Source: Dehalococcoidia bacterium (GTDB lineage: Bacteria > Chloroflexota > Dehalococcoidia > UBA2979). From it: 64,000 nucleotides of DNA. Shown here in pieces: positions 1 through 64,000 of the stretch. Within the stretch, counting starts at the first letter, position 1, and each line of letters opens with the position of its first letter. A program made the position numbers and the translations under genes. The notes below the pieces were generated by a model. The model made no database searches, had not been told where the DNA came from, and was given only the letters and a program-made list of their open reading frames with translations. Location: positions 62,001 through 126,000 of the forward strand of contig SHYS01000001.1 of NCBI GenBank assembly GCA_009692685.1, in the 5' to 3' direction.

Positions 1-221
1 CCTAACACGGGGTTCAGGCGCGGATCGGCGTGGATATCCCTCGATCGAGAATCTCGCCGCTTGCCAGACACACGAGGATGGCTCAGGATGGAAAGAGAAG
101 CGTGAGTGCGGGTCGCCTAGGGCGAGGAATTCGATGGAAGACCCCAGTAGTCCCCCGCAACTAAACACGTAGCCTCTGGGCGTCCTTTCCGCGCGGCCAT
201 CGGCTACGCGCGGAGACGCCG

Positions 222-1562
222 ATGAACGACTCGGTCACCCTCTCGATCGACGAGCTGTTGGACCAGGACGATGTCCAGGGGGCGCTATCGCGCGCCAGCG
301 CCCTCCATCCGGCAGAACTTGCGGAGGCACTCGACAGTCGCGACGAGCGGCTCCGCGACCTGGTAGTCGAACATCTCACCGCCGAGGAGCTGGCTGCCGC
401 CCTCGCCTACATGACCCCGCACTCCCGCGAGGATTTCCTCGAAGGGCTGCCGGCCGCGCTGGTGGCCGATGTCCTCTCGAGGGTGGCCGACGACGTCGCG
501 GCCGACATCGTGCAGGACCTCTCTCCCGAGGAAGCCGCCGACGTCGTCGCTGCGCTGCCGCTTGAAGCGCGTGAGGCCGTCGATGAACTCCTCACCTACG
601 ACGAGGACACCGCCGGCGGCCGCATGACGGGCTCGCGGCTCATGGTGGAGCCCGATCTGTCGGTGGCAGACGCGATTGAGTTCCTGCGGTCGATCCGTCA
701 CGACGTGGGCACGCCGTTCTACGTATACGTGGCGGGTCGCGACGGCGAGCTACTCGGGGTCTTGAACCTGCGTTCGCTGGTGACCGCCGCACCGGACAGC
801 CTCGTATCGGAGGTGATGGACTCGGACATCATCTCGGTGCCGGCGAGCACCGATCAGGAGGAGACCGCGCGGCTGTTGCGGCGCTACCGCCTGCTCGCGC
901 TCCCGGTGGTCGATGGCAGCAGGCGCCTGCTGGGCACCGTCACGAGCGATGACTTGATCGACGTCCTCGAGGAGGAGGCCACCGAGGACATCTACCGGAT
1001 GGCAGGTGTCGGCGTGGACGAGGACCTGACCAGCGTGCTGCGCTCGGTGAGGTACCGGCTCCCGTGGCTCTCGGTGAACATGGTGACCGCGCTGCTGGCG
1101 GCGCTGACAGTCTCGATGTTCCACTCGACGTTGGAGCGGGCGGCTGTGCTCGCGGCGTTCATGCCGGTGATCGCGGGCATGGGAGGCAACGCGGGCATCC
1201 AGACCTCGACTGTGGTGGTGCGATCGATCGCGCTCGGCCGAATCTCGGCACGCCACACGGGGGCGGTTGTCCTCCACGAGCTGGCGGCGGGCGTGCTGAT
1301 TGGTCTGGTGACCGGTGCTGCCGTGGCAGTGGTGGCGCTCGGCTGGCACGGCAACCCATTCCTAGGGGGGATCGTGGGCCTGGCGCTCCTCGGAAATACG
1401 CTCGTGGGGGTCACGGCCGGGGTGTTGATCCCGATGGGCCTCGACCGGCTGGGACAGGATCCGGCGCTGTCGTCGGGGATCTTGCTGACCACCTTCACCG
1501 ACGTGCTCGGCTTCTCGATCTTCCTCGGACTGGGCACGCTACTGATCGTCCACATCGTCTGA
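222..1562 (+). CDS. mgtE: MgtE-type magnesium channel/transporter
   Basis: This 446-residue protein has the full MgtE layout. A helical N domain (about 1-125) is followed by two CBS domains (about 130-255) that sense cytoplasmic Mg2+, then a five-helix membrane domain (about 285-446). The pore-helix sequence GNAGIQT (about 323) and the C-terminal DPALSSGILLTTFTDVLGF carry the conserved membrane residues of the family, including the acidic residue of the last helix. Length is normal for the family. It is expected to be a gated inner-membrane Mg2+ channel. The gene stands alone. I looked for an M-box riboswitch in the 221 bases upstream and did not recognise one. Confidence 0.95.
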   Translation: MNDSVTLSIDELLDQDDVQGALSRASALHPAELAEALDSRDERLRDLVVEHLTAEELAAALAYMTPHSREDFLEGLPAALVADVLSRVADDVAADIVQDLSPEEAADVVAALPLEAREAVDELLTYDEDTAGGRMTGSRLMVEPDLSVADAIEFLRSIRHDVGTPFYVYVAGRDGELLGVLNLRSLVTAAPDSLVSEVMDSDIISVPASTDQEETARLLRRYRLLALPVVDGSRRLLGTVTSDDLIDVLEEEATEDIYRMAGVGVDEDLTSVLRSVRYRLPWLSVNMVTALLAALTVSMFHSTLERAAVLAAFMPVIAGMGGNAGIQTSTVVVRSIALGRISARHTGAVVLHELAAGVLIGLVTGAAVAVVALGWHGNPFLGGIVGLALLGNTLVGVTAGVLIPMGLDRLGQDPALSSGILLTTFTDVLGFSIFLGLGTLLIVHIV

Positions 1563-1648
1563 CGCGTGCCATCGCGAACGTGCGACGAGGCCACCGCGTG
1601 AGCGGGAGCCTCGAGGTTGGACAGCGCTACGGGCTTGCGCCCTCAGGA

Positions 1649-2830
1649 CTAGCCCTTCAGGAGGGAGAGGGCCGACTGCGAGGCAGTGTTGGCCTGCGAC
1701 AGGACGGCGACATCAGCCTGCTGCATGGCCTGGCGGGTGACCAGCTCCGTGGAGATTTCGGCCACGTCCGCGTCGCTGATGCGCGACTCGGAAGCAGACA
1801 TGTTCTTGACGGCGACACCGAGGCTGTTGATCGCCGCCTCGACCTGGTGCTGAGCCGCACCAAGCTTGGCGCGGTTGCTGGAGACCTAGGAGATGGCCGC
1901 GTCAATCGAGATCAGCAGGGTGTTCGCCTTCGTGACCGTCGAGACGTTCTGGTCGTCCGGGACAAACGTCGACAGCGTGGAACCGGGGGTACCCAGCGCC
2001 GTGGTGCGGTTGTCGTTGAAGGCAACCGTGATGTCCTGGCCGACGTCCGCACCGACGCGGTAGACGGCGTTGCCGCTGCCCACTGCGGTGACGATCGGGC
2101 CTGCGCCGTTGAGGGCGGTCGCGACCTTGGCGCCCGTAGAGCCGCTTGCGAAGACGGTCTGCGTGATGGTCAACTTCACGCCGATCGCGCTGAAGTCGAG
2201 AACCTTGACTTCGTTGAGAGCGAGGAGGGTGGAAGCGGCGACCGTCTGAGCCACGTTGGTGGTGGTGTTGGTAATCGTCACGTTGGCACCGGCGCCAGCG
2301 ATCGTGTAGTTCGTGTCGGCCTAGGCCTTCGACACGTCAATGCCGACGCTGAAGGTGTCACCAGTGGCCGTGTAGGGGCCGAGGGCAGTCGCGGTCGAGA
2401 CCGAAAGTGCACCGGTCAGCAGGTTTTGGCCGTTGAACTTCGTGCGGGTGGCGATGTTGTTGATCTCGGAGGTTAGCTTCTGGATCTCAGCGCCGATCGC
2501 CGTACGGTCGCTGGCGCCCAGCGTGGAGTTGGCTGCCTAGACGGTCAGCTCACGCATGCGCTGGAGGAGCGCGTGCGTCTCGGTCATCGCACCTTCAGCG
2601 GTCTGAATCATCGAAACGCCGTCCTGCGCGTTACGAGAGCCCTGCTTCAGGCCGCAGCTCGGCGAGCGCAAGCCCTCGGAAATCGACAGGCCAGCCGCGT
2701 CATCGGCGGCGCGGTTGATGCGCAGGCCGCTCGAGAGTCGCTCGAGTGCTCAGCTCATCTTCGCCCCGGTGATGCTCAGGTTACACTGAGCGCCAATCGC
2801 GGCAACGTTAGTGTTGATGCACATCGACAT
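1649..2830 (-). pseudogene. fliC: Flagellin (FliC) pseudogene with four in-frame stops
   Basis: Read on the minus strand in one unbroken frame of 394 codons, this is a flagellin. It has the N-terminal [30 protein letters not shown] and RMRELTV-x-AAN blocks, and the C-terminal VSSNRAKLGAAQ...LLKG block. Four stops interrupt it: TGA at 2750-2752 (before ALERLSSG) and TAG at 2537-2539, 2321-2323 and 1886-1888. The TAG in RMRELTV-x-AAN replaces the near-invariant Gln, so CAG became TAG. No indel is present. Missense damage (AQCNLS where AQRNLS is expected, LRSPSCGLK where LRSQIGGLK is expected) supports loss of selection. A sigma-28 promoter remains upstream. The alternative is suppression of amber codons, but TAG ends many intact genes here. 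Confidence 0.9.
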
Positions 2831-2878
2831 ACTGTGGCCTCATAAGCCTCTGGACCCCCGGGTGCTCCGGCGCCCCTA

Positions 2879-2897
2879 TGAGGGCTTCTTGCCCTCA
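2879..2897 (-). other. Hairpin in the flagellin 5' leader
   Basis: A perfect 7-bp inverted repeat (TGAGGGC/GCCCTCA, 5-base loop) lies in the roughly 100-base leader between the sigma-28 promoter and the dead flagellin start codon. It has no U-tract, so it is more likely an mRNA-stability or translational element than a terminator. Confidence 0.55.
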
Positions 2898-2932
2898 CTG
2901 TTCGTTGATCAACTAGGGGTTCCTTGAGGCAA

Positions 2933-2959
2933 TCATCGGCGTTCCATAGGCCTTCCTTA
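2933..2959 (-). promoter_or_regulatory. Sigma-28 (FliA) promoter of the flagellin gene
   Basis: On the minus strand, TAAG (-35) is followed by exactly 15 bases and GCCGATGA (-10). The FliA consensus is TAAA-N15-GCCGATAA, so spacing is ideal and 10 of 12 bases match. It lies about 100 bases upstream of the flagellin pseudogene start. The cognate sigma factor gene (fliA, 22534-23352) is intact in the same window. Confidence 0.85.
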
Positions 2960-3052
2960 GTGGCTGTCGTCGAGCTCCCTACGGGGACGCCGATTCGAAG
3001 ACTGGGAAGTTCCCTGACAGAAGGTGCCGGAAGGCGCGCCTAGCATCGCCTC

Positions 3053-4057
3053 ATGGACCGACTCGCGATCTTTGGGTGGACCTACTCGACCCCGGCGCTT
3101 GCTGCCGCGCTGGCTGAAGGTGCGGACCTCGAGGCCGCTGCCGTGGGCGACGAACGCTCTGCGGCGCTCGCGCGCGCCCGCGGCGCGCTCGGAGTGCCGT
3201 GTTTCCACCACGTACGTGCAATGGCGCGTGTCGCCGACTTCGATGTCGCCCTCATCGGCGGAGTAGAGGGCGCGGCTGACATTGCCGAAGCCGCGGCGCG
3301 TCGAGGCGCCGATATCTTGCTCGATGGCGTGTGGGCAGACGGCGAGACACTCAATCGCGCCGCCGAGGCAGCCACGCGTTATGGCGTTGCGCTCGTGGTC
3401 CTCAGGCCGTGGCTGCGCGCCGCCGGGGTGCCCTCCGTGGTCGCCAGACTCGCGGCTGCGCCCGCAGACCTGCTGCTGATCGACGCCGTTGAGGACCGCC
3501 CGGCAATGCTGCTCCTGCGCGATCTCGTCGCACTCACCGCTCGGATCATGGGCGCGGAGACGCTGGATGTCGCCGCTTCCCCTGCCGGTTCGCCGGACAA
3601 CACGACCGCAATCGCGGTGCAACTGCGGCTGGCCGACGACCGCGTCGCCTCGATCACGGCCCGCCGAGGCGCGCACGCCGCATTGCGGCTTGTGGCGAGC
3701 AGCGGCGGCTCCTCGGTAATGCTCCGTCGCGAAGGGACCGAGACGATCATCGATGGCGCGCCGGATGTCGACACGGCCGCAGAGACCATACTTATTGAGG
3801 CGTCCGGCACCTCCGCTGAGTCCAAGCTCCTGCTGACGGAAGCGAAGCGTGTTCCCGAGGCCCGATCGGCTGGGAGCATCGATGGATTACTCGCCGCCGG
3901 CGAAGGTCTGATTCTGTCGGCCGTCGAGCGTGCGCTTGACCACGGCTTCGCCGAGCACGTCGATGAGCACGCACGCCCCTCACTGCGTCTGCTGCGGGAC
4001 GGCGGGCAGGCGACGGTAAACGCGCCTCGCGGGGCGCTGTCTCTCGTCCGCCAGTAG
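3053..4057 (+). CDS. Gfo/Idh/MocA-like oxidoreductase-fold protein
   Basis: This 334-residue protein looks like a diverged member of the Gfo/Idh/MocA dehydrogenases. Residues 1-120 read as a Rossmann-type domain (LAIFGWTYSTP, VALIGGVEGAADIAEAAARRG, DILLDG), and a C-terminal alpha/beta domain follows. The usual GxGxxG dinucleotide motif is not recognisable in the first loop, so cofactor binding is uncertain. The gene stands alone and there is no strong Shine-Dalgarno before the ATG. Substrate cannot be inferred. Confidence 0.6.
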   Translation: MDRLAIFGWTYSTPALAAALAEGADLEAAAVGDERSAALARARGALGVPCFHHVRAMARVADFDVALIGGVEGAADIAEAAARRGADILLDGVWADGETLNRAAEAATRYGVALVVLRPWLRAAGVPSVVARLAAAPADLLLIDAVEDRPAMLLLRDLVALTARIMGAETLDVAASPAGSPDNTTAIAVQLRLADDRVASITARRGAHAALRLVASSGGSSVMLRREGTETIIDGAPDVDTAAETILIEASGTSAESKLLLTEAKRVPEARSAGSIDGLLAAGEGLILSAVERALDHGFAEHVDEHARPSLRLLRDGGQATVNAPRGALSLVRQ

Positions 4058-4199
4058 CACGACCGCTTCGGGCCCCTGCCGATTCGGCGCGCGATTTAGT
4101 AGCCTCTTCACAGCAGTAACACGAGCCCTTCATTCGAGCGCGCCACGCTGGTGGTGGCGGTATGACCGCGTAGCGCTCAATCCGCGTTCAGGGGGCAGT

Positions 4200-5321
4200 A
4201 TGGGACTCGGTAGCGTTGGTCGGACTTTCTTCCTCGGGGCAGTCATCGTGGCCTCGATAGCGCTTGGAGGTGTCATCGCCAGCCGCGGGGCGAACGACAC
4301 CGGCGCGATCGTCGACAGATCCACGACGGTGTCGGCGCCTGCCACGGGCGCCATACCCATCGCAGCGATTCAGGACCTCCCGGACCTCGTCGACCGCGTG
4401 CGACCGTCGGTAGTGCGCATCGGCGCCTCGACGGGTGGCGGCTTCGGCGGCCAGGGTACGGGTAGCGGCGTGATGGTGGATCGCGAGGGCAATATCCTCA
4501 CGAACTACCACGTCATCGAGGGCGCACAGGCTCTGACCATCGAGCTGCTGGATGGCACGCAGGCGCGAGCCACGGTTGTTGGCACTGACCCCGGCAACGA
4601 CCTCGCCGTCATCCGTGCGACGCTTCCGGCCGACGAGATTCACCCGGCAAGCTTCGCCGACTCAGATCGAGTGCGGGTCGGCGAACCCGTGTTCGCCATC
4701 GGGAACCCGTTCGGCCTCGTCTTCACCGTGACCAGCGGCATCATCAGCGGGCGCGAGCGCGAGCGGTCCGCCATCGATGGCCGCCCGATCCGGAACGTGC
4801 TGCAGACCGACGCTGCGGTGAACCCGGGGAACTCCGGCGGCCCGCTCTTTAACGCACGCGGCGAGGTAGTGGGAATCAACACATCCATCGAGAACCCGAC
4901 TGGCCAGCGTGTGTTCGTCGGTATCGGCTTCGCCGTGCCCTCGAACACCGCTACGAAATTCCTGCCGCAGCTCGTCAAGGGGGAGACACCGAAGCACGCG
5001 CAGCTGGGGATCGCTGGTGTGACCATCGACGCCTCGAACGCTGAGAGCTTCGGCCAGACCCGCACCAAGGGCGTCTACATCACCGGCGTCGCAGCCGGGA
5101 GTCCTGCGGCGCAGGCGGGGCTTCGTGCGGCCTCGCGCAATGGGGCGGGCAGCGGTGGGGACGTGATCACCGCCATCGATGGGCGGATCGTCCGCAGCAT
5201 CGGGGCACTGGCGGGCATCATCGACAGCCAGGCGGTTGGCGACACCGTGACGCTCACCGTGCGCCGCGGCACCGAGGAACTACAGCTCCGCGCCACCCTC
5301 CGCGAGTGGCAGGCCGGATAG
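4200..5321 (+). CDS. HtrA/DegP-like S1C serine protease with PDZ domain
   Basis: This is a trypsin-like protease of the HtrA family, 373 residues long. An N-terminal signal anchor (about 8-28) is followed by a protease domain with His in TNYHVIEG, Asp in GNDLAVI and Ser in NPGNSGGPLFN. One C-terminal PDZ domain (about 265-370) includes LGIAGV and AGSPAAQAGL. Length and single PDZ match monoderm-type HtrA proteins. It probably acts outside the membrane on misfolded exported proteins. It converges with the cobalamin operon across a strong hairpin. Confidence 0.9.
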   Translation: MGLGSVGRTFFLGAVIVASIALGGVIASRGANDTGAIVDRSTTVSAPATGAIPIAAIQDLPDLVDRVRPSVVRIGASTGGGFGGQGTGSGVMVDREGNILTNYHVIEGAQALTIELLDGTQARATVVGTDPGNDLAVIRATLPADEIHPASFADSDRVRVGEPVFAIGNPFGLVFTVTSGIISGRERERSAIDGRPIRNVLQTDAAVNPGNSGGPLFNARGEVVGINTSIENPTGQRVFVGIGFAVPSNTATKFLPQLVKGETPKHAQLGIAGVTIDASNAESFGQTRTKGVYITGVAAGSPAAQAGLRAASRNGAGSGGDVITAIDGRIVRSIGALAGIIDSQAVGDTVTLTVRRGTEELQLRATLREWQAG

Positions 5322-5351
5322 CCGCACCAGCCACCCGCGCAAGCCTCGAGC

Positions 5352-5383
5352 GCAGACGGCCCCCGGAGACGAGGGCCGTCTGC
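5352..5383. terminator. Hairpin between convergent degP-like gene and cobU
   Basis: A perfect 11-bp inverted repeat (GCAGACGGCCC/GGGCCGTCTGC, 10-base loop) sits between the two convergent stop codons. It lacks a clear T-run on either side, so it may work as a bidirectional terminator or as a 3'-end stabiliser. Confidence 0.6.
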
Positions 5384-5404
5384 ATGCTGTGCGCTGCGTC
5401 GAAC

Positions 5405-6010
5405 CTACGTCTCGATGGCTGGCGGGAGTTCGAGCGCGCGGCCGGAGACGAGGATCCACGCCCTCGATGCGGCGAGGTTGACCTGCTGGTTGGCCCGTCC
5501 GAGGAGATCCCGGTAGGCGCGCCCTAGCGCCGAGGGCGGCACGACACCGCTGCCTACCTCGTTCGTGGCCACGATGAGTTCGCCTGAGCGCGCATGTTGC
5601 GCCTCGATCAGCGCGGCCAGGTCGGTCTCGATAGCCCGTTCGAGAGCATCCAAGGCGTCTGAAGCGGGTGGATCTCCGAGCGGCATCAGGCGGTTCGTGA
5701 CCCAGAGCGAGAGGCAGTCGAGGAGGACACATGCCTCCGATCCTGCGTTGTTGAGGGCGGCAAAGAGATCGAGGGGCGCCTCGATGGTGCGCCAGCCGGC
5801 GGGCCGGCCCTCGCGGTGCCGCGCGACCCGCCGCTCTAGCTCGTGGTCGAGGGGTTCCATGGTCGCCAGGTAGACGACCTGCCGGGAGCTCGCCACAGCC
5901 AGCGCCTCGGCGAACGCGCTCTTGCCGCTGCGTGCGCCGCCCGTGACGAAGTAGAGCGCTCCCACGTCGACGGTCAGCCCACTGCCGCGGGCTCGCGCAG
6001 AGCCAGCCAC
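5405..6010 (-). CDS. cobU: Adenosylcobinamide kinase/guanylyltransferase
   Basis: CobU (CobP) phosphorylates adenosylcobinamide and then transfers GMP to it during nucleotide-loop assembly. The P-loop GGARSGKS lies near residue 25. ATMEPLDHELERRVARHR is the CobU signature region, with the expected histidine for guanylylation, and LLDCLSLWVTN and TNEVGSGVVP follow. It is the last gene of the cobalamin operon and overlaps the end of cobQ. A GTG at 5965 just before GALYFVTGGARSGKS is an equally good start and would give a more typical N-terminus. Confidence 0.93.
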   Translation of the reverse strand: MAGSARARGSGLTVDVGALYFVTGGARSGKSAFAEALAVASSRQVVYLATMEPLDHELERRVARHREGRPAGWRTIEAPLDLFAALNNAGSEACVLLDCLSLWVTNRLMPLGDPPASDALDALERAIETDLAALIEAQHARSGELIVATNEVGSGVVPPSALGRAYRDLLGRANQQVNLAASRAWILVSGRALELPPAIET

Positions 6011-7524
6011 TGGCGGATGCGATCCACATCCAGGTGGGCGCGGACGTGGTGCGCCAGCCGGTCGAATTCGCGCTCGCGGTCAACAGTGGCCCGACCGGCC
6101 TCGACCGGCCGTCCAAGGCCTGCGAGCAGCGCGTGGCGCAAGGCCTCGTTGTGGAAGAGCCCGTGGAGGTACGTACCGGCGACGCTCCCGTCGGCGCTCA
6201 GCGCGCCATCGGGATGGCCGTCCAGCTCGAGGAATGGCGCAACATCGAGGTCTGTCCCGGCCGGGAGGCTGGCCGTCCGCCCCATGTGGATCTCATAGCC
6301 CTCGACGGCGGCGCCTGCGGCGCCTGCCCACGGGCCTCTCGAGGCGAGCGCGCGACCGCCGGCTCGCACAGTGCGCTTGTCGCCGGCGAAGGTAGTCGTT
6401 ACCGGCAGTAGCCCGAGACCTGTGACGGAGGTGCCAGCGGGCGCCTCGACGCCGTCCGGGTCATCGATGCGTGTGCCAAGCATCTGGTAGCCACCGCAGA
6501 CGCCGAGGATCGCGGTGCCCGCGGCGTGCCTCGCGCTAACGGCTTCCCCGAGCCCACTGGACCTCAGCCAATTGAGGTCCGCGACCGTCGCCTTGGTGCC
6601 CGGCAGCACGATCAGGGCTGGTGTACCCAGTTGCCCGGGGCGCGAGATGTATCGCAGGCGCACACCCGGCTCGTCGGCCAGCGGGTCGAAGTCATCAAAG
6701 TTGGCGATGCGCGGCAGGTGCACGACCGCGATGTCGATGGCATCGCGGTCGGCCTCGAGGGCATGCGCCACGTCCGGGCGTTCGAGCGCGACCGCATCCT
6801 CCTGTGCGACCCGCAGATCGGTGAGCCAGGGGATAACTCCGAGCACAGGAACGCCGGTGCGCGCTTCCAGGTCGTGTATCGCAGTCGTGAGCAACGAGGA
6901 GTCACCGCGGAAGCGATTGATAATGAACCCGCGGACCAGCGCGCGATCCTCGGGCGGCATGAACTCGAGCGTGCCGAGGAGGTGCGCGAACACGCCGCCA
7001 CGGTCGATGTCACCCACGAGGAGTGTGACCGCCTCGGCATGCCGGGCGACGCGCATGTTCACGATGTCGGTGGCGCGCAGGTTCGGCTCAGCGGCGCTGC
7101 CCGCGCCTTCGATGATGACCAGCTCGTACCTGGCCCGCAGGGTGTCGAGGGCGCGCTCGACGTGAGGCCACAGATCGCGCTTCCGTTCCAGGAAGTCGCG
7201 CGAGTGCATGACACCCGCCGGGCGCCCATCGACGACCACCTGCGAGGTGCGATCGCCATGCGGCTTCAGCAGGACCGGGTTCATCTCGACCGCCGGAGCG
7301 AGGCCGGCGGCGGCCGCCTGTTCGGACTGCGCGCGCCCAATCTCGAGGCCGTCCGGCGTGACGTCCGCGTTGTTGGACATGTTCTGCGCCTTGAAGGGCG
7401 CGACACGCACGCCGTCCTGCGCGAAAACGCGGCACAACGCCGTTACCAGCACCGACTTCCCCACTGACGACGCCGTGCCCACGAGCATCAGCACCGGCGC
7501 TGGTGTCGCGCCAGCTCCGCTCAT
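5974..7524 (-). CDS. cobQ: Adenosylcobyric acid synthase (glutamine-hydrolysing)
   Basis: CobQ/CbiP amidates four side chains of adenosylcobyrinic acid a,c-diamide. The 516-residue length is typical. The N-terminal dethiobiotin-synthetase-like ATPase contains GTASSVGKS and the C-terminal class I glutamine amidotransferase contains ILGVCGGYQMLG, with the nucleophile Cys, and YLHGLFHN near the end. I chose the ATG at 7524 because its ATGA overlaps the stop of the upstream cobC, the coupling seen throughout this operon. A longer open frame upstream lies inside cobC and is unlikely to be used. Confidence 0.95.
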   Translation of the reverse strand: MSGAGATPAPVLMLVGTASSVGKSVLVTALCRVFAQDGVRVAPFKAQNMSNNADVTPDGLEIGRAQSEQAAAAGLAPAVEMNPVLLKPHGDRTSQVVVDGRPAGVMHSRDFLERKRDLWPHVERALDTLRARYELVIIEGAGSAAEPNLRATDIVNMRVARHAEAVTLLVGDIDRGGVFAHLLGTLEFMPPEDRALVRGFIINRFRGDSSLLTTAIHDLEARTGVPVLGVIPWLTDLRVAQEDAVALERPDVAHALEADRDAIDIAVVHLPRIANFDDFDPLADEPGVRLRYISRPGQLGTPALIVLPGTKATVADLNWLRSSGLGEAVSARHAAGTAILGVCGGYQMLGTRIDDPDGVEAPAGTSVTGLGLLPVTTTFAGDKRTVRAGGRALASRGPWAGAAGAAVEGYEIHMGRTASLPAGTDLDVAPFLELDGHPDGALSADGSVAGTYLHGLFHNEALRHALLAGLGRPVEAGRATVDREREFDRLAHHVRAHLDVDRIRQWLALREPAAVG

Positions 7525-8576
7525 CGAGGTGATTCCGCATAGGTTTTGATGAGCGCGCGTGTCAGGCGCAGGACGGCGCCTTCCGGCGGGACAGCGACTC
7601 GCACCCACTCGGGGAGACCGAACGACGTGCAGTCGCGCACGGCGAACCCTCGATACAGGAGGCGCGAGCGGAAGGCGGGAGCATCGCCGACCTGTACGAG
7701 GAAGAAGTTGGCGCGGCTGTCGCGCACGGTGAGGCCGGCGGCGCGCAGCGCGGCGGCCAGCTCCTGGCGTGAGCGGGTCACCTCGTTGACGGCGAGCCGC
7801 TGTTGTTCCTCGATACGCAGCGCCGCCATGCCGGCGTTGATCGCGGTGCTGCCGACCGCCCACGAGTGCTGCAAGGCGCCGAGCTTCGAGATCAGTGCCG
7901 CCGGACCGGTCACGTACCCCAGGCGGATGCCGGGGATCGCGTGTAGCTTCGTCATCGAGTGGACGACCAGCACCGGGGCTCCCGCGCGCACCAGGTCGTC
8001 GGCGTCCCAGGCATCGAGGACGAAGGCGTCGTACGCAACATCGAGGAGCAGTGTGCCGCCTTCGCCGGAGATGGCCGCCGCCATGCCCTCGACGTCACGT
8101 CGTTCGAGGTAGTCGCCCGTGGGGTTGTTGGGATTGCACAGCATTGTGAGCGGCACGGGTGCGCCGTTACTCCGCGTCGAGAGCGGGCCATCGAGCGTAG
8201 AGCTGAGGACGGACCCACCCGCGCCGCGCGCCGCGACCTCGTACTCGCCGAACGTCGGAGGGAACAGGCGGCAGCATGTGCCCGCGTTCAGCAGGGCGCG
8301 CGCGGCGAGGTGGATGGCCGCCGTCGCGCCCGGTGTGACGAGTACCTGCGAGGGATCGAGGCCGGCGCGCTCGGCGAGGGCGTCACGCAGCGGCTCAGCA
8401 TGGGCAGGCGGGTAGCGGCGCAGGTCAGCCTCGACCGCCGCCACGATGACGCTCGAGTGCGGGCCTCGCGGGTTGAGGCTCGCCGAGAGGTCGAGCACGC
8501 TCGTCGGTGCGATACCCAGCGCGGCAAGCTCTCCGCTCTGCAATCCGCCATGCACCACTTCTGGAACGTCTGTCAT
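7521..8576 (-). CDS. cobC: L-threonine-O-3-phosphate decarboxylase-like aminotransferase
   Basis: This fold-type I PLP enzyme of the HisC/CobC (Salmonella CobD) group makes the (R)-1-amino-2-propanol phosphate linker of cobalamin. Visible features are LDLSASLNPRGP at the N-terminus, TPGATAAIH, CNPNNPTGDY, and HSMTKLHAIPGIRLGY with the PLP lysine. It is 351 residues long. The ATG overlaps the stop of cbiB by ATGA, and its own stop overlaps cobQ. Position between cbiB and cobQ supports the cobalamin role over histidine biosynthesis. Confidence 0.9.
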   Translation of the reverse strand: MTDVPEVVHGGLQSGELAALGIAPTSVLDLSASLNPRGPHSSVIVAAVEADLRRYPPAHAEPLRDALAERAGLDPSQVLVTPGATAAIHLAARALLNAGTCCRLFPPTFGEYEVAARGAGGSVLSSTLDGPLSTRSNGAPVPLTMLCNPNNPTGDYLERRDVEGMAAAISGEGGTLLLDVAYDAFVLDAWDADDLVRAGAPVLVVHSMTKLHAIPGIRLGYVTGPAALISKLGALQHSWAVGSTAINAGMAALRIEEQQRLAVNEVTRSRQELAAALRAAGLTVRDSRANFFLVQVGDAPAFRSRLLYRGFAVRDCTSFGLPEWVRVAVPPEGAVLRLTRALIKTYAESPR

Positions 8577-9538
8577 CGAGGACTCCCCGCTTCGCGTGTC
8601 GCCTCGCGGACGACGAGTGCAGTCACGAGTATGCCCGCGACCAGGACGGCGGCGTCGAGGACGAGGGTGCGCGCCTTCGCAACGTCGGCGGCACGCGGCA
8701 GCGGGAGCCCGGATCCGAGGCGGTACTCGCCGTCCTTTGCCAGCTCGACACCAAGGGCGCCCGCCATCGCGCCCATCGGCTGACCGGCGTTCGGGCTTGG
8801 TGTGAAGTCGCCCTCGTCGAGCCACACATCGATGGCGCGCCGCGCGTTGGACAACGTGCCGCCTCGAAGCATGGTGGCTACCACCAGCGCAGCGGCGCTC
8901 ACGCGGGCCGGCAGGAGGTTGAGCGCGTCATCGACGCGCGCCACATGGCGGCCCAGCTCGGTGAACTCGGCAGTGCGATACCCCCACAGCGAGTCGAATG
9001 TGTTGACGGCGCGGTAGATCAGAGCGCCCGGCAGTCCCGCGATCGCATACGCGAGCAGCGGCGCGACGACGCCGTCGCTCAGGTTTTCCGCCAGCGACTC
9101 GATGGTGGCGGCAGCGACGCCGGAGCTATCGAGGTCGTGCGTGTTCCGGGAGACGAGGTGCCGACCCAGCAGTGTGCGCGCCTCCTGCAGGGCATCGCCC
9201 GCGAGGGCGTACTCGATCTCCCGAGAGCGGCGCAGCAACGAGGCGAGGGCGATGGTCAGCGAGAGCGCGCCCGCCTCGAGGCTGATCGCGAGCGGGGCCG
9301 GCAAGCGGCGCGCTGCCCGTTCGAAGACGAACGCGCCCGCGCTCGCACCCGCGAGGACCGCACCCGGCGCGGCGATCCCGTAGCGCAGTCGGGCGCGAGG
9401 GCTCGACGGCGCGCGCTTGCGGGCGAACGCGGCGGCGCGACCAACCCAGCCGACCGGGTGCGTGGCCGTTGGTGGATCGCCGAGACGCCAGTCGATGGCG
9501 AGGGCGAGCGCGATGATCGTGGCCCGTCGCACGCTCAT
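8573..9538 (-). CDS. cbiB: Adenosylcobinamide-phosphate synthase (CbiB/CobD)
   Basis: This membrane protein of 321 residues condenses adenosylcobyric acid with aminopropanol or its phosphate. The conserved start DWRLGDPPTATHPVGWVGR is diagnostic, as are NLSDGVVAPLLAYAI and NTFDSLWGYRTAEFTELGR, followed by SPNAGQPMGAMAGALGVEL. Several hydrophobic segments are present. I took the ATG at 9538, which overlaps the cobS stop (ATGA), over longer in-frame extensions. Confidence 0.95.
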   Translation of the reverse strand: MSVRRATIIALALAIDWRLGDPPTATHPVGWVGRAAAFARKRAPSSPRARLRYGIAAPGAVLAGASAGAFVFERAARRLPAPLAISLEAGALSLTIALASLLRRSREIEYALAGDALQEARTLLGRHLVSRNTHDLDSSGVAAATIESLAENLSDGVVAPLLAYAIAGLPGALIYRAVNTFDSLWGYRTAEFTELGRHVARVDDALNLLPARVSAAALVVATMLRGGTLSNARRAIDVWLDEGDFTPSPNAGQPMGAMAGALGVELAKDGEYRLGSGLPLPRAADVAKARTLVLDAAVLVAGILVTALVVREATREAGSPR

Positions 9539-10323
9539 GAGGGCAGCAACTCGAAGACCTGGAACAGTTCGAGCCAGCCTCGGTGCCCGGCGGCGGCGGC
9601 GGCGAGCACGACCGCGGCGAATGCAACCTCGATGCAGGCGCCATAGGTGTCGCCGGTGACACCGGCGAGCATCCGCGAGGCCGCCCATGCCACGGTGAGA
9701 GCGAGGGCCGCCGCCACGGCGATGAGCACGATCCCACCGAGGCCGAAGAGCACCACCGAGGCCGCTCCGGCGGTCATCGTCGCAATCGGTGCGGCGAGCG
9801 GCCACGCGCCGCGATGCAGGGCGTGGCCCAGCCCGCGAGGGCGCGCCGGGCGGAAGAGGACCACCACCGGCGCGACCGTCCACCTCGCGAGGGCGGGCGC
9901 GAGCAGCAACGTGGCAGAACGCACGGGATCCTCGAGAGCGGTGAGTCCCGCCCACTGGATGAGCAGCACCAGCACCAGAGCCATCACCCCGACGGGCCCG
10001 GTGTTGCCCTCGGCCATGACCCCGAGGCGTGTGGCGCGATCACCCTGCACGGCCAGCCCATCCGCAGTATCGGCGACGCCATCGAGGTGGAGACCGCCGG
10101 AGAGAAGCGCCAGCGCCGCTAGCAGCAGCGCCGAGGCCGGACCATTCGGGAGGAGGAGCGTGAGCCCTCGATCCATGACGAGGAGGACGGCGCCGATGAC
10201 GAGGCCCACCAGCGGGTACCAGGCGAGTGCGGCCCCGAAGGTGCGGTCGTCCCACTGTCGGACGCGCCGCAAGCGCAGCACTGTGAGTAACTCGAGGGCG
10301 ACGAGCGGCGAGGAAGGCGACAT
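9535..10323 (-). CDS. cobS: Adenosylcobinamide-GDP ribazoletransferase (cobalamin synthase)
   Basis: CobS joins adenosylcobinamide-GDP to alpha-ribazole, the final membrane step of cobalamin assembly. The 262-residue protein has about six hydrophobic segments and the signature GGLHLDGVADTADGL, followed by RLGVMAEGNTGPVGVMAL. The ATG at 10323 begins MSPSSPLVALELLTVLR, close to the usual CobS start. About 80 bases separate it from the cobT stop, the only sizeable gap inside the operon. Confidence 0.93.
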   Translation of the reverse strand: MSPSSPLVALELLTVLRLRRVRQWDDRTFGAALAWYPLVGLVIGAVLLVMDRGLTLLLPNGPASALLLAALALLSGGLHLDGVADTADGLAVQGDRATRLGVMAEGNTGPVGVMALVLVLLIQWAGLTALEDPVRSATLLLAPALARWTVAPVVVLFRPARPRGLGHALHRGAWPLAAPIATMTAGAASVVLFGLGGIVLIAVAAALALTVAWAASRMLAGVTGDTYGACIEVAFAAVVLAAAAAGHRGWLELFQVFELLPS

Positions 10324-10402
10324 CGAGGCGCGCCACGCCACAGGTGAGGTCCACGCCTCGCGAAAGTCCGCCCACCAGGACGGCGCCGCCGACGGCATTC
10401 CG

Positions 10403-11497
10403 CTACCCCTCGTTCGCCATGGTGGCGTCCGAGGTCGAAACGCCGGCATCCTCGAAAGTCGCCATCTCGTCGAGCAGGCGGCAGGCTGCCACGCAGACGC
10501 CGATCGCGAGGGCGGCCCCGCTCCCCTCGCCGAGCCGCAGGCCAAGGTCGAGGACGGGGCGCAGCACCAAGTACTCGAGCGTCGCCGCGTGGCCCGGCTC
10601 GACGCCGAGGTGAGAGGCGACCAGGTAGTCGCTGGTGCGCGGCTCGATGGCACAGGCGACGAGTGCCGCCGCACCCGAGATCAGGCCATCGATGACGGCA
10701 GGTACGCGCGCAGCTGCGCCGCCGAGGTAGACGCCCGCGAGCACACCGATCTCGAAGCCGCCAAGTGCGGCAAGCAGACCCAGTCCATCCGAGGCATCGA
10801 CGTTGTGCAGCGTCAGCGCACGTTCGACGGCCTGCACTTTGGTGGCGAAGCGAGCGTCATCGATGCCTGTACCGCGACCGGTGACCGCGCGTGCGGGACG
10901 GCCGGTGACGGCCGCGATGATCGCGGCGGCGGAGGTGCTGTTGCCGATGCCAATCTCGCCAAGCCCGACCACATCGAGGCCGCGTGTGCGTTCCTCATCA
11001 ACGATGGCGATGCCGGCTGCGACGGCCTGTTCGGCGAGATCGCGTGACATTGCCGGGCGCTCGGTGATGTCCTCGGTGCCCGCCCCGAGGCGGAGACGGA
11101 GTAGACGCGGATCGTCGGGCGTCTCGCCTCGGACGCCAGCGTCGACAACGCGCAGGCGCGCGCCTGCCTGGTCGGCGAGCACGGAGATCGCTGCGCCACC
11201 CGCGAGGAAGTTTGCGACCATCTGCGCGGTCACCTCGGAAGGGTAGGCGGAGACCCCTCGCGCGGCGACACCATGGTCGCCCGCGGCGACGACGATCAGG
11301 CGTGCATCGAGGCGTGGGCGGGCCTTGCCGGTCATGGCAGCGAGGTCCTCGGCGAGCGTTTCGAGGCGGCCCAGCGAGCCGGGGGGTTTCGTGAGTTGCG
11401 CCTGGCGTGCGCGCGCCTCGGCCCGCGCCCTCGCGTCGAGGGGTGCGATTGACGCAGCAGTCCTGTTGATGAGCACGGCTGGAGAGGCGTCGGCCAT
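10403..11497 (-). CDS. cobT: Nicotinate-nucleotide-dimethylbenzimidazole phosphoribosyltransferase
   Basis: CobT activates the lower-ligand base as alpha-ribazole phosphate. This 364-residue protein has the expected TKPPGSLGRLE at the N-terminus, the AAGDHGV loop, GEIGIGNST and GRGTGIDDA, and the catalytic Glu in RLGEGSGA. Its start overlaps the cobO stop (TGATG). Presence of cobT shows that benzimidazole-type lower ligands are attached; no bluB or anaerobic bza genes are visible here. Confidence 0.95.
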   Translation of the reverse strand: MADASPAVLINRTAASIAPLDARARAEARARQAQLTKPPGSLGRLETLAEDLAAMTGKARPRLDARLIVVAAGDHGVAARGVSAYPSEVTAQMVANFLAGGAAISVLADQAGARLRVVDAGVRGETPDDPRLLRLRLGAGTEDITERPAMSRDLAEQAVAAGIAIVDEERTRGLDVVGLGEIGIGNSTSAAAIIAAVTGRPARAVTGRGTGIDDARFATKVQAVERALTLHNVDASDGLGLLAALGGFEIGVLAGVYLGGAAARVPAVIDGLISGAAALVACAIEPRTSDYLVASHLGVEPGHAATLEYLVLRPVLDLGLRLGEGSGAALAIGVCVAACRLLDEMATFEDAGVSTSDATMANEG

Positions 11498-12144
11498 CAG
11501 TAGTCGATCCCCGGCTGCGCCTTCACGCCTGTCTGGTAGACGTGCTTGATCTCGGTCATCTCGCTGACAGTGTCGGCGAACTCGATGAGACGCTGGTGCG
11601 CGTCACGGCCGGTGAGGATGATATCGACGTCCTTCGGGCGGTCGCGGAGCACCGAGATCACATCTTCCACGTCGAGCCAACCGTAGGTCACGGGGTAGGT
11701 GATCTCGTCGAGGACGACGAGGTCGTAGTTGCCGGACATGATCTTGTCGCGAGCGAGCGCCCAGCACTCGTGGGCAAGGGCGATGTCCTTGTCGATGTCC
11801 TTCGAGAGCCACGTGAAGCCGTCGCCGAGCGGGATCATCTCGATCCCCATGCGTTTGGCCGCCCTCGTCTCGCCGTAGTTGCTGGTCTTCGACTTGATGA
11901 ACTGCAACCAGACGATCTTCCAGCCGCGACCCCAGGCGCGCATCGTCACGCCGAGGGCGGCGGTGGTCTTCCCTTTGCCGTGTCCGGTGTTGAGGACGAC
12001 CAGCGGGTGTCGCTTCGGAAAGAGACCTTCCCACTTGCCCTGCCACTGTTCGACGGCGTCCTCCTCGATGCCTGTGGGCGCTTCGGCGGACGGCTCGTCG
12101 TGCCGTTCGGTGACGCGCTCAACGCGGTCAGTCATATCAGCCAT
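11497..12144 (-). CDS. cobO: Corrinoid adenosyltransferase (CobA/BtuR type)
   Basis: This P-loop ATP:cob(I)alamin adenosyltransferase makes the Co-C bond. GHGKGKTTAALG is the Walker A, WLQFIKSK and VVLDEITYPVTYGW are family motifs, and DVDIILTGRDAHQRLIEFADTVSEM matches the C-terminal CobA region in two adjacent parts. About 40 extra polar residues precede the usual start. It overlaps both btuD upstream and cobT downstream by a few bases. Confidence 0.95.
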   Translation of the reverse strand: MADMTDRVERVTERHDEPSAEAPTGIEEDAVEQWQGKWEGLFPKRHPLVVLNTGHGKGKTTAALGVTMRAWGRGWKIVWLQFIKSKTSNYGETRAAKRMGIEMIPLGDGFTWLSKDIDKDIALAHECWALARDKIMSGNYDLVVLDEITYPVTYGWLDVEDVISVLRDRPKDVDIILTGRDAHQRLIEFADTVSEMTEIKHVYQTGVKAQPGIDY

Positions 12145-12961
12145 CGATGACCTCCATCGGTCCGCCGGTGGGCGCCCCAGCGGGCGCGATCACGGGCAGT
12201 CCCGTGACCGGGTGAGTGATGACGCTGACCAGCGGACCGTACACCCGCTGGACCTGCTCTTCTGTCAGCACCTCGCGAGGTGGCCCGAGTGCCGCCACCC
12301 TGCCCTGGTGGAGGAGCGCGACGCGATCGCAGTATGCCGCCGCGATGGTCAGGTCGTGAACCACCACCAGGACCGCGACGCCCTCCGCGGCGAGTGCGCG
12401 GAGCAGGAGGAAGATCTCCCCCTGCGCCTGGGGGTCCAGGTTCGAGGTGGGTTCGTCTAGCAGCAGGAGCGCCGGTTCCTGTGCCAGCGCTCTCGCGATG
12501 AAGGCACGCCTGCGCTGGCCGCCCGAGAGCGTGCCGAGCGGACGCGACGCGAACGCCTCACAACCCGCGCGGCTCATCGAGGCCGTGGCGATCTCTAGGT
12601 CGCGCGGTGACTCCCGCGCCAGCAACCCGAGGTGCGGTGTGCGCCCCAGCAGGACCAGCTCCTCCACGGTCATCGCGTGTGGCGCTTCCGGGAGCTGCTG
12701 TACCACGGCAACGCGCCGCGCGAGGTCGCGGCGGGCGCGCGAGGCGAGCGCGGCGCCCTCGATGGTCACGTCCCCCGAGGCGAGTCGTACGACTCCGGTG
12801 GCGGCTCGAAGCAGCGTGCTCTTACCGGCGCCGTTCGGACCGACCAGCCCGAATAATTCGCCTGCTGGCACCTCGAAGTCGACGTCGGAGACGACACGGG
12901 TGCCGCCGAGGTCAACGCCAACGCCTCGGAAGGCGAGTGTCGGCGCGGCTGTCGCGATCAC
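12137..12961 (-). CDS. btuD: ABC transporter ATPase for vitamin B12/siderophore-type uptake
   Basis: This FepC/BtuD-type ATP-binding subunit has Walker A LVGPNGAGKSTLL, the Q-loop, signature LSGGQRRRAFIARAL, Walker B LLLLDEPTSNLD and the H-loop histidine in VVVHD. It starts with GTG overlapping the stop of the permease gene (GTGA). Riboswitch control and operon position point to corrinoid import. No periplasmic/lipoprotein binding subunit (BtuF) is present in this window, so it must be encoded elsewhere. Confidence 0.9.
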   Translation of the reverse strand: MIATAAPTLAFRGVGVDLGGTRVVSDVDFEVPAGELFGLVGPNGAGKSTLLRAATGVVRLASGDVTIEGAALASRARRDLARRVAVVQQLPEAPHAMTVEELVLLGRTPHLGLLARESPRDLEIATASMSRAGCEAFASRPLGTLSGGQRRRAFIARALAQEPALLLLDEPTSNLDPQAQGEIFLLLRALAAEGVAVLVVVHDLTIAAAYCDRVALLHQGRVAALGPPREVLTEEQVQRVYGPLVSVITHPVTGLPVIAPAGAPTGGPMEVIDG

Positions 12962-14097
12962 AGGTCACCGACCCGGCGCGTGCGCAGGAGATAGAGGAAG
13001 AACGGCCCGCCGGCGATGGCCGTGATGATGCCCACCGGGATCTCCTGCGGCGCCATGATCGTGCGGCCGACGATGTCCGTGCCGACGAGGAACGCGGCGC
13101 CGAGGATGGCGCTGAGCGGCAACACGCGTCGATAGTCGCCACCGCAGATGAGCCTCACCATGTGCGGCACGATGAGTCCTACGAAGCCGATGATGCCGGC
13201 GATCGCGACAGTCGTGGCGGCGATCAGGGAGGCGGCCGCGAGCACGATGAGGCGGGTGCGTGTGACGTCGATGCCGAGCTGGCCCGCCTGCTCCTCGTCC
13301 AGCTGGAGCACATTGAGGACGCGTCCGTAGGCGAGCACGATTGCGCTCCCGACAACGAGGTAAGGCGTGCCCCAGGCCAACCGTTCCCACGTCGAGATGT
13401 TCAGGGTGCCGAAGAGGAAGGCCAAGATTGGCTGCGCGCGCAGTTCGGCGCCGAGGATGATGAACGACGTCAGCCCGCTCAGGACGGAGGAGAGGGCGAC
13501 CCCGGCGAGGATCAGGGTGGTTGGCGACACCGCTCCGCCGCGCGTCCTCGACAGAGCGTAGACCGCCACCATCGTCACGAGGCCGCCGGCGAACGCGGCG
13601 AGGGGTACCGGGCCGAAGCCATAGCCACCGGTGCCGAGTGGCGACACGATGACGAGCGCGGCACCGAGTGCAGCGCCCGACGCCACGCCGAGTAGATACG
13701 GGGTCGCAAGGGGGTTGCGGAACACACCCTGGTAGCTCGCGCCGGAAAAGGCGAGGCCGGCGCCGACAACGCTGGCGACGGCCACCCGCGGCAGGCGCAC
13801 ATCGAGAACGATGCGGCGCCAGGGCTCCGGCTCGCCTGAGGCGTCGACCAGAAGTCCGACGCCGGGCACCGCATCGAGCACGATGCGCACGGCGCTCCAC
13901 ATCGGAATCGGGGCGGCGCCTAGAGTCAGTGCCAGCGCGCAGGTGACGAGGAGGATGGCGACGGACAGCAGTGTCGCCCCCGGCATCCCGAGCCGCGGTC
14001 GCGTGAGCACGTCGAGCAGCCGCCGCGCACGCGGCGGCGCGGTGGCTGCCGTACTCGAGGGCCCTGAATGGGTAGGTTGTGTGCTGGCCTCGACCAC
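12958..14097 (-). CDS. btuC: FecCD/BtuC-type ABC transporter permease
   Basis: The 379-residue permease has about nine to ten hydrophobic segments after a proline- and alanine-rich N-terminal extension. FecCD hallmarks include RLPRVAVASVVGAGLAFSG, NPLATPYLLGVASGAALGA and GIIGFVGLIVPHMVRL. It is the first gene of the cobalamin operon. The GTG start at 14097 is preceded by GGAGGGG, which is itself the 3' arm of a hairpin, so translation is likely under riboswitch control. Confidence 0.92.
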   Translation of the reverse strand: MVEASTQPTHSGPSSTAATAPPRARRLLDVLTRPRLGMPGATLLSVAILLVTCALALTLGAAPIPMWSAVRIVLDAVPGVGLLVDASGEPEPWRRIVLDVRLPRVAVASVVGAGLAFSGASYQGVFRNPLATPYLLGVASGAALGAALVIVSPLGTGGYGFGPVPLAAFAGGLVTMVAVYALSRTRGGAVSPTTLILAGVALSSVLSGLTSFIILGAELRAQPILAFLFGTLNISTWERLAWGTPYLVVGSAIVLAYGRVLNVLQLDEEQAGQLGIDVTRTRLIVLAAASLIAATTVAIAGIIGFVGLIVPHMVRLICGGDYRRVLPLSAILGAAFLVGTDIVGRTIMAPQEIPVGIITAIAGGPFFLYLLRTRRVGDL

Positions 14098-14101
14098 GGA
14101 T

Positions 14102-14121
14102 CCCCTCCGCGCCCGGAGGGG
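14102..14121 (-). promoter_or_regulatory. Shine-Dalgarno-sequestering hairpin before btuC
   Basis: On the minus strand CCCCTCC, a 6-base loop and GGAGGGG form a perfect 7-bp stem. The 3' arm is the Shine-Dalgarno, four bases before the GTG of btuC. Together with the cobalamin riboswitch upstream this looks like a translational expression platform. A second short hairpin (GACCCCG/CGGGGTC) lies at about 14155-14175. Confidence 0.7.
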
Positions 14122-14239
14122 GAAGCGGGCGCGGGCGGGCGCGGCATCCCGGGCCCCGTCTCAGCGGGGTCTCAGGAGCGACGCCACCACGTGCCGCGCC
14201 TCGTCCTCGCGAGGCGCCGCCGAGGCCGCGCGGGCCTCG

Positions 14240-14365
14240 TGGCTGGCACTGGGAGTGGGCCGGCTTCCTGGCTTGCCGCCTCGAGGTGCCGAAGGCAGCT
14301 TACAGTTGCGGGACAGCACCGGACTCGCACCGGCTTCCCCGGAGCCCACACCAAGCGCTCCGACG
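14240..14365 (-). ncRNA. Cobalamin riboswitch
   Basis: The minus strand carries the cobalamin aptamer hallmarks in order: GGGAAGCCGGTGCGAGTCCG, then GCTGTCCCGCAACTGTAAGC, then the B12 box AAGCCAGGAAGCCGGCCC near 14257-14275. GTGGGC at the 5' side can pair with GCCCAC just after the B12 box to close the element. It precedes the btuC-cobU operon and should lower its expression when adenosylcobalamin is plentiful. Exact ends are approximate. Confidence 0.92.
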
Positions 14366-14414
14366 ATATCAGGTCGACGGGACGCCGGTCCCCGCGCCGG
14401 CAGCCGGAGCGGAC

Positions 14415-14888
14415 CTACTGGGCGTGGCAGTTCGCGAAGGTGACCTGGCCGCTGTCTTTGACGAACGCGTTGGGGCCCTGAGCACGGAACGTGAGCGTCT
14501 GGTTCGCATAGCTGATGCCGGACGCCGCCGGCTGCTGGCGGAGTTCGTAAGTAGTGTTGCCAATAACGAGCACCGCGCGCTCGTTCGGTCGGGGAAAGAC
14601 CCATGCCGCGAAGGTGCGGCCGCCGTCACAGAGATAACCGGTGAGGGTCGGTAACGTGGCAGGGTCGGCGGTCGCCGTCGAGACCGGCGGTTGGACGGGC
14701 GTTTCCTGAGGAAGCGCGCGCAGCCCGGTGGCCGGTTCGACCGTTGCGGTCGGTGTGGGAGACGGTCTGTCAGGCTCGTTGATGATGCGCCCGCAGGCGA
14801 CCGACACGATGAGCAGCAACCCCAGTATCGAGACAAGGCCGTACCGTCTCGCGTCTCCTGTCACCTCGAGAACCCCTCCCGCAAGCAT
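14415..14888 (-). CDS. MliC-like (lysozyme-inhibitor fold) lipoprotein
   Basis: The protein starts with a hydrophobic segment ending in IVSVAC, a lipobox, so it is probably a lipoprotein. A Pro/Thr-rich linker follows, and a C-terminal domain of about 70 residues resembles MliC (YLCDGGRTFAAW, ERAVLVIGNTTYELRQQ, SGISYANQTLTFRAQGPNAF). MliC proteins bind C-type lysozyme in Proteobacteria; that role is not proven here. I used the ATG at 14888, since the longer frame upstream adds nothing signal-like. It lies just upstream of the cobalamin riboswitch, same strand, with no obvious terminator between. Confidence 0.75.
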   Translation of the reverse strand: MLAGGVLEVTGDARRYGLVSILGLLLIVSVACGRIINEPDRPSPTPTATVEPATGLRALPQETPVQPPVSTATADPATLPTLTGYLCDGGRTFAAWVFPRPNERAVLVIGNTTYELRQQPAASGISYANQTLTFRAQGPNAFVKDSGQVTFANCHAQ

Positions 14889-14934
14889 GCCTGTTCGACC
14901 GTACCATGACGCCACAGGAGAGGCAGGACAGCCC

Positions 14935-15518
14935 TTGCTCCGAGGCGACACGACCAATCTGCGCGCGATCGAACTAGGCGACCTCGAGCGAAACATGCGC
15001 TGGGTGAACGACCGCGAAGTGACCGAGCACCTGCTGCTGCGCTACCCGATGTCCGATGAGAGCGAACGGGCGTGGATCGAGCGCGTGACCTCGACGGCGC
15101 CCTCGTATTCGGGAGGTATCCAGTTCGCCATCGAGGTGGTGGCGGGCGAGTTCGCCGGTGAGCACATTGGCAACTGTGGCTTCGAGCCCGCGCACCCCCT
15201 CGACCGCAACGCCGAGCTCGGCGTTATGATCGGCGCGAAGGAGCACTGAGCCGAAGCTATGGCTTCGGTGCCTTGCGCACCATGATCACCTTCGGCTTCC
15301 GAGATCTCAACCTGCGCCGCATCTGGCTACGGGTGGACGCCGACCATCCGAGGGCGATCGCGCTCTACGAACGCCTCGGCTTCCACGGCAAGGGCCTGCT
15401 GAGGTCCGCGGACTGGCGTCGCGGCCACCCGGTCGACGTGCTGGTGATGGGGATCCTGCGGGTAGACTTCGACCAGCGCTACGGCGCATTCGAGGAGGTC
15501 GGCGATGCCGCTCGATAG
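14935..15518 (+). pseudogene. GNAT acetyltransferase (RimJ/RimL type), frameshifted
   Basis: A GNAT reading starts at TTG 14935 after GGAGAGG and runs LRAIELGDLERNMRWVNDRE to ELGVMIGAKEH, where a TGA ends it at 15249. One base later the frame resumes as SYGFGALRTMITFGFRDLNL, RIWLRVDADHPRAIALYERLGF. Restoring a single G (CACTGAGC to CACTGGAGC) rejoins both parts as EHWSRSYG. It is either a young frameshift mutation or a one-base G-run miscall. Confidence 0.8.
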
Positions 15519-16085
15519 AGCGCTCTACTTCCACGGCGAGCGCGTTCGCCTGCGTCCCTACCGTGCCGAGGACGCGTCGACGTTCCAGTCCTGGATCAAC
15601 GACCCCGAGATCCAGCGCCTCATCGGTGGCCATGGGTGGCAGTTCTCCTTACCGGCCGCGCGAGCGTTTGTCGGTGCGCACCAGGGCAACGACTGGGCGC
15701 ACGGCTTCGCATTTGCCATCGACGAGACTGACCTCGAGGAGGCGCCTCGCCTGATTGGCAGTGTCGAGCTGCGAAAGCTGCAGCCCGTGGAGCGTCGAGG
15801 CGAGATCGACATCCTGATCGGCGACCACGAGTTCTGGAGACGCGGCTACGGCGAGGACGCGATGCCACCGTCTGCCGCTTCTGGTTCCGCGACCTGGACC
15901 TGCACCGCCTGGAGATGACGGTCGCGGCGTTCAATCCGCGGGCGATCCGCTGCTACGAGAAGGTCGGCTTCACCATCGAGGGCCGGATGCGGGACCATCG
16001 CCATGCCGCCGGTCGCTACCACGACACGCTGCTGATGGGCCTCCTGCGGGACGAGTTCGAAGGCCTCGAGGAGGCGCGATGGTGA
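15505..16085 (+). pseudogene. Second tandem GNAT acetyltransferase, frameshifted
   Basis: The ATG at 15505 overlaps the end of the preceding GNAT gene. Residues ERVRLRPYRAEDASTFQSWI through EFWRRGYGEDA are intact. The frame is then lost at about 15862. The rest of the acetyl-CoA domain continues in another frame (FWFRDLDLHRLEMTVAAFNP, RAIRCYEKVGFTIEGRMRDH, LLMGLLRDEFE) to TGA at 16083-16085. Two adjacent GNAT genes broken in the same way is notable. Confidence 0.8.
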
Positions 16086-16116
16086 TCGCTGTGCGCGAGG
16101 CCTCCTGCCAGCGTCC

Positions 16117-16275
16117 GTTCGCCCCCTCGACGGAGCTCGGGACAGGCCTGAACCTGGCGAAGGGTATCGCTGACCTCGATTGTTCAAGCGTGATCCGAGA
16201 GCCAGACCGGCGTGTAATCGAGGCAGGCGGCGTGGTGCGTGGTTCGACAGGCTCACCATGCGCTCACCACGAACC
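16117..16275. repeat. Dispersed TTCGACAGGCTCA-type repeats
   Basis: The sequence GTGGTTCGACAGGCTCACC followed by CTCACCACGAACC (16239-16275) is a copy of a short partly palindromic repeat seen again near 29968, 30058, 44288 and 44392 in this window. A degraded relative (CGTTCGCCCCCTCGACGGAG) lies at 16117-16153. It can be read as VRQAHHER in one frame and VVSLSNH on the other strand. It fills most of the gap between the GNAT remnant and the methyltransferase. Confidence 0.75.
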
Positions 16276-16296
16276 GAGCCCGCTCTCGTGACCTCG

Positions 16297-17010
16297 ATGC
16301 CCGCGCGCGACCCGTTCTACACCGACCTTGCATTGTTGTACGACGCTCACCAGAGAGGCGTGCGCGGGGACATCGAGTTCTACCGCGACCTCGCCGTCGC
16401 AGCCGGTGGGCTCACCGTCGAGCTCGGCGTGGGCACCGGACGGGTCGGGATACCCAGCGCGCTCGCGGGCGCACGAGTGCTCGGGCTTGACCTAGCGTGG
16501 GAGATGCTGGCGATCTGCCGCGACAAGACGATCGAGGCGGGTACCCACCTCAATTTAGTACAGGCCGATATGCGCCGCTTCGAACTGCGAACGCCAGCCT
16601 CGTTGATCACGATCCCGCACCGCGCCTTCCTCCACAACCTGACCGAAGGGGACCAGCGCGCCACCATCGAGGCCTGCCGGCGCAACCTTGTGCGCGGCGG
16701 GCGTCTGGCGATGAACGTCTTCAACCCGGAGATCATCGCGCTCGTGGAGATGATGCGCGGTGCCGAGGCCACCGAGGGCGTGCCGACGTTCGATCTCATT
16801 GACCAGGTCATCGAGACGCCGCTGCCAATGCGCGCACCGGATGGTGGCCTCCACCGAGGGGTATTGCGGGTGCGGTACATCTACCGGCCGCAGCTGGCCG
16901 AATTGCTGGCTACCGCGGGGTTCGAGGTAGAGGCGTGGTATGGGGATTTCGAGGGATCTGCGTTCGGCCCGATGTCGACGGAGATCATCGTGGTGGCTCG
17001 GGCGGCCTGA
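16297..17010 (+). CDS. Class I SAM-dependent methyltransferase
   Basis: This 237-residue protein carries motif I VELGVGTGRVGI, followed by GLDLAWEMLAICRDK and VQADMRRFEL, the SAM-binding blocks of class I methyltransferases. The C-terminal half (RGVLRVRYIYRPQLAELLATAGFEVEAWYGDF in two adjoining blocks) matches the ubiE/COQ5-like small-molecule type. An alternative GTG start lies three codons upstream at 16288. Substrate unknown; the repeat-rich upstream region gives no context. Confidence 0.85.
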   Translation: MPARDPFYTDLALLYDAHQRGVRGDIEFYRDLAVAAGGLTVELGVGTGRVGIPSALAGARVLGLDLAWEMLAICRDKTIEAGTHLNLVQADMRRFELRTPASLITIPHRAFLHNLTEGDQRATIEACRRNLVRGGRLAMNVFNPEIIALVEMMRGAEATEGVPTFDLIDQVIETPLPMRAPDGGLHRGVLRVRYIYRPQLAELLATAGFEVEAWYGDFEGSAFGPMSTEIIVVARAA

Positions 17011-17079
17011 GTGAGGGCGTTCGTTATGAGACGTAACTAGAAAGTTGGAGAAATTCCTCACGAACGTCTCTAGAATTCG

Positions 17080-17107
17080 TTGACAATTGTGGTCCGGCGC
17101 GTATGCT
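17080..17107 (+). promoter_or_regulatory. Sigma-70-type promoter before the c-di-AMP riboswitch
   Basis: TTGACA (17080-17085) and TATGCT (17102-17107) are separated by 16 bases. It lies about 20-45 bases upstream of the riboswitch-like RNA and is the best -35/-10 pair I noticed in the window. Confidence 0.7.
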
Positions 17108-17124
17108 CCGGGCGTCACAAAGAG

Positions 17125-17285
17125 TGTGACGGCGCGCAAGCGCCCGCCTAATTGACCATCGGCAATCCGGTGGTCGACCGGGGGACCCAACTACTGGGGT
17201 GAATCCTCGAAAGAGGACGGGTCAGCCTCCGCGACCCGAACCCGTCAGCTAACCTCGGCGGCGTTAAGCGGCAGGCCCCTCCCGG
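17125..17285 (+). ncRNA. Cyclic di-AMP (ydaO-yuaA) riboswitch
   Basis: The stretch contains GACCGGGGGACCCAAC, GGGGTGAATCCTC and CGAACCCGTCAGCTAACCTC followed by GGCGGCGTTAAGCGGCAGG. These match the conserved internal loops of the ydaO-yuaA class as found in high-GC Gram-positives. It sits between a sigma-70 promoter and a 70-residue zinc-ribbon gene. The class normally turns genes off when c-di-AMP is high. Boundaries are approximate and no covariance model was run. Confidence 0.72.
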
Positions 17286-17324
17286 TGGGATTCCGGTGCG
17301 CCTTCTGGCGTAAGGTGGCCCTGC

Positions 17325-17537
17325 GTGATCATTTCTCAGCCCCCGCGTTCCTGCCCGCGTTGCCGCGGCCTCATGATTATTGAGGACGATTGGTATGGCG
17401 CTTTCGGTAGCTGCATTGCGTGCGGCTACGTGCACGAGTCGCAGAAGGCAGACCCCGCCGAACTTCTCGAGGAGGAGCGCCTAGCCGCTGGCAAGCAGCG
17501 CCGCCGCCAGCCGTCGCATGGCAAAATCCGCCTGTAG
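17325..17537 (+). CDS. Small zinc-ribbon protein
   Basis: This 70-residue protein holds CPRCRGLM and CIACGYVHE, a four-cysteine zinc ribbon, followed by a charged tail (about 40-70). The GTG start is preceded by AGGTGG. It is the first gene after the c-di-AMP riboswitch and ends before a strong hairpin, so it appears to be a monocistronic riboswitch target. Function unknown; DNA, RNA or protein binding are all possible. Confidence 0.7.
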   Translation: MIISQPPRSCPRCRGLMIIEDDWYGAFGSCIACGYVHESQKADPAELLEEERLAAGKQRRRQPSHGKIRL

Positions 17538-17568
17538 AAGGCGTTCGCCTCCAGAACCTGGCTTGCAC

Positions 17569-17597
17569 GCCGCGCCCCGAGAAACTCGAGGCGCGGC
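17569..17597 (+). terminator. Hairpin terminator after the zinc-ribbon gene
   Basis: A 13-position stem with one mismatch (GCCGCGCCCCGAG, AAA loop, CTCGAGGCGCGGC) lies 32 bases after the stop. It lacks a long T-run. It isolates the riboswitch-zinc-ribbon unit from genes downstream. In the following stretch to 17916 I see no convincing gene or RNA. Confidence 0.6.
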
Positions 17598-17916
17598 TGC
17601 AGGTATCTCTAGTGTCTGATAGCGCCACGTCTATTCAGGCAGTGTGCGCTCTCGGATGTGCTGCGCGGTCGCATCCCCGCGAACGCCCTCCATTACTCCG
17701 CCGTTGACGCCACGGTACGGCTGTGGGCGCACTGATGTGCGCCGCGCAGGACGCGCCGTTCAGGGGGCGTTCTCCCTCGGACGGCCCCGCGTTTCCCCGG
17801 GCTTCAGGGATTCCAGACTCCCGACCGAGGGTGTTCCCCTACGGGCCAGCCAGCGAACGGTGCGTAGCACGCCCTTCAGTAGGTAAGGACTGCCTGCCGA
17901 GAACAGCAAGGGAACG

Positions 17917-18150
17917 ATGTCTGACTACCGCCGCCGAGAGCCGATGCAGATCCAGGCGGTCCGCACGTGGCGACCGAGGTGCGTGCACCACTGGATACTT
18001 CAGGACCAGTCCGAGGGCTGGGTGCGTGGCCAGTGCCGCAGCTGCAATCTGAAGCGACGGTTCCCAGCCGCTCCCGAGTCGACGCAGCGCTTTGATGATT
18101 ACCGCGAGCTGACGGCCGCCACGGCGTACGGCGAGCGTCTCGCCGCATAA
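17917..18150 (+). CDS. Small CxHHW / CxxC zinc-binding-like protein
   Basis: The 77-residue product begins after an AAGGGA Shine-Dalgarno. It contains RCVHHWILQDQSEGWVRGQC, then RSCNLKRRF, so a Cys-x-His-His and a Cys-x2-Cys could bind zinc. Basic residues follow the second pair. Similar short proteins with a CxHxW...CxxC pattern are common in Chloroflexota-like genomes, from memory; function is not known. It lies between the zinc-ribbon unit and a NarL-type regulator. Confidence 0.65.
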   Translation: MSDYRRREPMQIQAVRTWRPRCVHHWILQDQSEGWVRGQCRSCNLKRRFPAAPESTQRFDDYRELTAATAYGERLAA

Positions 18151-18251
18151 GACGTAATGAAGAGCCGACCAGGCCGACGAGGGGCACTCCTCCGAGGTTT
18201 ACAAGGAAGTGCCCGGCTACGCTGTAGTCGGCGGGATTGGTGGAGGCTAGG

Positions 18252-19016
18252 ATGACCAGCGAACGAAACTCGGACGCGCTCCCGCTTACGCGTGGCCGCC
18301 CGCCCCGCAATGGCACCGCTCGACTGCGACTCCTCGTGGTCGATGACCATACGCTGCTGCGGCAGGCACTCCGCTCGCTACTCGATGGCCAGGACGGCCT
18401 GGAGGTAGTTGGCGAGGCGACGAACGGCCGTGACGCGGTCGAGATCGCTGAGCGCCTTCGGCCTGACGTGGTTCTCATGGACATGGTAATGCCCGGCCTC
18501 AACGGCATCGATGCCACGAAGCAGATCGTGAAGCGGGTCCCCGGCTGTCGGGTGCTCATCCTCACGGCGTACCTTGAGGATGAGCGGCTCCTGCAGGCAC
18601 TGCGAGCGGGCGCCTCGGGCTACGTGGTGAAGAACTCCGAGATCGACGAACTCGTGCTTGCTGTACAGTCGGTGCACCGCGGCAACACGTACTTCTCAGC
18701 GGCCGTCTCCGAGGAGATCGCCGTGAACGAGGTGCTGTTGCAGGCGAAGCAGCCCGAGACCCGCAGTGGCTACGATCTGCTCACCGGTCGCGAGCGCGAG
18801 GTGCTTCAGCTGATCGCGGAGGGGCGCTCGAACCAGCGCATCGCCGACGAGCTGGTGATCAGCGTGAAGACCGTTGAAGCGCACAAGGCCCACATTATGA
18901 GCAAGCTGCACGCGCAGAACCGCACGGACCTCATCCGCTACGCGCTGAAGCGTGGCCTTGTGGGCCTGGATGCCCCCGAGCTGAGCCCGATGGAAGACGA
19001 GCGCTCTGTCGGCTAG
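18252..19016 (+). CDS. NarL/UhpA-family response regulator
   Basis: Residues 25-145 form a receiver domain: VVDDH acidic pocket, phospho-acceptor Asp in PDVVLMDMVMPG, switch Thr in VLILTAY, and Lys in GYVVKNSEI. Residues 175-240 form a LuxR helix-turn-helix (LTGREREVLQLIAEGRSNQR, KTVEAHKAHIMSKL). The ATG at 18252 follows GGAGG. No sensor kinase is adjacent. A perfect terminator follows, separating it from the flagellar genes downstream. Confidence 0.93.
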   Translation: MTSERNSDALPLTRGRPPRNGTARLRLLVVDDHTLLRQALRSLLDGQDGLEVVGEATNGRDAVEIAERLRPDVVLMDMVMPGLNGIDATKQIVKRVPGCRVLILTAYLEDERLLQALRAGASGYVVKNSEIDELVLAVQSVHRGNTYFSAAVSEEIAVNEVLLQAKQPETRSGYDLLTGREREVLQLIAEGRSNQRIADELVISVKTVEAHKAHIMSKLHAQNRTDLIRYALKRGLVGLDAPELSPMEDERSVG

Positions 19017-19040
19017 CGTCCGACTCGAGTTATGAATGAG

Positions 19041-19068
19041 AACCGCGCCGGGCAACCGGCGCGGTTTT
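19041..19068 (+). terminator. Rho-independent terminator after the response regulator
   Basis: AACCGCGCCGG, a GCAA tetraloop and CCGGCGCGGTT form a perfect 11-bp stem running into a TTTT tract, 24 bases after the regulator stop. It is the clearest intrinsic terminator in the window. Confidence 0.9.
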
Positions 19069-19241
19069 GCGTGCGGGGTCGTTGTCGGCCGGTCGGTCGA
19101 GTAGGGGAGGGCGTGCAGGCTGGTCGGGGGAAATCCTGACGGAGCGCGGGCTAATCCCGATACGGGTGTCGTCAAGACTCCGGAAGAATCGAGGGAGCGC
19201 GAGAGCGACCTCGTTCAGTGCCGCATGCCGCGGAGGTTCCG

Positions 19242-19563
19242 GTGATCCGTCTCACACGCCTCGACGGCAGCGAGTTCTACATCAACGCCGACTTAATCCA
19301 GTCTGTGCAGAGCACGCCGGACACGCACATCGTGTTGATGAACGGACCTTCGTACGTGGTTCGCGAGGCCGACCGCGAGGTCGTGGCGCGCGTCATCGAG
19401 TATCGGCGCCATCAAGTTCGCGGAGAACGTGGCCAATCACGCCCAGTTCACAGCGTCCCAGGAGGCTCCGGCGCCGAAGCCGGCCCCAATCGCCGAGGGC
19501 GTTGCCGTCGGCGCAACCGCAGCTCCGAACGTGATCGAGTACGAGGAGGCAGCCAGTGCCTGA
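19242..19563 (+). pseudogene. flbD: Flagellar protein FlbD, frameshifted
   Basis: After a CGGAGG Shine-Dalgarno, the GTG at 19242 opens IRLTRLDGSEFYINADLIQS, HIVLMNGPSYVVREADREVV, which is FlbD (SwrD). At about 19405-19408 the frame breaks. The continuation (AIKFAENVANHAQFTASQEA, a Pro/Ala-rich tail) runs one frame over and stops at TGA 19561-19563, overlapping the next gene's GTG. FlbD is normally about 70 residues, so the tail may belong to another deleted flagellar gene. motA, motB and fliL, which usually follow flbD, are missing here. Confidence 0.8.
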
Positions 19564-20788
19564 TGACGCGCAAGACGCCCCGAACCCGGACGACATGACG
19601 CCGCCCGAGGACGCCACCTCCGCCGAATCGGACAGCTCGACGCCCGAGGTGTCCGAGGCCGCGTCGCTCACGCTCGCGGCGCTCGACAATGCGGCGCTGC
19701 GCGGAGCCCTTGGTGACAGCTACCAGGCGATTGCCGGACTCGGTCACGCGGTTGGCGAGGTTGGCCCGGTCGGCCTCGAAAGTGTCGTGGGGCAGGGCAC
19801 TCGGGTCAGCGGGTACTCAGCCGGGCTCTCCGACTTCGATTCGATCAACGCCGAGTTCGCCGAAGTCGACCACATGGGCTTCGAGCTGCGGATCGCCATC
19901 AGCGAGACCGAGGTGATGCTGGCTGGTCTGCTGATTCCTCTGCCCAGCGCAAGCGTGCTCTTCGGCATCGACATGAGCCCCGAGCTGATGGACGACCCGG
20001 TGTTCGCGACTGCGCAGGCAGGTCCGCTCACCGAGCGCCTTCGCGAGTTCCTGGACCTCGTCAACCTCACGCTGTTCACGGACGGCCTGACCGGCACCGA
20101 GGTGACGGTGTCGGAGCTGCGTCGAGGCCAAGTTGAGTGGACCATGGGCATGGTCCAGAATGTCGAGCAGGGCGCGGCGCCCGCGCGCCTCGACGTGATC
20201 TTCACCCTCGACTCAGGCTCCACCGCGCAGGCAACGTTGATCGTGCCGGTCTCGCTGCTCGCACGTATGGCGGAGGAGCTGGCGCCCAGTGCGGCCCCTG
20301 CCGCCGCGCCCGCGGAGGCCCCCCAGACCTTGCCGAGCGGCACCGCGGCTGCGAACGCCCTCTTCGTCGGCGCCGGCGCAGGCAACGTGACGCCGTTCCC
20401 TGCGGCCCAGAGCCCCTTCGACGGTGGGTCGACGGCGAACGCCAGCGTCGGGCCTAGTGCGGACATCCCGGTGCACCCCGTGCGGTACCACGCATTCTCC
20501 ACCCCCGATGCGTCGGGCGCACCGTCACGTCCCATCGACATCCTGATGGATGTGGCGATGCGTGTCAGCGTCGAACTCGGCCGTTCCAGCCTGACCGTGG
20601 AGGAGATCCTGGAACTGGGCCCCGGCTCAGTGGTCGAGCTGAACAAGCTGGCTGGTGAACCTGTCGACGTCCTCGTCAACGAGCGCCTCATCGCTCGAGG
20701 TGAGGTGGTGGTTGTTGACGAGAACTTCGGCGTGCGCATCACCGAGATCATTTCGCCGCGTCAGCGTGCGAACGCGATTGGCCGCTAG
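19556..20788 (+). CDS. fliN: Long FliN/FliY-type flagellar motor switch protein
   Basis: This 410-residue protein ends with a SpoA/FliN domain (about 320-405): IDILMDVAMRVSVELGRSSL, LELGPGSVVELNKLAGEPVD, VLVNERLIARGEVVVVDENF. The middle (about 80-245) holds FliM/FliY-like text such as FELRIAISETEVMLAGLLIP. An Ala/Pro-rich linker separates them. The architecture is closer to B. subtilis FliY than to short FliN. It would sit in the C-ring, but fliG and fliF are not in the window and flanking motility genes are broken, so it may be nonfunctional although open. Confidence 0.8.
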   Translation: MPDDAQDAPNPDDMTPPEDATSAESDSSTPEVSEAASLTLAALDNAALRGALGDSYQAIAGLGHAVGEVGPVGLESVVGQGTRVSGYSAGLSDFDSINAEFAEVDHMGFELRIAISETEVMLAGLLIPLPSASVLFGIDMSPELMDDPVFATAQAGPLTERLREFLDLVNLTLFTDGLTGTEVTVSELRRGQVEWTMGMVQNVEQGAAPARLDVIFTLDSGSTAQATLIVPVSLLARMAEELAPSAAPAAAPAEAPQTLPSGTAAANALFVGAGAGNVTPFPAAQSPFDGGSTANASVGPSADIPVHPVRYHAFSTPDASGAPSRPIDILMDVAMRVSVELGRSSLTVEEILELGPGSVVELNKLAGEPVDVLVNERLIARGEVVVVDENFGVRITEIISPRQRANAIGR

Positions 20789-20789
20789 G

Positions 20790-21522
20790 GTGCCGACCTC
20801 GCGAGGGCTGCGCGTGCGACTGGGTGTTGCCGTGGTCAGCGCGAGCGTGTTCGCGCTCGGCCTGCCGGCCGTCGTGGGTGCATAGGTGCCGGGCGGCGCC
20901 GTCGGCGATGCCGTTGTCTCGCTGGATGTCTGGGACTGGCTCGGTCTGACCGCACGGCTCGGCGCGGTGCTAGTCGTGATCTGGGCCGCCTTCGCCGCAA
21001 TTCGCTGGTACGCGCACACCACAGCAACTGCTGGCTGCCGCTGCAGCGGCGCAGGTCGAGGTGCAGCTCTGCTACACGCCGGGCGAGCTGCGCATGCTCG
21101 TCAAGACCGAGAGCCCGAGCATCGTGATCGTCGACACCCCGGCGCAGACGGTGGGGCGACGCGACCAGATGCTGGAGCTCACAGTATTTGCCCAGGCATC
21201 GCCCCGTCGCGCGACGCTTCTCGCCATGCCCGCGTGGACGGCGGCGCTCGATGCAGTACGGACTACCTCGCTGTATACGCCCCTCGGCCTCACCGGCCTG
21301 GTGGCCACCTATGTGGACCAGGCCACGTCGTTCGGCGGGATCGCCGCCACCGCCGCGGTCGAGGCGTCAACAGGTATCGCCTACGTGACGTCCTCGGCAG
21401 GACTGACGGACGGACTCACGACCGGCGACAACCACGCGCTTGCCGTTGCACTGCTGACCTGGGCGTGGCCTCGAGTCGGAGCCGTGCAGCCCGAAGGGGC
21501 GCTCAGTGGCAGCCGAGCATAG
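20790..21522 (+). pseudogene. FliO start fused to FlhF end by deletion, plus TAG and frameshift
   Basis: The first part (from GTG 20790) is FliO-like: a signal peptide (VSASVFALGLPAVVGA), an in-frame TAG at 20883-20885, then a membrane segment LGAVLVVIWAAFAAIRWYA. At about 21012-21018 the frame changes and the rest matches the end of the FlhF GTPase: TPQQLLAAAA, SIVIVDTPAQTVGRRDQM and VDQATSFGGIAATAAVEAST. The FlhF P-loop half and the usual intervening fliP, fliQ, fliR, flhB and flhA are absent. I infer one deletion of several kb. An assembly collapse is the main alternative. Confidence 0.75.
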
Positions 21523-22189
21523 TCCGTGCCGGCACATCGAGTTGCCGCGCGGCCTCCAAGTGCGCGTGCACTTCGGAGGAGGGCCGGGCGAAGGCCCGGC
21601 GGTCGCCGCCGTCGTGCGGAAGATCAAGCTTGAGCAGGTGACGCTCACCGTCGCCGAGCTACCGGCGGGCTCAGAACGGCTTCGTGGCGAAGCCGTGAGC
21701 CTCTCCGCACAACTGCACGGTCGTGTCTACGTGATGGACGCGATGGTACTGGAGGCTGCCAAGAGCCCGCCGATGCTGATCCTCACCACACCCGTCGAAG
21801 CGCGGCACGCCGAGCGCCGCCACTTCTACCGCCTCAACTGCAACATCGAGGCACGCGGAACCTGGATTGAAGTGGAAGGCGCCGGCTCTCCCACGGCAAC
21901 CCGCCAGTTCGTCGGGCTGCGGCTGATCGATCTTGGCGGGCGTGGAGCGCTGCTGCGCTCGCTGAACTGGGTACCCGCTCGGGCGACGATTCGCCTCCAG
22001 TTCACACTCGATGGCGACGCAACGCCGGTGAGCGTACATGCGCGCGCTCTGCGGGTAGAGGAGGAGTCACAGGCCGGAGCCTTGCGTATTAATACGGCAT
22101 TCGGAGGAATGAGCCGTCGCACGGAAGACCAAATAGTTCGTTTCATCTTTAGGCAACAGGCGCTGCTGAGCCGCCGGAGGCACCAGTGA
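21506..22189 (+). CDS. YcgR-like PilZ-domain protein
   Basis: This 227-residue protein has an N-terminal YcgR-N-like barrel and a C-terminal PilZ domain. The PilZ RxxxR motif is present in AERRHFYRLN, and the second motif reads LIDLGGRG (normally D/NxSxxG, so Ser is replaced by Gly). It should bind c-di-GMP and slow or stop flagellar rotation in motile relatives. The GTG start lies inside the end of the flhF remnant. The frame is fully open, unlike neighbours on either side. Confidence 0.85.
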   Translation: MAAEHSPCRHIELPRGLQVRVHFGGGPGEGPAVAAVVRKIKLEQVTLTVAELPAGSERLRGEAVSLSAQLHGRVYVMDAMVLEAAKSPPMLILTTPVEARHAERRHFYRLNCNIEARGTWIEVEGAGSPTATRQFVGLRLIDLGGRGALLRSLNWVPARATIRLQFTLDGDATPVSVHARALRVEEESQAGALRINTAFGGMSRRTEDQIVRFIFRQQALLSRRRHQ

Positions 22190-22452
22190 TGCCGATGCTG
22201 GCCCTCGCGCTGGTCACCGGCACGGGCGCGTTCGTCTACGTCACCTGGACCTCCTGGGCGGGCGGTTACCCGCCGGAACTGGCGCTGGTTCGCGGCGTCG
22301 GCGGTTTCATGGCGATGTCGCTGCTTGGCTTCATCGCGGAGCTGGCCATCGCAACCAGTCCGGGCGGCGAGGAGCGCCGGGAGACGCCGCCGCCACCACC
22401 CTGTCCGGCCGAAGAGGTCGCGATCGAGGACGAAACCCAGAGCGCGGCGTAA
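22186..22452 (+). CDS. Small membrane protein in flagellar cluster
   Basis: An 88-residue product with two hydrophobic segments (about 5-22 and 35-55) and a Pro/Glu-rich tail. GTG 22186 or ATG 22189 overlaps the PilZ stop (GTGATG). I do not recognise the family. Its place between pilZ and fliA suggests a motility-linked membrane role. Confidence 0.6.
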   Translation: MMPMLALALVTGTGAFVYVTWTSWAGGYPPELALVRGVGGFMAMSLLGFIAELAIATSPGGEERRETPPPPPCPAEEVAIEDETQSAA

Positions 22453-22533
22453 CCGCGCACCTCGGATCACCGAGTTAGGCACTGAGGCACGGTTCACGGT
22501 TGCGGACACCGGCAGCCAGGGCGGAGCAGGCAG

Positions 22534-23352
22534 ATGAGCACAAGCACCGAGACGCCGACCGAGCGCGAGGAGCGGCTCAGCGCGCAGCAGAGCCGGAACT
22601 CTGATCTCTGGACGCGTTACGTCGCGATGCGTGACCCCGAGGTGCGCGAGCAGTTGATCCTGCAGTACGCGCCCCTGGTGAAGTACGTGATGGGGCGGCT
22701 GGCGATCTCACTACCGGCGATCCTCGACTACGAGGACGTGCTTTCTTCGGGCATGATCGGCCTTATCGAGGCGGTGGAGCGATTCGAGCCGTCGAAGGGC
22801 GTGAAGTTCGAGACGTACGGCATCTCGAGGGTGAAGGGCGCCATCATCGACACCCTGCGGTCGCTGGACCGCCTGCCGCGGTCAGTCCGCCATAAGGCAA
22901 GGGCCGTCGACCACGCCATAACGCGTCTCACCGTTGACCTCGGACGCAAGCCTACGGACGACGAGGTTGCCGTCGACCTTGGACTCACGCTGCCCCAGTA
23001 CCTGAAGCAGATCGTCGACGTGTCGTGGGTCACGATCTCGCTGGACTCGATGGGTCTAGGTGGTGGCGACGACGACGACGGCCCGTCGGACATCTCGGTG
23101 GCCGACCCGGATGTTGAGGACGTAACAAGCGGCCTCGAGCGCGAGGAAATGATTGAGGATCTTTCGTCGGCGATCCGGGCACTCCCTGAGCGCGAGCAGA
23201 TCATCCTTTCCCTCTACTACAAGGACGAGCTCACGATGCGGGAGGTCAGCAAGGTGCTGGACATCTCGGAGTCGCGGGTCCGCCAGCTACATGCTCGGGC
23301 GCTCACGCGCCTGCGGGCGTCGTTGGCTCGGAGGACGCAGGAGGCCGCGTGA
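22534..23352 (+). CDS. fliA: Flagellar sigma factor sigma-28
   Basis: The 272-residue protein has the complete FliA layout. Region 2 reads LWTRYVAMRDPEVREQLILQ, YAPLVKYVMGRLAI, DYEDVLSSGMIGLIEAVERF and KFETYGISRVKGAIIDTLRS. Region 3 follows, and region 4 ends VLDISESRVRQLHARALTRL. The acidic linker DDDDGPSD in the middle is unusual. The gene is intact although its main visible target, the flagellin gene with a sigma-28 promoter at 2933-2959, is dead. It may drive other genes elsewhere. Confidence 0.95.
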   Translation: MSTSTETPTEREERLSAQQSRNSDLWTRYVAMRDPEVREQLILQYAPLVKYVMGRLAISLPAILDYEDVLSSGMIGLIEAVERFEPSKGVKFETYGISRVKGAIIDTLRSLDRLPRSVRHKARAVDHAITRLTVDLGRKPTDDEVAVDLGLTLPQYLKQIVDVSWVTISLDSMGLGGGDDDDGPSDISVADPDVEDVTSGLEREEMIEDLSSAIRALPEREQIILSLYYKDELTMREVSKVLDISESRVRQLHARALTRLRASLARRTQEAA

Positions 23353-23790
23353 CGGTGCAGCTGGCCCTGGCGGTGACGTTGCTGCTCGGAGCGCCGTTGA
23401 TGCTGTTCGCGATCGGTGGTGCTCGCGCATGCCTACGTGCTGGCGCGCTCTAGGGGCGCGGTGGTCAACGAAGCCCACGTCGAGGCGATGGTCGCAGAGT
23501 CCGTCGAGCAGCTCCTCACACAACTGCGCAGAACGCCCCCGCCACAGGCCTCACCGCAGCTTGAACACACCGCCGCGCCACTGTGGGCGCTTGCACCGCA
23601 GTTTGAGCCAGCGCCTGTGCGCATGTCTGTCCCCATCACTACGGCCACGTCGCCGTCCGGTGCCAACCTCGTTCGGGCCGTGGCGCAGCTGGTGAACGAA
23701 GGACTGTCGGATCGCTAGATTGCCCGTCGCCTGAGCGTTGGCATCGACGAAGTACGAATCGCACGCGCATCCCGAGGCGGTGTTCGATGA
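23349..23790 (+). pseudogene. YlxL/DUF6115-like flagellar operon gene, frameshift and TAG
   Basis: GTG 23349 overlaps the fliA stop and opens a membrane segment (QLALAVTLLLGAPLMLFAI). At about 23414-23418 one extra G shifts the frame, after which VVLAHAYVLARSRGAVVNEA continues. Near the end a TAG at 23716-23718 interrupts an HTH: VNEGLSDR-x-IARRLSVGID, where Gln or Glu is expected. The frame then runs to TGA 23788-23790, overlapping the next ATG. A short membrane-anchored HTH protein after the flagellar sigma gene matches YlxL-type genes. Confidence 0.75.
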
Positions 23791-24406
23791 CCCGAGGCCT
23801 CCGTCGCACGCTGCTGGCTGCAGCACTCGTCGGCTCGATGTTCGCCGGGTCGCCGCGGGCCGGTAGCGCCAACGGCGTGCCGACCATCGTGAACTGCGCT
23901 ACCTAGAGGGGCTGTCGAACTGGGGTCCGAAGGACGCCAGCGGGCGCCTCGAACTCTCATTCGCCGAGGGGTACGCGAAGGTGCGCGCCACGCGCCTGCC
24001 ACGCCTTGAACGCGAGCGCTACCACTACCAGGGCTGGCTCGTGAACTCCGAGACGAATAACGCGATCTCGGTCGGCCGCTTCAGCGCTGACGACGCTGGC
24101 GTTGCCGTGCTGGATGGGACGCTGCCGCTACTCTCCGATTTCGGATTCGACCTGTTTATTGTCACCGTAGAGCCGGAACCCGATGCTGCCCCGCCGCCGT
24201 CGGACCGTCGCTCGATCGGTGGGCGCCTCGCGCTGGGCGGGCAGCCGAACGTACGACAGCCGGGCGACGTCGCCAATAAGCCCGGACAGCTCCCGAGCAC
24301 GGGCGCGCCGGACTTCCTCCCCGACGCCGTCCGAGGCATAGCGCTTCTCGGGGCGCTTGGCATCTCGGCCGTTCTTGGTGCACGCCTAGGAAGAAGGCGC
24401 GCATGA
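23787..24406 (+). pseudogene. Secreted anti-sigma-C-like domain protein with LPXTG-type tail, frameshifted
   Basis: ATG 23787 opens a signal peptide (RRTLLAAALVGSMFAG). The frame breaks at about 23895-23903 and resumes as RYLEGLSNWGPKDASGRLEL, YHYQGWLVNSETNNAISVGR, similar to the C-terminal domain of RskA-type anti-sigma factors. The tail has QLPSTGAP, a hydrophobic stretch and RRR, the layout of a sortase sorting signal. It overlaps flgF by ATGA. One lost base would repair it. No sortase gene is visible in this window. Confidence 0.65.
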
Positions 24407-25176
24407 TCCGGGGCATCTACACTGCCGCCTCAGGGCTGCTCACCAACCTCCGCCGCCAGGAGGCGGTCTCGAACAACCTCGCGAACGCGAACACGATTGG
24501 CTACAAGGAAGGCGCCGCCGCAGACACATCCTTTGGGACCGTGCTGGCGACCCGCGTTGGTAATGCGTTGGTGCCTGTGCCACTGACCGTCCAGAAGCGG
24601 CTTGGTATCGTTGGTACTGGTGCCTACCAGTCCGCGCGTCAGGCATTCCTGAGGCAGGGCACGCTGACGAATACTGGCGAGCCGCTGGATGTCGCTCTGG
24701 TGGGGCGCGAGTTCTTCGCCACTCGGACAGCCGCTGGCGAGACGCTGTACACCAGCGACGGCCACTTCAGCACCAATAACGCAGGCGAAATCGTCACCGC
24801 CGGAGGCCGTCAAGTTCTGGACGTGAACGGCCAGCCCATCAACGTGGCTGGCGAATTGGTCCGCATCCTCCGCAACGGCGAGGTGGCGGTGAATGGCAAC
24901 GTCGTTGCATCGCTGGTGGTCTTTGAGATTACCGCAAACCAGCTCGTGCGCGCGGATGGATCGGCGTTCACCGCGGCGGGTACGGCTACCCCGCTTGTGG
25001 CCGGCGCTGAGCCGAGGATCGAGCAGGGCCAGCTGGAGCAGTCGAACATCGACATGGCCGATGAGTCGGTCCGCCTGATGAACAGCTCGCGCCAATTTGA
25101 GGCGAGCCAGCGGGTCTTCCGCGAACTCTCCGCGAACCTGGAGCGTGCCGTCAAGGAAATTGGACGGGTGGGCTAG
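24403..25176 (+). CDS. flgF: Flagellar basal-body rod protein (FlgF/FlgG family)
   Basis: This 257-residue protein has the rod/hook signature IYTAASGLLTNLRRQEAVSN, NLANANTIGYKE at the N-terminus. The family's C-terminal block is QGQLEQSNIDMADESVRLMN, followed by a helical end. The central ALVGREFFATRTAAGETLYT, SDGHFS fits FlgF/FlgG. Two such genes normally follow each other; only a scrap of the next one remains. The frame is open, but without export-gate genes here the product is unlikely to be assembled unless those genes lie elsewhere. Confidence 0.85.
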   Translation: MIRGIYTAASGLLTNLRRQEAVSNNLANANTIGYKEGAAADTSFGTVLATRVGNALVPVPLTVQKRLGIVGTGAYQSARQAFLRQGTLTNTGEPLDVALVGREFFATRTAAGETLYTSDGHFSTNNAGEIVTAGGRQVLDVNGQPINVAGELVRILRNGEVAVNGNVVASLVVFEITANQLVRADGSAFTAAGTATPLVAGAEPRIEQGQLEQSNIDMADESVRLMNSSRQFEASQRVFRELSANLERAVKEIGRVG

Positions 25177-25178
25177 CC

Positions 25179-25245
25179 ATGACGATCTCCATGATGCAGC
25201 GCTTAGCGGCATGCTCGAGCACCAGCGCAAGATCGAGATGAGAGC
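25179..25245 (+). pseudogene. Possible scrap of a second flagellar rod/hook gene
   Basis: ATG 25179 opens MTISMMQ, and one frame over the text becomes DAALSGMLEHQRKIEM. That resembles the first 20-25 residues of rod/hook proteins (AALSGMLAxQR). It stops being recognisable by about 25245, just before the convergent cimA gene. The identification rests on few residues. Confidence 0.35.
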
Positions 25246-25265
25246 GGCTCATCCGAGCAGGGGTG

Positions 25266-26900
25266 CTACGGCGCCATGCGGTCCCGGTGTAGCACCCAGA
25301 ACTCGTATGCATCCTGCAGAGCGAGCCAGGAGGCCTCGATCACGTCCGTCGAGGCGCCCACGGTCCGCCAGAGATGGAGCCCGTCCGAGGACTCCACGAG
25401 CACACGTACACCGGCATCGGCTCCTGAGCCAGAATCGAAGATGCGCACCTTGTAGTCGACCAGATGCACGCGCTCGAGGTCCGGGAACGACTCGATGAGC
25501 GCACGCCGTACGGCCGCGTCGAGGGCTGAGACTGGCCCGTTGCCATCGGCGGCGGTCTGCGAGAGTCGCTCGCCCACGCGGACCTTGACCATCGCCTCGG
25601 CCTGCATGTCGATGACATCGCTCGTCGCCGAGGTGTGTCGGCGGCGCTCGACGAGCAAGAAGTCTTCGAGGTCGAACGGCGGCACGTAGTTGCCGAGTGA
25701 GCGGCGCACCAGCAATTCAAACGATGCCTCTGCGGACTCGTACTGGAAGCCGCGAGATTCGTACTCTTTGACACGTTCGAGGACGGCGAGCGTCTGCGCC
25801 TCCGTGAGATCGATGTCGACACCCTGCTCGCGGAGCTTCGCGACGATGTTGCGGCGGCCGGACAGCTCCGAGACGAGCACGCGCTCGATGTTGCCCACGG
25901 CCTCGGGATCCACGTGCGTGTAGGACCCCGCCGATTTCGTGATCGCCGCCACGTGGAGGCCGGCCTTGTGCGCGAAGGCGCTCGAGCCGACGTAGGGCTG
26001 TCGAGCGTTGGGCTGGAGGTTGGCCAGCTCATCGGCGAAACGTGAAACCTCGGTCAGCCGCGCGAGCTGTTCGTCGCTGACGACGTCGAGGCCCATTTTG
26101 AGCTTGAGGTTGGCGATGACCGAGATGATGTTGGCGTTGCCGGTGCGCTCGCCCCAGCCGTTGAGGCATGCCTGCACTTGGGTCGCGCCCGCCTCGACGG
26201 CCAGCAGCGTGTTGGCCACGGCCATGTCGCCGTCGTTGTGGACGTGGATACCGACCGCACAACCGAGGGGTTCGACCGCCTCGATGGCGCGTCGTACGCC
26301 CTCGATGATGGTCGCAGGCATCGCGCCGCCGTTGGTGTCGCACAGCGCGACTGTCGAGGCGCCTGCGTTCGCAGCGGCGCGCAGCGTCGAGATGGCGTAG
26401 CGAGCGTTGTCGGCGAGGCCATCGAAGAAGTGCTCAGCGTCGAACACCACCTCGCGTCCCTCGCCTACGAGGTACGAGACGGAGTCCGCGATCATCGCGA
26501 GGTTCTCTTCCTCCGTGGTCTCGAGGACATCGCGGACCTGACGCGCCGAGGACTTCCCGACGATTGTGATCACGGGTGTCTCGGCACCGAGGACGGCGCG
26601 AATCGCCGTGTCGGTCGCCGTGCCGCCGCCGGCGCGCCGCGTCGAGCCGAAGGCCACCAGTTTCGCGTGGCGCAGATCGAGGTCGCGGGCGCGCTGGAAG
26701 AACTCAGCGTCCTTCGGGTTGGAGCCGGGGTAACCGCCTTCGATGTAGTCCACGCCCAGCTCATCGAGCTTGCGGGCGATGACCAGCTTGTCCTCAAGGG
26801 AGAGCGAGAGCCCCTCCATACCGAGGCCATCACGAAGCGTGGTGTCGTAGAGGACAACAGGCCTCTGCTGCGGGTGGGCGGAGCGGGAATTCGAGGTCAT
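25266..26900 (-). CDS. cimA: (R)-citramalate synthase
   Basis: This 544-residue enzyme belongs to the CimA/isopropylmalate synthase family. It condenses pyruvate with acetyl-CoA for isoleucine synthesis without threonine. The N-terminal TIM barrel begins LYDTTLRDG with the metal/active-site Arg-Asp pair. YIEGGYPGSNPKDAEFF is typical of the cimA-type (TIGR00977) branch, and HVHNDGDMAVANTLLAVEAG supplies the metal histidines. The LeuA-type regulatory domain lies at about 420-540. The ATG at 26900 gives a natural start. It is separated from the ilv/leu operon by Nudix and Fic genes. Confidence 0.9.
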   Translation of the reverse strand: MTSNSRSAHPQQRPVVLYDTTLRDGLGMEGLSLSLEDKLVIARKLDELGVDYIEGGYPGSNPKDAEFFQRARDLDLRHAKLVAFGSTRRAGGGTATDTAIRAVLGAETPVITIVGKSSARQVRDVLETTEEENLAMIADSVSYLVGEGREVVFDAEHFFDGLADNARYAISTLRAAANAGASTVALCDTNGGAMPATIIEGVRRAIEAVEPLGCAVGIHVHNDGDMAVANTLLAVEAGATQVQACLNGWGERTGNANIISVIANLKLKMGLDVVSDEQLARLTEVSRFADELANLQPNARQPYVGSSAFAHKAGLHVAAITKSAGSYTHVDPEAVGNIERVLVSELSGRRNIVAKLREQGVDIDLTEAQTLAVLERVKEYESRGFQYESAEASFELLVRRSLGNYVPPFDLEDFLLVERRRHTSATSDVIDMQAEAMVKVRVGERLSQTAADGNGPVSALDAAVRRALIESFPDLERVHLVDYKVRIFDSGSGADAGVRVLVESSDGLHLWRTVGASTDVIEASWLALQDAYEFWVLHRDRMAP

Positions 26901-27113
26901 GGGGAGGACTTCCGATACGATGCGGGGACGTCGTGGGGAGGCGTCAGCGCGCAATAATGGAGGCCGCTGGCACAGGCCGGACGACGTTCACCCTCGAATC
27001 TGTACGCGCATCGGTCCCGGTGCTTCCATTCTAGGTAGGGCCGCCGGGCGTGGCAATCAGGGTGCACCCGTAAGGGCTCTGGCAGCCCTCGCAGGCGTTT
27101 CGCGGAGGCATCG

Positions 27114-27641
27114 ATGGTGGAAGCCGAATCTGGCAACGCGCCCGGGAGCCCAGGCAGCAGCGATAATCCGATCCCGCGGCCGTGCTCACGCATCCTCATC
27201 ATCGATGCCCGGGACCGCGTGCTGCTCTTCCGCATCGACGATCCAGCCGTCGACCTTCGCCCGTTCTGGCTCACCACCGGCGGTGGTGTCGAGGACGGCG
27301 AGACCTTCGAGGAGGCCGCGCGCCGTGAGCTGGCTGGGGGAGGCCGGCGTCGCCCAGTGCGAGTGGGGCCCTGCGTCTGGCTGCGCCCGCACGTCTGGCG
27401 CTGGGGCGAGCGCTGGATCGCCTCGGATGAGCGTTACTACCTCGCGAGGGTCGAGACGCACTAGGTGAACATCGACGGCCAGTTGCCACACGAGCGCGCG
27501 ATCCTGACCGAGCATCGCTGGTGGTCGCTGGCCGAGATCGAGGCGGCGGGCGACGAAATCTTCACCACCCGACCGCGCCTCGTTGCTGGCGCCGCTGCTC
27601 GCCGGCCACATCCCGAGGGCGCCGATCGAGGTGTGGAGTAA
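27114..27641 (+). pseudogene. Nudix hydrolase, multiply disrupted
   Basis: The start (ATG 27114) reads through RPCSRILIIDARDRVLLFRI to the Nudix box GGGVEDGETFEEAARREL. The box then falls out of frame after one extra G in GGGGG (27333-27337), passes through EAGVAQCEWG one frame over, and returns near 27370. A TAG at 27462-27464 follows VETH, where the frame otherwise continues VNIDGQLPHERAILTEHRWW, and a further shift affects the last 20 codons. Several lesions in one short gene indicate a decayed gene rather than one isolated error. Confidence 0.75.
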
Positions 27642-27668
27642 GTACTCGATTATTCGATTAATCAATCA

Positions 27669-28670
27669 ATGTTCAATCCGACCATCGATTTGGTCTGAAT
27701 CCAGCCCCTGCTCGAGTGCGTCGAGCAGGGGCGGCGTGACATCGAGGCGCTTGAGGCCCCGCCAGCGCTCGAGCGAGCGCTCCAGCGCAGCACCGAGGCC
27801 CGTGGCGCCCACATGTCCACCCGTATCGAGGGCAACCCGATGACCGAGGAGGAAGTCCGCGCGGAGTTCGCCCGCGCGACTCCGGGCACTAGCCGCGCTG
27901 AACTCGAGAACCGCGCCTACCGCGACGCCGCCCGCTTCGCCCGCCAGATCGCCAACGACTTCGACGCCGACATCGACGACGTGCTCATTCGAGCGCTGCA
28001 CTACATGGTTTCGCGCAGCACCGACACTCACGGCATCGCGGGCCAATACCGCACGGAAGCCAACGTCGTCCATAAGTCTGGTGCCGTCGTCTACCAGCCG
28101 CCCCCACCCGTCGAGGTACCGCGACTCGTGGATGACCTCGTCGCCTGGCTACGCGAACAGCGAGGCAAGCTCCATCCAGCTGTAATTGCGGCGGTCGCCC
28201 ACGCGGAGCTGGTGAACATTCACCCTTTCGATGACGGCAACGGCCTCACCGCACGCGCCATGACGAAGTACTTCCTCGAGCGCGGCGGCTGGCGCCTCCG
28301 AGGGCTGGTGAGCTCTGAGCAAGTGTTCGGCGAGGACATCGAGGCGTACTACGCAGAGTTGCGTGCTTTCGGTCCGCGGTACCACGGCCAAGTGATCGAC
28401 CTCACGTGGTGGGTGAAATTGTTCACCCGGGGGCTGTACACAGAAGCGGTTGCTTCCGCCTTTGTGGCGGAGGATTACCCGAGGCTACTTCTCGCCTCGT
28501 TCGCTGAGGATGGGATCGTGGGGCGCTTGGCTGACGGTGCCGCCGAGGTCGTGATCCGCGGTTCGATAAGTCGGGGCGAGTACGCCTCCGCACTAAGTGT
28601 CTCCGCTGTCACCGCATCGCATGATCTCGCCTTGCTCACCGCACGTGGTAGCGTGCGCCGCGAGGGCTAG
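27669..28670 (+). CDS. Fic-domain protein with altered motif and early nonsense codon
   Basis: The open frame from ATG 27813 encodes 285 residues. The inhibitory-helix motif is at its very start (STRIEGN), and the Fic motif is HPFDDGNGLTAR, where the usual GNGR has Leu instead of Arg. A winged-helix-like region ends the protein. Upstream, the same frame continues to ATG 27669 with family-like text (IQPLLECVEQGRRDIEALEA) and a single TGA at codon 10 (27696-27698), where CGA would be expected. The product may now start at 27813. Fic enzymes AMPylate proteins; the Arg loss may weaken nucleotide binding. The AT-rich sequence before it suggests acquisition. Confidence 0.75.
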
Positions 28671-28773
28671 GGCAGGAGCACGCGGTACCTGCATTCTGGT
28701 TGGTCAGCAGACGGTTGGAGATCGCGGGCTCGCCAACACGCGAACGCAATACTGACCGAACTCAGTCTCTGAC

Positions 28774-29874
28774 CTACTTCCCAATCCTCGCCAGCACAGC
28801 GTCCGCCATCTCTCGAGTGCCAAGGGCCTTCACGCCCGGCGCGGCGATGTCCGGGGTGCGCAGGCCGTCGGCGATGGCGCTGGCGACGGCCGCCTCGAGG
28901 GCGCGCGCTTCCTCATCGAGCCCGCACGAGTGGCGGAGCAGCATCGCGGTGCAGAGGAACATCGCAAGGGGATTCGCCACGCCCTTGCCCGCGATGTCCG
29001 GCGCCGAGCCGTGGATCGGCTCGAACATCCCGCGGCTCGTGCCCGCCTCGGACATGTCCGACAGCGAGGCGGACGGGATCATCCCGAGTGAGCCCGTGAG
29101 CATCGAGGCCTCGTCGGTGAGGATGTCGCCGAACATGTTCTCGGTGATGACCACGTCGAAGTCGCGCGGGCGGCGGATGAGGTGCATCGAGGCGGCGTCG
29201 ACGATCATGTGCTCCAGCTGCACGTCCGGGTACTCGGCGTGCACCTCGTTGACCACCTCGCGCCAGAGCTGGGAGACCACGAGGACATTGGCCTTGTCGA
29301 CGCTGGTGAGCTTGCCTCGACGCGCGCGTGCGAGACGAAAGCCGAGGTGGGCCATCCGCGCGATCTCGTCCTCGTCGTAGGGCATCGTGTTCACCGCGGC
29401 GCGGCGGCCCGTCAAGGTGGTGCGCCGCTCGGCGGGCTGGCCGAAGTAGAGCCCACCCGTCAGCTCGCGGATGACGACGAAGTCGACGCCATCGATGACC
29501 TCGCGCTTGAGCGTGGAGGCGTCGGCGAGCGCGGGGTCGACCTTGATCGGCCGGAGGTTGGCCCAGAGCCCGAGTTCCTTGCGGATGCGGAGGAGGCCCT
29601 GCTCGGGGCGCACCTTCGCGTTCGGGTCGTTGTCGAACTTCGGCATACCGACCGCGCCCCAGAGCACAGCGTCCGAGGCTTTGGCCGCCTCGATGGTGTC
29701 GTCCGTGATCGCGACGCCGTGGGCATCGATGGCGGCGCCTCCGACCAGGTCCTCGCGGATGTCGAAGACGTGCTCGAAGCGCTCACCGATCGCGTGGAGG
29801 GCACGCACACCCTCGGCGGTGACTTCGGGCCCGATGCCGTCGCCGGGGAGCGCAAGGATCTTGAAGGTCGCCAT
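28774..29874 (-). CDS. leuB: 3-isopropylmalate dehydrogenase
   Basis: LeuB oxidatively decarboxylates 3-isopropylmalate in leucine synthesis. The 366-residue protein has ILALPGDGIGPEVTAEGVRA at the start, the substrate-binding RELTGGLYFG and VDKANVL with catalytic Lys, and the dinucleotide-binding IHGSAPDIAGKGVANP. It lies at the distal end of the branched-chain amino acid gene run, after two accessory genes. Confidence 0.96.
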   Translation of the reverse strand: MATFKILALPGDGIGPEVTAEGVRALHAIGERFEHVFDIREDLVGGAAIDAHGVAITDDTIEAAKASDAVLWGAVGMPKFDNDPNAKVRPEQGLLRIRKELGLWANLRPIKVDPALADASTLKREVIDGVDFVVIRELTGGLYFGQPAERRTTLTGRRAAVNTMPYDEDEIARMAHLGFRLARARRGKLTSVDKANVLVVSQLWREVVNEVHAEYPDVQLEHMIVDAASMHLIRRPRDFDVVITENMFGDILTDEASMLTGSLGMIPSASLSDMSEAGTSRGMFEPIHGSAPDIAGKGVANPLAMFLCTAMLLRHSCGLDEEARALEAAVASAIADGLRTPDIAAPGVKALGTREMADAVLARIGK

Positions 29875-30584
29875 GGAGGCCTCCGTCGCAACATCGAGGT
29901 GTGAATGAGCCGAGCCGGAGTGTAACGCGGCACCTCTCGATGCGCCGCGTTGTCGGCCACTGTCATCCGTTCGTGGTGAGCCTGGCGAACCACGCCGCCT
30001 GACTCAGTGGCCCGCGTCACGGCTACGAGCCCGAGCAGCGATCTATCGGGGTCAGCGGTGTGGTTCGACAGGCTCACCACGAACGGGGACGGCGAGCATT
30101 GCCGCAGCGCCTCGTCATACTTCCGGCGCGTTTGCCTCGGTGGTTCGCCGGCGCGCCACGCGTCGACCACGAGGTCATCGCCCGCCACCGTCGTCAGCGC
30201 GGCATCGAGGAGGTCGGCGCGGAACACCGTTACCGGCATCGGAGGCCGCCCGAGGTCGTCCCAGTAGCCCGTGAGCGAGGCGGAATCTGTCACCTCGACG
30301 GCGCGCCCGCTCACCTTCGCGTCACCATCCGAGAGTTCGAGGTCGACCGGGGCGCTGTGGAGAGCGAAGCGGGCGTCGCGGAGCAGGTCGCGCCCCTTCA
30401 TCGAGCCCGGCATCATGCCGAGCCAGAGGTCGCCGTGGGTGATCGTTGCCTCGATGCCACTGAGGCGCGGCGCGCCGTCGCGACACAGTGTGGCGATGAG
30501 CATGTGCTTGTGCGCTTCGAAGCTGGCGCGGGCGCGGGCCGCGATGTCCGGCGCCTCCACCTCGAAAATGGCCTAGGTGACCAC
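29460..30584 (-). pseudogene. Pyridoxamine-phosphate-oxidase-fold protein with early TAG and lost stop
   Basis: The likely start is GTG 30584, which overlaps the preceding stop (TAGTG), but codon 4 is TAG (30573-30575). The remaining text EVEAPDIAARARASFEAHKH, MLIATLCRDGAPRLSGIEAT is a PPOX family flavin protein up to about residue 150. After QTRRKYDEALRQ the frame enters two repeats (VVSLSNH and VRQAHHER) and runs without a stop for over 400 bases into leuB in another frame. The native C-terminus and stop appear to have been replaced by repeat insertion. Translation could begin at GTG 30560. Confidence 0.65.
29968..30088. repeat. Two inverted copies of the TTCGACAGGCTCA repeat
   Basis: CCGTTCGTGGTGAGCCTGGCG at 29968 onward and GTGTGGTTCGACAGGCTCA with CCACGAACGGGG at 30058-30088 are opposite-strand copies of the dispersed repeat, about 65 bases apart. 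They lie in the 3' part of the PPOX-like gene and the gap before leuB. Confidence 0.75.
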
Positions 30585-31549
30585 TACCCAGACCTCCGCT
30601 TCGCCGCCGCGGCACGTGCCGCGAACGCACGCCGGTCCGCCATCGCGATGTGTGGGAAGCCCGCATCCTGCGCGAACAGTACGCCAAACAGCGGTGACAC
30701 ATCTACGTAGAAGCGGGCCCGCCGCGGCGCGTCGGGGTCGGGCCGGCCGCCGGCCGCCTCGTACGCCTTGCGAACCGCCTCGACGAAGCCCTCCGGGTAG
30801 GCGTCGAGGAGTGCTGCGAAATCGAGGGCCGGGTCGCCGACCATGGCGTTGCCCCAGTCGATGACGCCGACCAGCGCCGACTGCTTGTCGACGACGAGGT
30901 GGTCGCCGGATAAGTCGGCGTGGATCAGCGCCTGAGCCGCTGTTCGCACACCGCCGCCTTCGAGGAACGCCTGCGCACGGGCATCCAGCCAGGCCGCGCT
31001 TGCGGTGGACAGCAGGCGTCGGCAGCGCTCGAGCATGGGGCGGTAGTGCCCCTCCCACATGTCGACGTGCTTCACGCCGAGGCTGGCCGCGCGCTCGAGG
31101 GGAAAGGCGTGCAGCCTCGCCAGGAACTTGCCGACGCTCTGGGCCAGTCGCGCACGCTCGGGCGGCGACCTCGGCAGGCGTGTTGCCGGTGCGGCGTCGA
31201 CGACGGACTGCAGCGCACCGAGGACAGCCCCGCCAGCGCCGCGGAGGAGTCGGGCGCCCCGGGGCACTGGCAGCCACCACGCCTCGAGGGCCGGGAGCAG
31301 GCGCGCCTCACGCTCGAGGTCGGGCGCCGCCCACCACGAGGCTGGCTTCGGGACGCGTAACGCCATGTCGGCACCGTTTGTCGGCAGGCGATAGGCGACG
31401 CAGCCCCAGCCCTCGCCGAGCACGCTCACACCATCGAAGTCGGCGCCCGGCTCGGCGGTGAGCACTGCGGCGCGCAGCTCCGCGGGGAGCTGGTCGGTGG
31501 TGAAACGCAGCAGCCGCTCCTCGGGGAGCGGCGGCGTGCTGGTTGTCAT
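30584..31549 (-). CDS. Aminoglycoside/macrolide-phosphotransferase-like kinase
   Basis: This 321-residue protein has the APH/MPH fold. Brenner's motif is IHADLSGDHLVVD (catalytic Asp), the metal-binding motif is VIDWGNAMVGDPALDFA, and the N-lobe has GEGWGCVAYRLP. The family includes antibiotic kinases and many metabolic or unknown small-molecule kinases, so resistance should not be assumed. It sits 11 bases after leuD and overlaps the PPOX-like gene, as an insertion in the leucine operon. Confidence 0.85.
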   Translation of the reverse strand: MTTSTPPLPEERLLRFTTDQLPAELRAAVLTAEPGADFDGVSVLGEGWGCVAYRLPTNGADMALRVPKPASWWAAPDLEREARLLPALEAWWLPVPRGARLLRGAGGAVLGALQSVVDAAPATRLPRSPPERARLAQSVGKFLARLHAFPLERAASLGVKHVDMWEGHYRPMLERCRRLLSTASAAWLDARAQAFLEGGGVRTAAQALIHADLSGDHLVVDKQSALVGVIDWGNAMVGDPALDFAALLDAYPEGFVEAVRKAYEAAGGRPDPDAPRRARFYVDVSPLFGVLFAQDAGFPHIAMADRRAFAARAAAAKRRSG

Positions 31550-31560
31550 CTGGAGCCGCG

Positions 31561-32160
31561 CTATTTCTTCGCGACGGTGACGGGCTTGAGGTCAGACCGC
31601 TTGGCCTCGAAGGCCGAAATGTCGGGGTCGTGCATCAGCGTGAGTCCGATGTCATCGAGGCCGTTGAGCAGGCGGTGCTTTACGAACGGGTCGATCTCGA
31701 AGTGGCGCTCCCAGCTCGCGCCAGCCCGCACCGTCTGCGAGGGCAGGTCGATCTCAATCTCGGCGGCGGGAGTCTCCTCGGCGCGCGCCATGAGCCAGTC
31801 GAGGTCGGCCTGTGGCAGTTCGATGGTGAGCAGGCCCACCTTCGAGCAGTTGTTCTTGAAGATGTCGGCGAAGGAGGGCGCGATCATCGCCTGGACGCCC
31901 AACCCCTCGATGGCCCACACCGCGTGCTCTCGGCTCGAGCCCGAGCCGAAGTTCTGCCTCGCGAGGAGGATCGGCGCGTCCTTGTAGGCGGGGTTGTTCA
32001 CGACGAAATCGGGGTCCTGCCGCCACGCCTCGAAGGCGAACGGCCCGAAGCCCGTGCGCTCAATCCGCTTGAGGTACCTGGCGGGAATGATCTGGTCCGT
32101 GTCGACGTCGGCCCGGTTGAGGGGAATCGCGTTGCCGCGGACCGTCTTGAGCTTGTTCAT
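31561..32160 (-). CDS. leuD: 3-isopropylmalate dehydratase small subunit
   Basis: LeuD pairs with LeuC to isomerise isopropylmalate. The 199-residue protein has the start IPLNRADVDTDQIIPARYLK, the swivel motif QNFGSGSSREHAVWAI, and FADIFKNNCSKVGLL. The ATG overlaps the stop of an upstream DUF2442 gene by ATGA, so translation of this core subunit is coupled to an accessory gene. The large-subunit gene leuC lies upstream of the inserted pair. Confidence 0.96.
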   Translation of the reverse strand: MNKLKTVRGNAIPLNRADVDTDQIIPARYLKRIERTGFGPFAFEAWRQDPDFVVNNPAYKDAPILLARQNFGSGSSREHAVWAIEGLGVQAMIAPSFADIFKNNCSKVGLLTIELPQADLDWLMARAEETPAAEIEIDLPSQTVRAGASWERHFEIDPFVKHRLLNGLDDIGLTLMHDPDISAFEAKRSDLKPVTVAKK

Positions 32161-32477
32161 GCCGACGCCTTCTTTCGCGTGCGCTTCTTCTTGGCGGCGC
32201 GCTCATCGAGCCAGCGTTGCAGAGAAGGCTGGCTCTCGGTGGAGGAGAGGCCGAGGACTATGTGCTGGACTTCAGTGTCCTCGTCTAAATCAGGCCAATG
32301 GACATCGAGGCCACGACCAATCAAGCGCCAATTGCTGCGTTCTTTCGCGGTACCTTCCAGGAGCCGCGGATACCAGCCCAGCGGTGCGGCGATTGTTCGC
32401 CCGTCGTCTAGTTCGAAGATCACGGCTTCATCGGTTACCTGGACGTCAATTGCGCGTGCCGGCTTGCTCGCCGTCAT
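32157..32477 (-). CDS. DUF2442-family protein (putative partner of DUF4160)
   Basis: A 106-residue protein: IDVQVTDEAVIFELDDGRTI, AAPLGWYPRLLEGTAKERSN and WRLIGRGLDVHWPDLDEDTE match DUF2442, with a lysine-rich tail (AAKKKRTRKK). I start it at ATG 32477. A GTG at 32525 would lengthen it by 16 residues. DUF2442 and DUF4160 genes are often adjacent and have been suggested to be toxin-antitoxin-like. Here its stop overlaps the leuD ATG. Confidence 0.8.
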   Translation of the reverse strand: MTASKPARAIDVQVTDEAVIFELDDGRTIAAPLGWYPRLLEGTAKERSNWRLIGRGLDVHWPDLDEDTEVQHIVLGLSSTESQPSLQRWLDERAAKKKRTRKKASA

Positions 32478-32712
32478 CGGGAAAGACGAGGTACCAGCCT
32501 TCGAGGAGTCGCTCGTGGTGCTCACGTATGAGCCTCTCGATTCGTCGCAATGCTGGCTTGCGAAAGCCTTCGTTGTCTCCGAGGCGAAACGGAGATAGCC
32601 AGAATTTTACGCGGAGATCATTTCATTCAACATGGACATGTGGAGGTTCGACGCGGTCACCCGCCACCACGAACGCCCGATACGGACCGACCCGCAGTAG
32701 CGCGGGCGCCAC
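32446..32712 (-). pseudogene. DUF4160-family gene with in-frame TGA
   Basis: On the minus strand, GTG 32712 opens LLRVGPYRAFVVAGDRVEPP, HVHVE, then TGA (32623-32625), then NDLRVKFWLSPFRLGDNEGF, RKPALRRIERLIREHHERLL, stopping at TGA 32446-32448. This is a complete DUF4160 apart from one codon where Arg (CGA) is expected. It starts 24 bases after the leuC stop and overlaps DUF2442. The putative toxin half of the pair is thus probably inactive. Confidence 0.8.
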
Positions 32713-32736
32713 TTGCTCGACGCCTCGAGGTTTCCG

Positions 32737-34143
32737 CTATTTTACCCACTCCCGCACATCGACGAAGTGACCGGCGATCGCGGCGGCGGCTGCCATCTCC
32801 GGACTCACGAGGTGCGTGCGGCCACCCGGGCCCTGGCGCCCCTCGAAGTTGCGATTGCTGGTGCTGGCACTGCGCTCGCCCGGCAGCAGGATGTCCGGGT
32901 TCATCCCCAGGCACATCGAGCAGCCCGGATCGCGCCACTCAAAACCGGCGGCGACAAAGACCTTGTCGAGGCCCTCTTCTTCTGCCTGCTTCTTCACGAG
33001 CCCCGAGCCTGGCACGACCATCGCGTTCACCGTCGAGGCGACGTGCTTGCCCTCGATGATCTTCGCTGCGGCGCGCAGGTCCTCGATGCGGGAGTTGGTG
33101 CAGGAGCCGATGAAGACGCGGTCGATCGAGATCTGCTGGATCGGCGTTCCCGCCTTGAGGTCCATGTACTTGAGGGAGCGCTCTGCGCCCTCGCGCTTCT
33201 GAGGTGACCCGAACGACTCCGGGTCCGGCACACGGTCGAGGATCGAGACACTCTGCGCGGGGTTGGTGCCCCACGTGACCGTTGGGACGATGTCCTCGCC
33301 GCGCAGCACGACCGTCTTGTCGAAAGTCGCGCCTTCGTCGGTCGCGAGGGCACGCCACTCCTCGACGGCGCGGTCCCAATCAGCGCCCTTCGGGGCGTAG
33401 CGCCTGCCCTCGAGGTACTCGAAGGTAACGTCGTCCGGGGCGACGAGGCCCGCGCGTGCGCCTCCTTCGATGCTCATGTTGCAGATCGTCATCCGGCCCT
33501 CCATGGAGAGGTTGCGGATGACGTCGCCGCGGTACTCGATAACGTGGCCGATGCCGCCATCGACCCCGATCGTTTGGAGGATCGAGAGGATGACGTCCTT
33601 GGCGGTGACACCGGTCGCGAGCTGCCCCGTGACTTCCACGGACATGGTCTTCGGCGTGAGTTGTGGGAGCGCCTGGGTGGCGAGCACATGCTCGACCTCG
33701 GATGTGCCGATGCCGAACGCGAGCGACCCCATCGCCCCGTGCGTCGAGGTGTGGCTGTCGCCACAGACGATCGTCATCCCCGGCTGGGTGAGGCCCTGCT
33801 CCGGTCCGATGACGTGGACGATGCCTTGGTTGATATCGAAGATGTCGTAGATCGGGATGCCGAACTCCTGGCAGTTCTCGCGCAGGACGCGGATCTGCTG
33901 CTCGGAGAGCGGGTCCGGGTTCGGCAGGTCGCGTCCGATTGTGGGGACGTTATGGTCCACCGTCGCGAATGTGAGGTCCGGCCGCCGGACCTTTCGATTC
34001 TGTAGCCGCATGCTCTCGAAAGCCTGTGGCGAGGTGACTTCGTGCACCAAGTGCAGGTCCACGTAGAGGAGGTCGGGCTGTCCCTCCTCTTGCCGTACCA
34101 GGTGTTGCTCCCAGATCTTCTCGATGATCGTCTTCGGCGCCAT
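32737..34143 (-). CDS. leuC: 3-isopropylmalate dehydratase large subunit
   Basis: LeuC carries the [4Fe-4S] cluster of isopropylmalate isomerase. Cluster cysteines are visible in [19 protein letters not shown] and in the [13 protein letters not shown] motif. [20 protein letters not shown] is also typical. I chose ATG 34143 ([14 protein letters not shown]), which follows a GAGGGGGCGAG Shine-Dalgarno, rather than the upstream in-frame ATG at 34167. It ends with TAA, 24 bases before the inserted DUF4160 remnant. Confidence 0.95.
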
Positions 34144-34167
34144 GAGCTCGCCCCCTCGGAAATTCAC

Positions 34168-34248
34168 GTAATCGCGCCGCGGCGCGATTACTCGCTACGT
34201 CGATGATAGGCGAGGCGGCGGCGGGAATCCCGCCTCCGCCGCCTCGCT
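34168..34248 (-). promoter_or_regulatory. Palindrome and large hairpin between leuA and leuC
   Basis: A perfect 24-base palindrome (GTAATCGCGCCG joined to CGGCGCGATTAC, 34168-34191) lies next to a long GC-rich inverted repeat (GCGAGGCGG and GGCGGG arms, 34209-34248). The leuA stop lies on one side and the leuC start on the other. The palindrome could bind a dimeric regulator or fold in RNA; the large hairpin could attenuate or process the operon transcript. Confidence 0.55.
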
Positions 34249-34279
34249 GGAATGTTCTCGTGGTCAGCGTCTTGCGGCG

Positions 34280-35815
34280 TCAGGCGTTCGCGCCAACCTT
34301 CGAGGCCTGTACGAAGCGGTTGAGCGCATGGACGTAGGCGCGCGCGCTGGCGACGAGGATGTCCGTATCCGCCGCGCGTCCGACGAACGAGCCGCCGTCC
34401 GCCTCGATGCGAATCGTGACCTCGCCCTGCGCGTCGATGCCCTCGGTGACCGACTTCACGCTGAACTCCGTGAGCTCGTTGTTCAGGTGGGTGACGCGGT
34501 TGATCGCCTGGTAGATCGCGTCCACGGGTCCGCTGCCGATGGCGGCGTCCTCGCGAGGCACGCCGTCGGGCCCGATGAGGCGCACGGTTGCGGTGGGTGA
34601 GCCGTGGTCGCTGGTCGAGACCTGCACGAGGTCCAGCTTCCAGGCCTCGACGACTTCCATCGAGGTCTGCTCGCCGAGGATCGCCTCGAGGTCGCGGTCG
34701 TCCACCTCGTCCTTGCGGTCGGCCAGCTCCTTGAAGGCGTTGAAGACGCGCTCAAACTCCTGGTCGTTCACCTGGACGCCCAGGTCATCGAGGCGTGCGC
34801 GCAGACCATGCCGCCCGGAGACCTTCGTCAGCACGATTGAAGAGCCCGTGGGTACTCCCACCGAGGCCGGGTCCATGATCTCGTAGGTCTCGCGCATCTT
34901 CAGGACGCCGTCCTGGTGGATGCCGGAGGAGTGGCGGAAGGCGTTCTTGCCCACGATCGCCTTGTTCCACTGGACGGCCATCCCGGAGAGGCGCTCGACC
35001 AGACGGCTCGTGTGGTACAGCTCGCGAGTGTTCACATCGGTGTAGACGCCGAGCAAGTCCTTGCGGGTGGCGATCGCCATGATCACCTCCTCGATGGATG
35101 TGTTGCCTGCGCGCTCACCGATACCGTTGATCGCACCCTCGACCTGCCGCGCGCCGTTGAGGACGCCCGCGATCGAGTTTGCCGTCGCCATGCCGAGGTC
35201 ATTGTGGCAGTGGACGGAGATGCGGACCTTGTCCATGCCCGGCACTTTCTCGCGGATGTCGGCGATCAGGCGTCCAAACTCAGCAGGCACAGCGTAGCCG
35301 ACGGTGTCTGGGATGTTGACCGTCGTCGCGCCCTCCTCGACGGCGGCCGCGAGGAGCTGGTAGAGGAACGTGTGGTCCGAGCGCGAGGCGTCCATCGGCG
35401 AGAACTCGACGTCGGAGACGTAGCCCTTCGCGCGCGCGACGCCGTTGCGCGCCATCTCGATGATGTCTTCCTTGTTCTTGTGAAGCTGGTGCGCCATGTG
35501 GATGTCGCTCGAGGACAGGAAGACGTGGATCCGAGGCGATTCGGAGCCTCGGATCGCCTCGTAGGACGCATCGATATCGCCGTCCACGGCCCGGGCGAGG
35601 CTGGCGATGATCGGCCCGCGCACCTCGCGGGCGATCAGCGAGACCGCATCGAGGTCGCCGGGTGAAGAGGCGGGGAAGCCAGCTTCGATGATGTCGACGT
35701 TGAGCCGCGCCAGCTGGCGGGCGATCTCGAGCTTGTCTTCCTTGGTGAAGCCAATGCCCGCGCTCTGCTCGCCGTCGCGCAGCGTGGTGTCGAAAATGTA
35801 AACCTTGTCGCTCAC
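34280..35815 (-). CDS. leuA: 2-isopropylmalate synthase
   Basis: LeuA condenses 2-oxoisovalerate with acetyl-CoA, the committed step to leucine. The 511-residue protein has FDTTLRDGEQSAGIGFTKED, the metal ligands in SVHCHNDLGMATANSIAGVL, GERAGNTSIEEV, and FRHSSGIHQDGVLK. The C-terminal allosteric domain (about 390-505) suggests leucine feedback. It lies between ilvC and leuC. Confidence 0.96.
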   Translation of the reverse strand: MSDKVYIFDTTLRDGEQSAGIGFTKEDKLEIARQLARLNVDIIEAGFPASSPGDLDAVSLIAREVRGPIIASLARAVDGDIDASYEAIRGSESPRIHVFLSSSDIHMAHQLHKNKEDIIEMARNGVARAKGYVSDVEFSPMDASRSDHTFLYQLLAAAVEEGATTVNIPDTVGYAVPAEFGRLIADIREKVPGMDKVRISVHCHNDLGMATANSIAGVLNGARQVEGAINGIGERAGNTSIEEVIMAIATRKDLLGVYTDVNTRELYHTSRLVERLSGMAVQWNKAIVGKNAFRHSSGIHQDGVLKMRETYEIMDPASVGVPTGSSIVLTKVSGRHGLRARLDDLGVQVNDQEFERVFNAFKELADRKDEVDDRDLEAILGEQTSMEVVEAWKLDLVQVSTSDHGSPTATVRLIGPDGVPREDAAIGSGPVDAIYQAINRVTHLNNELTEFSVKSVTEGIDAQGEVTIRIEADGGSFVGRAADTDILVASARAYVHALNRFVQASKVGANA

Positions 35816-35863
35816 GGAATCGCCTCGTCGCTTTCGAGGTGCCCAGCGGCCGTCCGCTTGCCC

Positions 35864-36034
35864 TCAGCTGCCCCTGTGGAATCGTACCTCGGACGCCATC
35901 CCATCCGCCTGGACGGCGGCGGATGGCCGAGGAAGGGCGAGGCGTAGGAGCGAGCCGCTGAGGTCGCGTCGCGCCGGGCCAGCCCGCAGGGCCGACCCGA
36001 GTTCCGTCAGGGACGCGAATCGAGGTCGAGTCAT
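35864..36034 (-). CDS. Possible small protein between ilvC and leuA
   Basis: A 56-residue frame starts with ATG 36034 preceded by GAGGAGC at good spacing, 15 bases after the ilvC stop. Its sequence (RPRFASLTELGSALRAGPAR and a basic, serine-rich rest) matches no family I know. It may be a genuine microprotein or only a chance frame in the 233-base gap. Confidence 0.35.
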   Translation of the reverse strand: MTRPRFASLTELGSALRAGPARRDLSGSLLRLALPRPSAAVQADGMASEVRFHRGS

Positions 36035-36048
36035 CCGCTCCTCGATAC

Positions 36049-37050
36049 CTAGCGCTTGCCCTGCTGGAGCCAGGACATCATGGCGCGCATTTCCTTGCCC
36101 ACCGTCTCCACGGGGTGCTCGGCGTTGATACGGCGCATCGCGTTGAAGTGCGGGCGGCCGACCTGGTTCTCGCCGATCCACTCGCGGGCGAAGCGGCCGT
36201 CCTGGATCTCCTCCAGCACGGTCTTCATCTCGGCCTTCACCTGCGGCCCGATGACGCGAGGTCCGCGTGTGTAGTCGCCGTACTCGGCGGTGTCGCTCAC
36301 CGAGTAGCGCATAAACTCCATGCCGCCCTCGTACAGGAGGTCCACGATCAGCTTCAGCTCGTGGAAGGTCTCGAAGTAGGCCGATTCCGGCTGGTAGCCC
36401 GCCTCGACCAGGGTCTCGAACGCCGCCTTGATCAGCGCGGTGACGCCACCGCAGAGGATCGTCTGCTCACCGAACAGGTCTGTTTCCGTCTCCTCTAGGA
36501 ACGTGGTCTCGAGGATGCCGCCGCGAGCGGCGCCGATGCCCTTGCCGTAGGCGAGCGCCGTTGCCATCGCGGATTCGCTCGCGTCCTGGTGGATCGCGAC
36601 GAGCGCCGGGACGCCGCCGCCCTCGATATAGACGCGGCGCACCAGGTGGCCGGGGCCCTTGGGAGCGATCATCGAGACATCGATGCCGGGGGGCGGGCTG
36701 ATCTGCCCGAAATGGATGTTGAAGCCGTGGGCGAACATCAGCGTCTTGCCGCTGGTGAGGTGCGGCTCGATGTGGTCCTCGTAGACCGTCTTTTGCACCT
36801 GGTCCGGGACCAGCATCATGATCACGTCTGAATCGCGTGCCACGTCATCGACGGTGCCCACAGTGAGTCCCGCCTCCTGTGCCTTCGCGATCGAGGGCGA
36901 CCCCGGGTAGAGGCCCACCGAGACCGTGACGCCGGACTCCTTGAGGTTGAGCGCGTGCGCGTGGCCCTGCGAGCCGTAGCCAATGACGCCGACCCTGCGA
37001 CCCTTCAGGATCCCGAGGTCAGCATCGCTTTCGTAGTAGATCTTTGCCAC
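36049..37050 (-). CDS. ilvC: Ketol-acid reductoisomerase (class I)
   Basis: IlvC converts acetolactate or acetohydroxybutyrate to the dihydroxy acid. The 333-residue class I length fits. The Rossmann motif is [20 protein letters not shown], followed by the NAD(P)-loop and [12 protein letters not shown], then [11 protein letters not shown] and the helical domain with [14 protein letters not shown] and [17 protein letters not shown]. It follows ilvN in the operon. Confidence 0.97.
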
Positions 37051-37153
37051 GCTCGTTCGCTCCGGTCTCTGCGCTTCGCTGTGCTGGGAAGAGTTGGAAT
37101 CTCGACTATATCCGCGCGGACCAGTTACGTGCCCGCCTCGCCGGACCCCAGGG

Positions 37154-37729
37154 CTAGTCGCTCACGAACGGCAGTTCGCCCTCGGGGCGGCGGCCGCTGT
37201 CGTGATGGAAGCGCTGGAGGTCGGCGGACTCCTGCTCGTGGACCGCCGTCGTCTTCGCACCTCGGACCATCGCCACGCGTCCGGTGCGGGTGAGTTCGCG
37301 GATGCCGAACGGCTGAAGGTTTTCGATGAGGGCGTTGTTGCGGTCCTCGTCGGCCACCGACTGGATGATCATCGAGGTCGGCGAGACATCGACGGCTTGG
37401 GCGCGGAAGATCTCGATCAGGTCGAGCACGTCGCGCCGCTGCTCCTTCGAGCAGCGCACTTTGATCAGCACCAGCTCGCGGACGACGGCCTCTTCCGCGG
37501 TGAGGTCGGAGACCTTCACCACGTCGATGAGCTTGTAGAGCTGTTTCTCCACCTGCTCGACGATGCCGTCCGCGCCATCGACGACGATGGTCATGCGCGA
37601 GATGCCATGCTCCTCGGTGGTGCCGACGGCGAGGGAATCGATGTTGTAGCCGCGCCGCCGGAAGAGCGAGGCGACGCGGTTCAGGACCCCGGGGCGGTCC
37701 TCGACGAGCGCGACGACTGTGTGTTTCAA
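37154..37729 (-). CDS. ilvN: Acetolactate synthase small (regulatory) subunit
   Basis: IlvN is the ACT-domain subunit that gives valine feedback control to IlvB. The 191-residue protein begins [34 protein letters not shown], a standard ACT start, and continues with [10 protein letters not shown] and the second domain. Its ATG overlaps the ilvB stop by ATGA. Confidence 0.96.
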
Positions 37730-39420
37730 GACCGCACCTCCGAGGCGTCACGGGGCGCCTCCACCGTCTCTTTGAGTGAGGCGCCGGCGGGCACCATCGG
37801 CCAGACGTTGCCTTCTGCCTGCACCTGGAAGTCGAGGAGCACCGGGCCCGGGTGCGACTCCGCCTCGCGAATCGCGTTGTCGACCTGTTCCTTCTCGGTG
37901 ATGCGCATGGCGCGGATGCCGTACGCGTCGGCGAGCTTGAGGAAGTCGGGCTGCGTTATCGCCACCGAGACGTAGTTGTCCTGGTAGAACAGCTCCTGCC
38001 ACTGGCGAACCATGCCCAGGTAGCCATTGTTCATGATCGCCATCTTCACCGGCGTGCGCGCGTCGACCATGGTGGCGAGCTCCTGCAGCGTCATCTGGAA
38101 GCCGCCGTCACCGCAGATGGTCCAGACCGTCTCGCCCGGTCGCGCGACCTGCGCACCGACAGCGGCCGGCACCTCGAAGCCCATCGTCCCGAGGCCTCCC
38201 GAGGTGATAAGCTGGTGCGGTCGCGTGAACTTCATGTGCTGGGCGGCCCACATCTGGTGTTGACCCACGCCGGTCACGATCGTGGCGTCCGGCGACATCT
38301 CAGAAATGCGGTTCACGATGTACTGGACCGACAGCTCTGGTCCCGAGGGAATCGCCATCGAGTGGCCGTGCGCCTGCCGCAGATCATCGATCCAGCGAAT
38401 CCAGTCGATGTGGGAGTTATGGCGGACCGCCTCGGTGAGTTGAGGCAGCACGAGCTTCACGTCGCCAACGATCGGGATGGCGGCGACGACGTTCTTGTTG
38501 TGCTCGGCGGGGTCGATGTCGATGTGGATGATCTTGGCCGTCGGGTTGAAGTCGGCGAACCGCCCCAAGGCGCGGTCGTCCATGCGGTTGCCGATGCCAA
38601 TGATCACGTCCGCCTCGGATACGGCGTGGTTCGCCTCGTAGGAGCCGTGCATCCCCATCATCCCGTAGGACAGGATGTGATCGCGCGGGATCGAGCCGAG
38701 CCCGAGCAGCGTGTTGAGCACCGGGATGCCGGTCTTCTCCGCGAAGCGCCGCAGCTCCTCGTGCGCGTTGCCGAGGATGACTCCGTGGCCACCGATGATG
38801 ATCGGGCGCTCGGCGGCATCGATGAGTTCGGCGGCGCGCTTCACCTGGCCGGGGTGGCCGGTGGTAGCAGGCTTGTAGCCGCGAATCGAGATCTTCTCCG
38901 GCCACTCGAACTCCGCCTCGTCGATGAAGACGTCCTTCGGGATATCGATGTGGACCGGGCCGGGGCGGCCGGAGGTGGCGATATAGGCACCCTCGGCGAA
39001 CGTGTAGGCGATGTCCTCGGCGCGCATCACGAGGTAGTTGTGCTTCACCGCGGGCATGGTCATCCCGGTGATGTCCGCCTCCTGGAAGCCGTCCTTACCG
39101 AGGAGATTGCGACCGACGTTCCCGGTGATGAACAGCGTCGGAATCGAGTCCATCATCGCGTCCTGGATGGCGGTGAGCAGGTTCGTCGCGCCGGGGCCCG
39201 AGGTCGCCAGCGCCACACCGAGGCGCCCGCTGGCCTTGGCGTAGCCCTCGGCCATGTGCCCGCCGCCCTGCTCATGCCTCACGAGGATGTGACGGATCTC
39301 GGGGTGGGCGGGCAGGCGGTCGTACAGCGGCAGTACGACGCCGCCGGGGTATCCGAAGATGACGTCCACGCCGAGGCGCTTCAGGCTTTCGAGGACGATG
39401 TCAGCGCCGCTCATTCGCAT
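37726..39420 (-). CDS. ilvB: Acetolactate synthase large subunit
   Basis: IlvB is the ThDP-dependent catalytic subunit of acetohydroxyacid synthase. Key blocks are FGYPGGVVLPLYDRL, the catalytic Glu in RHEQGGGHMAEGYA, SGPGATNL, and the ThDP/Mg motif GDGGFQMTLQELATM through NNGYLGMVRQWQ. It is 564 residues from ATG 39420; a GTG at 39441 would add seven. It leads the ilv/leu operon and is preceded by a leader peptide and hairpin. Confidence 0.96.
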   Translation of the reverse strand: MRMSGADIVLESLKRLGVDVIFGYPGGVVLPLYDRLPAHPEIRHILVRHEQGGGHMAEGYAKASGRLGVALATSGPGATNLLTAIQDAMMDSIPTLFITGNVGRNLLGKDGFQEADITGMTMPAVKHNYLVMRAEDIAYTFAEGAYIATSGRPGPVHIDIPKDVFIDEAEFEWPEKISIRGYKPATTGHPGQVKRAAELIDAAERPIIIGGHGVILGNAHEELRRFAEKTGIPVLNTLLGLGSIPRDHILSYGMMGMHGSYEANHAVSEADVIIGIGNRMDDRALGRFADFNPTAKIIHIDIDPAEHNKNVVAAIPIVGDVKLVLPQLTEAVRHNSHIDWIRWIDDLRQAHGHSMAIPSGPELSVQYIVNRISEMSPDATIVTGVGQHQMWAAQHMKFTRPHQLITSGGLGTMGFEVPAAVGAQVARPGETVWTICGDGGFQMTLQELATMVDARTPVKMAIMNNGYLGMVRQWQELFYQDNYVSVAITQPDFLKLADAYGIRAMRITEKEQVDNAIREAESHPGPVLLDFQVQAEGNVWPMVPAGASLKETVEAPRDASEVRS

Positions 39421-39461
39421 TGGTAGTACCAACCCTGTCACTGCACGCGCAAACTCGATGG

Positions 39462-39491
39462 CCGCCAGCGCGCTTCCAGCGCAGATGGCGG
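39462..39491 (-). terminator. Attenuator-like hairpin upstream of ilvB
   Basis: On the minus strand CCGCCA-TCT-GCGC, a TGGAA loop, and GCGC-GC-TGGCGG can pair, about 45 bases before the ilvB start, with a short TTT after it. A competing GC-rich stem (GGCGGCGGCTGC region, about 39515-39546) lies between it and the leader-peptide stop. The arrangement fits ribosome-mediated attenuation. Confidence 0.55.
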
Positions 39492-39546
39492 TGTGAGGAG
39501 GCGCCCGACACGCGGGCGTGGGCGACAGCTGCTGCGCAGCCGCCGC

Positions 39547-39642
39547 CTAGCTAAGTACGAGTACGGAAATGGTAACGAGCAGCGACCGGGCAGGGTTGCC
39601 TGCCGGTGCGAGGAGAGCCGCGGGGGAAGAGGTTCGCGACAT
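39547..39642 (-). CDS. ilvB leader peptide (31 residues, branched-chain rich)
   Basis: A 31-residue frame, ATG 39642 to TAG 39547, ends in LLVTISVLVLS: eight of its last eleven residues are Leu, Val or Ile. Proline and serine dominate the first half. It starts about 10 bases after a plausible -10 element and is followed by alternative hairpins and then ilvB. This is the classic plan of an ilv attenuator leader. Confidence 0.75.
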   Translation of the reverse strand: MSRTSSPAALLAPAGNPARSLLVTISVLVLS

Positions 39643-39651
39643 GGTTCGTTA

Positions 39652-39681
39652 AGTATCGGCAGTCCGGGGGCGCGTCGTCAA
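39652..39681 (-). promoter_or_regulatory. Probable promoter of the ilvB leader
   Basis: TTGACG (-35) and GATACT (-10) are 18 bases apart on the minus strand, 9 bases before the leader-peptide ATG at 39642. The predicted transcript would have almost no 5' leader before that ATG. The -35 element overlaps one end of an 18-bp inverted repeat. Confidence 0.55.
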
Positions 39682-39929
39682 TTGGGGGGAGCGCCGGGTG
39701 GTGTCTCAGTTTGCCTTGCGTGTTCCAGTTTATGATGGTGCTCCCAATCCGTCAGCGCGCCGATGCTGCCGTTGATGCGCTCAAGGTGCGCCTCGATGCG
39801 CGCGAGGCTTGCATCGACCTCAACAATCCGAGGCTGCAGAAACACCCGCGCCGCGAGCGCCAGCACCGCAGCCACGCCGAGGACGGCGCTGTATACCTCG
39901 GTGATCAGGATGAGCGCGTCAGTTGTCAT
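39678..39929 (-). CDS. Small membrane protein, holin-like layout
   Basis: An 83-residue protein with one N-terminal membrane segment (LITEVYSAVLGVAAVLALAA), a predicted coiled coil (IVEVDASLARIEAHLERING) and a polar, proline-rich tail. The layout resembles small phage holin or spanin-like products, but that is only suggestive. Its ATG overlaps the stop of an upstream fragment (TAATG). The gene lies within an inverted-repeat-bounded segment. Confidence 0.55.
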   Translation of the reverse strand: MTTDALILITEVYSAVLGVAAVLALAARVFLQPRIVEVDASLARIEAHLERINGSIGALTDWEHHHKLEHARQTETPPGAPPN

Positions 39930-40035
39930 TAGAAACTCATCACTACGTGCCAGTTAGTGCCGTCGGAGATGACCTTCTTGCAGGAGTACTGAGACGCGAG
40001 TGAGCGCCGCATCGATGCGGCGCTCCCCCCAATTG
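39679..40035. mobile_element. 357-bp segment bounded by perfect 18-bp inverted repeats
   Basis: CAATTGGGGGGAGCGCCG at 39679-39696 recurs as its exact reverse complement at 40018-40035. Between them lie the 83-residue membrane ORF and, upstream of it on the minus strand, the 3' end of another gene (ASQYSCKKVISDGTNWHVVM, similar to tail-fibre-type SDGTNW endings). A further 22-base palindrome overlaps the right repeat. The shape suggests a MITE-like element or a captured phage scrap; no transposase is present. Confidence 0.55.
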
Positions 40036-40043
40036 AGAGTGCC

Positions 40044-40565
40044 TCAGCAGGCTTTGTTGGCGGGCAACGTAACGGTGGCGCGGGAGCCGCCCGGTAGGGG
40101 ATTCGGCGCGGCGCCGCTGGTTGGGACGATTGACGCGTATTCCCAGGTGAACTCGGCCGCCCGCTGGATGCCAAAGAGCACCATCAAGGAGTCGTCAGCG
40201 CCCGCAGTGCCCTCGGCCGTCGCCGACGGGCCCGCAGGTCCACCGAGGCGAAGCTAGACCTTCGCCCCCGGCGGCAGGCCCTTGTCGCAGGCGATGCCGA
40301 CAGACAGGTACGGCGGGGCGATGGTGAACTGCACCGCTAGCGGCTGGTGATCCCAACCTGCCGAGGCCGCACTCCCGGCCTTCGGTGCCGCCGTAGAGGA
40401 CCCGACCGCGGCTGCCGTCTGGGCCGGAACAGCCGGGGTGATGGCTGGTGCCGCCGGGGTGGGCGTCTCGGTAACTGCGCTCGGACAGCCGGGTGCTTGA
40501 GCCATCGCGAAGACTGCGAAGATCGCAATACCCGCGCGCATCAGCCATTGAGTGCGCTTCGACAT
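40044..40565 (-). pseudogene. Secreted Ala/Pro-rich protein with one in-frame TAG
   Basis: ATG 40565 opens a signal peptide (AGIAIFAVFAMAQAPGC, lipobox-like) and a Pro/Ala/Thr linker. After GIACDKGLPPGAKV a TAG (40254-40256) occurs. The same frame then continues LRLGGPAGPSATAEGTAGAD, VLFGIQRAAEFTWEYASIVP, GSRATVTLPANKAC to TGA 40044-40046. Composition and domain continuity across the TAG argue that the codon was CAG. The full product would be 173 residues. Family unknown. Confidence 0.7.
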
Positions 40566-40638
40566 GACTCGCCGCCCGACTCCGTCGCCTACGACAGCAA
40601 ACTACCACGGGTGGCGTAAGTCGCAAAGCATCGGCCGC

Positions 40639-42120
40639 TTAGCGCCCCCAGATCGAGGTGTTTGGGTACGCGGAGGCCCACGCCCCCCAGGTCGATTCCG
40701 TCCACGCGGCGGCCTCGTGGGTACGGCCATCGAGCTGGCTCACGAGCGCCTGTTCGCGGACCCACCAGCGATCGCCCGGGCGGCCGTCACTGCCGATGGC
40801 AGTGAAGTCGTCGCGGAACTCGGTGAGGTTGAGCGAGCCCGGGCGGTAGACCCGCACGGCCCGCGCGCCACCAGGCGAGAGCAGCAGGAAGCGCTCACCG
40901 CCCAGCGTGTCGACCGCGATTCGCTTCGCCCGCGCCTCATCGAGGACATACGCGCGCGCCTCGTTGCCCGTGACTATCCCGAGCACCCGGGTAGTCGGTG
41001 GCAGCCGCCCATCGAGGGGGGTGAGGGTGGGGAAGCGTGCCAGCTGCGCGGCATCGCGAGAACGCTGGGTGGCTGTCGAGTAGTCCCGCGCGAAGCCCGT
41101 TCCCAGCGACAGCACCCCCGTCGCCGGGTGCGCGCCGCTCCACTCGCCCCAGCTCGTGGTCACCAGCGGGCGGCGATCGAGGGTGACGCCACCGGCCGCC
41201 AGCGGACCGAGCACGGCTCGACCGCTGAAGGCGTCCCAGACCGTGCCGGACTGCTCGTCGAGGAGGAGGGGGCGACCATCGAGCCACAGGCCCGCGTCAC
41301 GGAATCGCACGGCACGGCCGCCCACGAGCGGCGAAAAGGCGGAGGCCGCCTCGCACGGCCCGCAGTAGGCGATGACCACCGGAATTCCGCCGACCTGGTC
41401 CTGCACCACGGGGTGCCAGGTGAAGAGGCGTCGCGGGTACGCCTTTGCTATCCCACCCAGCTGAAGGGCATACACGGCGTCGGCGGCTTCGAGGTAGCCG
41501 GCATCGTCTTTGTCTACCGTCGGTGGCGCATCGAGGCGGGGCAGCTCGCCCGGGCGCAGGCCTGCCCACATCATCAGCTCGGGCCGCACGCCGGTGGGGA
41601 CGGTGCTCCCCAGCATCGCGGCGTAGACGGGGTCGATGAACGCGAGCAGACGACCCTTCCAGCGCGCGTAGTCCTCGATCAGTGGCTGAGGGTTCGCTGC
41701 CAGCCAGTCGTACCAGCTGGCATCGCTCTCGAATCGCTCGCCGGTGAGCGCCGTGAGCGCCTGGGTTACCTCGGTGGCCCAGCCGACATCGAGCGAGCGC
41801 ATGTCGATGAGTGGCGCGACGAAACGCCGGTCTCCGGAGGCACCAATCGCGCGGATCGCGTCGAGCGCTTCCTTCGAGGGCGGCACGCAGCCGGCGGCCC
41901 GCGAGGGGTCGTCGAGCCAGCAGACCGCACGGGCAAGGAGGGTGGCGGGCGTCACGTCCGCGGCAGCCGTTGGCGACCGCGTCAGGTCGCGTCCGGTTCG
42001 CGGTGGCCCGGCGGCCTTCAGTACCGCTGAGGGAGCCTCGTCTTGTCCGCCACACGTGATCGCCAGCGCAGCGACGAGCGCGAGCACGAACGCCTGACGG
42101 CTCGAGGCGCGGCGCGGCAT
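40639..42120 (-). CDS. DUF3179-family lipoprotein
   Basis: A 493-residue exported protein with a lipobox-like ALAITCGG. The N-terminal half (about 60-190) is unrecognised. The C-terminal half is DUF3179: AYPRRLFTWHPVVQDQVGGI, PVVIAYCGPCEAASAFSP, and SGTVWDAFSGRAVLGPLAAG. The conserved Cys pair and His are retained (YCGPC). Function of DUF3179 is not established. The ATG is placed at 42120, five bases after the next gene on the same strand. Confidence 0.8.
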   Translation of the reverse strand: MPRRASSRQAFVLALVAALAITCGGQDEAPSAVLKAAGPPRTGRDLTRSPTAAADVTPATLLARAVCWLDDPSRAAGCVPPSKEALDAIRAIGASGDRRFVAPLIDMRSLDVGWATEVTQALTALTGERFESDASWYDWLAANPQPLIEDYARWKGRLLAFIDPVYAAMLGSTVPTGVRPELMMWAGLRPGELPRLDAPPTVDKDDAGYLEAADAVYALQLGGIAKAYPRRLFTWHPVVQDQVGGIPVVIAYCGPCEAASAFSPLVGGRAVRFRDAGLWLDGRPLLLDEQSGTVWDAFSGRAVLGPLAAGGVTLDRRPLVTTSWGEWSGAHPATGVLSLGTGFARDYSTATQRSRDAAQLARFPTLTPLDGRLPPTTRVLGIVTGNEARAYVLDEARAKRIAVDTLGGERFLLLSPGGARAVRVYRPGSLNLTEFRDDFTAIGSDGRPGDRWWVREQALVSQLDGRTHEAAAWTESTWGAWASAYPNTSIWGR

Positions 42121-42125
42121 CGAGG

Positions 42126-43376
42126 TCAGCGTGCCTCGCCCCACTGTCGCGAGGTCCACGCGCGCCCCGCCCTCGCCATCGGCGCTAGTGCGAGGATGGC
42201 CGGCCCGAACGAGTGCACCAGGTGGTCGTAGCCGTCGTCGCCGCGCACGACCTCGCAGAAGCGTCGCCAGAAACGGTCGCTGTGCTGGAGGAGCCAGACC
42301 CACGGATCGGGCCAGGCGTGAAAGATGTCCATGAGCGCTCTTGATGCGGCAGCGTCGCGGACCACCTCGCGAGAGATGGCGCGCTGGTAGGCCGCCAGTG
42401 ACGGCACCGAGCCCGCGAGGTACTCGTTGACTACGGGCGCGACGGCGGTGCCGGAGGCGATCGCGGCGTAGATACCCTCGCCGGACAGGGGATCGAGGAG
42501 CGCCGCAGCGTCGCCGATGAGCGCGGCGCCCCCGGTCGTCAGCGGAGCGCCCGGGCGACCGATCGGCAGGTGGTGCCCTCGAAGGTTGACCAGCTTGCTG
42601 CTGTCCAGGCCGTAGTCGCGACACACACGCTCGAGGGCCGGCCGTAATCGAGGCCCGGCGATCGCCTTCCAGCCGCCGACGCCGACGTTGATGTGGTCGC
42701 CCTTGGGGAAGACCCACGCGTACCCGCCCGGCATCACACCCAGCTGGAGGATGACGCGATCCTGCACCCAGGCGGGCGGGCCATCTGGACAGGGGATGTT
42801 GCCCTCGAGGGCGACCGCGGCCTCGGGCGCCTTCGCGAAGCCGAGGGAGTTCGCGACCACGCCGTTGGCGCCGTCCGCGCCGATAAGCGCTCGCGTCACA
42901 ATGCGCTGATTGCCGGCCTCTACCTCGAAGGTGCCGTCACCGAGCCGTGTCACGCGCGAAACGTGGACGCCATCACGAAACTCGGCGCCCGCTTGCTGGG
43001 CGTGCTCGACGAGGAAGGCGTCGAGGCGGCGGCGCTGCGTCATGTACGTCAGCACACCATCGTAATCTCGCTTCACGCGCTTGCCGAGGTGGCCAAGGCG
43101 CACCTCCGCGCCCGTGACCACGTGCTCGACGACCGGGGAGATGTCGAACGGCAGGAGCTGCGCACAGCGAATCGTGACGCCGCCACCACAGGGCTTGTCG
43201 CGAGGGAAGCGCGCGCGGTCGAGGAGCAGGACCTCCCGCCCTCGTGAGGCCAGCTCGCGCGCCGCGGTGCTGCCAGCCGGCCCGCCGCCGACCACCACCA
43301 CTTCGCGCTCGATCCGCTCGATACGCGCGGTCGACGATGTGGGCGTTGAGTCAGATAGATCTTCGGTAAAATGCAT
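42126..43376 (-). CDS. Geranylgeranyl-reductase-family FAD oxidoreductase
   Basis: The 416-residue flavoprotein has an N-terminal Rossmann motif VVVVGGGPAGSTAARELASR, the family-specific DRARFPRDKPCGGGV, and RALIGADGANGVVA. A second FAD motif is LIGDAAALLDPLSGEGIYAA. Members reduce isoprenoid chains of lipids or quinones, or act as halogenase-like monooxygenases; the KPCGGG motif favours the prenyl reductase group. Confidence 0.88.
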   Translation of the reverse strand: MHFTEDLSDSTPTSSTARIERIEREVVVVGGGPAGSTAARELASRGREVLLLDRARFPRDKPCGGGVTIRCAQLLPFDISPVVEHVVTGAEVRLGHLGKRVKRDYDGVLTYMTQRRRLDAFLVEHAQQAGAEFRDGVHVSRVTRLGDGTFEVEAGNQRIVTRALIGADGANGVVANSLGFAKAPEAAVALEGNIPCPDGPPAWVQDRVILQLGVMPGGYAWVFPKGDHINVGVGGWKAIAGPRLRPALERVCRDYGLDSSKLVNLRGHHLPIGRPGAPLTTGGAALIGDAAALLDPLSGEGIYAAIASGTAVAPVVNEYLAGSVPSLAAYQRAISREVVRDAAASRALMDIFHAWPDPWVWLLQHSDRFWRRFCEVVRGDDGYDHLVHSFGPAILALAPMARAGRAWTSRQWGEAR

Positions 43377-43431
43377 TCATCGATGCTACGACAGCGCCTC
43401 GCTATGGCGCGCGTCCGGTAACCTCGGTGGC

Positions 43432-44253
43432 ATGACTCAACCCATCGAACAGCCCGCGCGCGAGGCGTACACGCACGGCCATCACCCCTCGGTGGTCGGG
43501 CAGCATGCCCGACGCACCGTCGAGGCGGACTCCGAGTACCTGCTGCCGCACCTGCGCCCCGGACTGCGGCTCCTCGACGCGGGGTGCGGCCCGGGCAGCA
43601 TCACGCTGGGCCTCGCGCGCGCGGTCGCGCCCGGCGAAACCGTGGGCGTCGACATGGCGCCCGCGATCATCGAAGAGGCCAGCGCGCTGGCCGAGGGGGT
43701 CCCAAACCTGCGCTTCGAGGCCGCCGACGGCTACGCGCTGCCGTTCGAGGCCGGTTCATTCGACGTCGTGCACGCGCATCAGGTGCTCCAGCACCTCGCG
43801 CGCCCCGTCGATGCGCTCCGCGAATGGAGTCGCGTGCTGCGCCCGGGCGGCCTGGTTGCCGTGCGCGACGCCGATTACGGCACCATGTCGCCCTGGCCGC
43901 GGTCGCCCGAACTCGACCGTTTCTTCGACGTCTACCACGCCGTGGCGACACGCAACGACGCCGACGCCGACGCCGGTCGCCGCCTCGCCGCATGGGCCAC
44001 CGAAGCGGGCTTCGTGGATCTCGATGTGGGCGCCGTCGTCAAAGTCTTCGCCACGCGCGCGGACGTCGAGAACTGGGGCTACTCCTGGGCGGACCGCACC
44101 GCGCACTCAAGCCTCGCGGAACAGGCCGTTTCGTACGGCATCGCGAGTCGTGCGGAAATCGAAGAACTATCGGCGGCCTGGCGCCGCTGGGCGGACGCGC
44201 CGGATGCGTTCTTCATGTACGTCAACGTGAACGTGCTCGGCCGCGCGCCGTAG
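43432..44253 (+). CDS. Class I SAM-dependent methyltransferase (UbiE-like)
   Basis: A 273-residue enzyme with motif I LLDAGCGPGSITLGLA, then VGVDMAPAIIEEA, EAADGYALPFEAGSFDVVHA and HQVLQHLARPVDALREWSRV. This is the layout of UbiE/MenG-like and natural-product methyltransferases. It is divergent from the prenyl-reductase-like gene with about 55 bases between them. A role in quinone methylation beside that enzyme is conceivable but unproven. Confidence 0.88.
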   Translation: MTQPIEQPAREAYTHGHHPSVVGQHARRTVEADSEYLLPHLRPGLRLLDAGCGPGSITLGLARAVAPGETVGVDMAPAIIEEASALAEGVPNLRFEAADGYALPFEAGSFDVVHAHQVLQHLARPVDALREWSRVLRPGGLVAVRDADYGTMSPWPRSPELDRFFDVYHAVATRNDADADAGRRLAAWATEAGFVDLDVGAVVKVFATRADVENWGYSWADRTAHSSLAEQAVSYGIASRAEIEELSAAWRRWADAPDAFFMYVNVNVLGRAP

Positions 44254-44287
44254 GTCAGGCGGCGCCGCCTAGAGGACGGCGTCCCCC

Positions 44288-44420
44288 CGTTCGTGGTGAG
44301 CGCACGGTGAGCGTGTCGAACCACGAACCACACGCGTTGCACGATGGCGCGAGCCCTCCGGAGGTCTGATGCGCTCCGTCGAGGACGACGGGGCGTTCGA
44401 CGGGCTCAGGCCGAACGGGG
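44288..44420. repeat. Dispersed TTCGACAGGCTCA-type repeat cluster
   Basis: CGTTCGTGGTGAGCGCACGG followed by GTGTCGAACCACGAACC (44288-44328) and GTTCGACGGGCTCAGGCCGA (44392 onward) are degenerate copies of the repeat at 16239 and 30058. They fill the gap after the methyltransferase and reach into the last codons of the convergent acetyltransferase. Confidence 0.7.
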
Positions 44421-44921
44421 GACAGCGGGCTCGACTCTCCGCCCGACGATCACGAGGTCACGCTCCACACCATCGAGAACGGCAACGCGTGGCAGGTGAG
44501 CCCACCGCGCGAAGCCGTGCCCCTCGAAGAGCGCGAGGCTCGGTGCGTTGTGGGCGAAGATGAAACCGAAGAGCGTTGTCACGCCGATGCGTGATGCGTG
44601 CGCCAGCGCCGCCTCGAGAAGGTACGCGCCAAGCCCCTCCCCACGCCGTGTTTCGTCGACGTAGATGCTGAGTTCGGCGGTACCCGAGTAGGCCGGCCGC
44701 CCGTAGAACGAGGAGAAGCTCAGCCAGGCGATGACGTTCGCTGACTCCGCCGCCACCCACAGCGGCCGCTGGTCGGGCGTGTGCTCCTCGAACCACGGAA
44801 CGCGGCTCTCCACGGACACAGGTTCGAGGTCGGCAGTGGCCATGCGGCCCGGGATTGTTGAGTTGTAGATCTCCAAGATGCGCGGGAGATCGAGACGCGT
44901 GGCAACTCGATGGGTGGGCAT
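44406..44921 (-). CDS. GNAT acetyltransferase, phosphinothricin-acetyltransferase-like
   Basis: The 171-residue protein resembles PAT/Bar enzymes: ATRLDLPRILEIYNSTIPGR, WFEEHTPDQRPLWVA, SIYVDETRRGEGLGAYLLEA (acetyl-CoA loop) and NAPSLALFEGHGF. Real substrates of such chromosomal homologues are often methionine sulfoximine or unknown amines. I start it at ATG 44921. The last codons run into the repeat cluster, so the C-terminus may have changed. Confidence 0.85.
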   Translation of the reverse strand: MPTHRVATRLDLPRILEIYNSTIPGRMATADLEPVSVESRVPWFEEHTPDQRPLWVAAESANVIAWLSFSSFYGRPAYSGTAELSIYVDETRRGEGLGAYLLEAALAHASRIGVTTLFGFIFAHNAPSLALFEGHGFARWAHLPRVAVLDGVERDLVIVGRRVEPAVPRSA

Positions 44922-44940
44922 GGGCCGCACCTCCTCGGCG

Positions 44941-45837
44941 TTACTTGAGGGCGAGGAAGACCGCGAGGAATATCGCCAGTTGGGCGAGTCCGGCGAGGCC
45001 AAAGAGCACATAGCCTGCCACCCTCGAGGAGGCATGCGCGACGATCCCGATGGCGAAGTTGATGGCGAGGATGGCCGTCGCTGACCTCGGCAGGGCGAAC
45101 AGCGCTTCGCGCCCCGACACGGACACGAGGGCGGTCGGCATCCCCGGTGGGAACGTTAGCGCGAGCGTCGGCGGCACTCCGGCGTAGCGTTCCACCACGT
45201 AGACCCACAGCGCGAGGCACGCGACGAGGGCGGCGAGGACCATGACCCGTGCGAGCGTGTCCTCCCAGAACGGCTGCGCTGCCGTGCCTTCGCGCTCGAC
45301 GTGGTGACGCACTCCAGCCGTCGGGCCCAGCTCTTGGCGCAGCTGGATCTCACGAGCAAAGGCGTGGGGGTCTTCGACGGAGATCGCGTACGTGTGCTCG
45401 GAGGTCATGACGTAGAGCACCTGCTCCGCTGTCTGGTGCGTCGAGTAGAACATCACCTCGCCGATGCGGTCGATCTCACCTCGGCCGATGTGATGGCCCA
45501 GCCACGAGATACCTCGGACGGGCGGGACGCCGACCGCGGTGCCGGGTACGAGCCGCTCGATCTCGCCCAGCGGCACCACCTGCCTCGTTGGCCCCCACGT
45601 GATCAGCAGCCCGTTGCGGTCGATGCCGTAAGCGATGGTGGCAAGGGCGTGCGTCCAGAAGGCAAACAACAGTGCGAGGCCGGTCAGGGCCGCGGCGCCC
45701 GTATAGGCGAGCATGGAGGCGATCCCGACACCCGCCTCGAGGGCGAACGCGAACATCACATAAGCCACGCCTGCTGACCACAGCGCGAGGCCGCTGCCCA
45801 CCAGCAAACCCAGGGCGCGCGGCGGCTGGTAGTACAC
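44941..45837 (-). CDS. Membrane protein with bacterial PH-like domain
   Basis: A 298-residue protein with two N-terminal membrane segments (about 8-35 and 40-65) and a soluble part that reads like a bacterial PH domain (YGIDRNGLLITWGPTRQVVP, LGEIERLVPG, ISVEDPHAFAREIQLR). One membrane segment follows around 205-225, and two more close the C-terminus. Function unknown. It lies just upstream of the acetyltransferase gene, same strand. Confidence 0.65.
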   Translation of the reverse strand: MYYQPPRALGLLVGSGLALWSAGVAYVMFAFALEAGVGIASMLAYTGAAALTGLALLFAFWTHALATIAYGIDRNGLLITWGPTRQVVPLGEIERLVPGTAVGVPPVRGISWLGHHIGRGEIDRIGEVMFYSTHQTAEQVLYVMTSEHTYAISVEDPHAFAREIQLRQELGPTAGVRHHVEREGTAAQPFWEDTLARVMVLAALVACLALWVYVVERYAGVPPTLALTFPPGMPTALVSVSGREALFALPRSATAILAINFAIGIVAHASSRVAGYVLFGLAGLAQLAIFLAVFLALK

Positions 45838-45864
45838 GGCGCTCCTTGCCAGGGAACCTCGAGG

Positions 45865-46893
45865 CTACGCGCGAACCGGCTCGCGTGCGTAAACCGGCGT
45901 CAGCCAGTCGGCGTACTCGGGCAGGCGGCCGGTGATGGCGGCGAAGAATCGAGCCTGGAGCTGCTTCGAGATCGGTCCCGGACGGCCGTCGCCAATCGCG
46001 ACGCGGTCCAGTTCGACCACCGGGGTGATGTGAGCGGCGGTCCCCGTCATGAAGACCTCATCCGCGATGTACAGCTCTGTGCGGTCAATCGTGCGCCTTT
46101 CGACCTCGAGGCCGAAGTCGCGCTGCGCGATCTCGAAGGCGGTCTCGAGCGTGATGCCTTCGAGGATGTTGTCCTGCGGTGGCGGCGTGATCAGCCGCCC
46201 GTGGCGGATCATCACGATGTTCTCACCGGACCCCTCCGAAACGTGCCCATCTTGGTTCAGCATGATCGCCTCGTCGAAGCCCGAGAGCTGCGCCTCGGTC
46301 TTGGCGAGCGCGTTGTTCACGTACAGCCCGTTGACCTTCGCGCGCGCGGGAATCGAGGTGTCGTCGACGCGCCGCCAAGAAGACGTCATGCAGCGCGCCC
46401 CGGCATCGATGTCCAGGTAGCCGTTCAGGACCGTCGTGAACATCAGGAAGTCGTCGTCAAGGTCGTGCATCCGCGGGCCGATCACGTGGGACGACTTGTA
46501 GACGATCGGCCGGATGTAGACATCCTCGTGGTAGTCGTTCAACTCGATCAACTCGACGGTCTTCTTCACCAGCTCGTCGTCGGTGTACTGGAGGCCCATG
46601 CGCATGATCTTGGCGCTCTGGCGGATGCGAGCGAAGTGCTCGCGAGCCTTGAAGAGGTAGAGCTGGCTCTGATCGGGGTTCCAGTTGCCGCGAACGCCCT
46701 CGAATACCGCCGTGCCGTAGAGGAATGCGTGCGTCATGATGTTGATGTTCGCCTCGGCGAGCGGGACGAACCGCCCTTCGAAGAACGCCATCGGGGTCGC
46801 CGGCATGAGCAGCTCCAATCGTGGCGTGTGGGCCTCGAGGGCCGCGCGCAGATTCCGCACGAGGCCTCGAGGGGTGCTCGCGGTACCAGTCAT
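45865..46893 (-). CDS. ilvE: Branched-chain amino acid aminotransferase
   Basis: IlvE performs the last step of Ile/Leu/Val synthesis. This class IV PLP enzyme shows FFEGRFVPLAEANINIMTHA, FLYGTAVFEGVRG, the catalytic Lys in RAKVNGLYVNNALAKTEA, and GSGENIVMIRHGRLITPP. From ATG 46893 it has 342 residues, with about 30 before the usual family start; an internal ATG at MAFFEG is possible. It is separate from the ilv/leu operon. Confidence 0.93.
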   Translation of the reverse strand: MTGTASTPRGLVRNLRAALEAHTPRLELLMPATPMAFFEGRFVPLAEANINIMTHAFLYGTAVFEGVRGNWNPDQSQLYLFKAREHFARIRQSAKIMRMGLQYTDDELVKKTVELIELNDYHEDVYIRPIVYKSSHVIGPRMHDLDDDFLMFTTVLNGYLDIDAGARCMTSSWRRVDDTSIPARAKVNGLYVNNALAKTEAQLSGFDEAIMLNQDGHVSEGSGENIVMIRHGRLITPPPQDNILEGITLETAFEIAQRDFGLEVERRTIDRTELYIADEVFMTGTAAHITPVVELDRVAIGDGRPGPISKQLQARFFAAITGRLPEYADWLTPVYAREPVRA

Positions 46894-47010
46894 GGTACGG
46901 CTGGTGCGGAAAGGGCGGCAAGGCGAGGGCTGGCGGGGCCCCAGCCGTCGAGACGTGCCGTAGACTCCCTGCAGATTCACGAGATTCTCCTCGAGGTAGC
47001 GCCGGTGCCG

Positions 47011-47430
47011 ATGACCCCCGCCGAAATAGATGCATTCCTGCGCCAGCCGCTGATTGCGGTGATTTCGACTGTCGATGAGGCCGGTCGCCCACGTTCGACG
47101 CCCGTCTGGTTCCACTGGGAGGACGGCTGCGCCTACCTCTTCACCCGGCGCAAGAGCCTGAAGTGGCGCAACCTCCTCGCGAGGCCGTACGCCTCGCTCT
47201 GCGTGGATCAGCGCACGCCGCCCTATGCGGCACTCGTTCTCGATGGCCCGGCCGAAGCCGTCGAGGATCCCCCGCGCCTCTACGAGCTCGCGGGCCGCAT
47301 GGCGAGGGCCTACTACGGCGAATCGAAGGGTGCGGCGTTCGCCGAGCGCTATCGCGACAACCCCAACACCGTGCTCTTCCGGCTTCGCCCCGAACGTACC
47401 GTGTCGTGGGCCTATACCGAGGACGAGTAG
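47011..47430 (+). CDS. PPOX-class F420-dependent-type oxidoreductase
   Basis: A 139-residue split-barrel flavin/deazaflavin-binding protein: PLIAVISTVDEAGRPRSTPV, WFHWEDGCAYLFTRRKSLKW, RNLLARPYASLCVD. The pattern fits the TIGR03618-like F420-dependent branch found in Actinobacteria and Chloroflexota. It is divergent from ilvE and 10 bases before an MBL-fold gene. Substrate unknown. Confidence 0.8.
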   Translation: MTPAEIDAFLRQPLIAVISTVDEAGRPRSTPVWFHWEDGCAYLFTRRKSLKWRNLLARPYASLCVDQRTPPYAALVLDGPAEAVEDPPRLYELAGRMARAYYGESKGAAFAERYRDNPNTVLFRLRPERTVSWAYTEDE

Positions 47431-47440
47431 GACCACCGCC

Positions 47441-48340
47441 ATGCTGCACCCCTCGGGAGCGCGCTATCGCGTCGGCGGCATCGAGTTCGCGGTGCTGAGC
47501 GACGGCATCTACAAATACGACGCTGGCGCCGTCTTCGGCGTGGTGCCGCGAGTGATGTGGGAACGCGTCGTCCCACCCCGCGACGCCATGTATCGCATCG
47601 AGCTTGGCCTCAACTGCCTGCTGATTCGCTCGGAGGGGCGCCTTGTCCTCATCGAGAGCGGCGTGGGTGGGAAGCCAGGCGACCGTGACGGCGCGTCCCC
47701 CGCCGAGGAGGGCACGCTGCTCAGCGCGCTCGCTGCCCTCGACGTTGCGCCCGCCGACATCACTGACGTCGTCAACACGCACCTGCACGCCGACCACTGC
47801 GGCTGGAACACCAGCGGCGCGGGCATCGAGGGCGACCCGCTCCGCCCCACCTTCCCGAACGCTACGCACCACCTCGCCACGCAGGAGTGGGAGGACGCCA
47901 ACCACCCCAACGAGCGGACCCGCGCCACCTATCTCGAGCGCAACCTCACGCCGATCGCCGACCACGTGCGCCTCCTTAATGGCGCTGGTGCGGAGACGGC
48001 CATCACCTCGGAAGTCCGCTTTCTGGCCGCGCCCGGTCACACCCACGGGCACGGCGTCGTGGTCCTGCGAGGCGGCGGCGGGGGTGGAGGTGAGTGGGCG
48101 CTGTTCACCGGCGACCTCGCGCAGCACCGCGTGCAGCTGGAGCGCACCACCTGGGTGTCCGGCCTCGATGTGCTGCCGCTGATCTCGATGGAGACGAAGA
48201 AGGTCCTGATGGACCGCGCCATCGATGAGGAGGCACTGGTCATCATGGCCCACGGCGCCTACCCCGGCGTCGCCCGCATGACCCGCACCGACCGCGGCTT
48301 CCGCCAGCTCACCGATGTCCACCCGGACCTCGAGGGATGA
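47441..48340 (+). CDS. Metallo-beta-lactamase-fold hydrolase
   Basis: A 299-residue MBL-fold enzyme. The metal motif is VNTHLHADHCGWN (HxHxDH); later ligands are His in AAPGHTHGHGVVVL, Asp in LFTGDLAQH, and a final His in VIMAHGAYPG. The GGGGGGGG run near residue 215 is an unusual flexible loop. Lactonases and quorum-quenching enzymes share this architecture, but the substrate cannot be assigned. Confidence 0.88.
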   Translation: MLHPSGARYRVGGIEFAVLSDGIYKYDAGAVFGVVPRVMWERVVPPRDAMYRIELGLNCLLIRSEGRLVLIESGVGGKPGDRDGASPAEEGTLLSALAALDVAPADITDVVNTHLHADHCGWNTSGAGIEGDPLRPTFPNATHHLATQEWEDANHPNERTRATYLERNLTPIADHVRLLNGAGAETAITSEVRFLAAPGHTHGHGVVVLRGGGGGGGEWALFTGDLAQHRVQLERTTWVSGLDVLPLISMETKKVLMDRAIDEEALVIMAHGAYPGVARMTRTDRGFRQLTDVHPDLEG

Positions 48341-48506
48341 CACCATTCCTCCCGCATTCGTTTAAACCTCACTTGTCGACCGCCATTCGAACTCGTCTCG
48401 AGCTGTCGGGGTCGCGAAGCGGGCCCCCGGTGGCGCAACCCTCGCGCGGCAAGGGGCGGGCGGGCGGGCAGTCGGTCCGAAGGGCCGTCAGCTCTCGGGC
48501 GACCTC
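48341..48506. other. GC-rich gap, no gene recognised
   Basis: The 166 bases between the MBL and GcvT-like genes contain GC-rich inverted repeats and GGCGGGCGGGCGGG. I considered SAM, THF and glycine riboswitches because of the GcvT-like gene downstream, but none of their core motifs is evident. Confidence 0.4.
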
Positions 48507-49625
48507 GTGACCATCGGGGGCGGGCCCGCGTTTCTTTTCGGGCACGGGCTGCCGAACGTGCTGCCGCTGGCCGGACTGCACATCGAGCTGGGCTGTCATC
48601 CCGGTCCCGCGCACGGCTACACCGTGCCGCTGTGGTACGTCAGCCCCCTCGACGAGCAAGTGGCAACGAGGTCCGGCGCCGGTCTCTTCGACCGCTCCTA
48701 CTTGGGCCAGCACTACGTCACCGGCGAGCGCGCCGCCGAGGTGCTGGGGGCGGTGCTTGCCACCGACCCTGCGCGCGTGCCTGTGGGCAGCGTCACCCGC
48801 GCGATCGCCTGTCGCGAGGACAGCACCGTCCTCGACCTGCCACTCCTCGCCCACCTCGATGAGGGCCGCTGGTTCCTACTCTGCGGCGCCGGCGGACACG
48901 AGCTCGCGCATGCGATCGAGGCGGCTGGTGAGGCCGTCGGCGTGCAGGTCCACGATCGCTCGATGTATGTCGCCGTGCTATCGCTGCAGGGCCCGCGCGC
49001 GCGCGACGTAGCCGCCGATGTGCTCGGGCGCGAGCTGGTCGACACCGTTTCGCGAGGCCACACCCGCGAGTTCTTGTTCGGCCTGCACCGCGCAGCGCTG
49101 TTTGGCGCCTCCGACGTTGGGGAGGATGGACTCGTACTCGTCGTCGAGCCCGGTACCGCCGCCGATGCCTGGCGCGCGCTGGTCGCTGCGGGCGCAACCT
49201 CGGCGGGCTTGGCGGCGCACGACGCCCTGCGCCTTGAAGCGGGTACCCTCGAGGCGCCCCGCGAGACGCCTCGCCCGGCCACCCCGTACGCGGCCGGCCT
49301 CCAGGAGCTCGTCCACCTCGATGATCTCGAGGGCGGCGCTCGCACCTTCACCGGGAGCGGAGCGCTCCTGGCTGCGAAGCCACCGGAGCGCCGCCTGGCC
49401 GCGCTTCGCCTCGACGGTCCGAGGCTGGCGAAGCCCGGCTCGCGAGTACGGGTCGCCGGCTTCGATATCGGCGCGTGCGTAGCCGCCGGGTGGTCGTCCG
49501 TGCTCGATGCGCCATTGGCGCTAGCCTACCTCGCGCCTGCGCTCGACACGCTCGAGGTGGACTGCGCCGGCATCTGGCAGCGCGCGACGCGGGTCACGAT
49601 CCCCCTCGCCAGCCTCGCGACGTAA
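48507..49625 (+). CDS. GcvT/YgfZ-family aminomethyltransferase-like protein
   Basis: A 372-residue folate-binding protein fold: VATRSGAGLFDRSYLGQHYV, TGERAAEVLGAVLATDP and the C-terminal GWSSVLDAPLALAYLAPAL match the GcvT family. The N-terminal 40 residues before that are atypical and the exact start (GTG 48507) is uncertain. No other glycine-cleavage genes are nearby, so it may be a stand-alone demethylase-like paralogue or a YgfZ-type Fe-S protein. Confidence 0.75.
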   Translation: MTIGGGPAFLFGHGLPNVLPLAGLHIELGCHPGPAHGYTVPLWYVSPLDEQVATRSGAGLFDRSYLGQHYVTGERAAEVLGAVLATDPARVPVGSVTRAIACREDSTVLDLPLLAHLDEGRWFLLCGAGGHELAHAIEAAGEAVGVQVHDRSMYVAVLSLQGPRARDVAADVLGRELVDTVSRGHTREFLFGLHRAALFGASDVGEDGLVLVVEPGTAADAWRALVAAGATSAGLAAHDALRLEAGTLEAPRETPRPATPYAAGLQELVHLDDLEGGARTFTGSGALLAAKPPERRLAALRLDGPRLAKPGSRVRVAGFDIGACVAAGWSSVLDAPLALAYLAPALDTLEVDCAGIWQRATRVTIPLASLAT

Positions 49626-49714
49626 ATCCGACCGTCCTCGTTTGACGGGATCCGACGCCGCGCCCTGTTGGGGATCCGCGCGATGTCGGAGTCGATCGTG
49701 TACACGTCGGCCCG

Positions 49715-50111
49715 TCAGCCTGACGGCTTCGCGCGGACCAGCGCCCGATAGAAGGGGATGCTGATGACAAACGGCAGGAAGTAGCAGACGACTCGGAACA
49801 GCACGGCGGCGAGCGCCGCATGCTCGAGTTGCACGCCGAGGATCGCGAGAGTCGCCGCTTGTGTCCCTTCCTGCACGCCAAGCCCACCGGGCACGAAGGA
49901 CACGAACCCCAGCGCTACGCCAGTCGTGAAGCCTCCCACCAGGACGGAAGGGCTGAGCGTTTCGCCGAAGGCGTCGACGCAGAACCAGAAGGCGGCCAGC
50001 GCCTGCGCCTTGAGACGCTGGCCGCCGAACTCGAGGCGCTGCCGCCAGCCGACATCGAGTCGCTGGAGCGCGCTGTTGAGGCCCTGCGCCGGCTCGAGGA
50101 TCCCTCCGTGG
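49715..50111 (-). pseudogene. Truncated LPG-synthetase-like (UPF0104) membrane protein
   Basis: Only the last third of a UPF0104/AglD-type membrane protein is recognisable: VLVGGFTTGVALGFVSFVPG, GLGVQEGTQAATLAILGVQL and FRVVCYFLPFVISIPFYRAL. Whole members exceed 300 residues. Upstream text (QGLNSALQRLDVGWRQRLEF) is not clearly membrane-like and there is no convincing start. I read it as an N-terminally deleted remnant. Confidence 0.6.
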
Positions 50112-50124
50112 GAGCAGGCGCCCG

Positions 50125-50844
50125 CTAGTACCACGTCTCGAGGGGTACGCCCCACTGGAACGGCCGAGTGAGCACGTAGCCGACGTGGTATTCACCCGCG
50201 AAGTGCTTCACGGCCGCGCGCAGCGGGTCCGTGGTCGGGCCAGCATAACCTACGTCCTGCGCCCACCCGAACATGTTGAGCGGGATGTCGAGGTAGACCG
50301 TGCGGCTGCGCGCCGTGCGCGGCATGGCCGCTGCGGCCTCCTCCATGCGGGCGCCAGCCTGCCTGAGCAGTTGCTCCATGGTGCGTACCGGCCACATCCG
50401 GCGCGGCGCCACCCAGGCATCCAGATTGGACACATACAGGAGCGGCCTCTCCCCAGCTTCGCCGAGAGGCTGCTCGTCGCCGGGCCGGTCGAGAGCGACC
50501 GTCGAGCGCACCGCAGGTCCAAGGTGCTCGAAGGTCCATGCTGTGGCGCAGACCTCGCTCAGCACGTCCTGGAGGCGCTGGTCATCCTCGCTCCAGCCGC
50601 CGCAGGCGCGAGGGCCGTGAGCATGAAGAACCAGGGCGGCCACCGCCTCGGCGAGCCCGACGCGCGCCGTCTCATCGAGGGCGCGGCCCAGCCAGTAGAG
50701 CGGTGGGTGATGCTCGGGCGACCGCGTCTTCACACCCGCCACCCAGCACGCGTCCGGATCACGCACCGGCGCGATCTTAGGCAGGATCGCCTGGAGCCAG
50801 GCAGCGATCTGTCGCGACACGTGGAGATCTGCGGGATCGAGCAT
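50125..50844 (-). CDS. Conserved hypothetical protein
   Basis: A 239-residue soluble protein (from ATG 50844) that I do not recognise. Notable segments are KTRSPEHHPPLYWLGRALDE, HAHGPRACGGWSEDDQRLQD and NMFGWAQDVGYAGPTTDPLR. It has no signal peptide or membrane segment and is divergent from uppP with about 105 bases between. Confidence 0.6.
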   Translation of the reverse strand: MLDPADLHVSRQIAAWLQAILPKIAPVRDPDACWVAGVKTRSPEHHPPLYWLGRALDETARVGLAEAVAALVLHAHGPRACGGWSEDDQRLQDVLSEVCATAWTFEHLGPAVRSTVALDRPGDEQPLGEAGERPLLYVSNLDAWVAPRRMWPVRTMEQLLRQAGARMEEAAAAMPRTARSRTVYLDIPLNMFGWAQDVGYAGPTTDPLRAAVKHFAGEYHVGYVLTRPFQWGVPLETWY

Positions 50845-50950
50845 CTGTCGATGGTATCGGGTAGCGAGTTGTGGTCGCGCGTGTCCATGCCGCCGCGGTA
50901 CCCGCCCGCACTCTCGCGCGCGTAGAGGCGAACGGCCGTAGCGTCGATGT

Positions 50951-51775
50951 GTGGATGAATACCTGCGCGCGATCTTTCTTGGTGCGCTGCAGGCACCCAC
51001 CGAGTTTCTTCCGATCTCCTCCTCAGCACACCTGTTCCTCGCCGAGCGCCTGCTGGGGGAACGTGCGTCGTCGTTGACGTTCGACGTCGGCCTGCATACC
51101 GGCACGCTGCTCGCCGTGCTGCTCTACTTCCGCGCCGAGTGGTTCGGCTTCGCCCGGGCGCTCGTCGTCGACGTCACCAGTGGAGGTGGGCCGGGACCAC
51201 GGTGGAGTATCGAGTCCCGCCTGCTTCTCGCCATTGCGTGGGGCACGCTGCCAGCCGTAGCCGCCGGGTATCTGCTGAACGACGCTATCGACGCATACGC
51301 GCGGTCGGTGTCCGTCATCGTCGGGACGCTCATCGGGTTCGGCGTGCTCCTGGAGGTGGCGGATCGCCGTCCGGAGGCCCGCGGGCTCGGGGCCATGACT
51401 TACGCGGCGGCGTTCCTGGTGGGCATGGGCCAGGCGATCGCCCTCGTGCCCGGCGTGTCGAGGTCGGGGGTGACGATCAGCGCCGCGCGCGCGCTCGGTT
51501 TCGATCGAGGCACGGCGGCACGGTTCTCGTTCCTGCTCTCAGCACCGGTCGTCTTTGCCGCCGCCGTCCTCGAACTGGGTTACGCCCTCGTCAGCGGCGC
51601 GCCGGTGGCGTGGGGCCCGATGCTGGCTGGCGCGGCGACAGCGGCGATCGTGGGCTGGTTCGTGATCGCGGGACTGCTCTCGTTCCTGCGGACGCGGAGC
51701 CTGCGTGTGTTCGTCTGGTATAGAATCGCGCTCGGTCTGGCGGTCCTCGCCGGAGCCGCGATGGGCGCGCTCTAG
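50951..51775 (+). CDS. uppP: Undecaprenyl-diphosphatase
   Basis: UppP (BacA) recycles the lipid carrier of cell-wall synthesis. The 274-residue membrane protein has LQAPTEFLPISSSAHLFLAE, where the usual QGxTEFLPISSSGH carries Ala for both Gly, and a second motif LVPGVSRSGVTISAARALGF with the catalytic Ser/Arg. About eight hydrophobic segments. Start at GTG 50951. Confidence 0.92.
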   Translation: MDEYLRAIFLGALQAPTEFLPISSSAHLFLAERLLGERASSLTFDVGLHTGTLLAVLLYFRAEWFGFARALVVDVTSGGGPGPRWSIESRLLLAIAWGTLPAVAAGYLLNDAIDAYARSVSVIVGTLIGFGVLLEVADRRPEARGLGAMTYAAAFLVGMGQAIALVPGVSRSGVTISAARALGFDRGTAARFSFLLSAPVVFAAAVLELGYALVSGAPVAWGPMLAGAATAAIVGWFVIAGLLSFLRTRSLRVFVWYRIALGLAVLAGAAMGAL

Positions 51776-51855
51776 TCGGGCGGATGCCCGCACAGGTGAA
51801 GCGACCCTGCCAACCACGGCAATGGCAACACACCTCGGAGCACTTCGGAGGCGAG

Positions 51856-52671
51856 ATGGTCCTCGAAAGTTTCAAGATGGACGGCAAGGTCGCCATCGTC
51901 ACCGGGTCCGGACGCGGGCTCGGGAAGGCGATGGCGAAAGCCCTCGCGGCCGCGGGCGCGAACGTAGTCTGCGCCGCTCGCACACCGGAGCAGATCGAGG
52001 CAACGGTCGCCGAGATCACGGGCGACGGCGGCACGGCCATCGCCGTGCCCACGGACGTGACGAGTTCGGCCCAGATTGACGCTCTCGTCGCGCGCGCCGT
52101 CGAGCAGTACGGCCGACTCGACGTGATGATTGCCAACGCCGGCGGTGGCGGCGGTCCGCAGGATGTCGAGTTCTGGGAGTACCCGGACGACGCCTTCGAC
52201 ATGGTCCTGGCGACCAACCTGAAGTCGGCCTTCTACAGCGGCCGCGCGGCCGCGAGGCAGTTCGTCAAACAGGGCGAAGGTGGCGTCATCGTGAACGTTG
52301 CTTCCGGAACGGCCCTTCGAGGTAACCAGCAGTTCGCCTACCCCACGGCCAAGGGCGGCGTGATCTCCCTGACTAGGTCCGAGGCGACATTGCTCGCGAA
52401 GCACAACATTCGCGCTAACTGCATCGTGCCGGGCTACATCAACCAGCGCCCGCCGCGAGACGAACAGGAAGCGGAGATTCGCCGCAACCGCGGCATTCGG
52501 GTGCCGATTCGGCGGCTGGGCGACTACTGGGAGCTGGGGCCGCTGGCGCTCTACCTCGCCTCGGATGCGTCGCGCTACGTGAACGGCGAGATGTTCATCA
52601 TCGATGGTGGCGGGCTCGCCGGTGGGCTCGCGCCGGTCACCTTCGCCCCCAAGCACGAGATCGGAGCCTGA
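51856..52671 (+). CDS. Short-chain dehydrogenase, canonical (pair 1, active subunit)
   Basis: A 271-residue SDR with TGSGRGLG cofactor motif, NAGGGGG, the catalytic Ser in VASGT and YPTAK with both Tyr and Lys. ATG 51856 follows CGGAGG. The C-terminus GEMFIIDGGGLAGGLAPVTF is shared in style with the SDR at 54746. It is followed after two bases by an SDR-like gene that lacks the catalytic Lys, suggesting an obligate active/pseudo pair. Likely substrate: a hydroxyacyl-CoA, from the enoyl-CoA hydratase neighbour. Confidence 0.88.
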   Translation: MVLESFKMDGKVAIVTGSGRGLGKAMAKALAAAGANVVCAARTPEQIEATVAEITGDGGTAIAVPTDVTSSAQIDALVARAVEQYGRLDVMIANAGGGGGPQDVEFWEYPDDAFDMVLATNLKSAFYSGRAAARQFVKQGEGGVIVNVASGTALRGNQQFAYPTAKGGVISLTRSEATLLAKHNIRANCIVPGYINQRPPRDEQEAEIRRNRGIRVPIRRLGDYWELGPLALYLASDASRYVNGEMFIIDGGGLAGGLAPVTFAPKHEIGA

Positions 52672-52673
52672 TT

Positions 52674-53492
52674 GTGACCACACCAGAGACCCTGGCCGCC
52701 CTCGCCGCACTGCCCGGCCCGCAGCATCTCCGTCTTGATGGCAAGCGCGCGCTCATCGTCGGCGCAGAGTCGCCCGTCGGCGCGGCGATCGCGCGTGGTT
52801 ACGCCGAGGCGGGCGCGGAGATCGCGCTCGCCGTGCTGAAGCCGGACGAAGCCGTCGTCTCCGCCAAGCGTCTCCAGCGAGACCTCGAGGCGCTGGGCGC
52901 GAAGTCGACCGTCTACGTCATGGACGTGCAGCTCGGCAAGAACGTGCAGGTCACCACAAGGCAGATCGCAAAGGAGCTCGGCGGCGTCGACATCGCCGTG
53001 TGCGCCTCGGACCTCTTTCTCGGCAAGCCCATCGGCAAGACGACGGACTCCGAGTTGCAGCAGGTGATGGCCTACAACTTCAACGCGCACTTCTTCGTCG
53101 CGCGCTCCGCCTCCGAGGAGATGCGTCGAGGCGGCTCGGGCGGACGCATCGTGCTCGTATCGCACGTCCTCGGCGAGCGCGGCCTGCCGAATACCGCCGC
53201 CTACGGAGCCGCGCATGGCGCCACGCAGCAGCTCGTGCGCTCGCTGTCGCAGGAGCTGGCGCCGGAGGGGATCACGATCAACGGGATCTCGACGGGGTGG
53301 ATGGACTGGATGTCGGACCGCCTCGACCCCGCGGACGAGGACGCCGGTCGCGCCGTGCGGTTCACTCTGCCTCGGCGCGCCGGAACGCCGGAGGATGTTG
53401 CGCCGCTCGCGCTGTACCTCGCGGGCTCTGGTACCGGCAACGTCACCGGCCAGGTCTTTCACGTCGACGGCGGCGTGACCCAACACCTGTAG
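52674..53492 (+). CDS. SDR-fold pseudoenzyme (pair 1, inactive subunit)
   Basis: A 272-residue SDR-fold protein with altered key residues. The TGxxxGxG loop reads VGAESPVG (Pro replaces the second Gly), and the active site YxxxK reads YGAAH (His replaces Lys). The Ser of VSHVLGERG is kept. GTG start lies two bases after the upstream SDR stop. By analogy with BbsC of the BbsCD dehydrogenase in anaerobic toluene degradation, it may be a structural partner. Confidence 0.85.
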   Translation: MTTPETLAALAALPGPQHLRLDGKRALIVGAESPVGAAIARGYAEAGAEIALAVLKPDEAVVSAKRLQRDLEALGAKSTVYVMDVQLGKNVQVTTRQIAKELGGVDIAVCASDLFLGKPIGKTTDSELQQVMAYNFNAHFFVARSASEEMRRGGSGGRIVLVSHVLGERGLPNTAAYGAAHGATQQLVRSLSQELAPEGITINGISTGWMDWMSDRLDPADEDAGRAVRFTLPRRAGTPEDVAPLALYLAGSGTGNVTGQVFHVDGGVTQHL

Positions 53493-53561
53493 GTCGTCGT
53501 ATCGACGGCGTACAGTTAGGTCGCGGGAACGACATAAGTCGGGCGTAGCGGAAGCTCAATC

Positions 53562-53627
53562 ATGCTCTGGACCATCGCGGTCATCGCCGTGCTCGTGCGT
53601 GTGATCCAGGGCCATCACGTCTTGTAG
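53562..53627 (+). CDS. 21-residue microprotein resembling lmo0937/DUF5670 ends
   Basis: A 22-codon frame begins MLWTIAVI and ends LVRVIQGHHVL. Family lmo0937 (DUF5670) proteins are about 50 residues with the same MLWTIAVI start and a VIAV..LIRLIxG end. The middle, including the Gly-rich turn, is missing here, as if deleted between the two IAVI repeats. GCGGAAG upstream is a weak Shine-Dalgarno. Confidence 0.45.
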   Translation: MLWTIAVIAVLVRVIQGHHVL

Positions 53628-53738
53628 CGGCGTTTCGCTCGACTCGGGCGAACCACCTCCGCAGCGGGCCGAGGTGCCTCACCTCGTCTGTACATCACGC
53701 GTACAATCCCGGCGCGCTGGCAGCCGAGGAGGTGACGC

Positions 53739-54659
53739 ATGACGAGCCAGTACGAAACGATCATCGTCGAGAAGGAGCGCGGCCGCGCTCGTATCACCCT
53801 CAACCGACCCGAGAAGCTGAACGCGCTGTCGAGGCGGCTCCAGGCCGAGCTCGCAGCCGCGCTCCACGATGCTGACGAGGACACACGCGTCCACTCAATC
53901 ATTATCCGTGGCGCCGGGCGCTCGTTCTGCGCCGGTTACGATCTGACCCCGGAACGCCGCATCGAGGGCGAAACGCTCGACGAGCGCGACCGCTACACGG
54001 AGGTCTACCGCACCTCGCAGGCCTTCGATGACGACGTCTTCCGCATGGAGGGTGCCCAGCGCGACCGCATGACCATCTTCGACATGCACAAACCGGTGAT
54101 CGCGCAGGTGCACGGGTACTGCGTCGCGGGCGGCACGGACCTCGCGCTGGTGTGCGACATCGTGATTGCCGCGCAGGACGCGCACATCGGATTCCCGCCG
54201 GTGCGCGCGATGGGCGGGCCGCCCGCCCATATGTGGACGTACCTGGTGGGGCCGCAGTGGGCGAAGTACATGCTGCTGACCGGCGAGTTCGTCACCGGCA
54301 TCGAGGCGGAGCGCATTGGCCTCGTCTGGAAGTCGGTGCCGCTGGACGACCTCGAGGAGACCGTTGAGGAGCTGGCGGATCGCTTGGCGATGGTGCCGAC
54401 GGACTTGCTCTCCGGCAACAAGCGCTCGGTCAACCTCGCGATGGAGCTGATGGGTGCGCGAACCATGCAGCGCCTTGCCGCAGAGATGGACGCGCGTATG
54501 CATGTCTCGCCCTCGATGGAGGAGTGGCGTTCCCGCAATCGCGAGGAGGGGCTGAAGTCCGCCCTTGAATGGCGCGACGGCCGCTTTGCGAACCCGGAGA
54601 TGCGCCGCAAGTGGCAGGACGAGCACTGGCCCGAGGGTCCGCGGAGTGCGCAGTCGTAA
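53739..54659 (+). CDS. Enoyl-CoA hydratase/isomerase-family protein (ECH1)
   Basis: A 306-residue crotonase-fold protein, longer than usual. RITLNRPEKLNALSRRLQAE, GAGRSFCAGYDL, and VHGYCVAGGTDLALVCDIVI are the CoA/oxyanion-hole blocks. The first catalytic Glu position is Asp (GGTDLAL) and the second is replaced (FPPVRAMGG), so simple hydration is unlikely. ATG follows GAGGAGG. It lies between two SDR pairs. Confidence 0.88.
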   Translation: MTSQYETIIVEKERGRARITLNRPEKLNALSRRLQAELAAALHDADEDTRVHSIIIRGAGRSFCAGYDLTPERRIEGETLDERDRYTEVYRTSQAFDDDVFRMEGAQRDRMTIFDMHKPVIAQVHGYCVAGGTDLALVCDIVIAAQDAHIGFPPVRAMGGPPAHMWTYLVGPQWAKYMLLTGEFVTGIEAERIGLVWKSVPLDDLEETVEELADRLAMVPTDLLSGNKRSVNLAMELMGARTMQRLAAEMDARMHVSPSMEEWRSRNREEGLKSALEWRDGRFANPEMRRKWQDEHWPEGPRSAQS

Positions 54660-54745
54660 TAGGCATGTGTGGTCGCGCGCGGGGCCGACGTGTCCCGCCG
54701 CGCAGCCCCCGCTATTCTCTCTAGTCACAGTGCGGAGGAAGCCAC

Positions 54746-55543
54746 ATGACCATCAACGGAAAGTTCAACCTCGATGGTAAGACCGCCCTCGTGACCGGCG
54801 GCGGTTCTGGCCTCGGCCGTGCGATGTCGCTTGCGCTTGCTGACGCGGGCGCGAACATCATCGTCTCGGCGCGCCGGTTCGACCCGCTCGAGGAGACCGC
54901 GAGCCTAGTACGAGCGAAGGGCCGCCGCGCCCTCGCGATATCGGCCGACCTCACGGTGTCCGAGCAGGTCAACGCGATGACCGAGCGGACGATCGCGGAG
55001 TTCGGCCGCGTCGATATCCTCGTGAACAACGCCGGAATCTCGGAGGCTGGTCGAGGCAAGACGCTGCCGGAGCTGACCGACGAAGAGTGGCGCATCGGCA
55101 TGGACGTCAACCTGACGACGGCGTTCTACTGCTCGCGGGCGATCATCAATCACTTCCTGGTGCACGGTGGCGGGAAGATCATCAACATCACGTCGGGGTG
55201 GGGCTTCCGAGGCGGCCGTGGGAACTTCATGTACGCGGTGGCCAAGGGCGGCGTGATCCAGCTGACAAAGGCGCTGGCGATGACCTACGCGCGCGACAAC
55301 GTCACGTGTACCTGTATCGCGCCCGGACTGATTCCGAAGGGGATGCCCCAGGACAACCGAGACCGCATCGGTGCGGTGCAGCCAATCGGCCGCGTGGGTT
55401 ATCCGGTCGAGATGGGCCCGCTGGCCGTATTCCTCGCTTCCGACATGTCGAACTACATGTCGGGCGAAACCGTGCTGCTCGATGGCGGCTCGATCGCCGG
55501 GGGTGTCACGCCCGCCGGCCTGGTCCCCGTCGCGGAGGGGTAA
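54746..55543 (+). CDS. Short-chain dehydrogenase, canonical (pair 2, active subunit)
   Basis: A 265-residue SDR with TGGGSGLG, NNAGIS, Ser in ITSGWGFRG and YAVAK. The C-terminal GETVLLDGGSIAGGVTPAGL parallels the SDR at 51856, suggesting duplication. It is followed by a second SDR pseudoenzyme gene at 55602. Confidence 0.9.
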   Translation: MTINGKFNLDGKTALVTGGGSGLGRAMSLALADAGANIIVSARRFDPLEETASLVRAKGRRALAISADLTVSEQVNAMTERTIAEFGRVDILVNNAGISEAGRGKTLPELTDEEWRIGMDVNLTTAFYCSRAIINHFLVHGGGKIINITSGWGFRGGRGNFMYAVAKGGVIQLTKALAMTYARDNVTCTCIAPGLIPKGMPQDNRDRIGAVQPIGRVGYPVEMGPLAVFLASDMSNYMSGETVLLDGGSIAGGVTPAGLVPVAEG

Positions 55544-55601
55544 GGCACATCCTAGCACCCAGCTGAGATTCCGCGCCGCGAGGCGACCTGAGGAGACATT
55601 G

Positions 55602-56411
55602 ATGACCATTCCACCGCCCGACGAATCGGACCTGATGGGTTCTAACCCGTTCGACCTGAGCGGGCGTAACGCCATCGTAACTGGCGCGACTGGCCCACTC
55701 GGCCGGGCGCTCGCCACCGCGCTGGCCGAGGTGGGCGCGAACGTCTCGGTCACCACGGCGCACGACAGCGCCGAGGAGGAGACGGCCGCCAACTCGATCC
55801 TCAACGAGTGCTGGAGCCACGGCCGCAAGGGCGTCGCACGCCGCGTCGACCTGACCGACCCCACGTCGTTTGAGGCCGCGCTGGCGGCCATCGAGGCGGA
55901 GGTCGGGCCGACGCACATCCTCGTCAACGCGGTACACGGCGCGAACATCAAGCCCGTCCTCGACGCCTCGGTCGCCGAGTGGCGGCGCGAACTCGAGCGC
56001 AACGCCACCTCGGTGTTCGTGGCAAGCCAGGCCGTCGGCAAGCGGATGGTCGAGCGCGGCTACGGTCGCATCGTGAACCTGGTCTCCATCCTCCACGATC
56101 GAGGCGTGCCAAACGCGGCCATCTATGGCGCGTCGCAGGGCGCCGTGCTCGGTTTCACAAAGTCGCTCGGCCTCGAGTGGGGCCGCAGCGGTGTGACGGT
56201 GAACGCCCTTGGACTGGGCTTCTTCGATGACATCCCCGGCATCCAGGGCGACGAGCAAGTCCACGCCGTGCTGGAGCGCTACATCCCATTGCGCCGTCTC
56301 GGCAAGGTCACGGACCTGCAGGGGCCGCTGATCTACCTCTGCTCTGACCACTCGGCGTTCGTGGATTCCGAGGTGTTCGTCGTCGACGGCGCGATCCAGG
56401 TCCACGCCTGA
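55602..56411 (+). CDS. SDR-fold pseudoenzyme (pair 2, inactive subunit)
   Basis: A 269-residue SDR-fold protein. The cofactor loop is TGATGPLG (Pro for the second Gly, exactly as in the other pseudo-subunit), and the active site reads YGASQ, with Gln for Lys. Ser in LVSILHDRG is kept. ATG 55602 follows GAGGAG. Sharing of the Pro change with the protein at 52674 implies common descent of the pseudo-subunits before the pairs duplicated. Confidence 0.86.
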   Translation: MTIPPPDESDLMGSNPFDLSGRNAIVTGATGPLGRALATALAEVGANVSVTTAHDSAEEETAANSILNECWSHGRKGVARRVDLTDPTSFEAALAAIEAEVGPTHILVNAVHGANIKPVLDASVAEWRRELERNATSVFVASQAVGKRMVERGYGRIVNLVSILHDRGVPNAAIYGASQGAVLGFTKSLGLEWGRSGVTVNALGLGFFDDIPGIQGDEQVHAVLERYIPLRRLGKVTDLQGPLIYLCSDHSAFVDSEVFVVDGAIQVHA

Positions 56412-56554
56412 CGCAGCCCACGGACGACGTCGCTGACACCACCCCGACCGAGGGCTTCCTCGACGGCTGGCTGCGCCCCGCCCAGACAAGCCTCGGTGCT
56501 CCCGGCCCTTCCTGGCCCGGCTCAGGCATCCGGCGCCCTGACCAGCCGCTACCG

Positions 56555-57037
56555 ATGTTCGCGAGCGAGCCTCGAGCGGCGGCGGCACGCCTCACCGAGG
56601 TAGCGTCGCGCCCACTCGCGAGCTTTGGCCTCCGCGCGGCCGGGCTCGCTATCGACCTGGCCACCATCTGGGTCGGCCTGATCGTGATCGTCTTCATCGT
56701 GGGAGGCGAGGCGATCCTGGGTGACCCCGAGACCAACCCCCTGGCGCAGGCGGCCTTCGCGCGCGCCTCGCTGGTAGGGTGGCTCTTCCAAGTTTGCTAC
56801 CACTGGCTGTGGAACAGCCTCGGCTGGTCGCCCGGCAAGCGAGTGTTCGGTCTGCGGGTCGTGACCCTGGAGGGTCGAGCCCCCGGAGCCGGTCGCGGCT
56901 TTGCGCGGACGGCTGGCACGTTGCTCTCGCTGACGGTGTTCTTCGTCGGCTACCTGTGGGCGGCGTGGGATCGTCGCAGCCAGACGTGGCACGACCGGAT
57001 CGCCGGGACGTACGTGGTCAAGATCGAGGAAAGCTAA
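56555..57037 (+). CDS. RDD-family membrane protein
   Basis: About 160 residues with the RDD layout: PLASFGLRAAGLAIDLATIW, membrane segments, WNSLGWSPGKRVFGLRVVT, WAAWDRRSQTWHDRIAGTYV. The open frame extends upstream without stop to the SDR stop (Pro-rich, FLDGWLRPAQTS), but I see no good start codon there; an unusual start could add up to 48 residues. Function unknown. Confidence 0.8.
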   Translation: MFASEPRAAAARLTEVASRPLASFGLRAAGLAIDLATIWVGLIVIVFIVGGEAILGDPETNPLAQAAFARASLVGWLFQVCYHWLWNSLGWSPGKRVFGLRVVTLEGRAPGAGRGFARTAGTLLSLTVFFVGYLWAAWDRRSQTWHDRIAGTYVVKIEES

Positions 57038-57201
57038 CGGTCCGCAGTCGGTCCACTTCCGGCTGCCGAGGAATCACGTCGTCTGCCCTCGAACCGCTCG
57101 AGGAACTCGTCGGCAGCTCGGACCGCTGCCTCAAAAGGGATGCGGCCAAGCGCATACTCGCGGTAGACATCGTGAATCCGTGGCGTGGGAGTCGCGGTCA
57201 T
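57034..57201 (-). CDS. Small hypothetical protein
   Basis: A 55-residue frame (ATG 57201) reading RIHDVYREYALGRIPFEAAV, RAADEFLERFEGRRR. Its stop overlaps the stop of the convergent RDD gene. Helical and charged, no family recognised; it may be genuine because the amino-acid mix is protein-like. Confidence 0.45.
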   Translation of the reverse strand: MTATPTPRIHDVYREYALGRIPFEAAVRAADEFLERFEGRRRDSSAAGSGPTADR

Positions 57202-57368
57202 GCGGCTCTCCGGTAGGACAGTCGAATGTCAGGCTCGTGGAGAATCGCCCAGCACCAGTGACGTGGGTCGATCGGGTGAACGGGCCCTGGCTCGAAGCCG
57301 ACGTGCGAGACGGCAAGTCCAATCAGGGCCGCCGATGCGCCATCGAGCTGCTCAAGGTCATCGAGTAG

Positions 57369-57531
57369 CTAAGGTGTCGCCACCCGCACACGTGGGTGCT
57401 CGTGGGCGCAGTCGAGCGTCTGATCCACCGCATACCGGCAGACATCACAGGTCACAGGTTGCGGTGTTGGATGGTAGTCGAGCACGAGACGGAGCTCCCA
57501 CAGACGAGAGCTTGAGAATAGAGAACATGTG
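57369..57531 (-). pseudogene. Small Cys-rich (zinc-type) protein fragment
   Basis: On the minus strand LWELRLVLDYHPTPQPVTCD, VCRYAVDQTLDCAHEHPRV is protein-like and holds a CDVC and a CAHEH that could bind zinc. An ATG at about 57530 (FSILKLSS) is one frame away, so a one-base indel near 57505 may separate start and body. The rest of 57202-57563 holds nothing I can identify. Confidence 0.4.
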
Positions 57532-57563
57532 ATCGTACGCGCAAGTGAGCGGTTCAGCCGGCC

Positions 57564-58007
57564 CTACACCGCCGCCAGTTCGCGGCGGTAGAGGAGCGAA
57601 CCCGGCGCCGATGGGGCGAAGCCCTCGGCCTCGAGAGCCAGGCGCAGGTTATCCATGCCAGGTGTCAGGACCGTCTCGACGACTCGGTAGCGCTGGCGAC
57701 GCGCCTGCTGTACTGCCGCTGCGATGAGGGCGTACAGCCCCGTGCCCGCGAAGCGCCGCACCACCGCCGAGCCCTGGTCCCCACGATCGAGCGCGACACA
57801 CCCAACAAGGCGGTCACGGTCGTCGTAGGCCACCCAGAGTCCGCGCCCGGGTCCCTCGTAGTAGCCCGGGTCATCGAGGTCCTCGTCAAGCACACCGGGG
57901 AGGTCATAACCCGCATCGAGGAGCGCGCGAACGACTAGCGCACGCACCCAGCGCATGTCCTCGGGAGAGGCAGGCCGCACGTGGATCGCGCCCTGCGGAG
58001 CAGGCAT
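57564..58007 (-). CDS. GNAT-family acetyltransferase
   Basis: A 147-residue GNAT: IHVRPASPEDMRWVRALVVR, RLVGCVALDRG, FAGTGLYALIAAAVQQARRQ (acetyl-CoA loop) and NLRLALEAEGFAPSAPGSLL. Substrate unknown. It lies 5 bases after the hypothetical gene at 58013-59032 and is probably cotranscribed with it. Confidence 0.78.
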   Translation of the reverse strand: MPAPQGAIHVRPASPEDMRWVRALVVRALLDAGYDLPGVLDEDLDDPGYYEGPGRGLWVAYDDRDRLVGCVALDRGDQGSAVVRRFAGTGLYALIAAAVQQARRQRYRVVETVLTPGMDNLRLALEAEGFAPSAPGSLLYRRELAAV

Positions 58008-58012
58008 GGTGG

Positions 58013-59032
58013 TCAGGCGCCCCAGGGCAACTGGCGCGGCTGGAGGATCTCGCGCACCTGGCCGTCGGCGACGAGGAGGATCTGGTCCACCGAGCCGTAG
58101 GTGGCCGGGCTCATTCCTCGGAGGGCCTGCGTAACCAGCTCGCTATCGAGGTGTCCAACGACATCGAGGAGGACCAGCACGCCGTAATCCACGGTGGCAT
58201 CGGCTGCGGCGGCGGCGCGCTGCTCGGTCGCCCGACGCACGGCACGACGCAGCCCACGACGGACGCGCGTGCCGTCATCGGCATCCGCCATCGAGCCGGG
58301 GCGGGGGGCCGAGACGATCGTCAATCCCGCTGGCTCGTCGGTCGAGAGGCGCGAGACCGACCAGTAGTCGTGGACTTCGACGTTGGTGACTTCGCCGGAC
58401 TCCATGACCGTCGCGCGGTCGCGAATCCTCGTCATGATGATATCGAGCTCCGCCGCCTCATCCGGGAGGCGCAGCAGATCGCGAGCGTCGAGGTGGAAGA
58501 CGCCCTTCAGGCCCTCGGACAGGTGCGCCCACTCCACGGACAGAGGTCCCGTCACCATCATGTAGGCGCCCTCTGGTTCGGTCTTCGCGAGGCGCAGCAG
58601 CACAGGGATACGCAGCTCACGCCGCTGTCCCGGGGCAAGCCCCGACAGCCCGTGTCCGAGGAGCAATCGAAACTCCGAGCGCTGCGGCTCGTCCGGCGGG
58701 AATTCAGCGTTGGGCGGCGCCCAGACGACATACGCACCGCTGTCGTCGCGGGCGGCCAGATCAGCGCTGACCAGCCGCTCCATCGTGTCGATAGCGGGCG
58801 CGCGAGGTACTGCGTCGTCCCAGAGCGTTGCGAATGTGACTCCTACTACGCGGTCGCGCTGGCGCAGGCGGGCGTCGAAGGGGGCGGGGTCGCCCTCGAC
58901 CGGGCGGAACGTGCGGAAGAAGCGCTGGCCGAGCCACTCGGCCGCCATGCCCACGGCCAGAGAACGAAGTCGCGCGGCCGCCTCCTTGCGCGGGGCTGAA
59001 GCGCTGTCGGCGGGAATCGAGGAAGTCGTCAT
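58013..59032 (-). CDS. Hypothetical protein with basic C-terminal region
   Basis: A 339-residue protein with no family I recognise. The N-terminal part contains LAVGMAAEWLGQRFFRTFRP, the middle PVLLRLAKTEPEGAYMMVTG, and the region around 265-285 is strongly basic (RVRRGLRRAVRRATEQR). No signal peptide. Upstream gene is a four-helix membrane protein; downstream is a GNAT. Confidence 0.6.
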   Translation of the reverse strand: MTTSSIPADSASAPRKEAAARLRSLAVGMAAEWLGQRFFRTFRPVEGDPAPFDARLRQRDRVVGVTFATLWDDAVPRAPAIDTMERLVSADLAARDDSGAYVVWAPPNAEFPPDEPQRSEFRLLLGHGLSGLAPGQRRELRIPVLLRLAKTEPEGAYMMVTGPLSVEWAHLSEGLKGVFHLDARDLLRLPDEAAELDIIMTRIRDRATVMESGEVTNVEVHDYWSVSRLSTDEPAGLTIVSAPRPGSMADADDGTRVRRGLRRAVRRATEQRAAAAADATVDYGVLVLLDVVGHLDSELVTQALRGMSPATYGSVDQILLVADGQVREILQPRQLPWGA

Positions 59033-59067
59033 CGCACCTCGGGAGTCGCGCGCGACAGGGGCGAGGC

Positions 59068-59496
59068 CTACGCCTCGGCGGCCCCACGTTCGGCGGCTAT
59101 GCGTGCGTCACGCCGGTCCAGAATGGGCAGGATCGCGTTCTTGAGAATCTGGTAGGCGAACGCGGCATTGAGCAGCATGAACGTCGCCACGCCGGTGAGC
59201 TTGAGGAGCGTCGAGATCAGTTCGTCGTCGTTCCCGGTGCGCTGTGCCCAGTTCACCCCGATGACGCAGGCGAGGATGATCCCGAGGAGCACGACGATGA
59301 AGTCCCAGCTTTTCACGAAGCGTGAAAACGCCCCGATGATCGCCGCCGGAATCGCGACGTTCGTAGCGACGCCGCCGAGCAGCGGCGTGCCCTGGTGATG
59401 CCACGCCTCGAACGAGGCGAGGAAGAGGATCACCATCAGGGGCGGAGCGATCGTGGCGAGGGCCAGGCCGGGAAGATCGGCGCGTTGGAAGCGCAT
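59068..59496 (-). CDS. Small multi-spanning membrane protein
   Basis: A 142-residue protein with four hydrophobic segments (about 10-30, 42-60, 65-85, 100-120) and a charged tail (DRRDARIAAERG). Family not recognised. Same strand and close to the hypothetical gene at 58013, so probably one operon. Confidence 0.6.
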   Translation of the reverse strand: MRFQRADLPGLALATIAPPLMVILFLASFEAWHHQGTPLLGGVATNVAIPAAIIGAFSRFVKSWDFIVVLLGIILACVIGVNWAQRTGNDDELISTLLKLTGVATFMLLNAAFAYQILKNAILPILDRRDARIAAERGAAEA

Positions 59497-59543
59497 GACG
59501 TCTCCTGAAGGATTCGCGTCGTGTTCGAGCGGATTCTACGTGG

Positions 59544-60311
59544 CTAGATGTTCGAGCGGGACTGGCCACCGTCGACGTTGATGGTAGCGCCCACCATCCA
59601 CGAGGCGCGCGGGGACGCGAGGAACACGACCATCGCGGCGACCTCCTCGGGGCGGCCGAAGCGCCCGGCGGGAATGTCCTGCTCGATGAAGCGCGCCATG
59701 GCCTCTGGCTGCTCGGCGAGGCGTCGGGCCCATGAGCCGCCCTCGAAGGCGATCGAGCCGGGCGCGACGTTGTTGACGCGAATCCCCTCGCGAATCCAGT
59801 CGCGGGCTAGCGCCTTGCTCATCGCGATCTGCGCCGCCTTGGTCGCGTTATACGCGCTACCACCTCCGGACTCACGACCGTAGATCGAGGAGATGTTGAC
59901 GATCGCTCCCTGCCCGGACGTTGCGAGGTGGGGTCGTGCGGCCTGCGACATCCGCAGCGCCGACACGACGTTGAGCTCGAACGATTCCTCGAAGGCGCGG
60001 GCGAGGTCTGGCTCCCGCGAGCTGCCGCCCGCGTTGTTCACTAGGGCATCGATGCCGCCGAAAGTGCTGACTGCCGCCTCCACCACGCGCGTCGTGTCCG
60101 CCTCACTTGTTACGTCGGCGACCACACCTTGCACCTCGGCACCGGACGCGGTGCCCAGCGCTCGCACTTCCTCGACGGCCGCCTCCAGGGTGCCGGCGCC
60201 GCGAGCGCAGATCGTGATCCGCGCCCCCTCGAGGGAGAACCCGCGCGCGATCGCCAGTCCAATGCCACGGCTCGCTCCCGTCACAATGACCGAGCGTCCC
60301 GTCAGTCCCAT
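59544..60311 (-). CDS. Short-chain dehydrogenase (SDR5)
   Basis: A canonical classical SDR: TGASRGIG, NNAGG, ISSIYGRESGGGSAYNATKA (Ser, Tyr and Lys all present) and the C-terminal VGATINVDGGQSRSNI. From ATG 60311 it has 255 residues. A longer form starts upstream at 60344 and reads through an 11-base G run, coding GGGV. The ATG at 60311 avoids that run. Confidence 0.88.
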   Translation of the reverse strand: MGLTGRSVIVTGASRGIGLAIARGFSLEGARITICARGAGTLEAAVEEVRALGTASGAEVQGVVADVTSEADTTRVVEAAVSTFGGIDALVNNAGGSSREPDLARAFEESFELNVVSALRMSQAARPHLATSGQGAIVNISSIYGRESGGGSAYNATKAAQIAMSKALARDWIREGIRVNNVAPGSIAFEGGSWARRLAEQPEAMARFIEQDIPAGRFGRPEEVAAMVVFLASPRASWMVGATINVDGGQSRSNI

Positions 60312-60322
60312 GTCCACTGCCA

Positions 60323-60333
60323 CCCCCCCCCCC
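60323..60333 (-). repeat. Homopolymeric G(11) tract before SDR5
   Basis: Eleven consecutive G on the minus strand lie between an upstream ATG (60344) and the likely start ATG (60311). Such tracts slip during replication and can switch frames. Only the short N-terminal extension would be affected, so a regulatory or transcript effect is more likely than gene inactivation. Confidence 0.7.
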
Positions 60334-60426
60334 GTCGTCGTCAAAGCCGCCGCATGCTCGCAGGTCGTGCGCCGGGGAGCCAGCGTGTACCCGTGACCCT
60401 AGGTAGTGACGTAGTACAGTCGGTCA

Positions 60427-61179
60427 ATGCCGCACGTCACCGTCTCCATCGAGCGCTACGTGGCCACACTGACTCTCGATACGCCGGGAGGGCTCGCGAC
60501 GCGGGCCTTTGTGGAGGACCTCGCTGCCGCGGCGGCCGACGTCGCGGCCCTCACCGATGAGGTTCGCGCCGTAGTACTGACCTCAGCAGGCGCCGACTTT
60601 TGCGTCGGCTGGGGCGCCGACCTGCTCGATTCACCGGGAGCGACGCTCGCTGCGGGCGTGGGGTTTGACGCGCTGGCGGCCGTGCCGCAGCCCGTGATCG
60701 CCGCCATCGGCGGCCGTGCCTTTTCGGCAGGGCTGGAGCTCGCGCTGGCTGCCGACCTACGACTGGCCGCCGATGGCGCTCGCTTCGCCATGCCCGATAC
60801 CGCCGAGGGCCGCCTCCCGCGCGGCGGCGGCACGCAGCGTCTGCCACGCGCGATCGGCCGCGCGAACGCCCTGCGCCTGCTCTTGCTCGCCGAAGAGATC
60901 GACGCCGGTGAGGCGCGGAGGATCGGCCTCGTGTCTCGCGTCGTCCCCGCCTCCGAACTGGCGAGCGCCGCGCGAGCCCTTGCGGACGCGATCGCCCAGC
61001 GCGGGCCGATCGCTACGCGGCTGGCGAAAGAGGCGGTCAATCGAGGTACGGAGATGCCACTACAGCAGGCGCTACGGTACGAGCTCGACCTCACGATCAT
61101 CCTCCAGACCACGTTCGACCGCGCGGAGGGCGTGCGGGCGTTCGCGTCGCGCACGCCGCCCGTGTTCCTCGGCCGTTGA
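60427..61179 (+). CDS. Enoyl-CoA hydratase/isomerase-family protein (ECH2)
   Basis: A 250-residue crotonase-fold protein: TSAGADFCVGWGADL, IGGRAFSAGLELALAADLRL (first catalytic Glu kept) and MPDTAEGRLPRGGGTQRLPR (second Glu replaced by Asp). It is divergent from SDR5. An isomerase or lyase rather than a classic hydratase is possible. Confidence 0.87.
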   Translation: MPHVTVSIERYVATLTLDTPGGLATRAFVEDLAAAAADVAALTDEVRAVVLTSAGADFCVGWGADLLDSPGATLAAGVGFDALAAVPQPVIAAIGGRAFSAGLELALAADLRLAADGARFAMPDTAEGRLPRGGGTQRLPRAIGRANALRLLLLAEEIDAGEARRIGLVSRVVPASELASAARALADAIAQRGPIATRLAKEAVNRGTEMPLQQALRYELDLTIILQTTFDRAEGVRAFASRTPPVFLGR

Positions 61180-61303
61180 CGCGGCGCGGCGCTGCCATCA
61201 CCTTGTGAGGCAGTGTTAGAGGTCCTAGGAGTCCGGCACTGACCAATACGGCGGACGGTCGAGCAACACTGGTGCCGCGCCCCGCGGCCAGCAAGGAGCG
61301 CCG

Positions 61304-61570
61304 ATGAACGTCATTCTTAACGTGGATGAGGTGCAGGCCGTCTTGGCCCTCGTGACCGCGCAGGTGCTCGACAACGTCGAGATCTCCGATGGCGCTCGCG
61401 AGGCGATTCGAGCCTGGCGCCGCGAGCACGACATTGGCACACATGGCCTCGACGACTACGGAGCAAGGTTCAACGCCGCGCTCGGTACCTACATCGATGA
61501 GCAGACCACCCGCTACCTCCGCAAGCGCGGCAGCATGCGCGTTTCGGCTCGAGAGGAACGCGTCCGATGA
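61304..61570 (+). CDS. Small uncharacterised protein A (tandem paralogue)
   Basis: An 88-residue protein preceded by AAGGAG. It begins MNVILNVDEVQAVLALVTAQ and contains AIRAWRREHDIG. It shares the plan of the next gene: a short beta start, VxEV, a helix, then a basic xxIxAxRRWR-type segment. No family recognised. It overlaps the second gene by four bases. Confidence 0.65.
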   Translation: MNVILNVDEVQAVLALVTAQVLDNVEISDGAREAIRAWRREHDIGTHGLDDYGARFNAALGTYIDEQTTRYLRKRGSMRVSAREERVR

Positions 61571-61812
61571 AGGTCGAATTCGAAGTCGAAGAAGTCTGGA
61601 CCATGTTCAACGCCGTCCTCGACGAGCTCGTCATACTGCCCGGCGTGAAAAAGGACAAGAAGGACATCGCTGCGCTGCGCCGCTGGCGCACCGACGAGAT
61701 GAGCCCGGGCTCGGATGCGATGAAGCTGCTCGCGCAGAAGGTGAACCGCGAGATCCAGCGTGAACACCAGCGCGCCGAGGTGTCCCCCATCAAGAAGCCG
61801 GACTGGCTGTAG
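61567..61812 (+). CDS. Small uncharacterised protein B (tandem paralogue)
   Basis: An 81-residue protein, MKVEFEVEEVWTMFNAVLDE, VKKDKKDIAALRRWRTDEMS. It aligns with the preceding product over the first 45 residues (VDEV/VEEV, then an AIRAWR/ALRRWR segment). The ATG overlaps the stop of A. The two may form a hetero-oligomer. They lie between two ECH genes. Confidence 0.65.
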   Translation: MKVEFEVEEVWTMFNAVLDELVILPGVKKDKKDIAALRRWRTDEMSPGSDAMKLLAQKVNREIQREHQRAEVSPIKKPDWL

Positions 61813-61828
61813 GGTCGGCGGGCGGCTG

Positions 61829-62551
61829 ATGGCCTTCATCGAGGCGGACCGCCAGGGCGACGTGCTCTGGCTGACGTTGAACCGGCCCGAACGCCTGAAC
61901 GCCGTTCACCTCGCGATGCGTGATGAGCTCTGGACGATGTTCGAGCTCATTCGCCTCGACCCCTCGATCCGCGTGGCGGTTCTTCGCGGCGCAGGCGACC
62001 GGGCGTTCTCGGCCGGCGCGGACATCCTCGAGTTTGGCACCGCTCCATCGGTGGTGGCCTCGCGTGAGGCACGCCAGCAGCGCGATATCTGGGGGGTCAT
62101 GTCGACCCTGCCGATCCCGCTTGTCGCGGCCATCCACGGCTTTGCCTACGGGGCAGGATTCGAGATGTCGATGTACTGCGACCTGCGTGTCTGCGCAGAG
62201 GATGCTCGTTTTGCGCTCCCGGAGGTCACCCTCGGGTATATCCCCTCGGCCGGTGGGACGCAGACCGTCGCGCGCCACACGTCGCGGTCTGACGTGCTCC
62301 GTCTCGTCACGACGGGTGAGCCCATGACGGCCCCCGAGGCGTTTGAGGCAGGATTGGTGCACGCCGTCGTCCCTCGTGCGGAACTCGAGACGACCGCGCG
62401 CGTATGGGCACAGCGCCTTGCCTCGTTGCCCCCGAGCGCAATCAAGGCCGCCAAGCGCGCCGTGATCGAGGGCATCGACATGCCCCTGTCCCACGCCCTT
62501 GAGTTCGAACGCGTCCTGGCCGCCGAGGTGGCGATGGGAGTAGGCGCATGA
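61829..62551 (+). CDS. Enoyl-CoA hydratase (ECH3), catalytic residues intact
   Basis: A 240-residue crotonase: LTLNRPERLNAVHLAMRDEL, GAGDRAFSAGADILEFG, IHGFAYGAGFEMSMYCDLRV (first Glu) and LPEVTLGYIPSAGGTQTVAR (second Glu). Both hydratase glutamates are present, making it the best candidate here for genuine enoyl-CoA hydration. Its stop overlaps the next gene (GCATGA). Confidence 0.92.
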   Translation: MAFIEADRQGDVLWLTLNRPERLNAVHLAMRDELWTMFELIRLDPSIRVAVLRGAGDRAFSAGADILEFGTAPSVVASREARQQRDIWGVMSTLPIPLVAAIHGFAYGAGFEMSMYCDLRVCAEDARFALPEVTLGYIPSAGGTQTVARHTSRSDVLRLVTTGEPMTAPEAFEAGLVHAVVPRAELETTARVWAQRLASLPPSAIKAAKRAVIEGIDMPLSHALEFERVLAAEVAMGVGA

Positions 62552-63078
62552 CCGAGCACGCCTCGCTAGCGGCCAGCGGGCAGGGTCGCCGACGCGTGCC
62601 GGGCTGGCTGGTGCCGTTCGGGCTGCTGCTCGTGAGCTTCCTGAGCATCGGTGCGGTCTTCTGGGGTCATTTTGTCGCTCATCCCGGTATTCGCGTATTC
62701 GAATTCGATGCCGGTCCGGTCGCAGGCCTGGAGATCGGGCGTGTGCGCCCCTTCCCGGAGTTCAACCTGTACCTCGTTGGGCTGGCGGACGGCCGAGTCC
62801 GAGTGATCGACGGCAAGGTGCACTCCTCGCAGTGCCTCGTGATCTGGAATCCTGACGACGAACGTGGTCGTGGCTTCAACCCGCACGGCACCCTCGGTAC
62901 CTACGAGGACCACTGTACGGGCGCGTACTGGGCCGTCACAGGGAACGAGATCGACCCTGCGGGGCGCCCTGTGGAACCGCTGCGCACGTTCGAACTCGCG
63001 TACAAGACGCTGCCGGACGGCCAGCAACACATCTTCGTCGAGGTCATCGGGCGGGATCGCGTCACGCCCTCGCGGTAG
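62548..63078 (+). CDS. Membrane-anchored Rieske-like protein without cluster ligands (1)
   Basis: A 176-residue protein with a signal anchor (about 19-42) and an extracytoplasmic domain. The domain ends like a Rieske fold: SSQCLVIW, then YEDHCTGAYWAVTG and DPAGRPVEPLRTF. Aligned to Rieske CxHxxC and CPCHG boxes, the four Fe-S ligands are absent while the two disulfide cysteines appear kept. It overlaps ECH3 by ATGA. A paralogue with the same pattern follows. Confidence 0.6.
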   Translation: MTEHASLAASGQGRRRVPGWLVPFGLLLVSFLSIGAVFWGHFVAHPGIRVFEFDAGPVAGLEIGRVRPFPEFNLYLVGLADGRVRVIDGKVHSSQCLVIWNPDDERGRGFNPHGTLGTYEDHCTGAYWAVTGNEIDPAGRPVEPLRTFELAYKTLPDGQQHIFVEVIGRDRVTPSR

Positions 63079-63205
63079 TCCGTGGCCGCCTCACGGGCGT
63101 GTGGCGCTCCCAGCATCGATTGCCTATAGTGGCCCCGCTTCGCCTCGGGGAGGCAGCACACGCACGCTAGTGGGGACTCCGATCGGTCCGTTCAGGAGCC
63201 AACTG

Positions 63206-63684
63206 GTGTACAGAGTGGTTGCTTGCTCGCGGTAGCCCTGTTCGCGCTGGGGGCGATCTTGGTGATCGCGTTCGTCGCGTTGCAGGGGCGGGGCGGGGGG
63301 AGGATCGCGCTGGGGTCACCCGAAGGACTGCGCCCGGGCTCCGTCGTCTACCACGCTACCGATCATGTGTTCGTTATTCGGCTGGTAGACGGCTCGCCGC
63401 TGGTGCTCTCCGACATCGACCCGCACAATCCCCCGGGGCGGCAGACCTGTCGGGTGACGTTCCGACCTGAACTGGGAGGGACGGAAGGCTTGGCGGCCGG
63501 TCGCTTCTTTGATGTGTGCAGCGGGGCGATGTACGACATCGCGGGCCGCAGCGCGAAGGGCGACTGGCTTGACCTTCGCTCGGTCCCGTTCGAGCTGGAC
63601 TCCGAGGGCCAGTTGACGATCTTGGAGGATGAAGCCGCGTTCAATCCCTGGAGGTTGAGCCGGGCAGGGGGTATCGCAGTATGA
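63206..63684 (+). CDS. Membrane-anchored Rieske-like protein without cluster ligands (2)
   Basis: About 155 residues: a membrane anchor (AVALFALGAILVIAFVALQG) and a domain with RQTCRVTF, then FFDVCSGAMYDIAG and DLRSVPFELDSEG. The pattern repeats that of the upstream paralogue: Cys, then F/Y-x-D-x-C-S/T-G-A. AGGAG and GTG 63206 give the best start but lie in a different frame from the body, which is open from TTG 63223, so a small indel may exist near 63215. The stop overlaps the acyl-CoA synthetase ATG. Confidence 0.58.
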
Positions 63685-64000
63685 ACACTGCCGAGTTCAT
63701 CACCATCACCGCGGCAATCGTGCCGGACCGCGTGGGCTTGGTCGACCCCGATGAGCGGGTCACGTTCGAGCAGTTCCAGACACGGGTGAACAAGCTCGCG
63801 CAAGGGCTGCTGGCGATGGGCGTAGGCAAGGGCTCGAACGTCGGCGTCATGTCGGTGAACTCCGTGAAGTTCGTCGAGGCGTACTACGCGACGGCCGCGG
63901 TCGGTGCCACGTTCGTGCCGCTGAACTTCCGGGCGAAGCCCGAGGAGCTCAGCTACATGATTAACACGGCGGACATCGGCACGCTGTTCATCTCTGAGCG
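63681..64000 (+). CDS. Acyl-CoA synthetase / AMP-binding enzyme (5' part only)
   Basis: The window ends after about 107 residues of an ANL-superfamily adenylating enzyme: VPDRVGLVDPDERVTFEQFQ, VNKLAQGLLAMGVGKGSNVG, and AAVGATFVPLNFRAKPEELS. These are typical first-domain blocks of acyl-CoA ligases. ATG 63681 overlaps the preceding stop by ATGA, so it belongs to the ECH3/Rieske-like operon. It would supply CoA esters to the ECH and SDR enzymes. Confidence 0.85.
   Translation, partial: MNTAEFITITAAIVPDRVGLVDPDERVTFEQFQTRVNKLAQGLLAMGVGKGSNVGVMSVNSVKFVEAYYATAAVGATFVPLNFRAKPEELSYMINTADIGTLFISE

What the first reader, a model, noticed from the sequence alone, without database searches (positions are those of the whole stretch)
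51856..56411. Two duplicated active/pseudo SDR pairs flanking a crotonase-fold gene
Each pair joins a canonical SDR (YPTAK, YAVAK) to one that lost the catalytic Lys (YGAAH, YGASQ). Both pseudo-subunits carry the same Gly-to-Pro change in the cofactor loop (SPVG, GPLG), so pseudo-subunits are a lineage rather than accidents. This is the plan of BbsCD in anaerobic toluene degradation, where only one subunit type is catalytic. Here two such modules surround an ECH-like protein that lacks both catalytic Glu.
Basis: partly seen in the sequence, partly recalled or inferred. Interest (0 to 1): 0.8.

Follow-up and report, generated by a model that had tools for sequence, protein, structure and literature searches.

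The report
Duplicated active/inactive dehydrogenase subunit pairs
Uncultured Chloroflexota bacteria carry two copies of a gene pair in which a working dehydrogenase is followed by a look-alike that has lost catalytic parts, and look-alikes whose working partner is gone tend to decay, which suggests that the two proteins form one enzyme.

Summary
Window 51856-56411 encodes SDR1 (active), SDR2 (Lys to His), a crotonase-fold protein, SDR3 (active) and SDR4 (Lys to Gln). In an 80-row careful tree SDR1+SDR3 form one clade (100/99) and SDR2+SDR4 another (98/92); origin of each pseudo-subunit from its own neighbour is rejected. So one active/pseudo pair was duplicated as a unit. In a search for active-type genes in 400 Chloroflexota genomes, 17 of 17 found (14 genomes) have a pseudo-type gene directly downstream; one solitary active-type gene was met elsewhere. 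SDR1 homologues keep Ser, Tyr and Lys in 121 of 121 rows; the pseudo families keep Lys in 2 of 121 and 0 of 121. Of ten pseudo-genes lacking an adjacent active partner, eight have strongly and one partly decayed C-terminal quarters. The crotonase-like gene belongs with the second pair. Best reading: two heteromeric dehydrogenases with scaffold subunits, the plan of BbsCD. BbsD falls outside the active clade (marginal test); whether BbsC shares the pseudo lineage is unresolved (p 0.32). Heteromer formation, substrate and cofactor are inferred, not shown; a mirror-tree test gave no support.

The parts
51856..52671 (+). SDR1 (A1), active SDR subunit: Gly loop 51904-51924, YPTAK 52339-52353, extended C-terminal tail DGGGLAGGLAPVTFAP 52603-52650
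   Evidence: active clade; 121 of 121 rows keep Ser/Tyr/Lys
52674..53492 (+). SDR2 (B1), pseudo-subunit: GAESPVG 52761-52781, YGAAH 53202-53216, C-terminus DGGVTQHL 53466-53489; starts 2 bases after the SDR1 stop
   Evidence: pseudo clade
53739..54659 (+). ECH, crotonase-fold protein of NCBIfam PRK08272; Asp (AGGTDL 54126-54143) and Pro (FPPVR 54192-54206) at the two catalytic Glu positions
   Evidence: (321.8 bits, cutoff 257)
54746..55543 (+). SDR3 (A2), active SDR subunit: Gly loop 54797-54817, YAVAK 55232-55246, tail DGGSIAGGVTPAGLVP 55481-55528
   Evidence: best PDB match BbsD
55602..56411 (+). SDR4 (B2), pseudo-subunit: GATGPLG 55683-55703, YGASQ 56124-56138, C-terminus DGAIQVHA 56385-56408
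   Evidence: pseudo clade
59544..60344 (-). SDR5, ordinary SDR found downstream in many related loci; not part of the pairs (context)
60427..61179 (+). second crotonase-fold gene (context)
61760..62551 (+). third crotonase-fold gene, with Glu at both Glu positions (context)
63681..64000 (+). start of a gene cut by the window end; its relative L021:17120-18841 is an AMP-binding, acyl-CoA synthetase-like protein (context)

Best explanation
The locus encodes two related heteromeric NAD(P)-dependent dehydrogenases, SDR1+SDR2 and SDR3+SDR4. In each, the first gene makes the catalytic subunit (A) and the second a pseudo-subunit (B) that keeps the SDR fold but has lost parts of the dinucleotide-binding and catalytic apparatus; B serves as a structural partner, most likely in an A2B2 tetramer, through a C-terminal region that is mostly kept only while A is present. 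One ancestral A-B pair was duplicated as a unit. The second pair works with the PRK08272 crotonase-like protein, probably on CoA thioesters of 3-hydroxy acids or alicyclic alcohols in a degradation pathway. Shown: gene order, close spacing, residue losses, clades, co-occurrence, decay of most orphans. Inferred: physical complex, stoichiometry, scaffold role, substrate, cofactor.
For: Lineage: active clade 100/99 and pseudo clade 98/92 in an 80-row careful tree; SDR1+SDR2 as one clade rejected (p 5e-6), SDR3+SDR4 rejected (p 1e-11); with motif and tail columns removed the active clade stays 100/99 and the pseudo clade without L054 98/86. Linkage: A1 and B1 adjacent on the same strand in 26 of 26 stretches holding both, median spacing -4, overlapping in 14; A2 and B2 in 32 of 32, median 11.5 (starts chosen by rule). 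Search for A not conditioned on B: 17 of 17 A genes in 14 of 400 Chloroflexota genomes have B directly downstream; without the centre G003, a known carrier, 15 of 15 in 13 of 399 (neighbours). Pairs as units: about 22 kb apart in G005; neither SDR1 nor SDR2 found in G006 and G413. Orphans: 6 B1 and 4 B2 genes without an adjacent A; C-terminal identity to outgroup B sequences 24.4% against 47.7% (B1) and 16.2% against 40.0% (B2), N-terminal part 39.1 against 42.9 and 32.3 against 39.1. Distinct conserved C-termini of A and B. Beyond Chloroflexota: four SDR1 homologues at 66-69% named Gammaproteobacteria or Pseudomonadales and SDR2-family proteins so named; 16 of 119 contig lengths shared between the two lists against a mean of 1.4 (maximum 5) in 80 offset controls.
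Against: No physical interaction was tested or predicted. Distance-matrix correlations over 12 loci show no partner-specific excess (A1-B1 0.85, A2-B2 0.79, B1-B2 0.91). One solitary A2 paralogue without an adjacent B exists in G001, so A may work alone or in trans. Orphan L009 keeps most of its C-terminal region. Nine of the 36 pseudo-clade rows keep both Tyr and Lys, and five of these (L046, L047, L048, P0118, P0119) keep Ser too, so not every B is demonstrably dead; all five have altered Gly-loop and NAG motifs. Orphans keep much of the N-terminal part, so B may have a further role.
Confidence: 0.74

Rival explanations
1. B proteins are separate proteins, for example redox- or ligand-sensing regulators built on a dead SDR fold, encoded next to A for co-expression only.
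For: Lost cofactor and catalytic residues; no direct interaction evidence; mirror-tree gives no partner-specific signal; N-terminal part persists in orphans.
Against: Close or overlapping reading frames and 17 of 17 linkage; decay of the C-terminal part in 8 or 9 of 10 orphans.
Confidence: 0.12
2. B proteins are catalytic in another way, for example with His in place of Lys, or as isomerases or lyases without NAD turnover; the early-branching B proteins with Ser, Tyr and Lys may be ordinary dehydrogenases.
For: Tyr is invariant in the SDR2 family rows (121 of 121) and His dominates at the Lys place (92 of 121); five of 36 pseudo-clade rows keep Ser, Tyr and Lys.
Against: The SDR4 family has Phe for Tyr in 100 of 121 and Gln for Lys in 121 of 121; the Lys place in the SDR2 family also holds Q, A, T, N, C and R; Gly-loop and NAG motifs degraded.
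Confidence: 0.1
3. These genes belong to the BbsCD family itself, with BbsC in the same pseudo lineage and BbsD in the active one.
For: BbsD is the best of 667 PDB matches to SDR3; BbsC is second of 594 to the G333 pseudo-subunit; union of BbsC with the pseudo clade is not rejected (p 0.32); two class III CoA-transferases upstream of the single pair in G217.
Against: Best tree joins BbsC with BbsD (96/81) in a ten-row group of FabG-like SDRs; BbsD with the active clade is marginally rejected (p 0.045); the BbsD chain ends without the extended tail; BbsC was not among the best 60 PDB matches of SDR2, SDR4 or three pseudo-family profiles.
Confidence: 0.2
4. The pseudo genes are decaying copies without function.
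For: They change faster than their partners (mean identity over 12 loci 66.5 against 70.6 and 68.2 against 72.8); orphans decay.
Against: Full length and conserved in sequence, invariant Gln in the SDR4 family, conserved C-termini when paired.
Confidence: 0.02

Closest known systems
[quoted passage not shown]
   Same: One active and one pseudo SDR working together; a hydratase and a CoA-transferase in the same pathway (passages of PMC10818641). Described as a heterotetramer with inactive pseudoenzyme subunits (title seen in that paper's reference list; abstract recalled)
   Different: BbsD lies outside the active clade here (marginal test) and lacks the extended tail; BbsC unresolved; here the pair is duplicated and lies in Chloroflexota and apparently Gammaproteobacteria. 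No bbs operon was looked for
Mitochondrial 3-ketoacyl-ACP reductase HSD17B8/CBR4 (recalled; one search gave listings only)
   Same: Heterotetramer of two different SDR subunits
   Different: Recalled as having two canonical SDR subunits; no sequence compared here
Crotonase subfamily PRK08272 (NCBIfam NF006128)
   Same: The cluster ECH scores 321.8 bits, cutoff 257
   Different: Function of the subfamily is not given by the model; Asp and Pro at the two Glu positions in the cluster members

Membership tests
BbsCD-type dehydrogenase | Adjacent active and pseudo SDR genes | tested here: met
BbsCD-type dehydrogenase | Pseudo-subunit without SDR cofactor and catalytic motifs | tested here: met
   met for SDR2 and SDR4; only partly for nine of 36 pseudo-clade rows that keep Tyr and Lys
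BbsCD-type dehydrogenase | Active subunit in the BbsD clade | tested here: not met
   BbsD groups with FabG-like SDRs, 95/91; BbsD with the active clade p 0.045, a marginal rejection from one BbsD sequence
BbsCD-type dehydrogenase | Pseudo-subunit in the BbsC clade | tested here: inconclusive
   best tree BbsC+BbsD 96/81; union with B not rejected, p 0.32; BbsC on a long branch
BbsCD-type dehydrogenase | A2B2 heterotetramer | not testable with these tools
   only monomer prediction available; both jobs used on monomers
BbsCD-type dehydrogenase | bbs/bss operon (thiolase, acyl-CoA dehydrogenase, glycyl radical enzyme) | not tested
   window ORFs were read by eye only; no search for these families was made
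Classical SDR (PF13561/PF00106) | Pfam match with TGxxxGxG and YxxxK | tested here: met
   SDR1 and SDR3 meet all; SDR2 and SDR4 match the Pfam models above cutoff but not the motifs
Crotonase subfamily PRK08272 | Curated score cutoff | tested here: met
   321.8 against 257 bits
Active enoyl-CoA hydratase | Both catalytic Glu (positions recalled, set by alignment with the third in-window crotonase gene) | tested here: not met
   Asp and Pro in 10 of 10 cluster members read, the window's included

The most novel reading that the evidence does not exclude
A dedicated family of non-catalytic SDR subunits, independent in origin from BbsC, has been maintained as near-obligate partner of one clade of active SDRs through Chloroflexota and, by transfer, Gammaproteobacteria; the pair was duplicated as a unit and joined to a D/P-type crotonase to give a heteromeric dehydrogenase system for degradation of organic acids, a second invention of the pseudo-subunit plan in which losses of Ser, Tyr, Lys and the cofactor loop happened repeatedly in parallel.
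Probability: 0.48. Interest if true: 0.72.

Novelty: new variant of a known kind. Interest (0 to 1): 0.62.

Why it matters
Heteromeric SDRs with a dead subunit are known to this reporter from one pathway enzyme, BbsCD. A wide and duplicated lineage with partly and fully degraded pseudo-subunits, and with genomes in which one partner seems to be lost, makes it testable how a catalytic subunit comes to live with a dead copy of itself. It also warns that some genes annotated 'SDR family oxidoreductase' in Chloroflexota, which genome papers count as catabolic enzymes, are probably not enzymes on their own.

Tried and rejected
Pairwise origin of each pseudo-subunit from its own neighbour: rejected by AU tests. 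The shared Pro as proof of lineage: rejected, the state varies among B proteins. Fold comparison: the SDR4 model (pLDDT 88.8) and the weaker SDR2 model (72.7) match ordinary SDRs; BbsC was not in the 50 rows shown for either, which decided nothing. Plasmid search with SDR2: no match; with BbsD: 73 records, all below 60% identity, 15 listed. Mirror-tree over 12 loci: no partner-specific signal. Promoter and terminator scan of 51600-56700: nothing found, fewer than or like the shuffles. Sister relation of the A and B clades: 98/88 against 12 other SDRs but weak once 17 more SDRs of the same genomes (of 20 fetched, one of them an A2 paralogue) and BbsD are in (71/90; the union is not rejected, p 0.546), so left open. 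The first AU tests left row O_L097 outside the active group by mistake; it is an A2 paralogue, and the tests were repeated with it inside. Rows dropped before trees: 13 named long or redundant rows and a thinning to chosen loci, further thinning, O_L098, O_L094 and the L032 SDR1. In one search, L103 (B1) and L008, L013, L018 (B2) were paired but not used. Pathway identity: the neighbours gave no single pathway.
Full report
WHAT IS THERE. The window carries, on the + strand, SDR1 51856-52671, SDR2 52674-53492, a crotonase-fold gene 53739-54659, SDR3 54746-55543 and SDR4 55602-56411. SDR1 and SDR3 have intact Gly loops and YxxxK; SDR2 and SDR4 have GAESPVG/YGAAH and GATGPLG/YGASQ. SDR1 and SDR3 are 41.1% identical; the other pairs are 27.7-31.6%. 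No genome is held for the window; the nearest relative fetched is Dehalococcoidia MAG contig L001 (85-88% for the four SDRs), so the source is most likely a Dehalococcoidia-type Chloroflexota.

THE RESIDUE LOSSES ARE CONSERVED. SDR2 plus the best 120 of 896 homologues: Tyr 121 of 121; Lys place H 92, Q 15, A 6, T 3, K 2, N 1, C 1, R 1; second loop Gly is Pro in 110. SDR4 plus the best 120 of 1641: Lys place Gln 121 of 121; Tyr place Phe in 100, Tyr in 21. SDR1 plus the best 120 of 5684: Ser, Tyr, Lys, second Gly and Asn in 121 of 121; the extended C-terminal tail fits the pattern in 118 of 120, the two misses being near-variants. Twenty-nine of the listed SDR2 relatives (P0086-P0117 without P0100, P0103 and P0113) are only 209-245 aa long; three bear names, of Pseudomonadota, Gammaproteobacteria and Pseudomonadales. 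All seven of these that were aligned (P0088, P0098, P0104, P0110, P0115, P0116, P0117) lack a stretch of the nucleotide-binding half.

GENE ORDER. A genome-contig scan with the SDR4 family gave 33 loci, 32 of them with genes of this system; L031 (Latescibacterota) had none. Over 50 stretches read (window, L001-L033, L101-L116) there were 33 B1 (SDR2-type) genes: 26 with A1 (SDR1-type) directly upstream, 1 cut by the contig start, 6 without. There were 38 B2 genes: 32 with A2 directly upstream, 2 cut, 4 without. A1-B1 spacing is -11 to 83, median -4, negative in 14 of 26; A2-B2 spacing is 3 to 405, median 11.5; starts were chosen by a rule and the 405 is probably a wrong start. These loci were gathered through B genes, so they cannot tell how often A stands alone. 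The two pairs lie about 22 kb apart in G005 and 26 kb apart on one contig in G414. Only the second pair was found in G006 (L019) and G413 (L027). As far as found, other Chloroflexota have the first pair only (G298, G284, G153, G357, G312, G233, G363), the second with the crotonase (G385, G390), both with the crotonase (G395, G225), or one pair outside both groups (G217, G291, G333). Searches with the active subunits in 400 genomes of the phylum gave 17 A genes in 14 genomes, and each has a B gene directly downstream (neighbours read). The centre G003 was a known carrier; without it the count is 15 of 15 in 13 of 399. At most six candidates per genome were scored, so misses are possible: G357 and G326, which carry A1, were not listed. 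One exception was met elsewhere: a third, solitary A2-type gene in G001. Two hits assigned A by weak similarity only (L002 34%, L106 40%) are not counted.

THE TREE. In a careful tree of 80 rows the active group (32 rows) has support 100/99, the pseudo group (36 rows) 98/92, the SDR2 group 100/100, the SDR4 group 100/96, the SDR1 group 100/97 and the SDR3 group 94/58. AU tests reject SDR1+SDR2 as one clade (p 5e-6) and SDR3+SDR4 (p 1e-11 with, 2e-8 without the G217 pair). Leaving out the motif and tail columns, the active clade stays 100/99 and the pseudo clade without the G217 row is 98/86; with that row it is neither shown nor rejected (p 0.518). With 17 more SDRs of the same genomes and BbsD, the active clade (26 rows, the G001 paralogue included) is 100/98 and the pseudo clade 96/92; with BbsC added the pseudo clade is 92/95, no longer starred. 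Whether the A and B clades are sisters is open. Since A and B genes each split into two groups that stand side by side, the duplication took both genes of a pair. The single pairs of G217, G291 and G333 branch first among the B genes (the others 98/92), as if older than the duplication, but their A genes stand weakly on the SDR3 side (87/47), so their place is not settled. At least 3 changes of state are needed for Lys, 3 for Tyr and 6 for Ser/Thr on the 80-row tree; none of the 44 rows outside the pseudo group lacks any of them. Nine of 36 pseudo rows keep Tyr and Lys: L044, L052, L053 and L054 with Pro for Ser, and L046, L047, L048, P0118 and P0119 with Ser; the NAG and second-Gly motifs are altered in the last five. 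So losses seem to have come in parallel after the two roles had parted; G291 has Met for Lys.

ORPHANS DECAY. Where A1 is missing next to B1 (L009, L011, L012, L022, L113, L116) or A2 next to B2 (L030, L032, L033, L113), B was compared with distant B sequences as outgroups. B1, 18 paired against 6 orphan: residues 16-200, 42.9 against 39.1% identity; from 201 on, 47.7 against 24.4%. B2, 25 paired against 4 orphan: 39.1 against 32.3 and 40.0 against 16.2% (Mann-Whitney p 0.001-0.002 for all four, but L009 and L012 are one genome and L032 and L033 relatives, so the points are not independent). Of the six B1 orphans four are strongly decayed in the C-terminal part (L011, L022, L113, L116), L012 partly (32.4%), L009 hardly (45.5%, within the paired range); all four B2 orphans are strongly decayed. 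No SDR1 orthologue was found in G407, G408 and G415 and no SDR3 orthologue in G410, G411 and G412; completeness of these assemblies is not told, and G002 (L116) was not searched for SDR1. G409 holds, besides its orphan, another A1-B1 pair whose B1 is short in its N-terminal part (L114), and G415 holds an A2-B2 pair elsewhere (L026), so absence of A there is local. I read the pattern as dependence of the C-terminal part of B on A. In SDR tetramers this part lies at a subunit interface (recalled, not computed).

THE CROTONASE. The gene at 53739 is a PRK08272 member. Ten of ten cluster members read (the window's and nine at 57-89% identity) have Asp and Pro in place of the two Glu. It precedes A2-B2 in G385 and G390, where no A1-B1 was found, so it belongs to the second module. 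In L001 2.7 kb lie between it and SDR3, and it is absent from many clusters, for example L007 and L015. Asp may still act as acid or base; loss of hydratase activity is possible but not shown.

NEIGHBOURS. Downstream of the window cluster and of many related loci lie an ordinary SDR and two more crotonases, and in 13 stretches (the window's included) a gene whose one scanned member is AMP-binding. G217 has two class III CoA-transferases upstream of its pair. G217, G291 and G333 have a lipoate/biotin ligase-family gene directly before A, and G217 and G291 an NfeD gene after B. CoA-ester substrates are likely but not established. A paper on SAR202 genomes reports 60 SDR-type proteins in five genomes and proposes that such paralogues turn alcohols into ketones before ring opening (PMC5395668, passages seen); the passages do not mention paired or inactive members. 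A second SAR202 paper holds none of the four terms tried (PMC6946804).

COMPARISON WITH BbsCD. The working plan matches. BbsD is the best of 667 PDB matches to SDR3 but 55th of 671 for SDR1. BbsC is second of 594 for the G333 pseudo-subunit but absent from the best 60 for SDR2, SDR4 and three family profiles. BbsD stands with FabG-like SDRs (95/91), and holding it with the active clade is marginally rejected (p 0.045). BbsC joins BbsD (96/81), on a long branch, and its union with the pseudo clade is not rejected (p 0.32). One sequence of each was available, so independent origin is favoured, not shown. The BbsCD structure paper is not held; its title was seen in the reference list of PMC10818641 (passages), the rest is recalled.

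PRINT SEARCHES. Six searches were seen as listings. In them and in the passages read I saw no report of this system. They cover only the open-licence library.

VERDICT. A real, conserved, duplicated active/pseudo SDR system, probably a heteromeric dehydrogenase. New variant of a known kind.

Noticed in passing
L113 (G415:C1:106000-108800), 896-2415: Two decayed pseudo-subunit-like genes, SDR2-type then (weakly, 38%) SDR4-type, side by side with no active partner.
   Followed up: partly
L151, 7024-8040 (G001:C76): Solitary third active-type gene, 68% to SDR3 and with the extended tail, without a pseudo-subunit next to it; two SDR-like genes on the other strand nearby.
   Followed up: partly
L104:4369-5151, L149:6878-7669, L150:8623-9507: A lipoate/biotin ligase-family gene stands directly before the active subunit in all three single-pair loci; unexplained.
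   Followed up: no
L105 and L106: gcvPA, gcvPB, GcvT and an aminotransferase lie beside the crotonase and second pair in L105, with genes of like size in L106; the window has a GcvT-like gene at 48507-49625 below the GcvT cutoff.
   Followed up: no
window 58013-59032 (-) and 62548-63078 (+): Open frames without a Pfam match; the second belongs to a family in 14 stretches, the window's included.
   Followed up: no
L012:17176-20250: Long protein with NarI-like, Fe-S and CCG domains, of a family found in 12 of the loci compared; possibly an electron-transfer partner of acyl-CoA oxidation.
   Followed up: no
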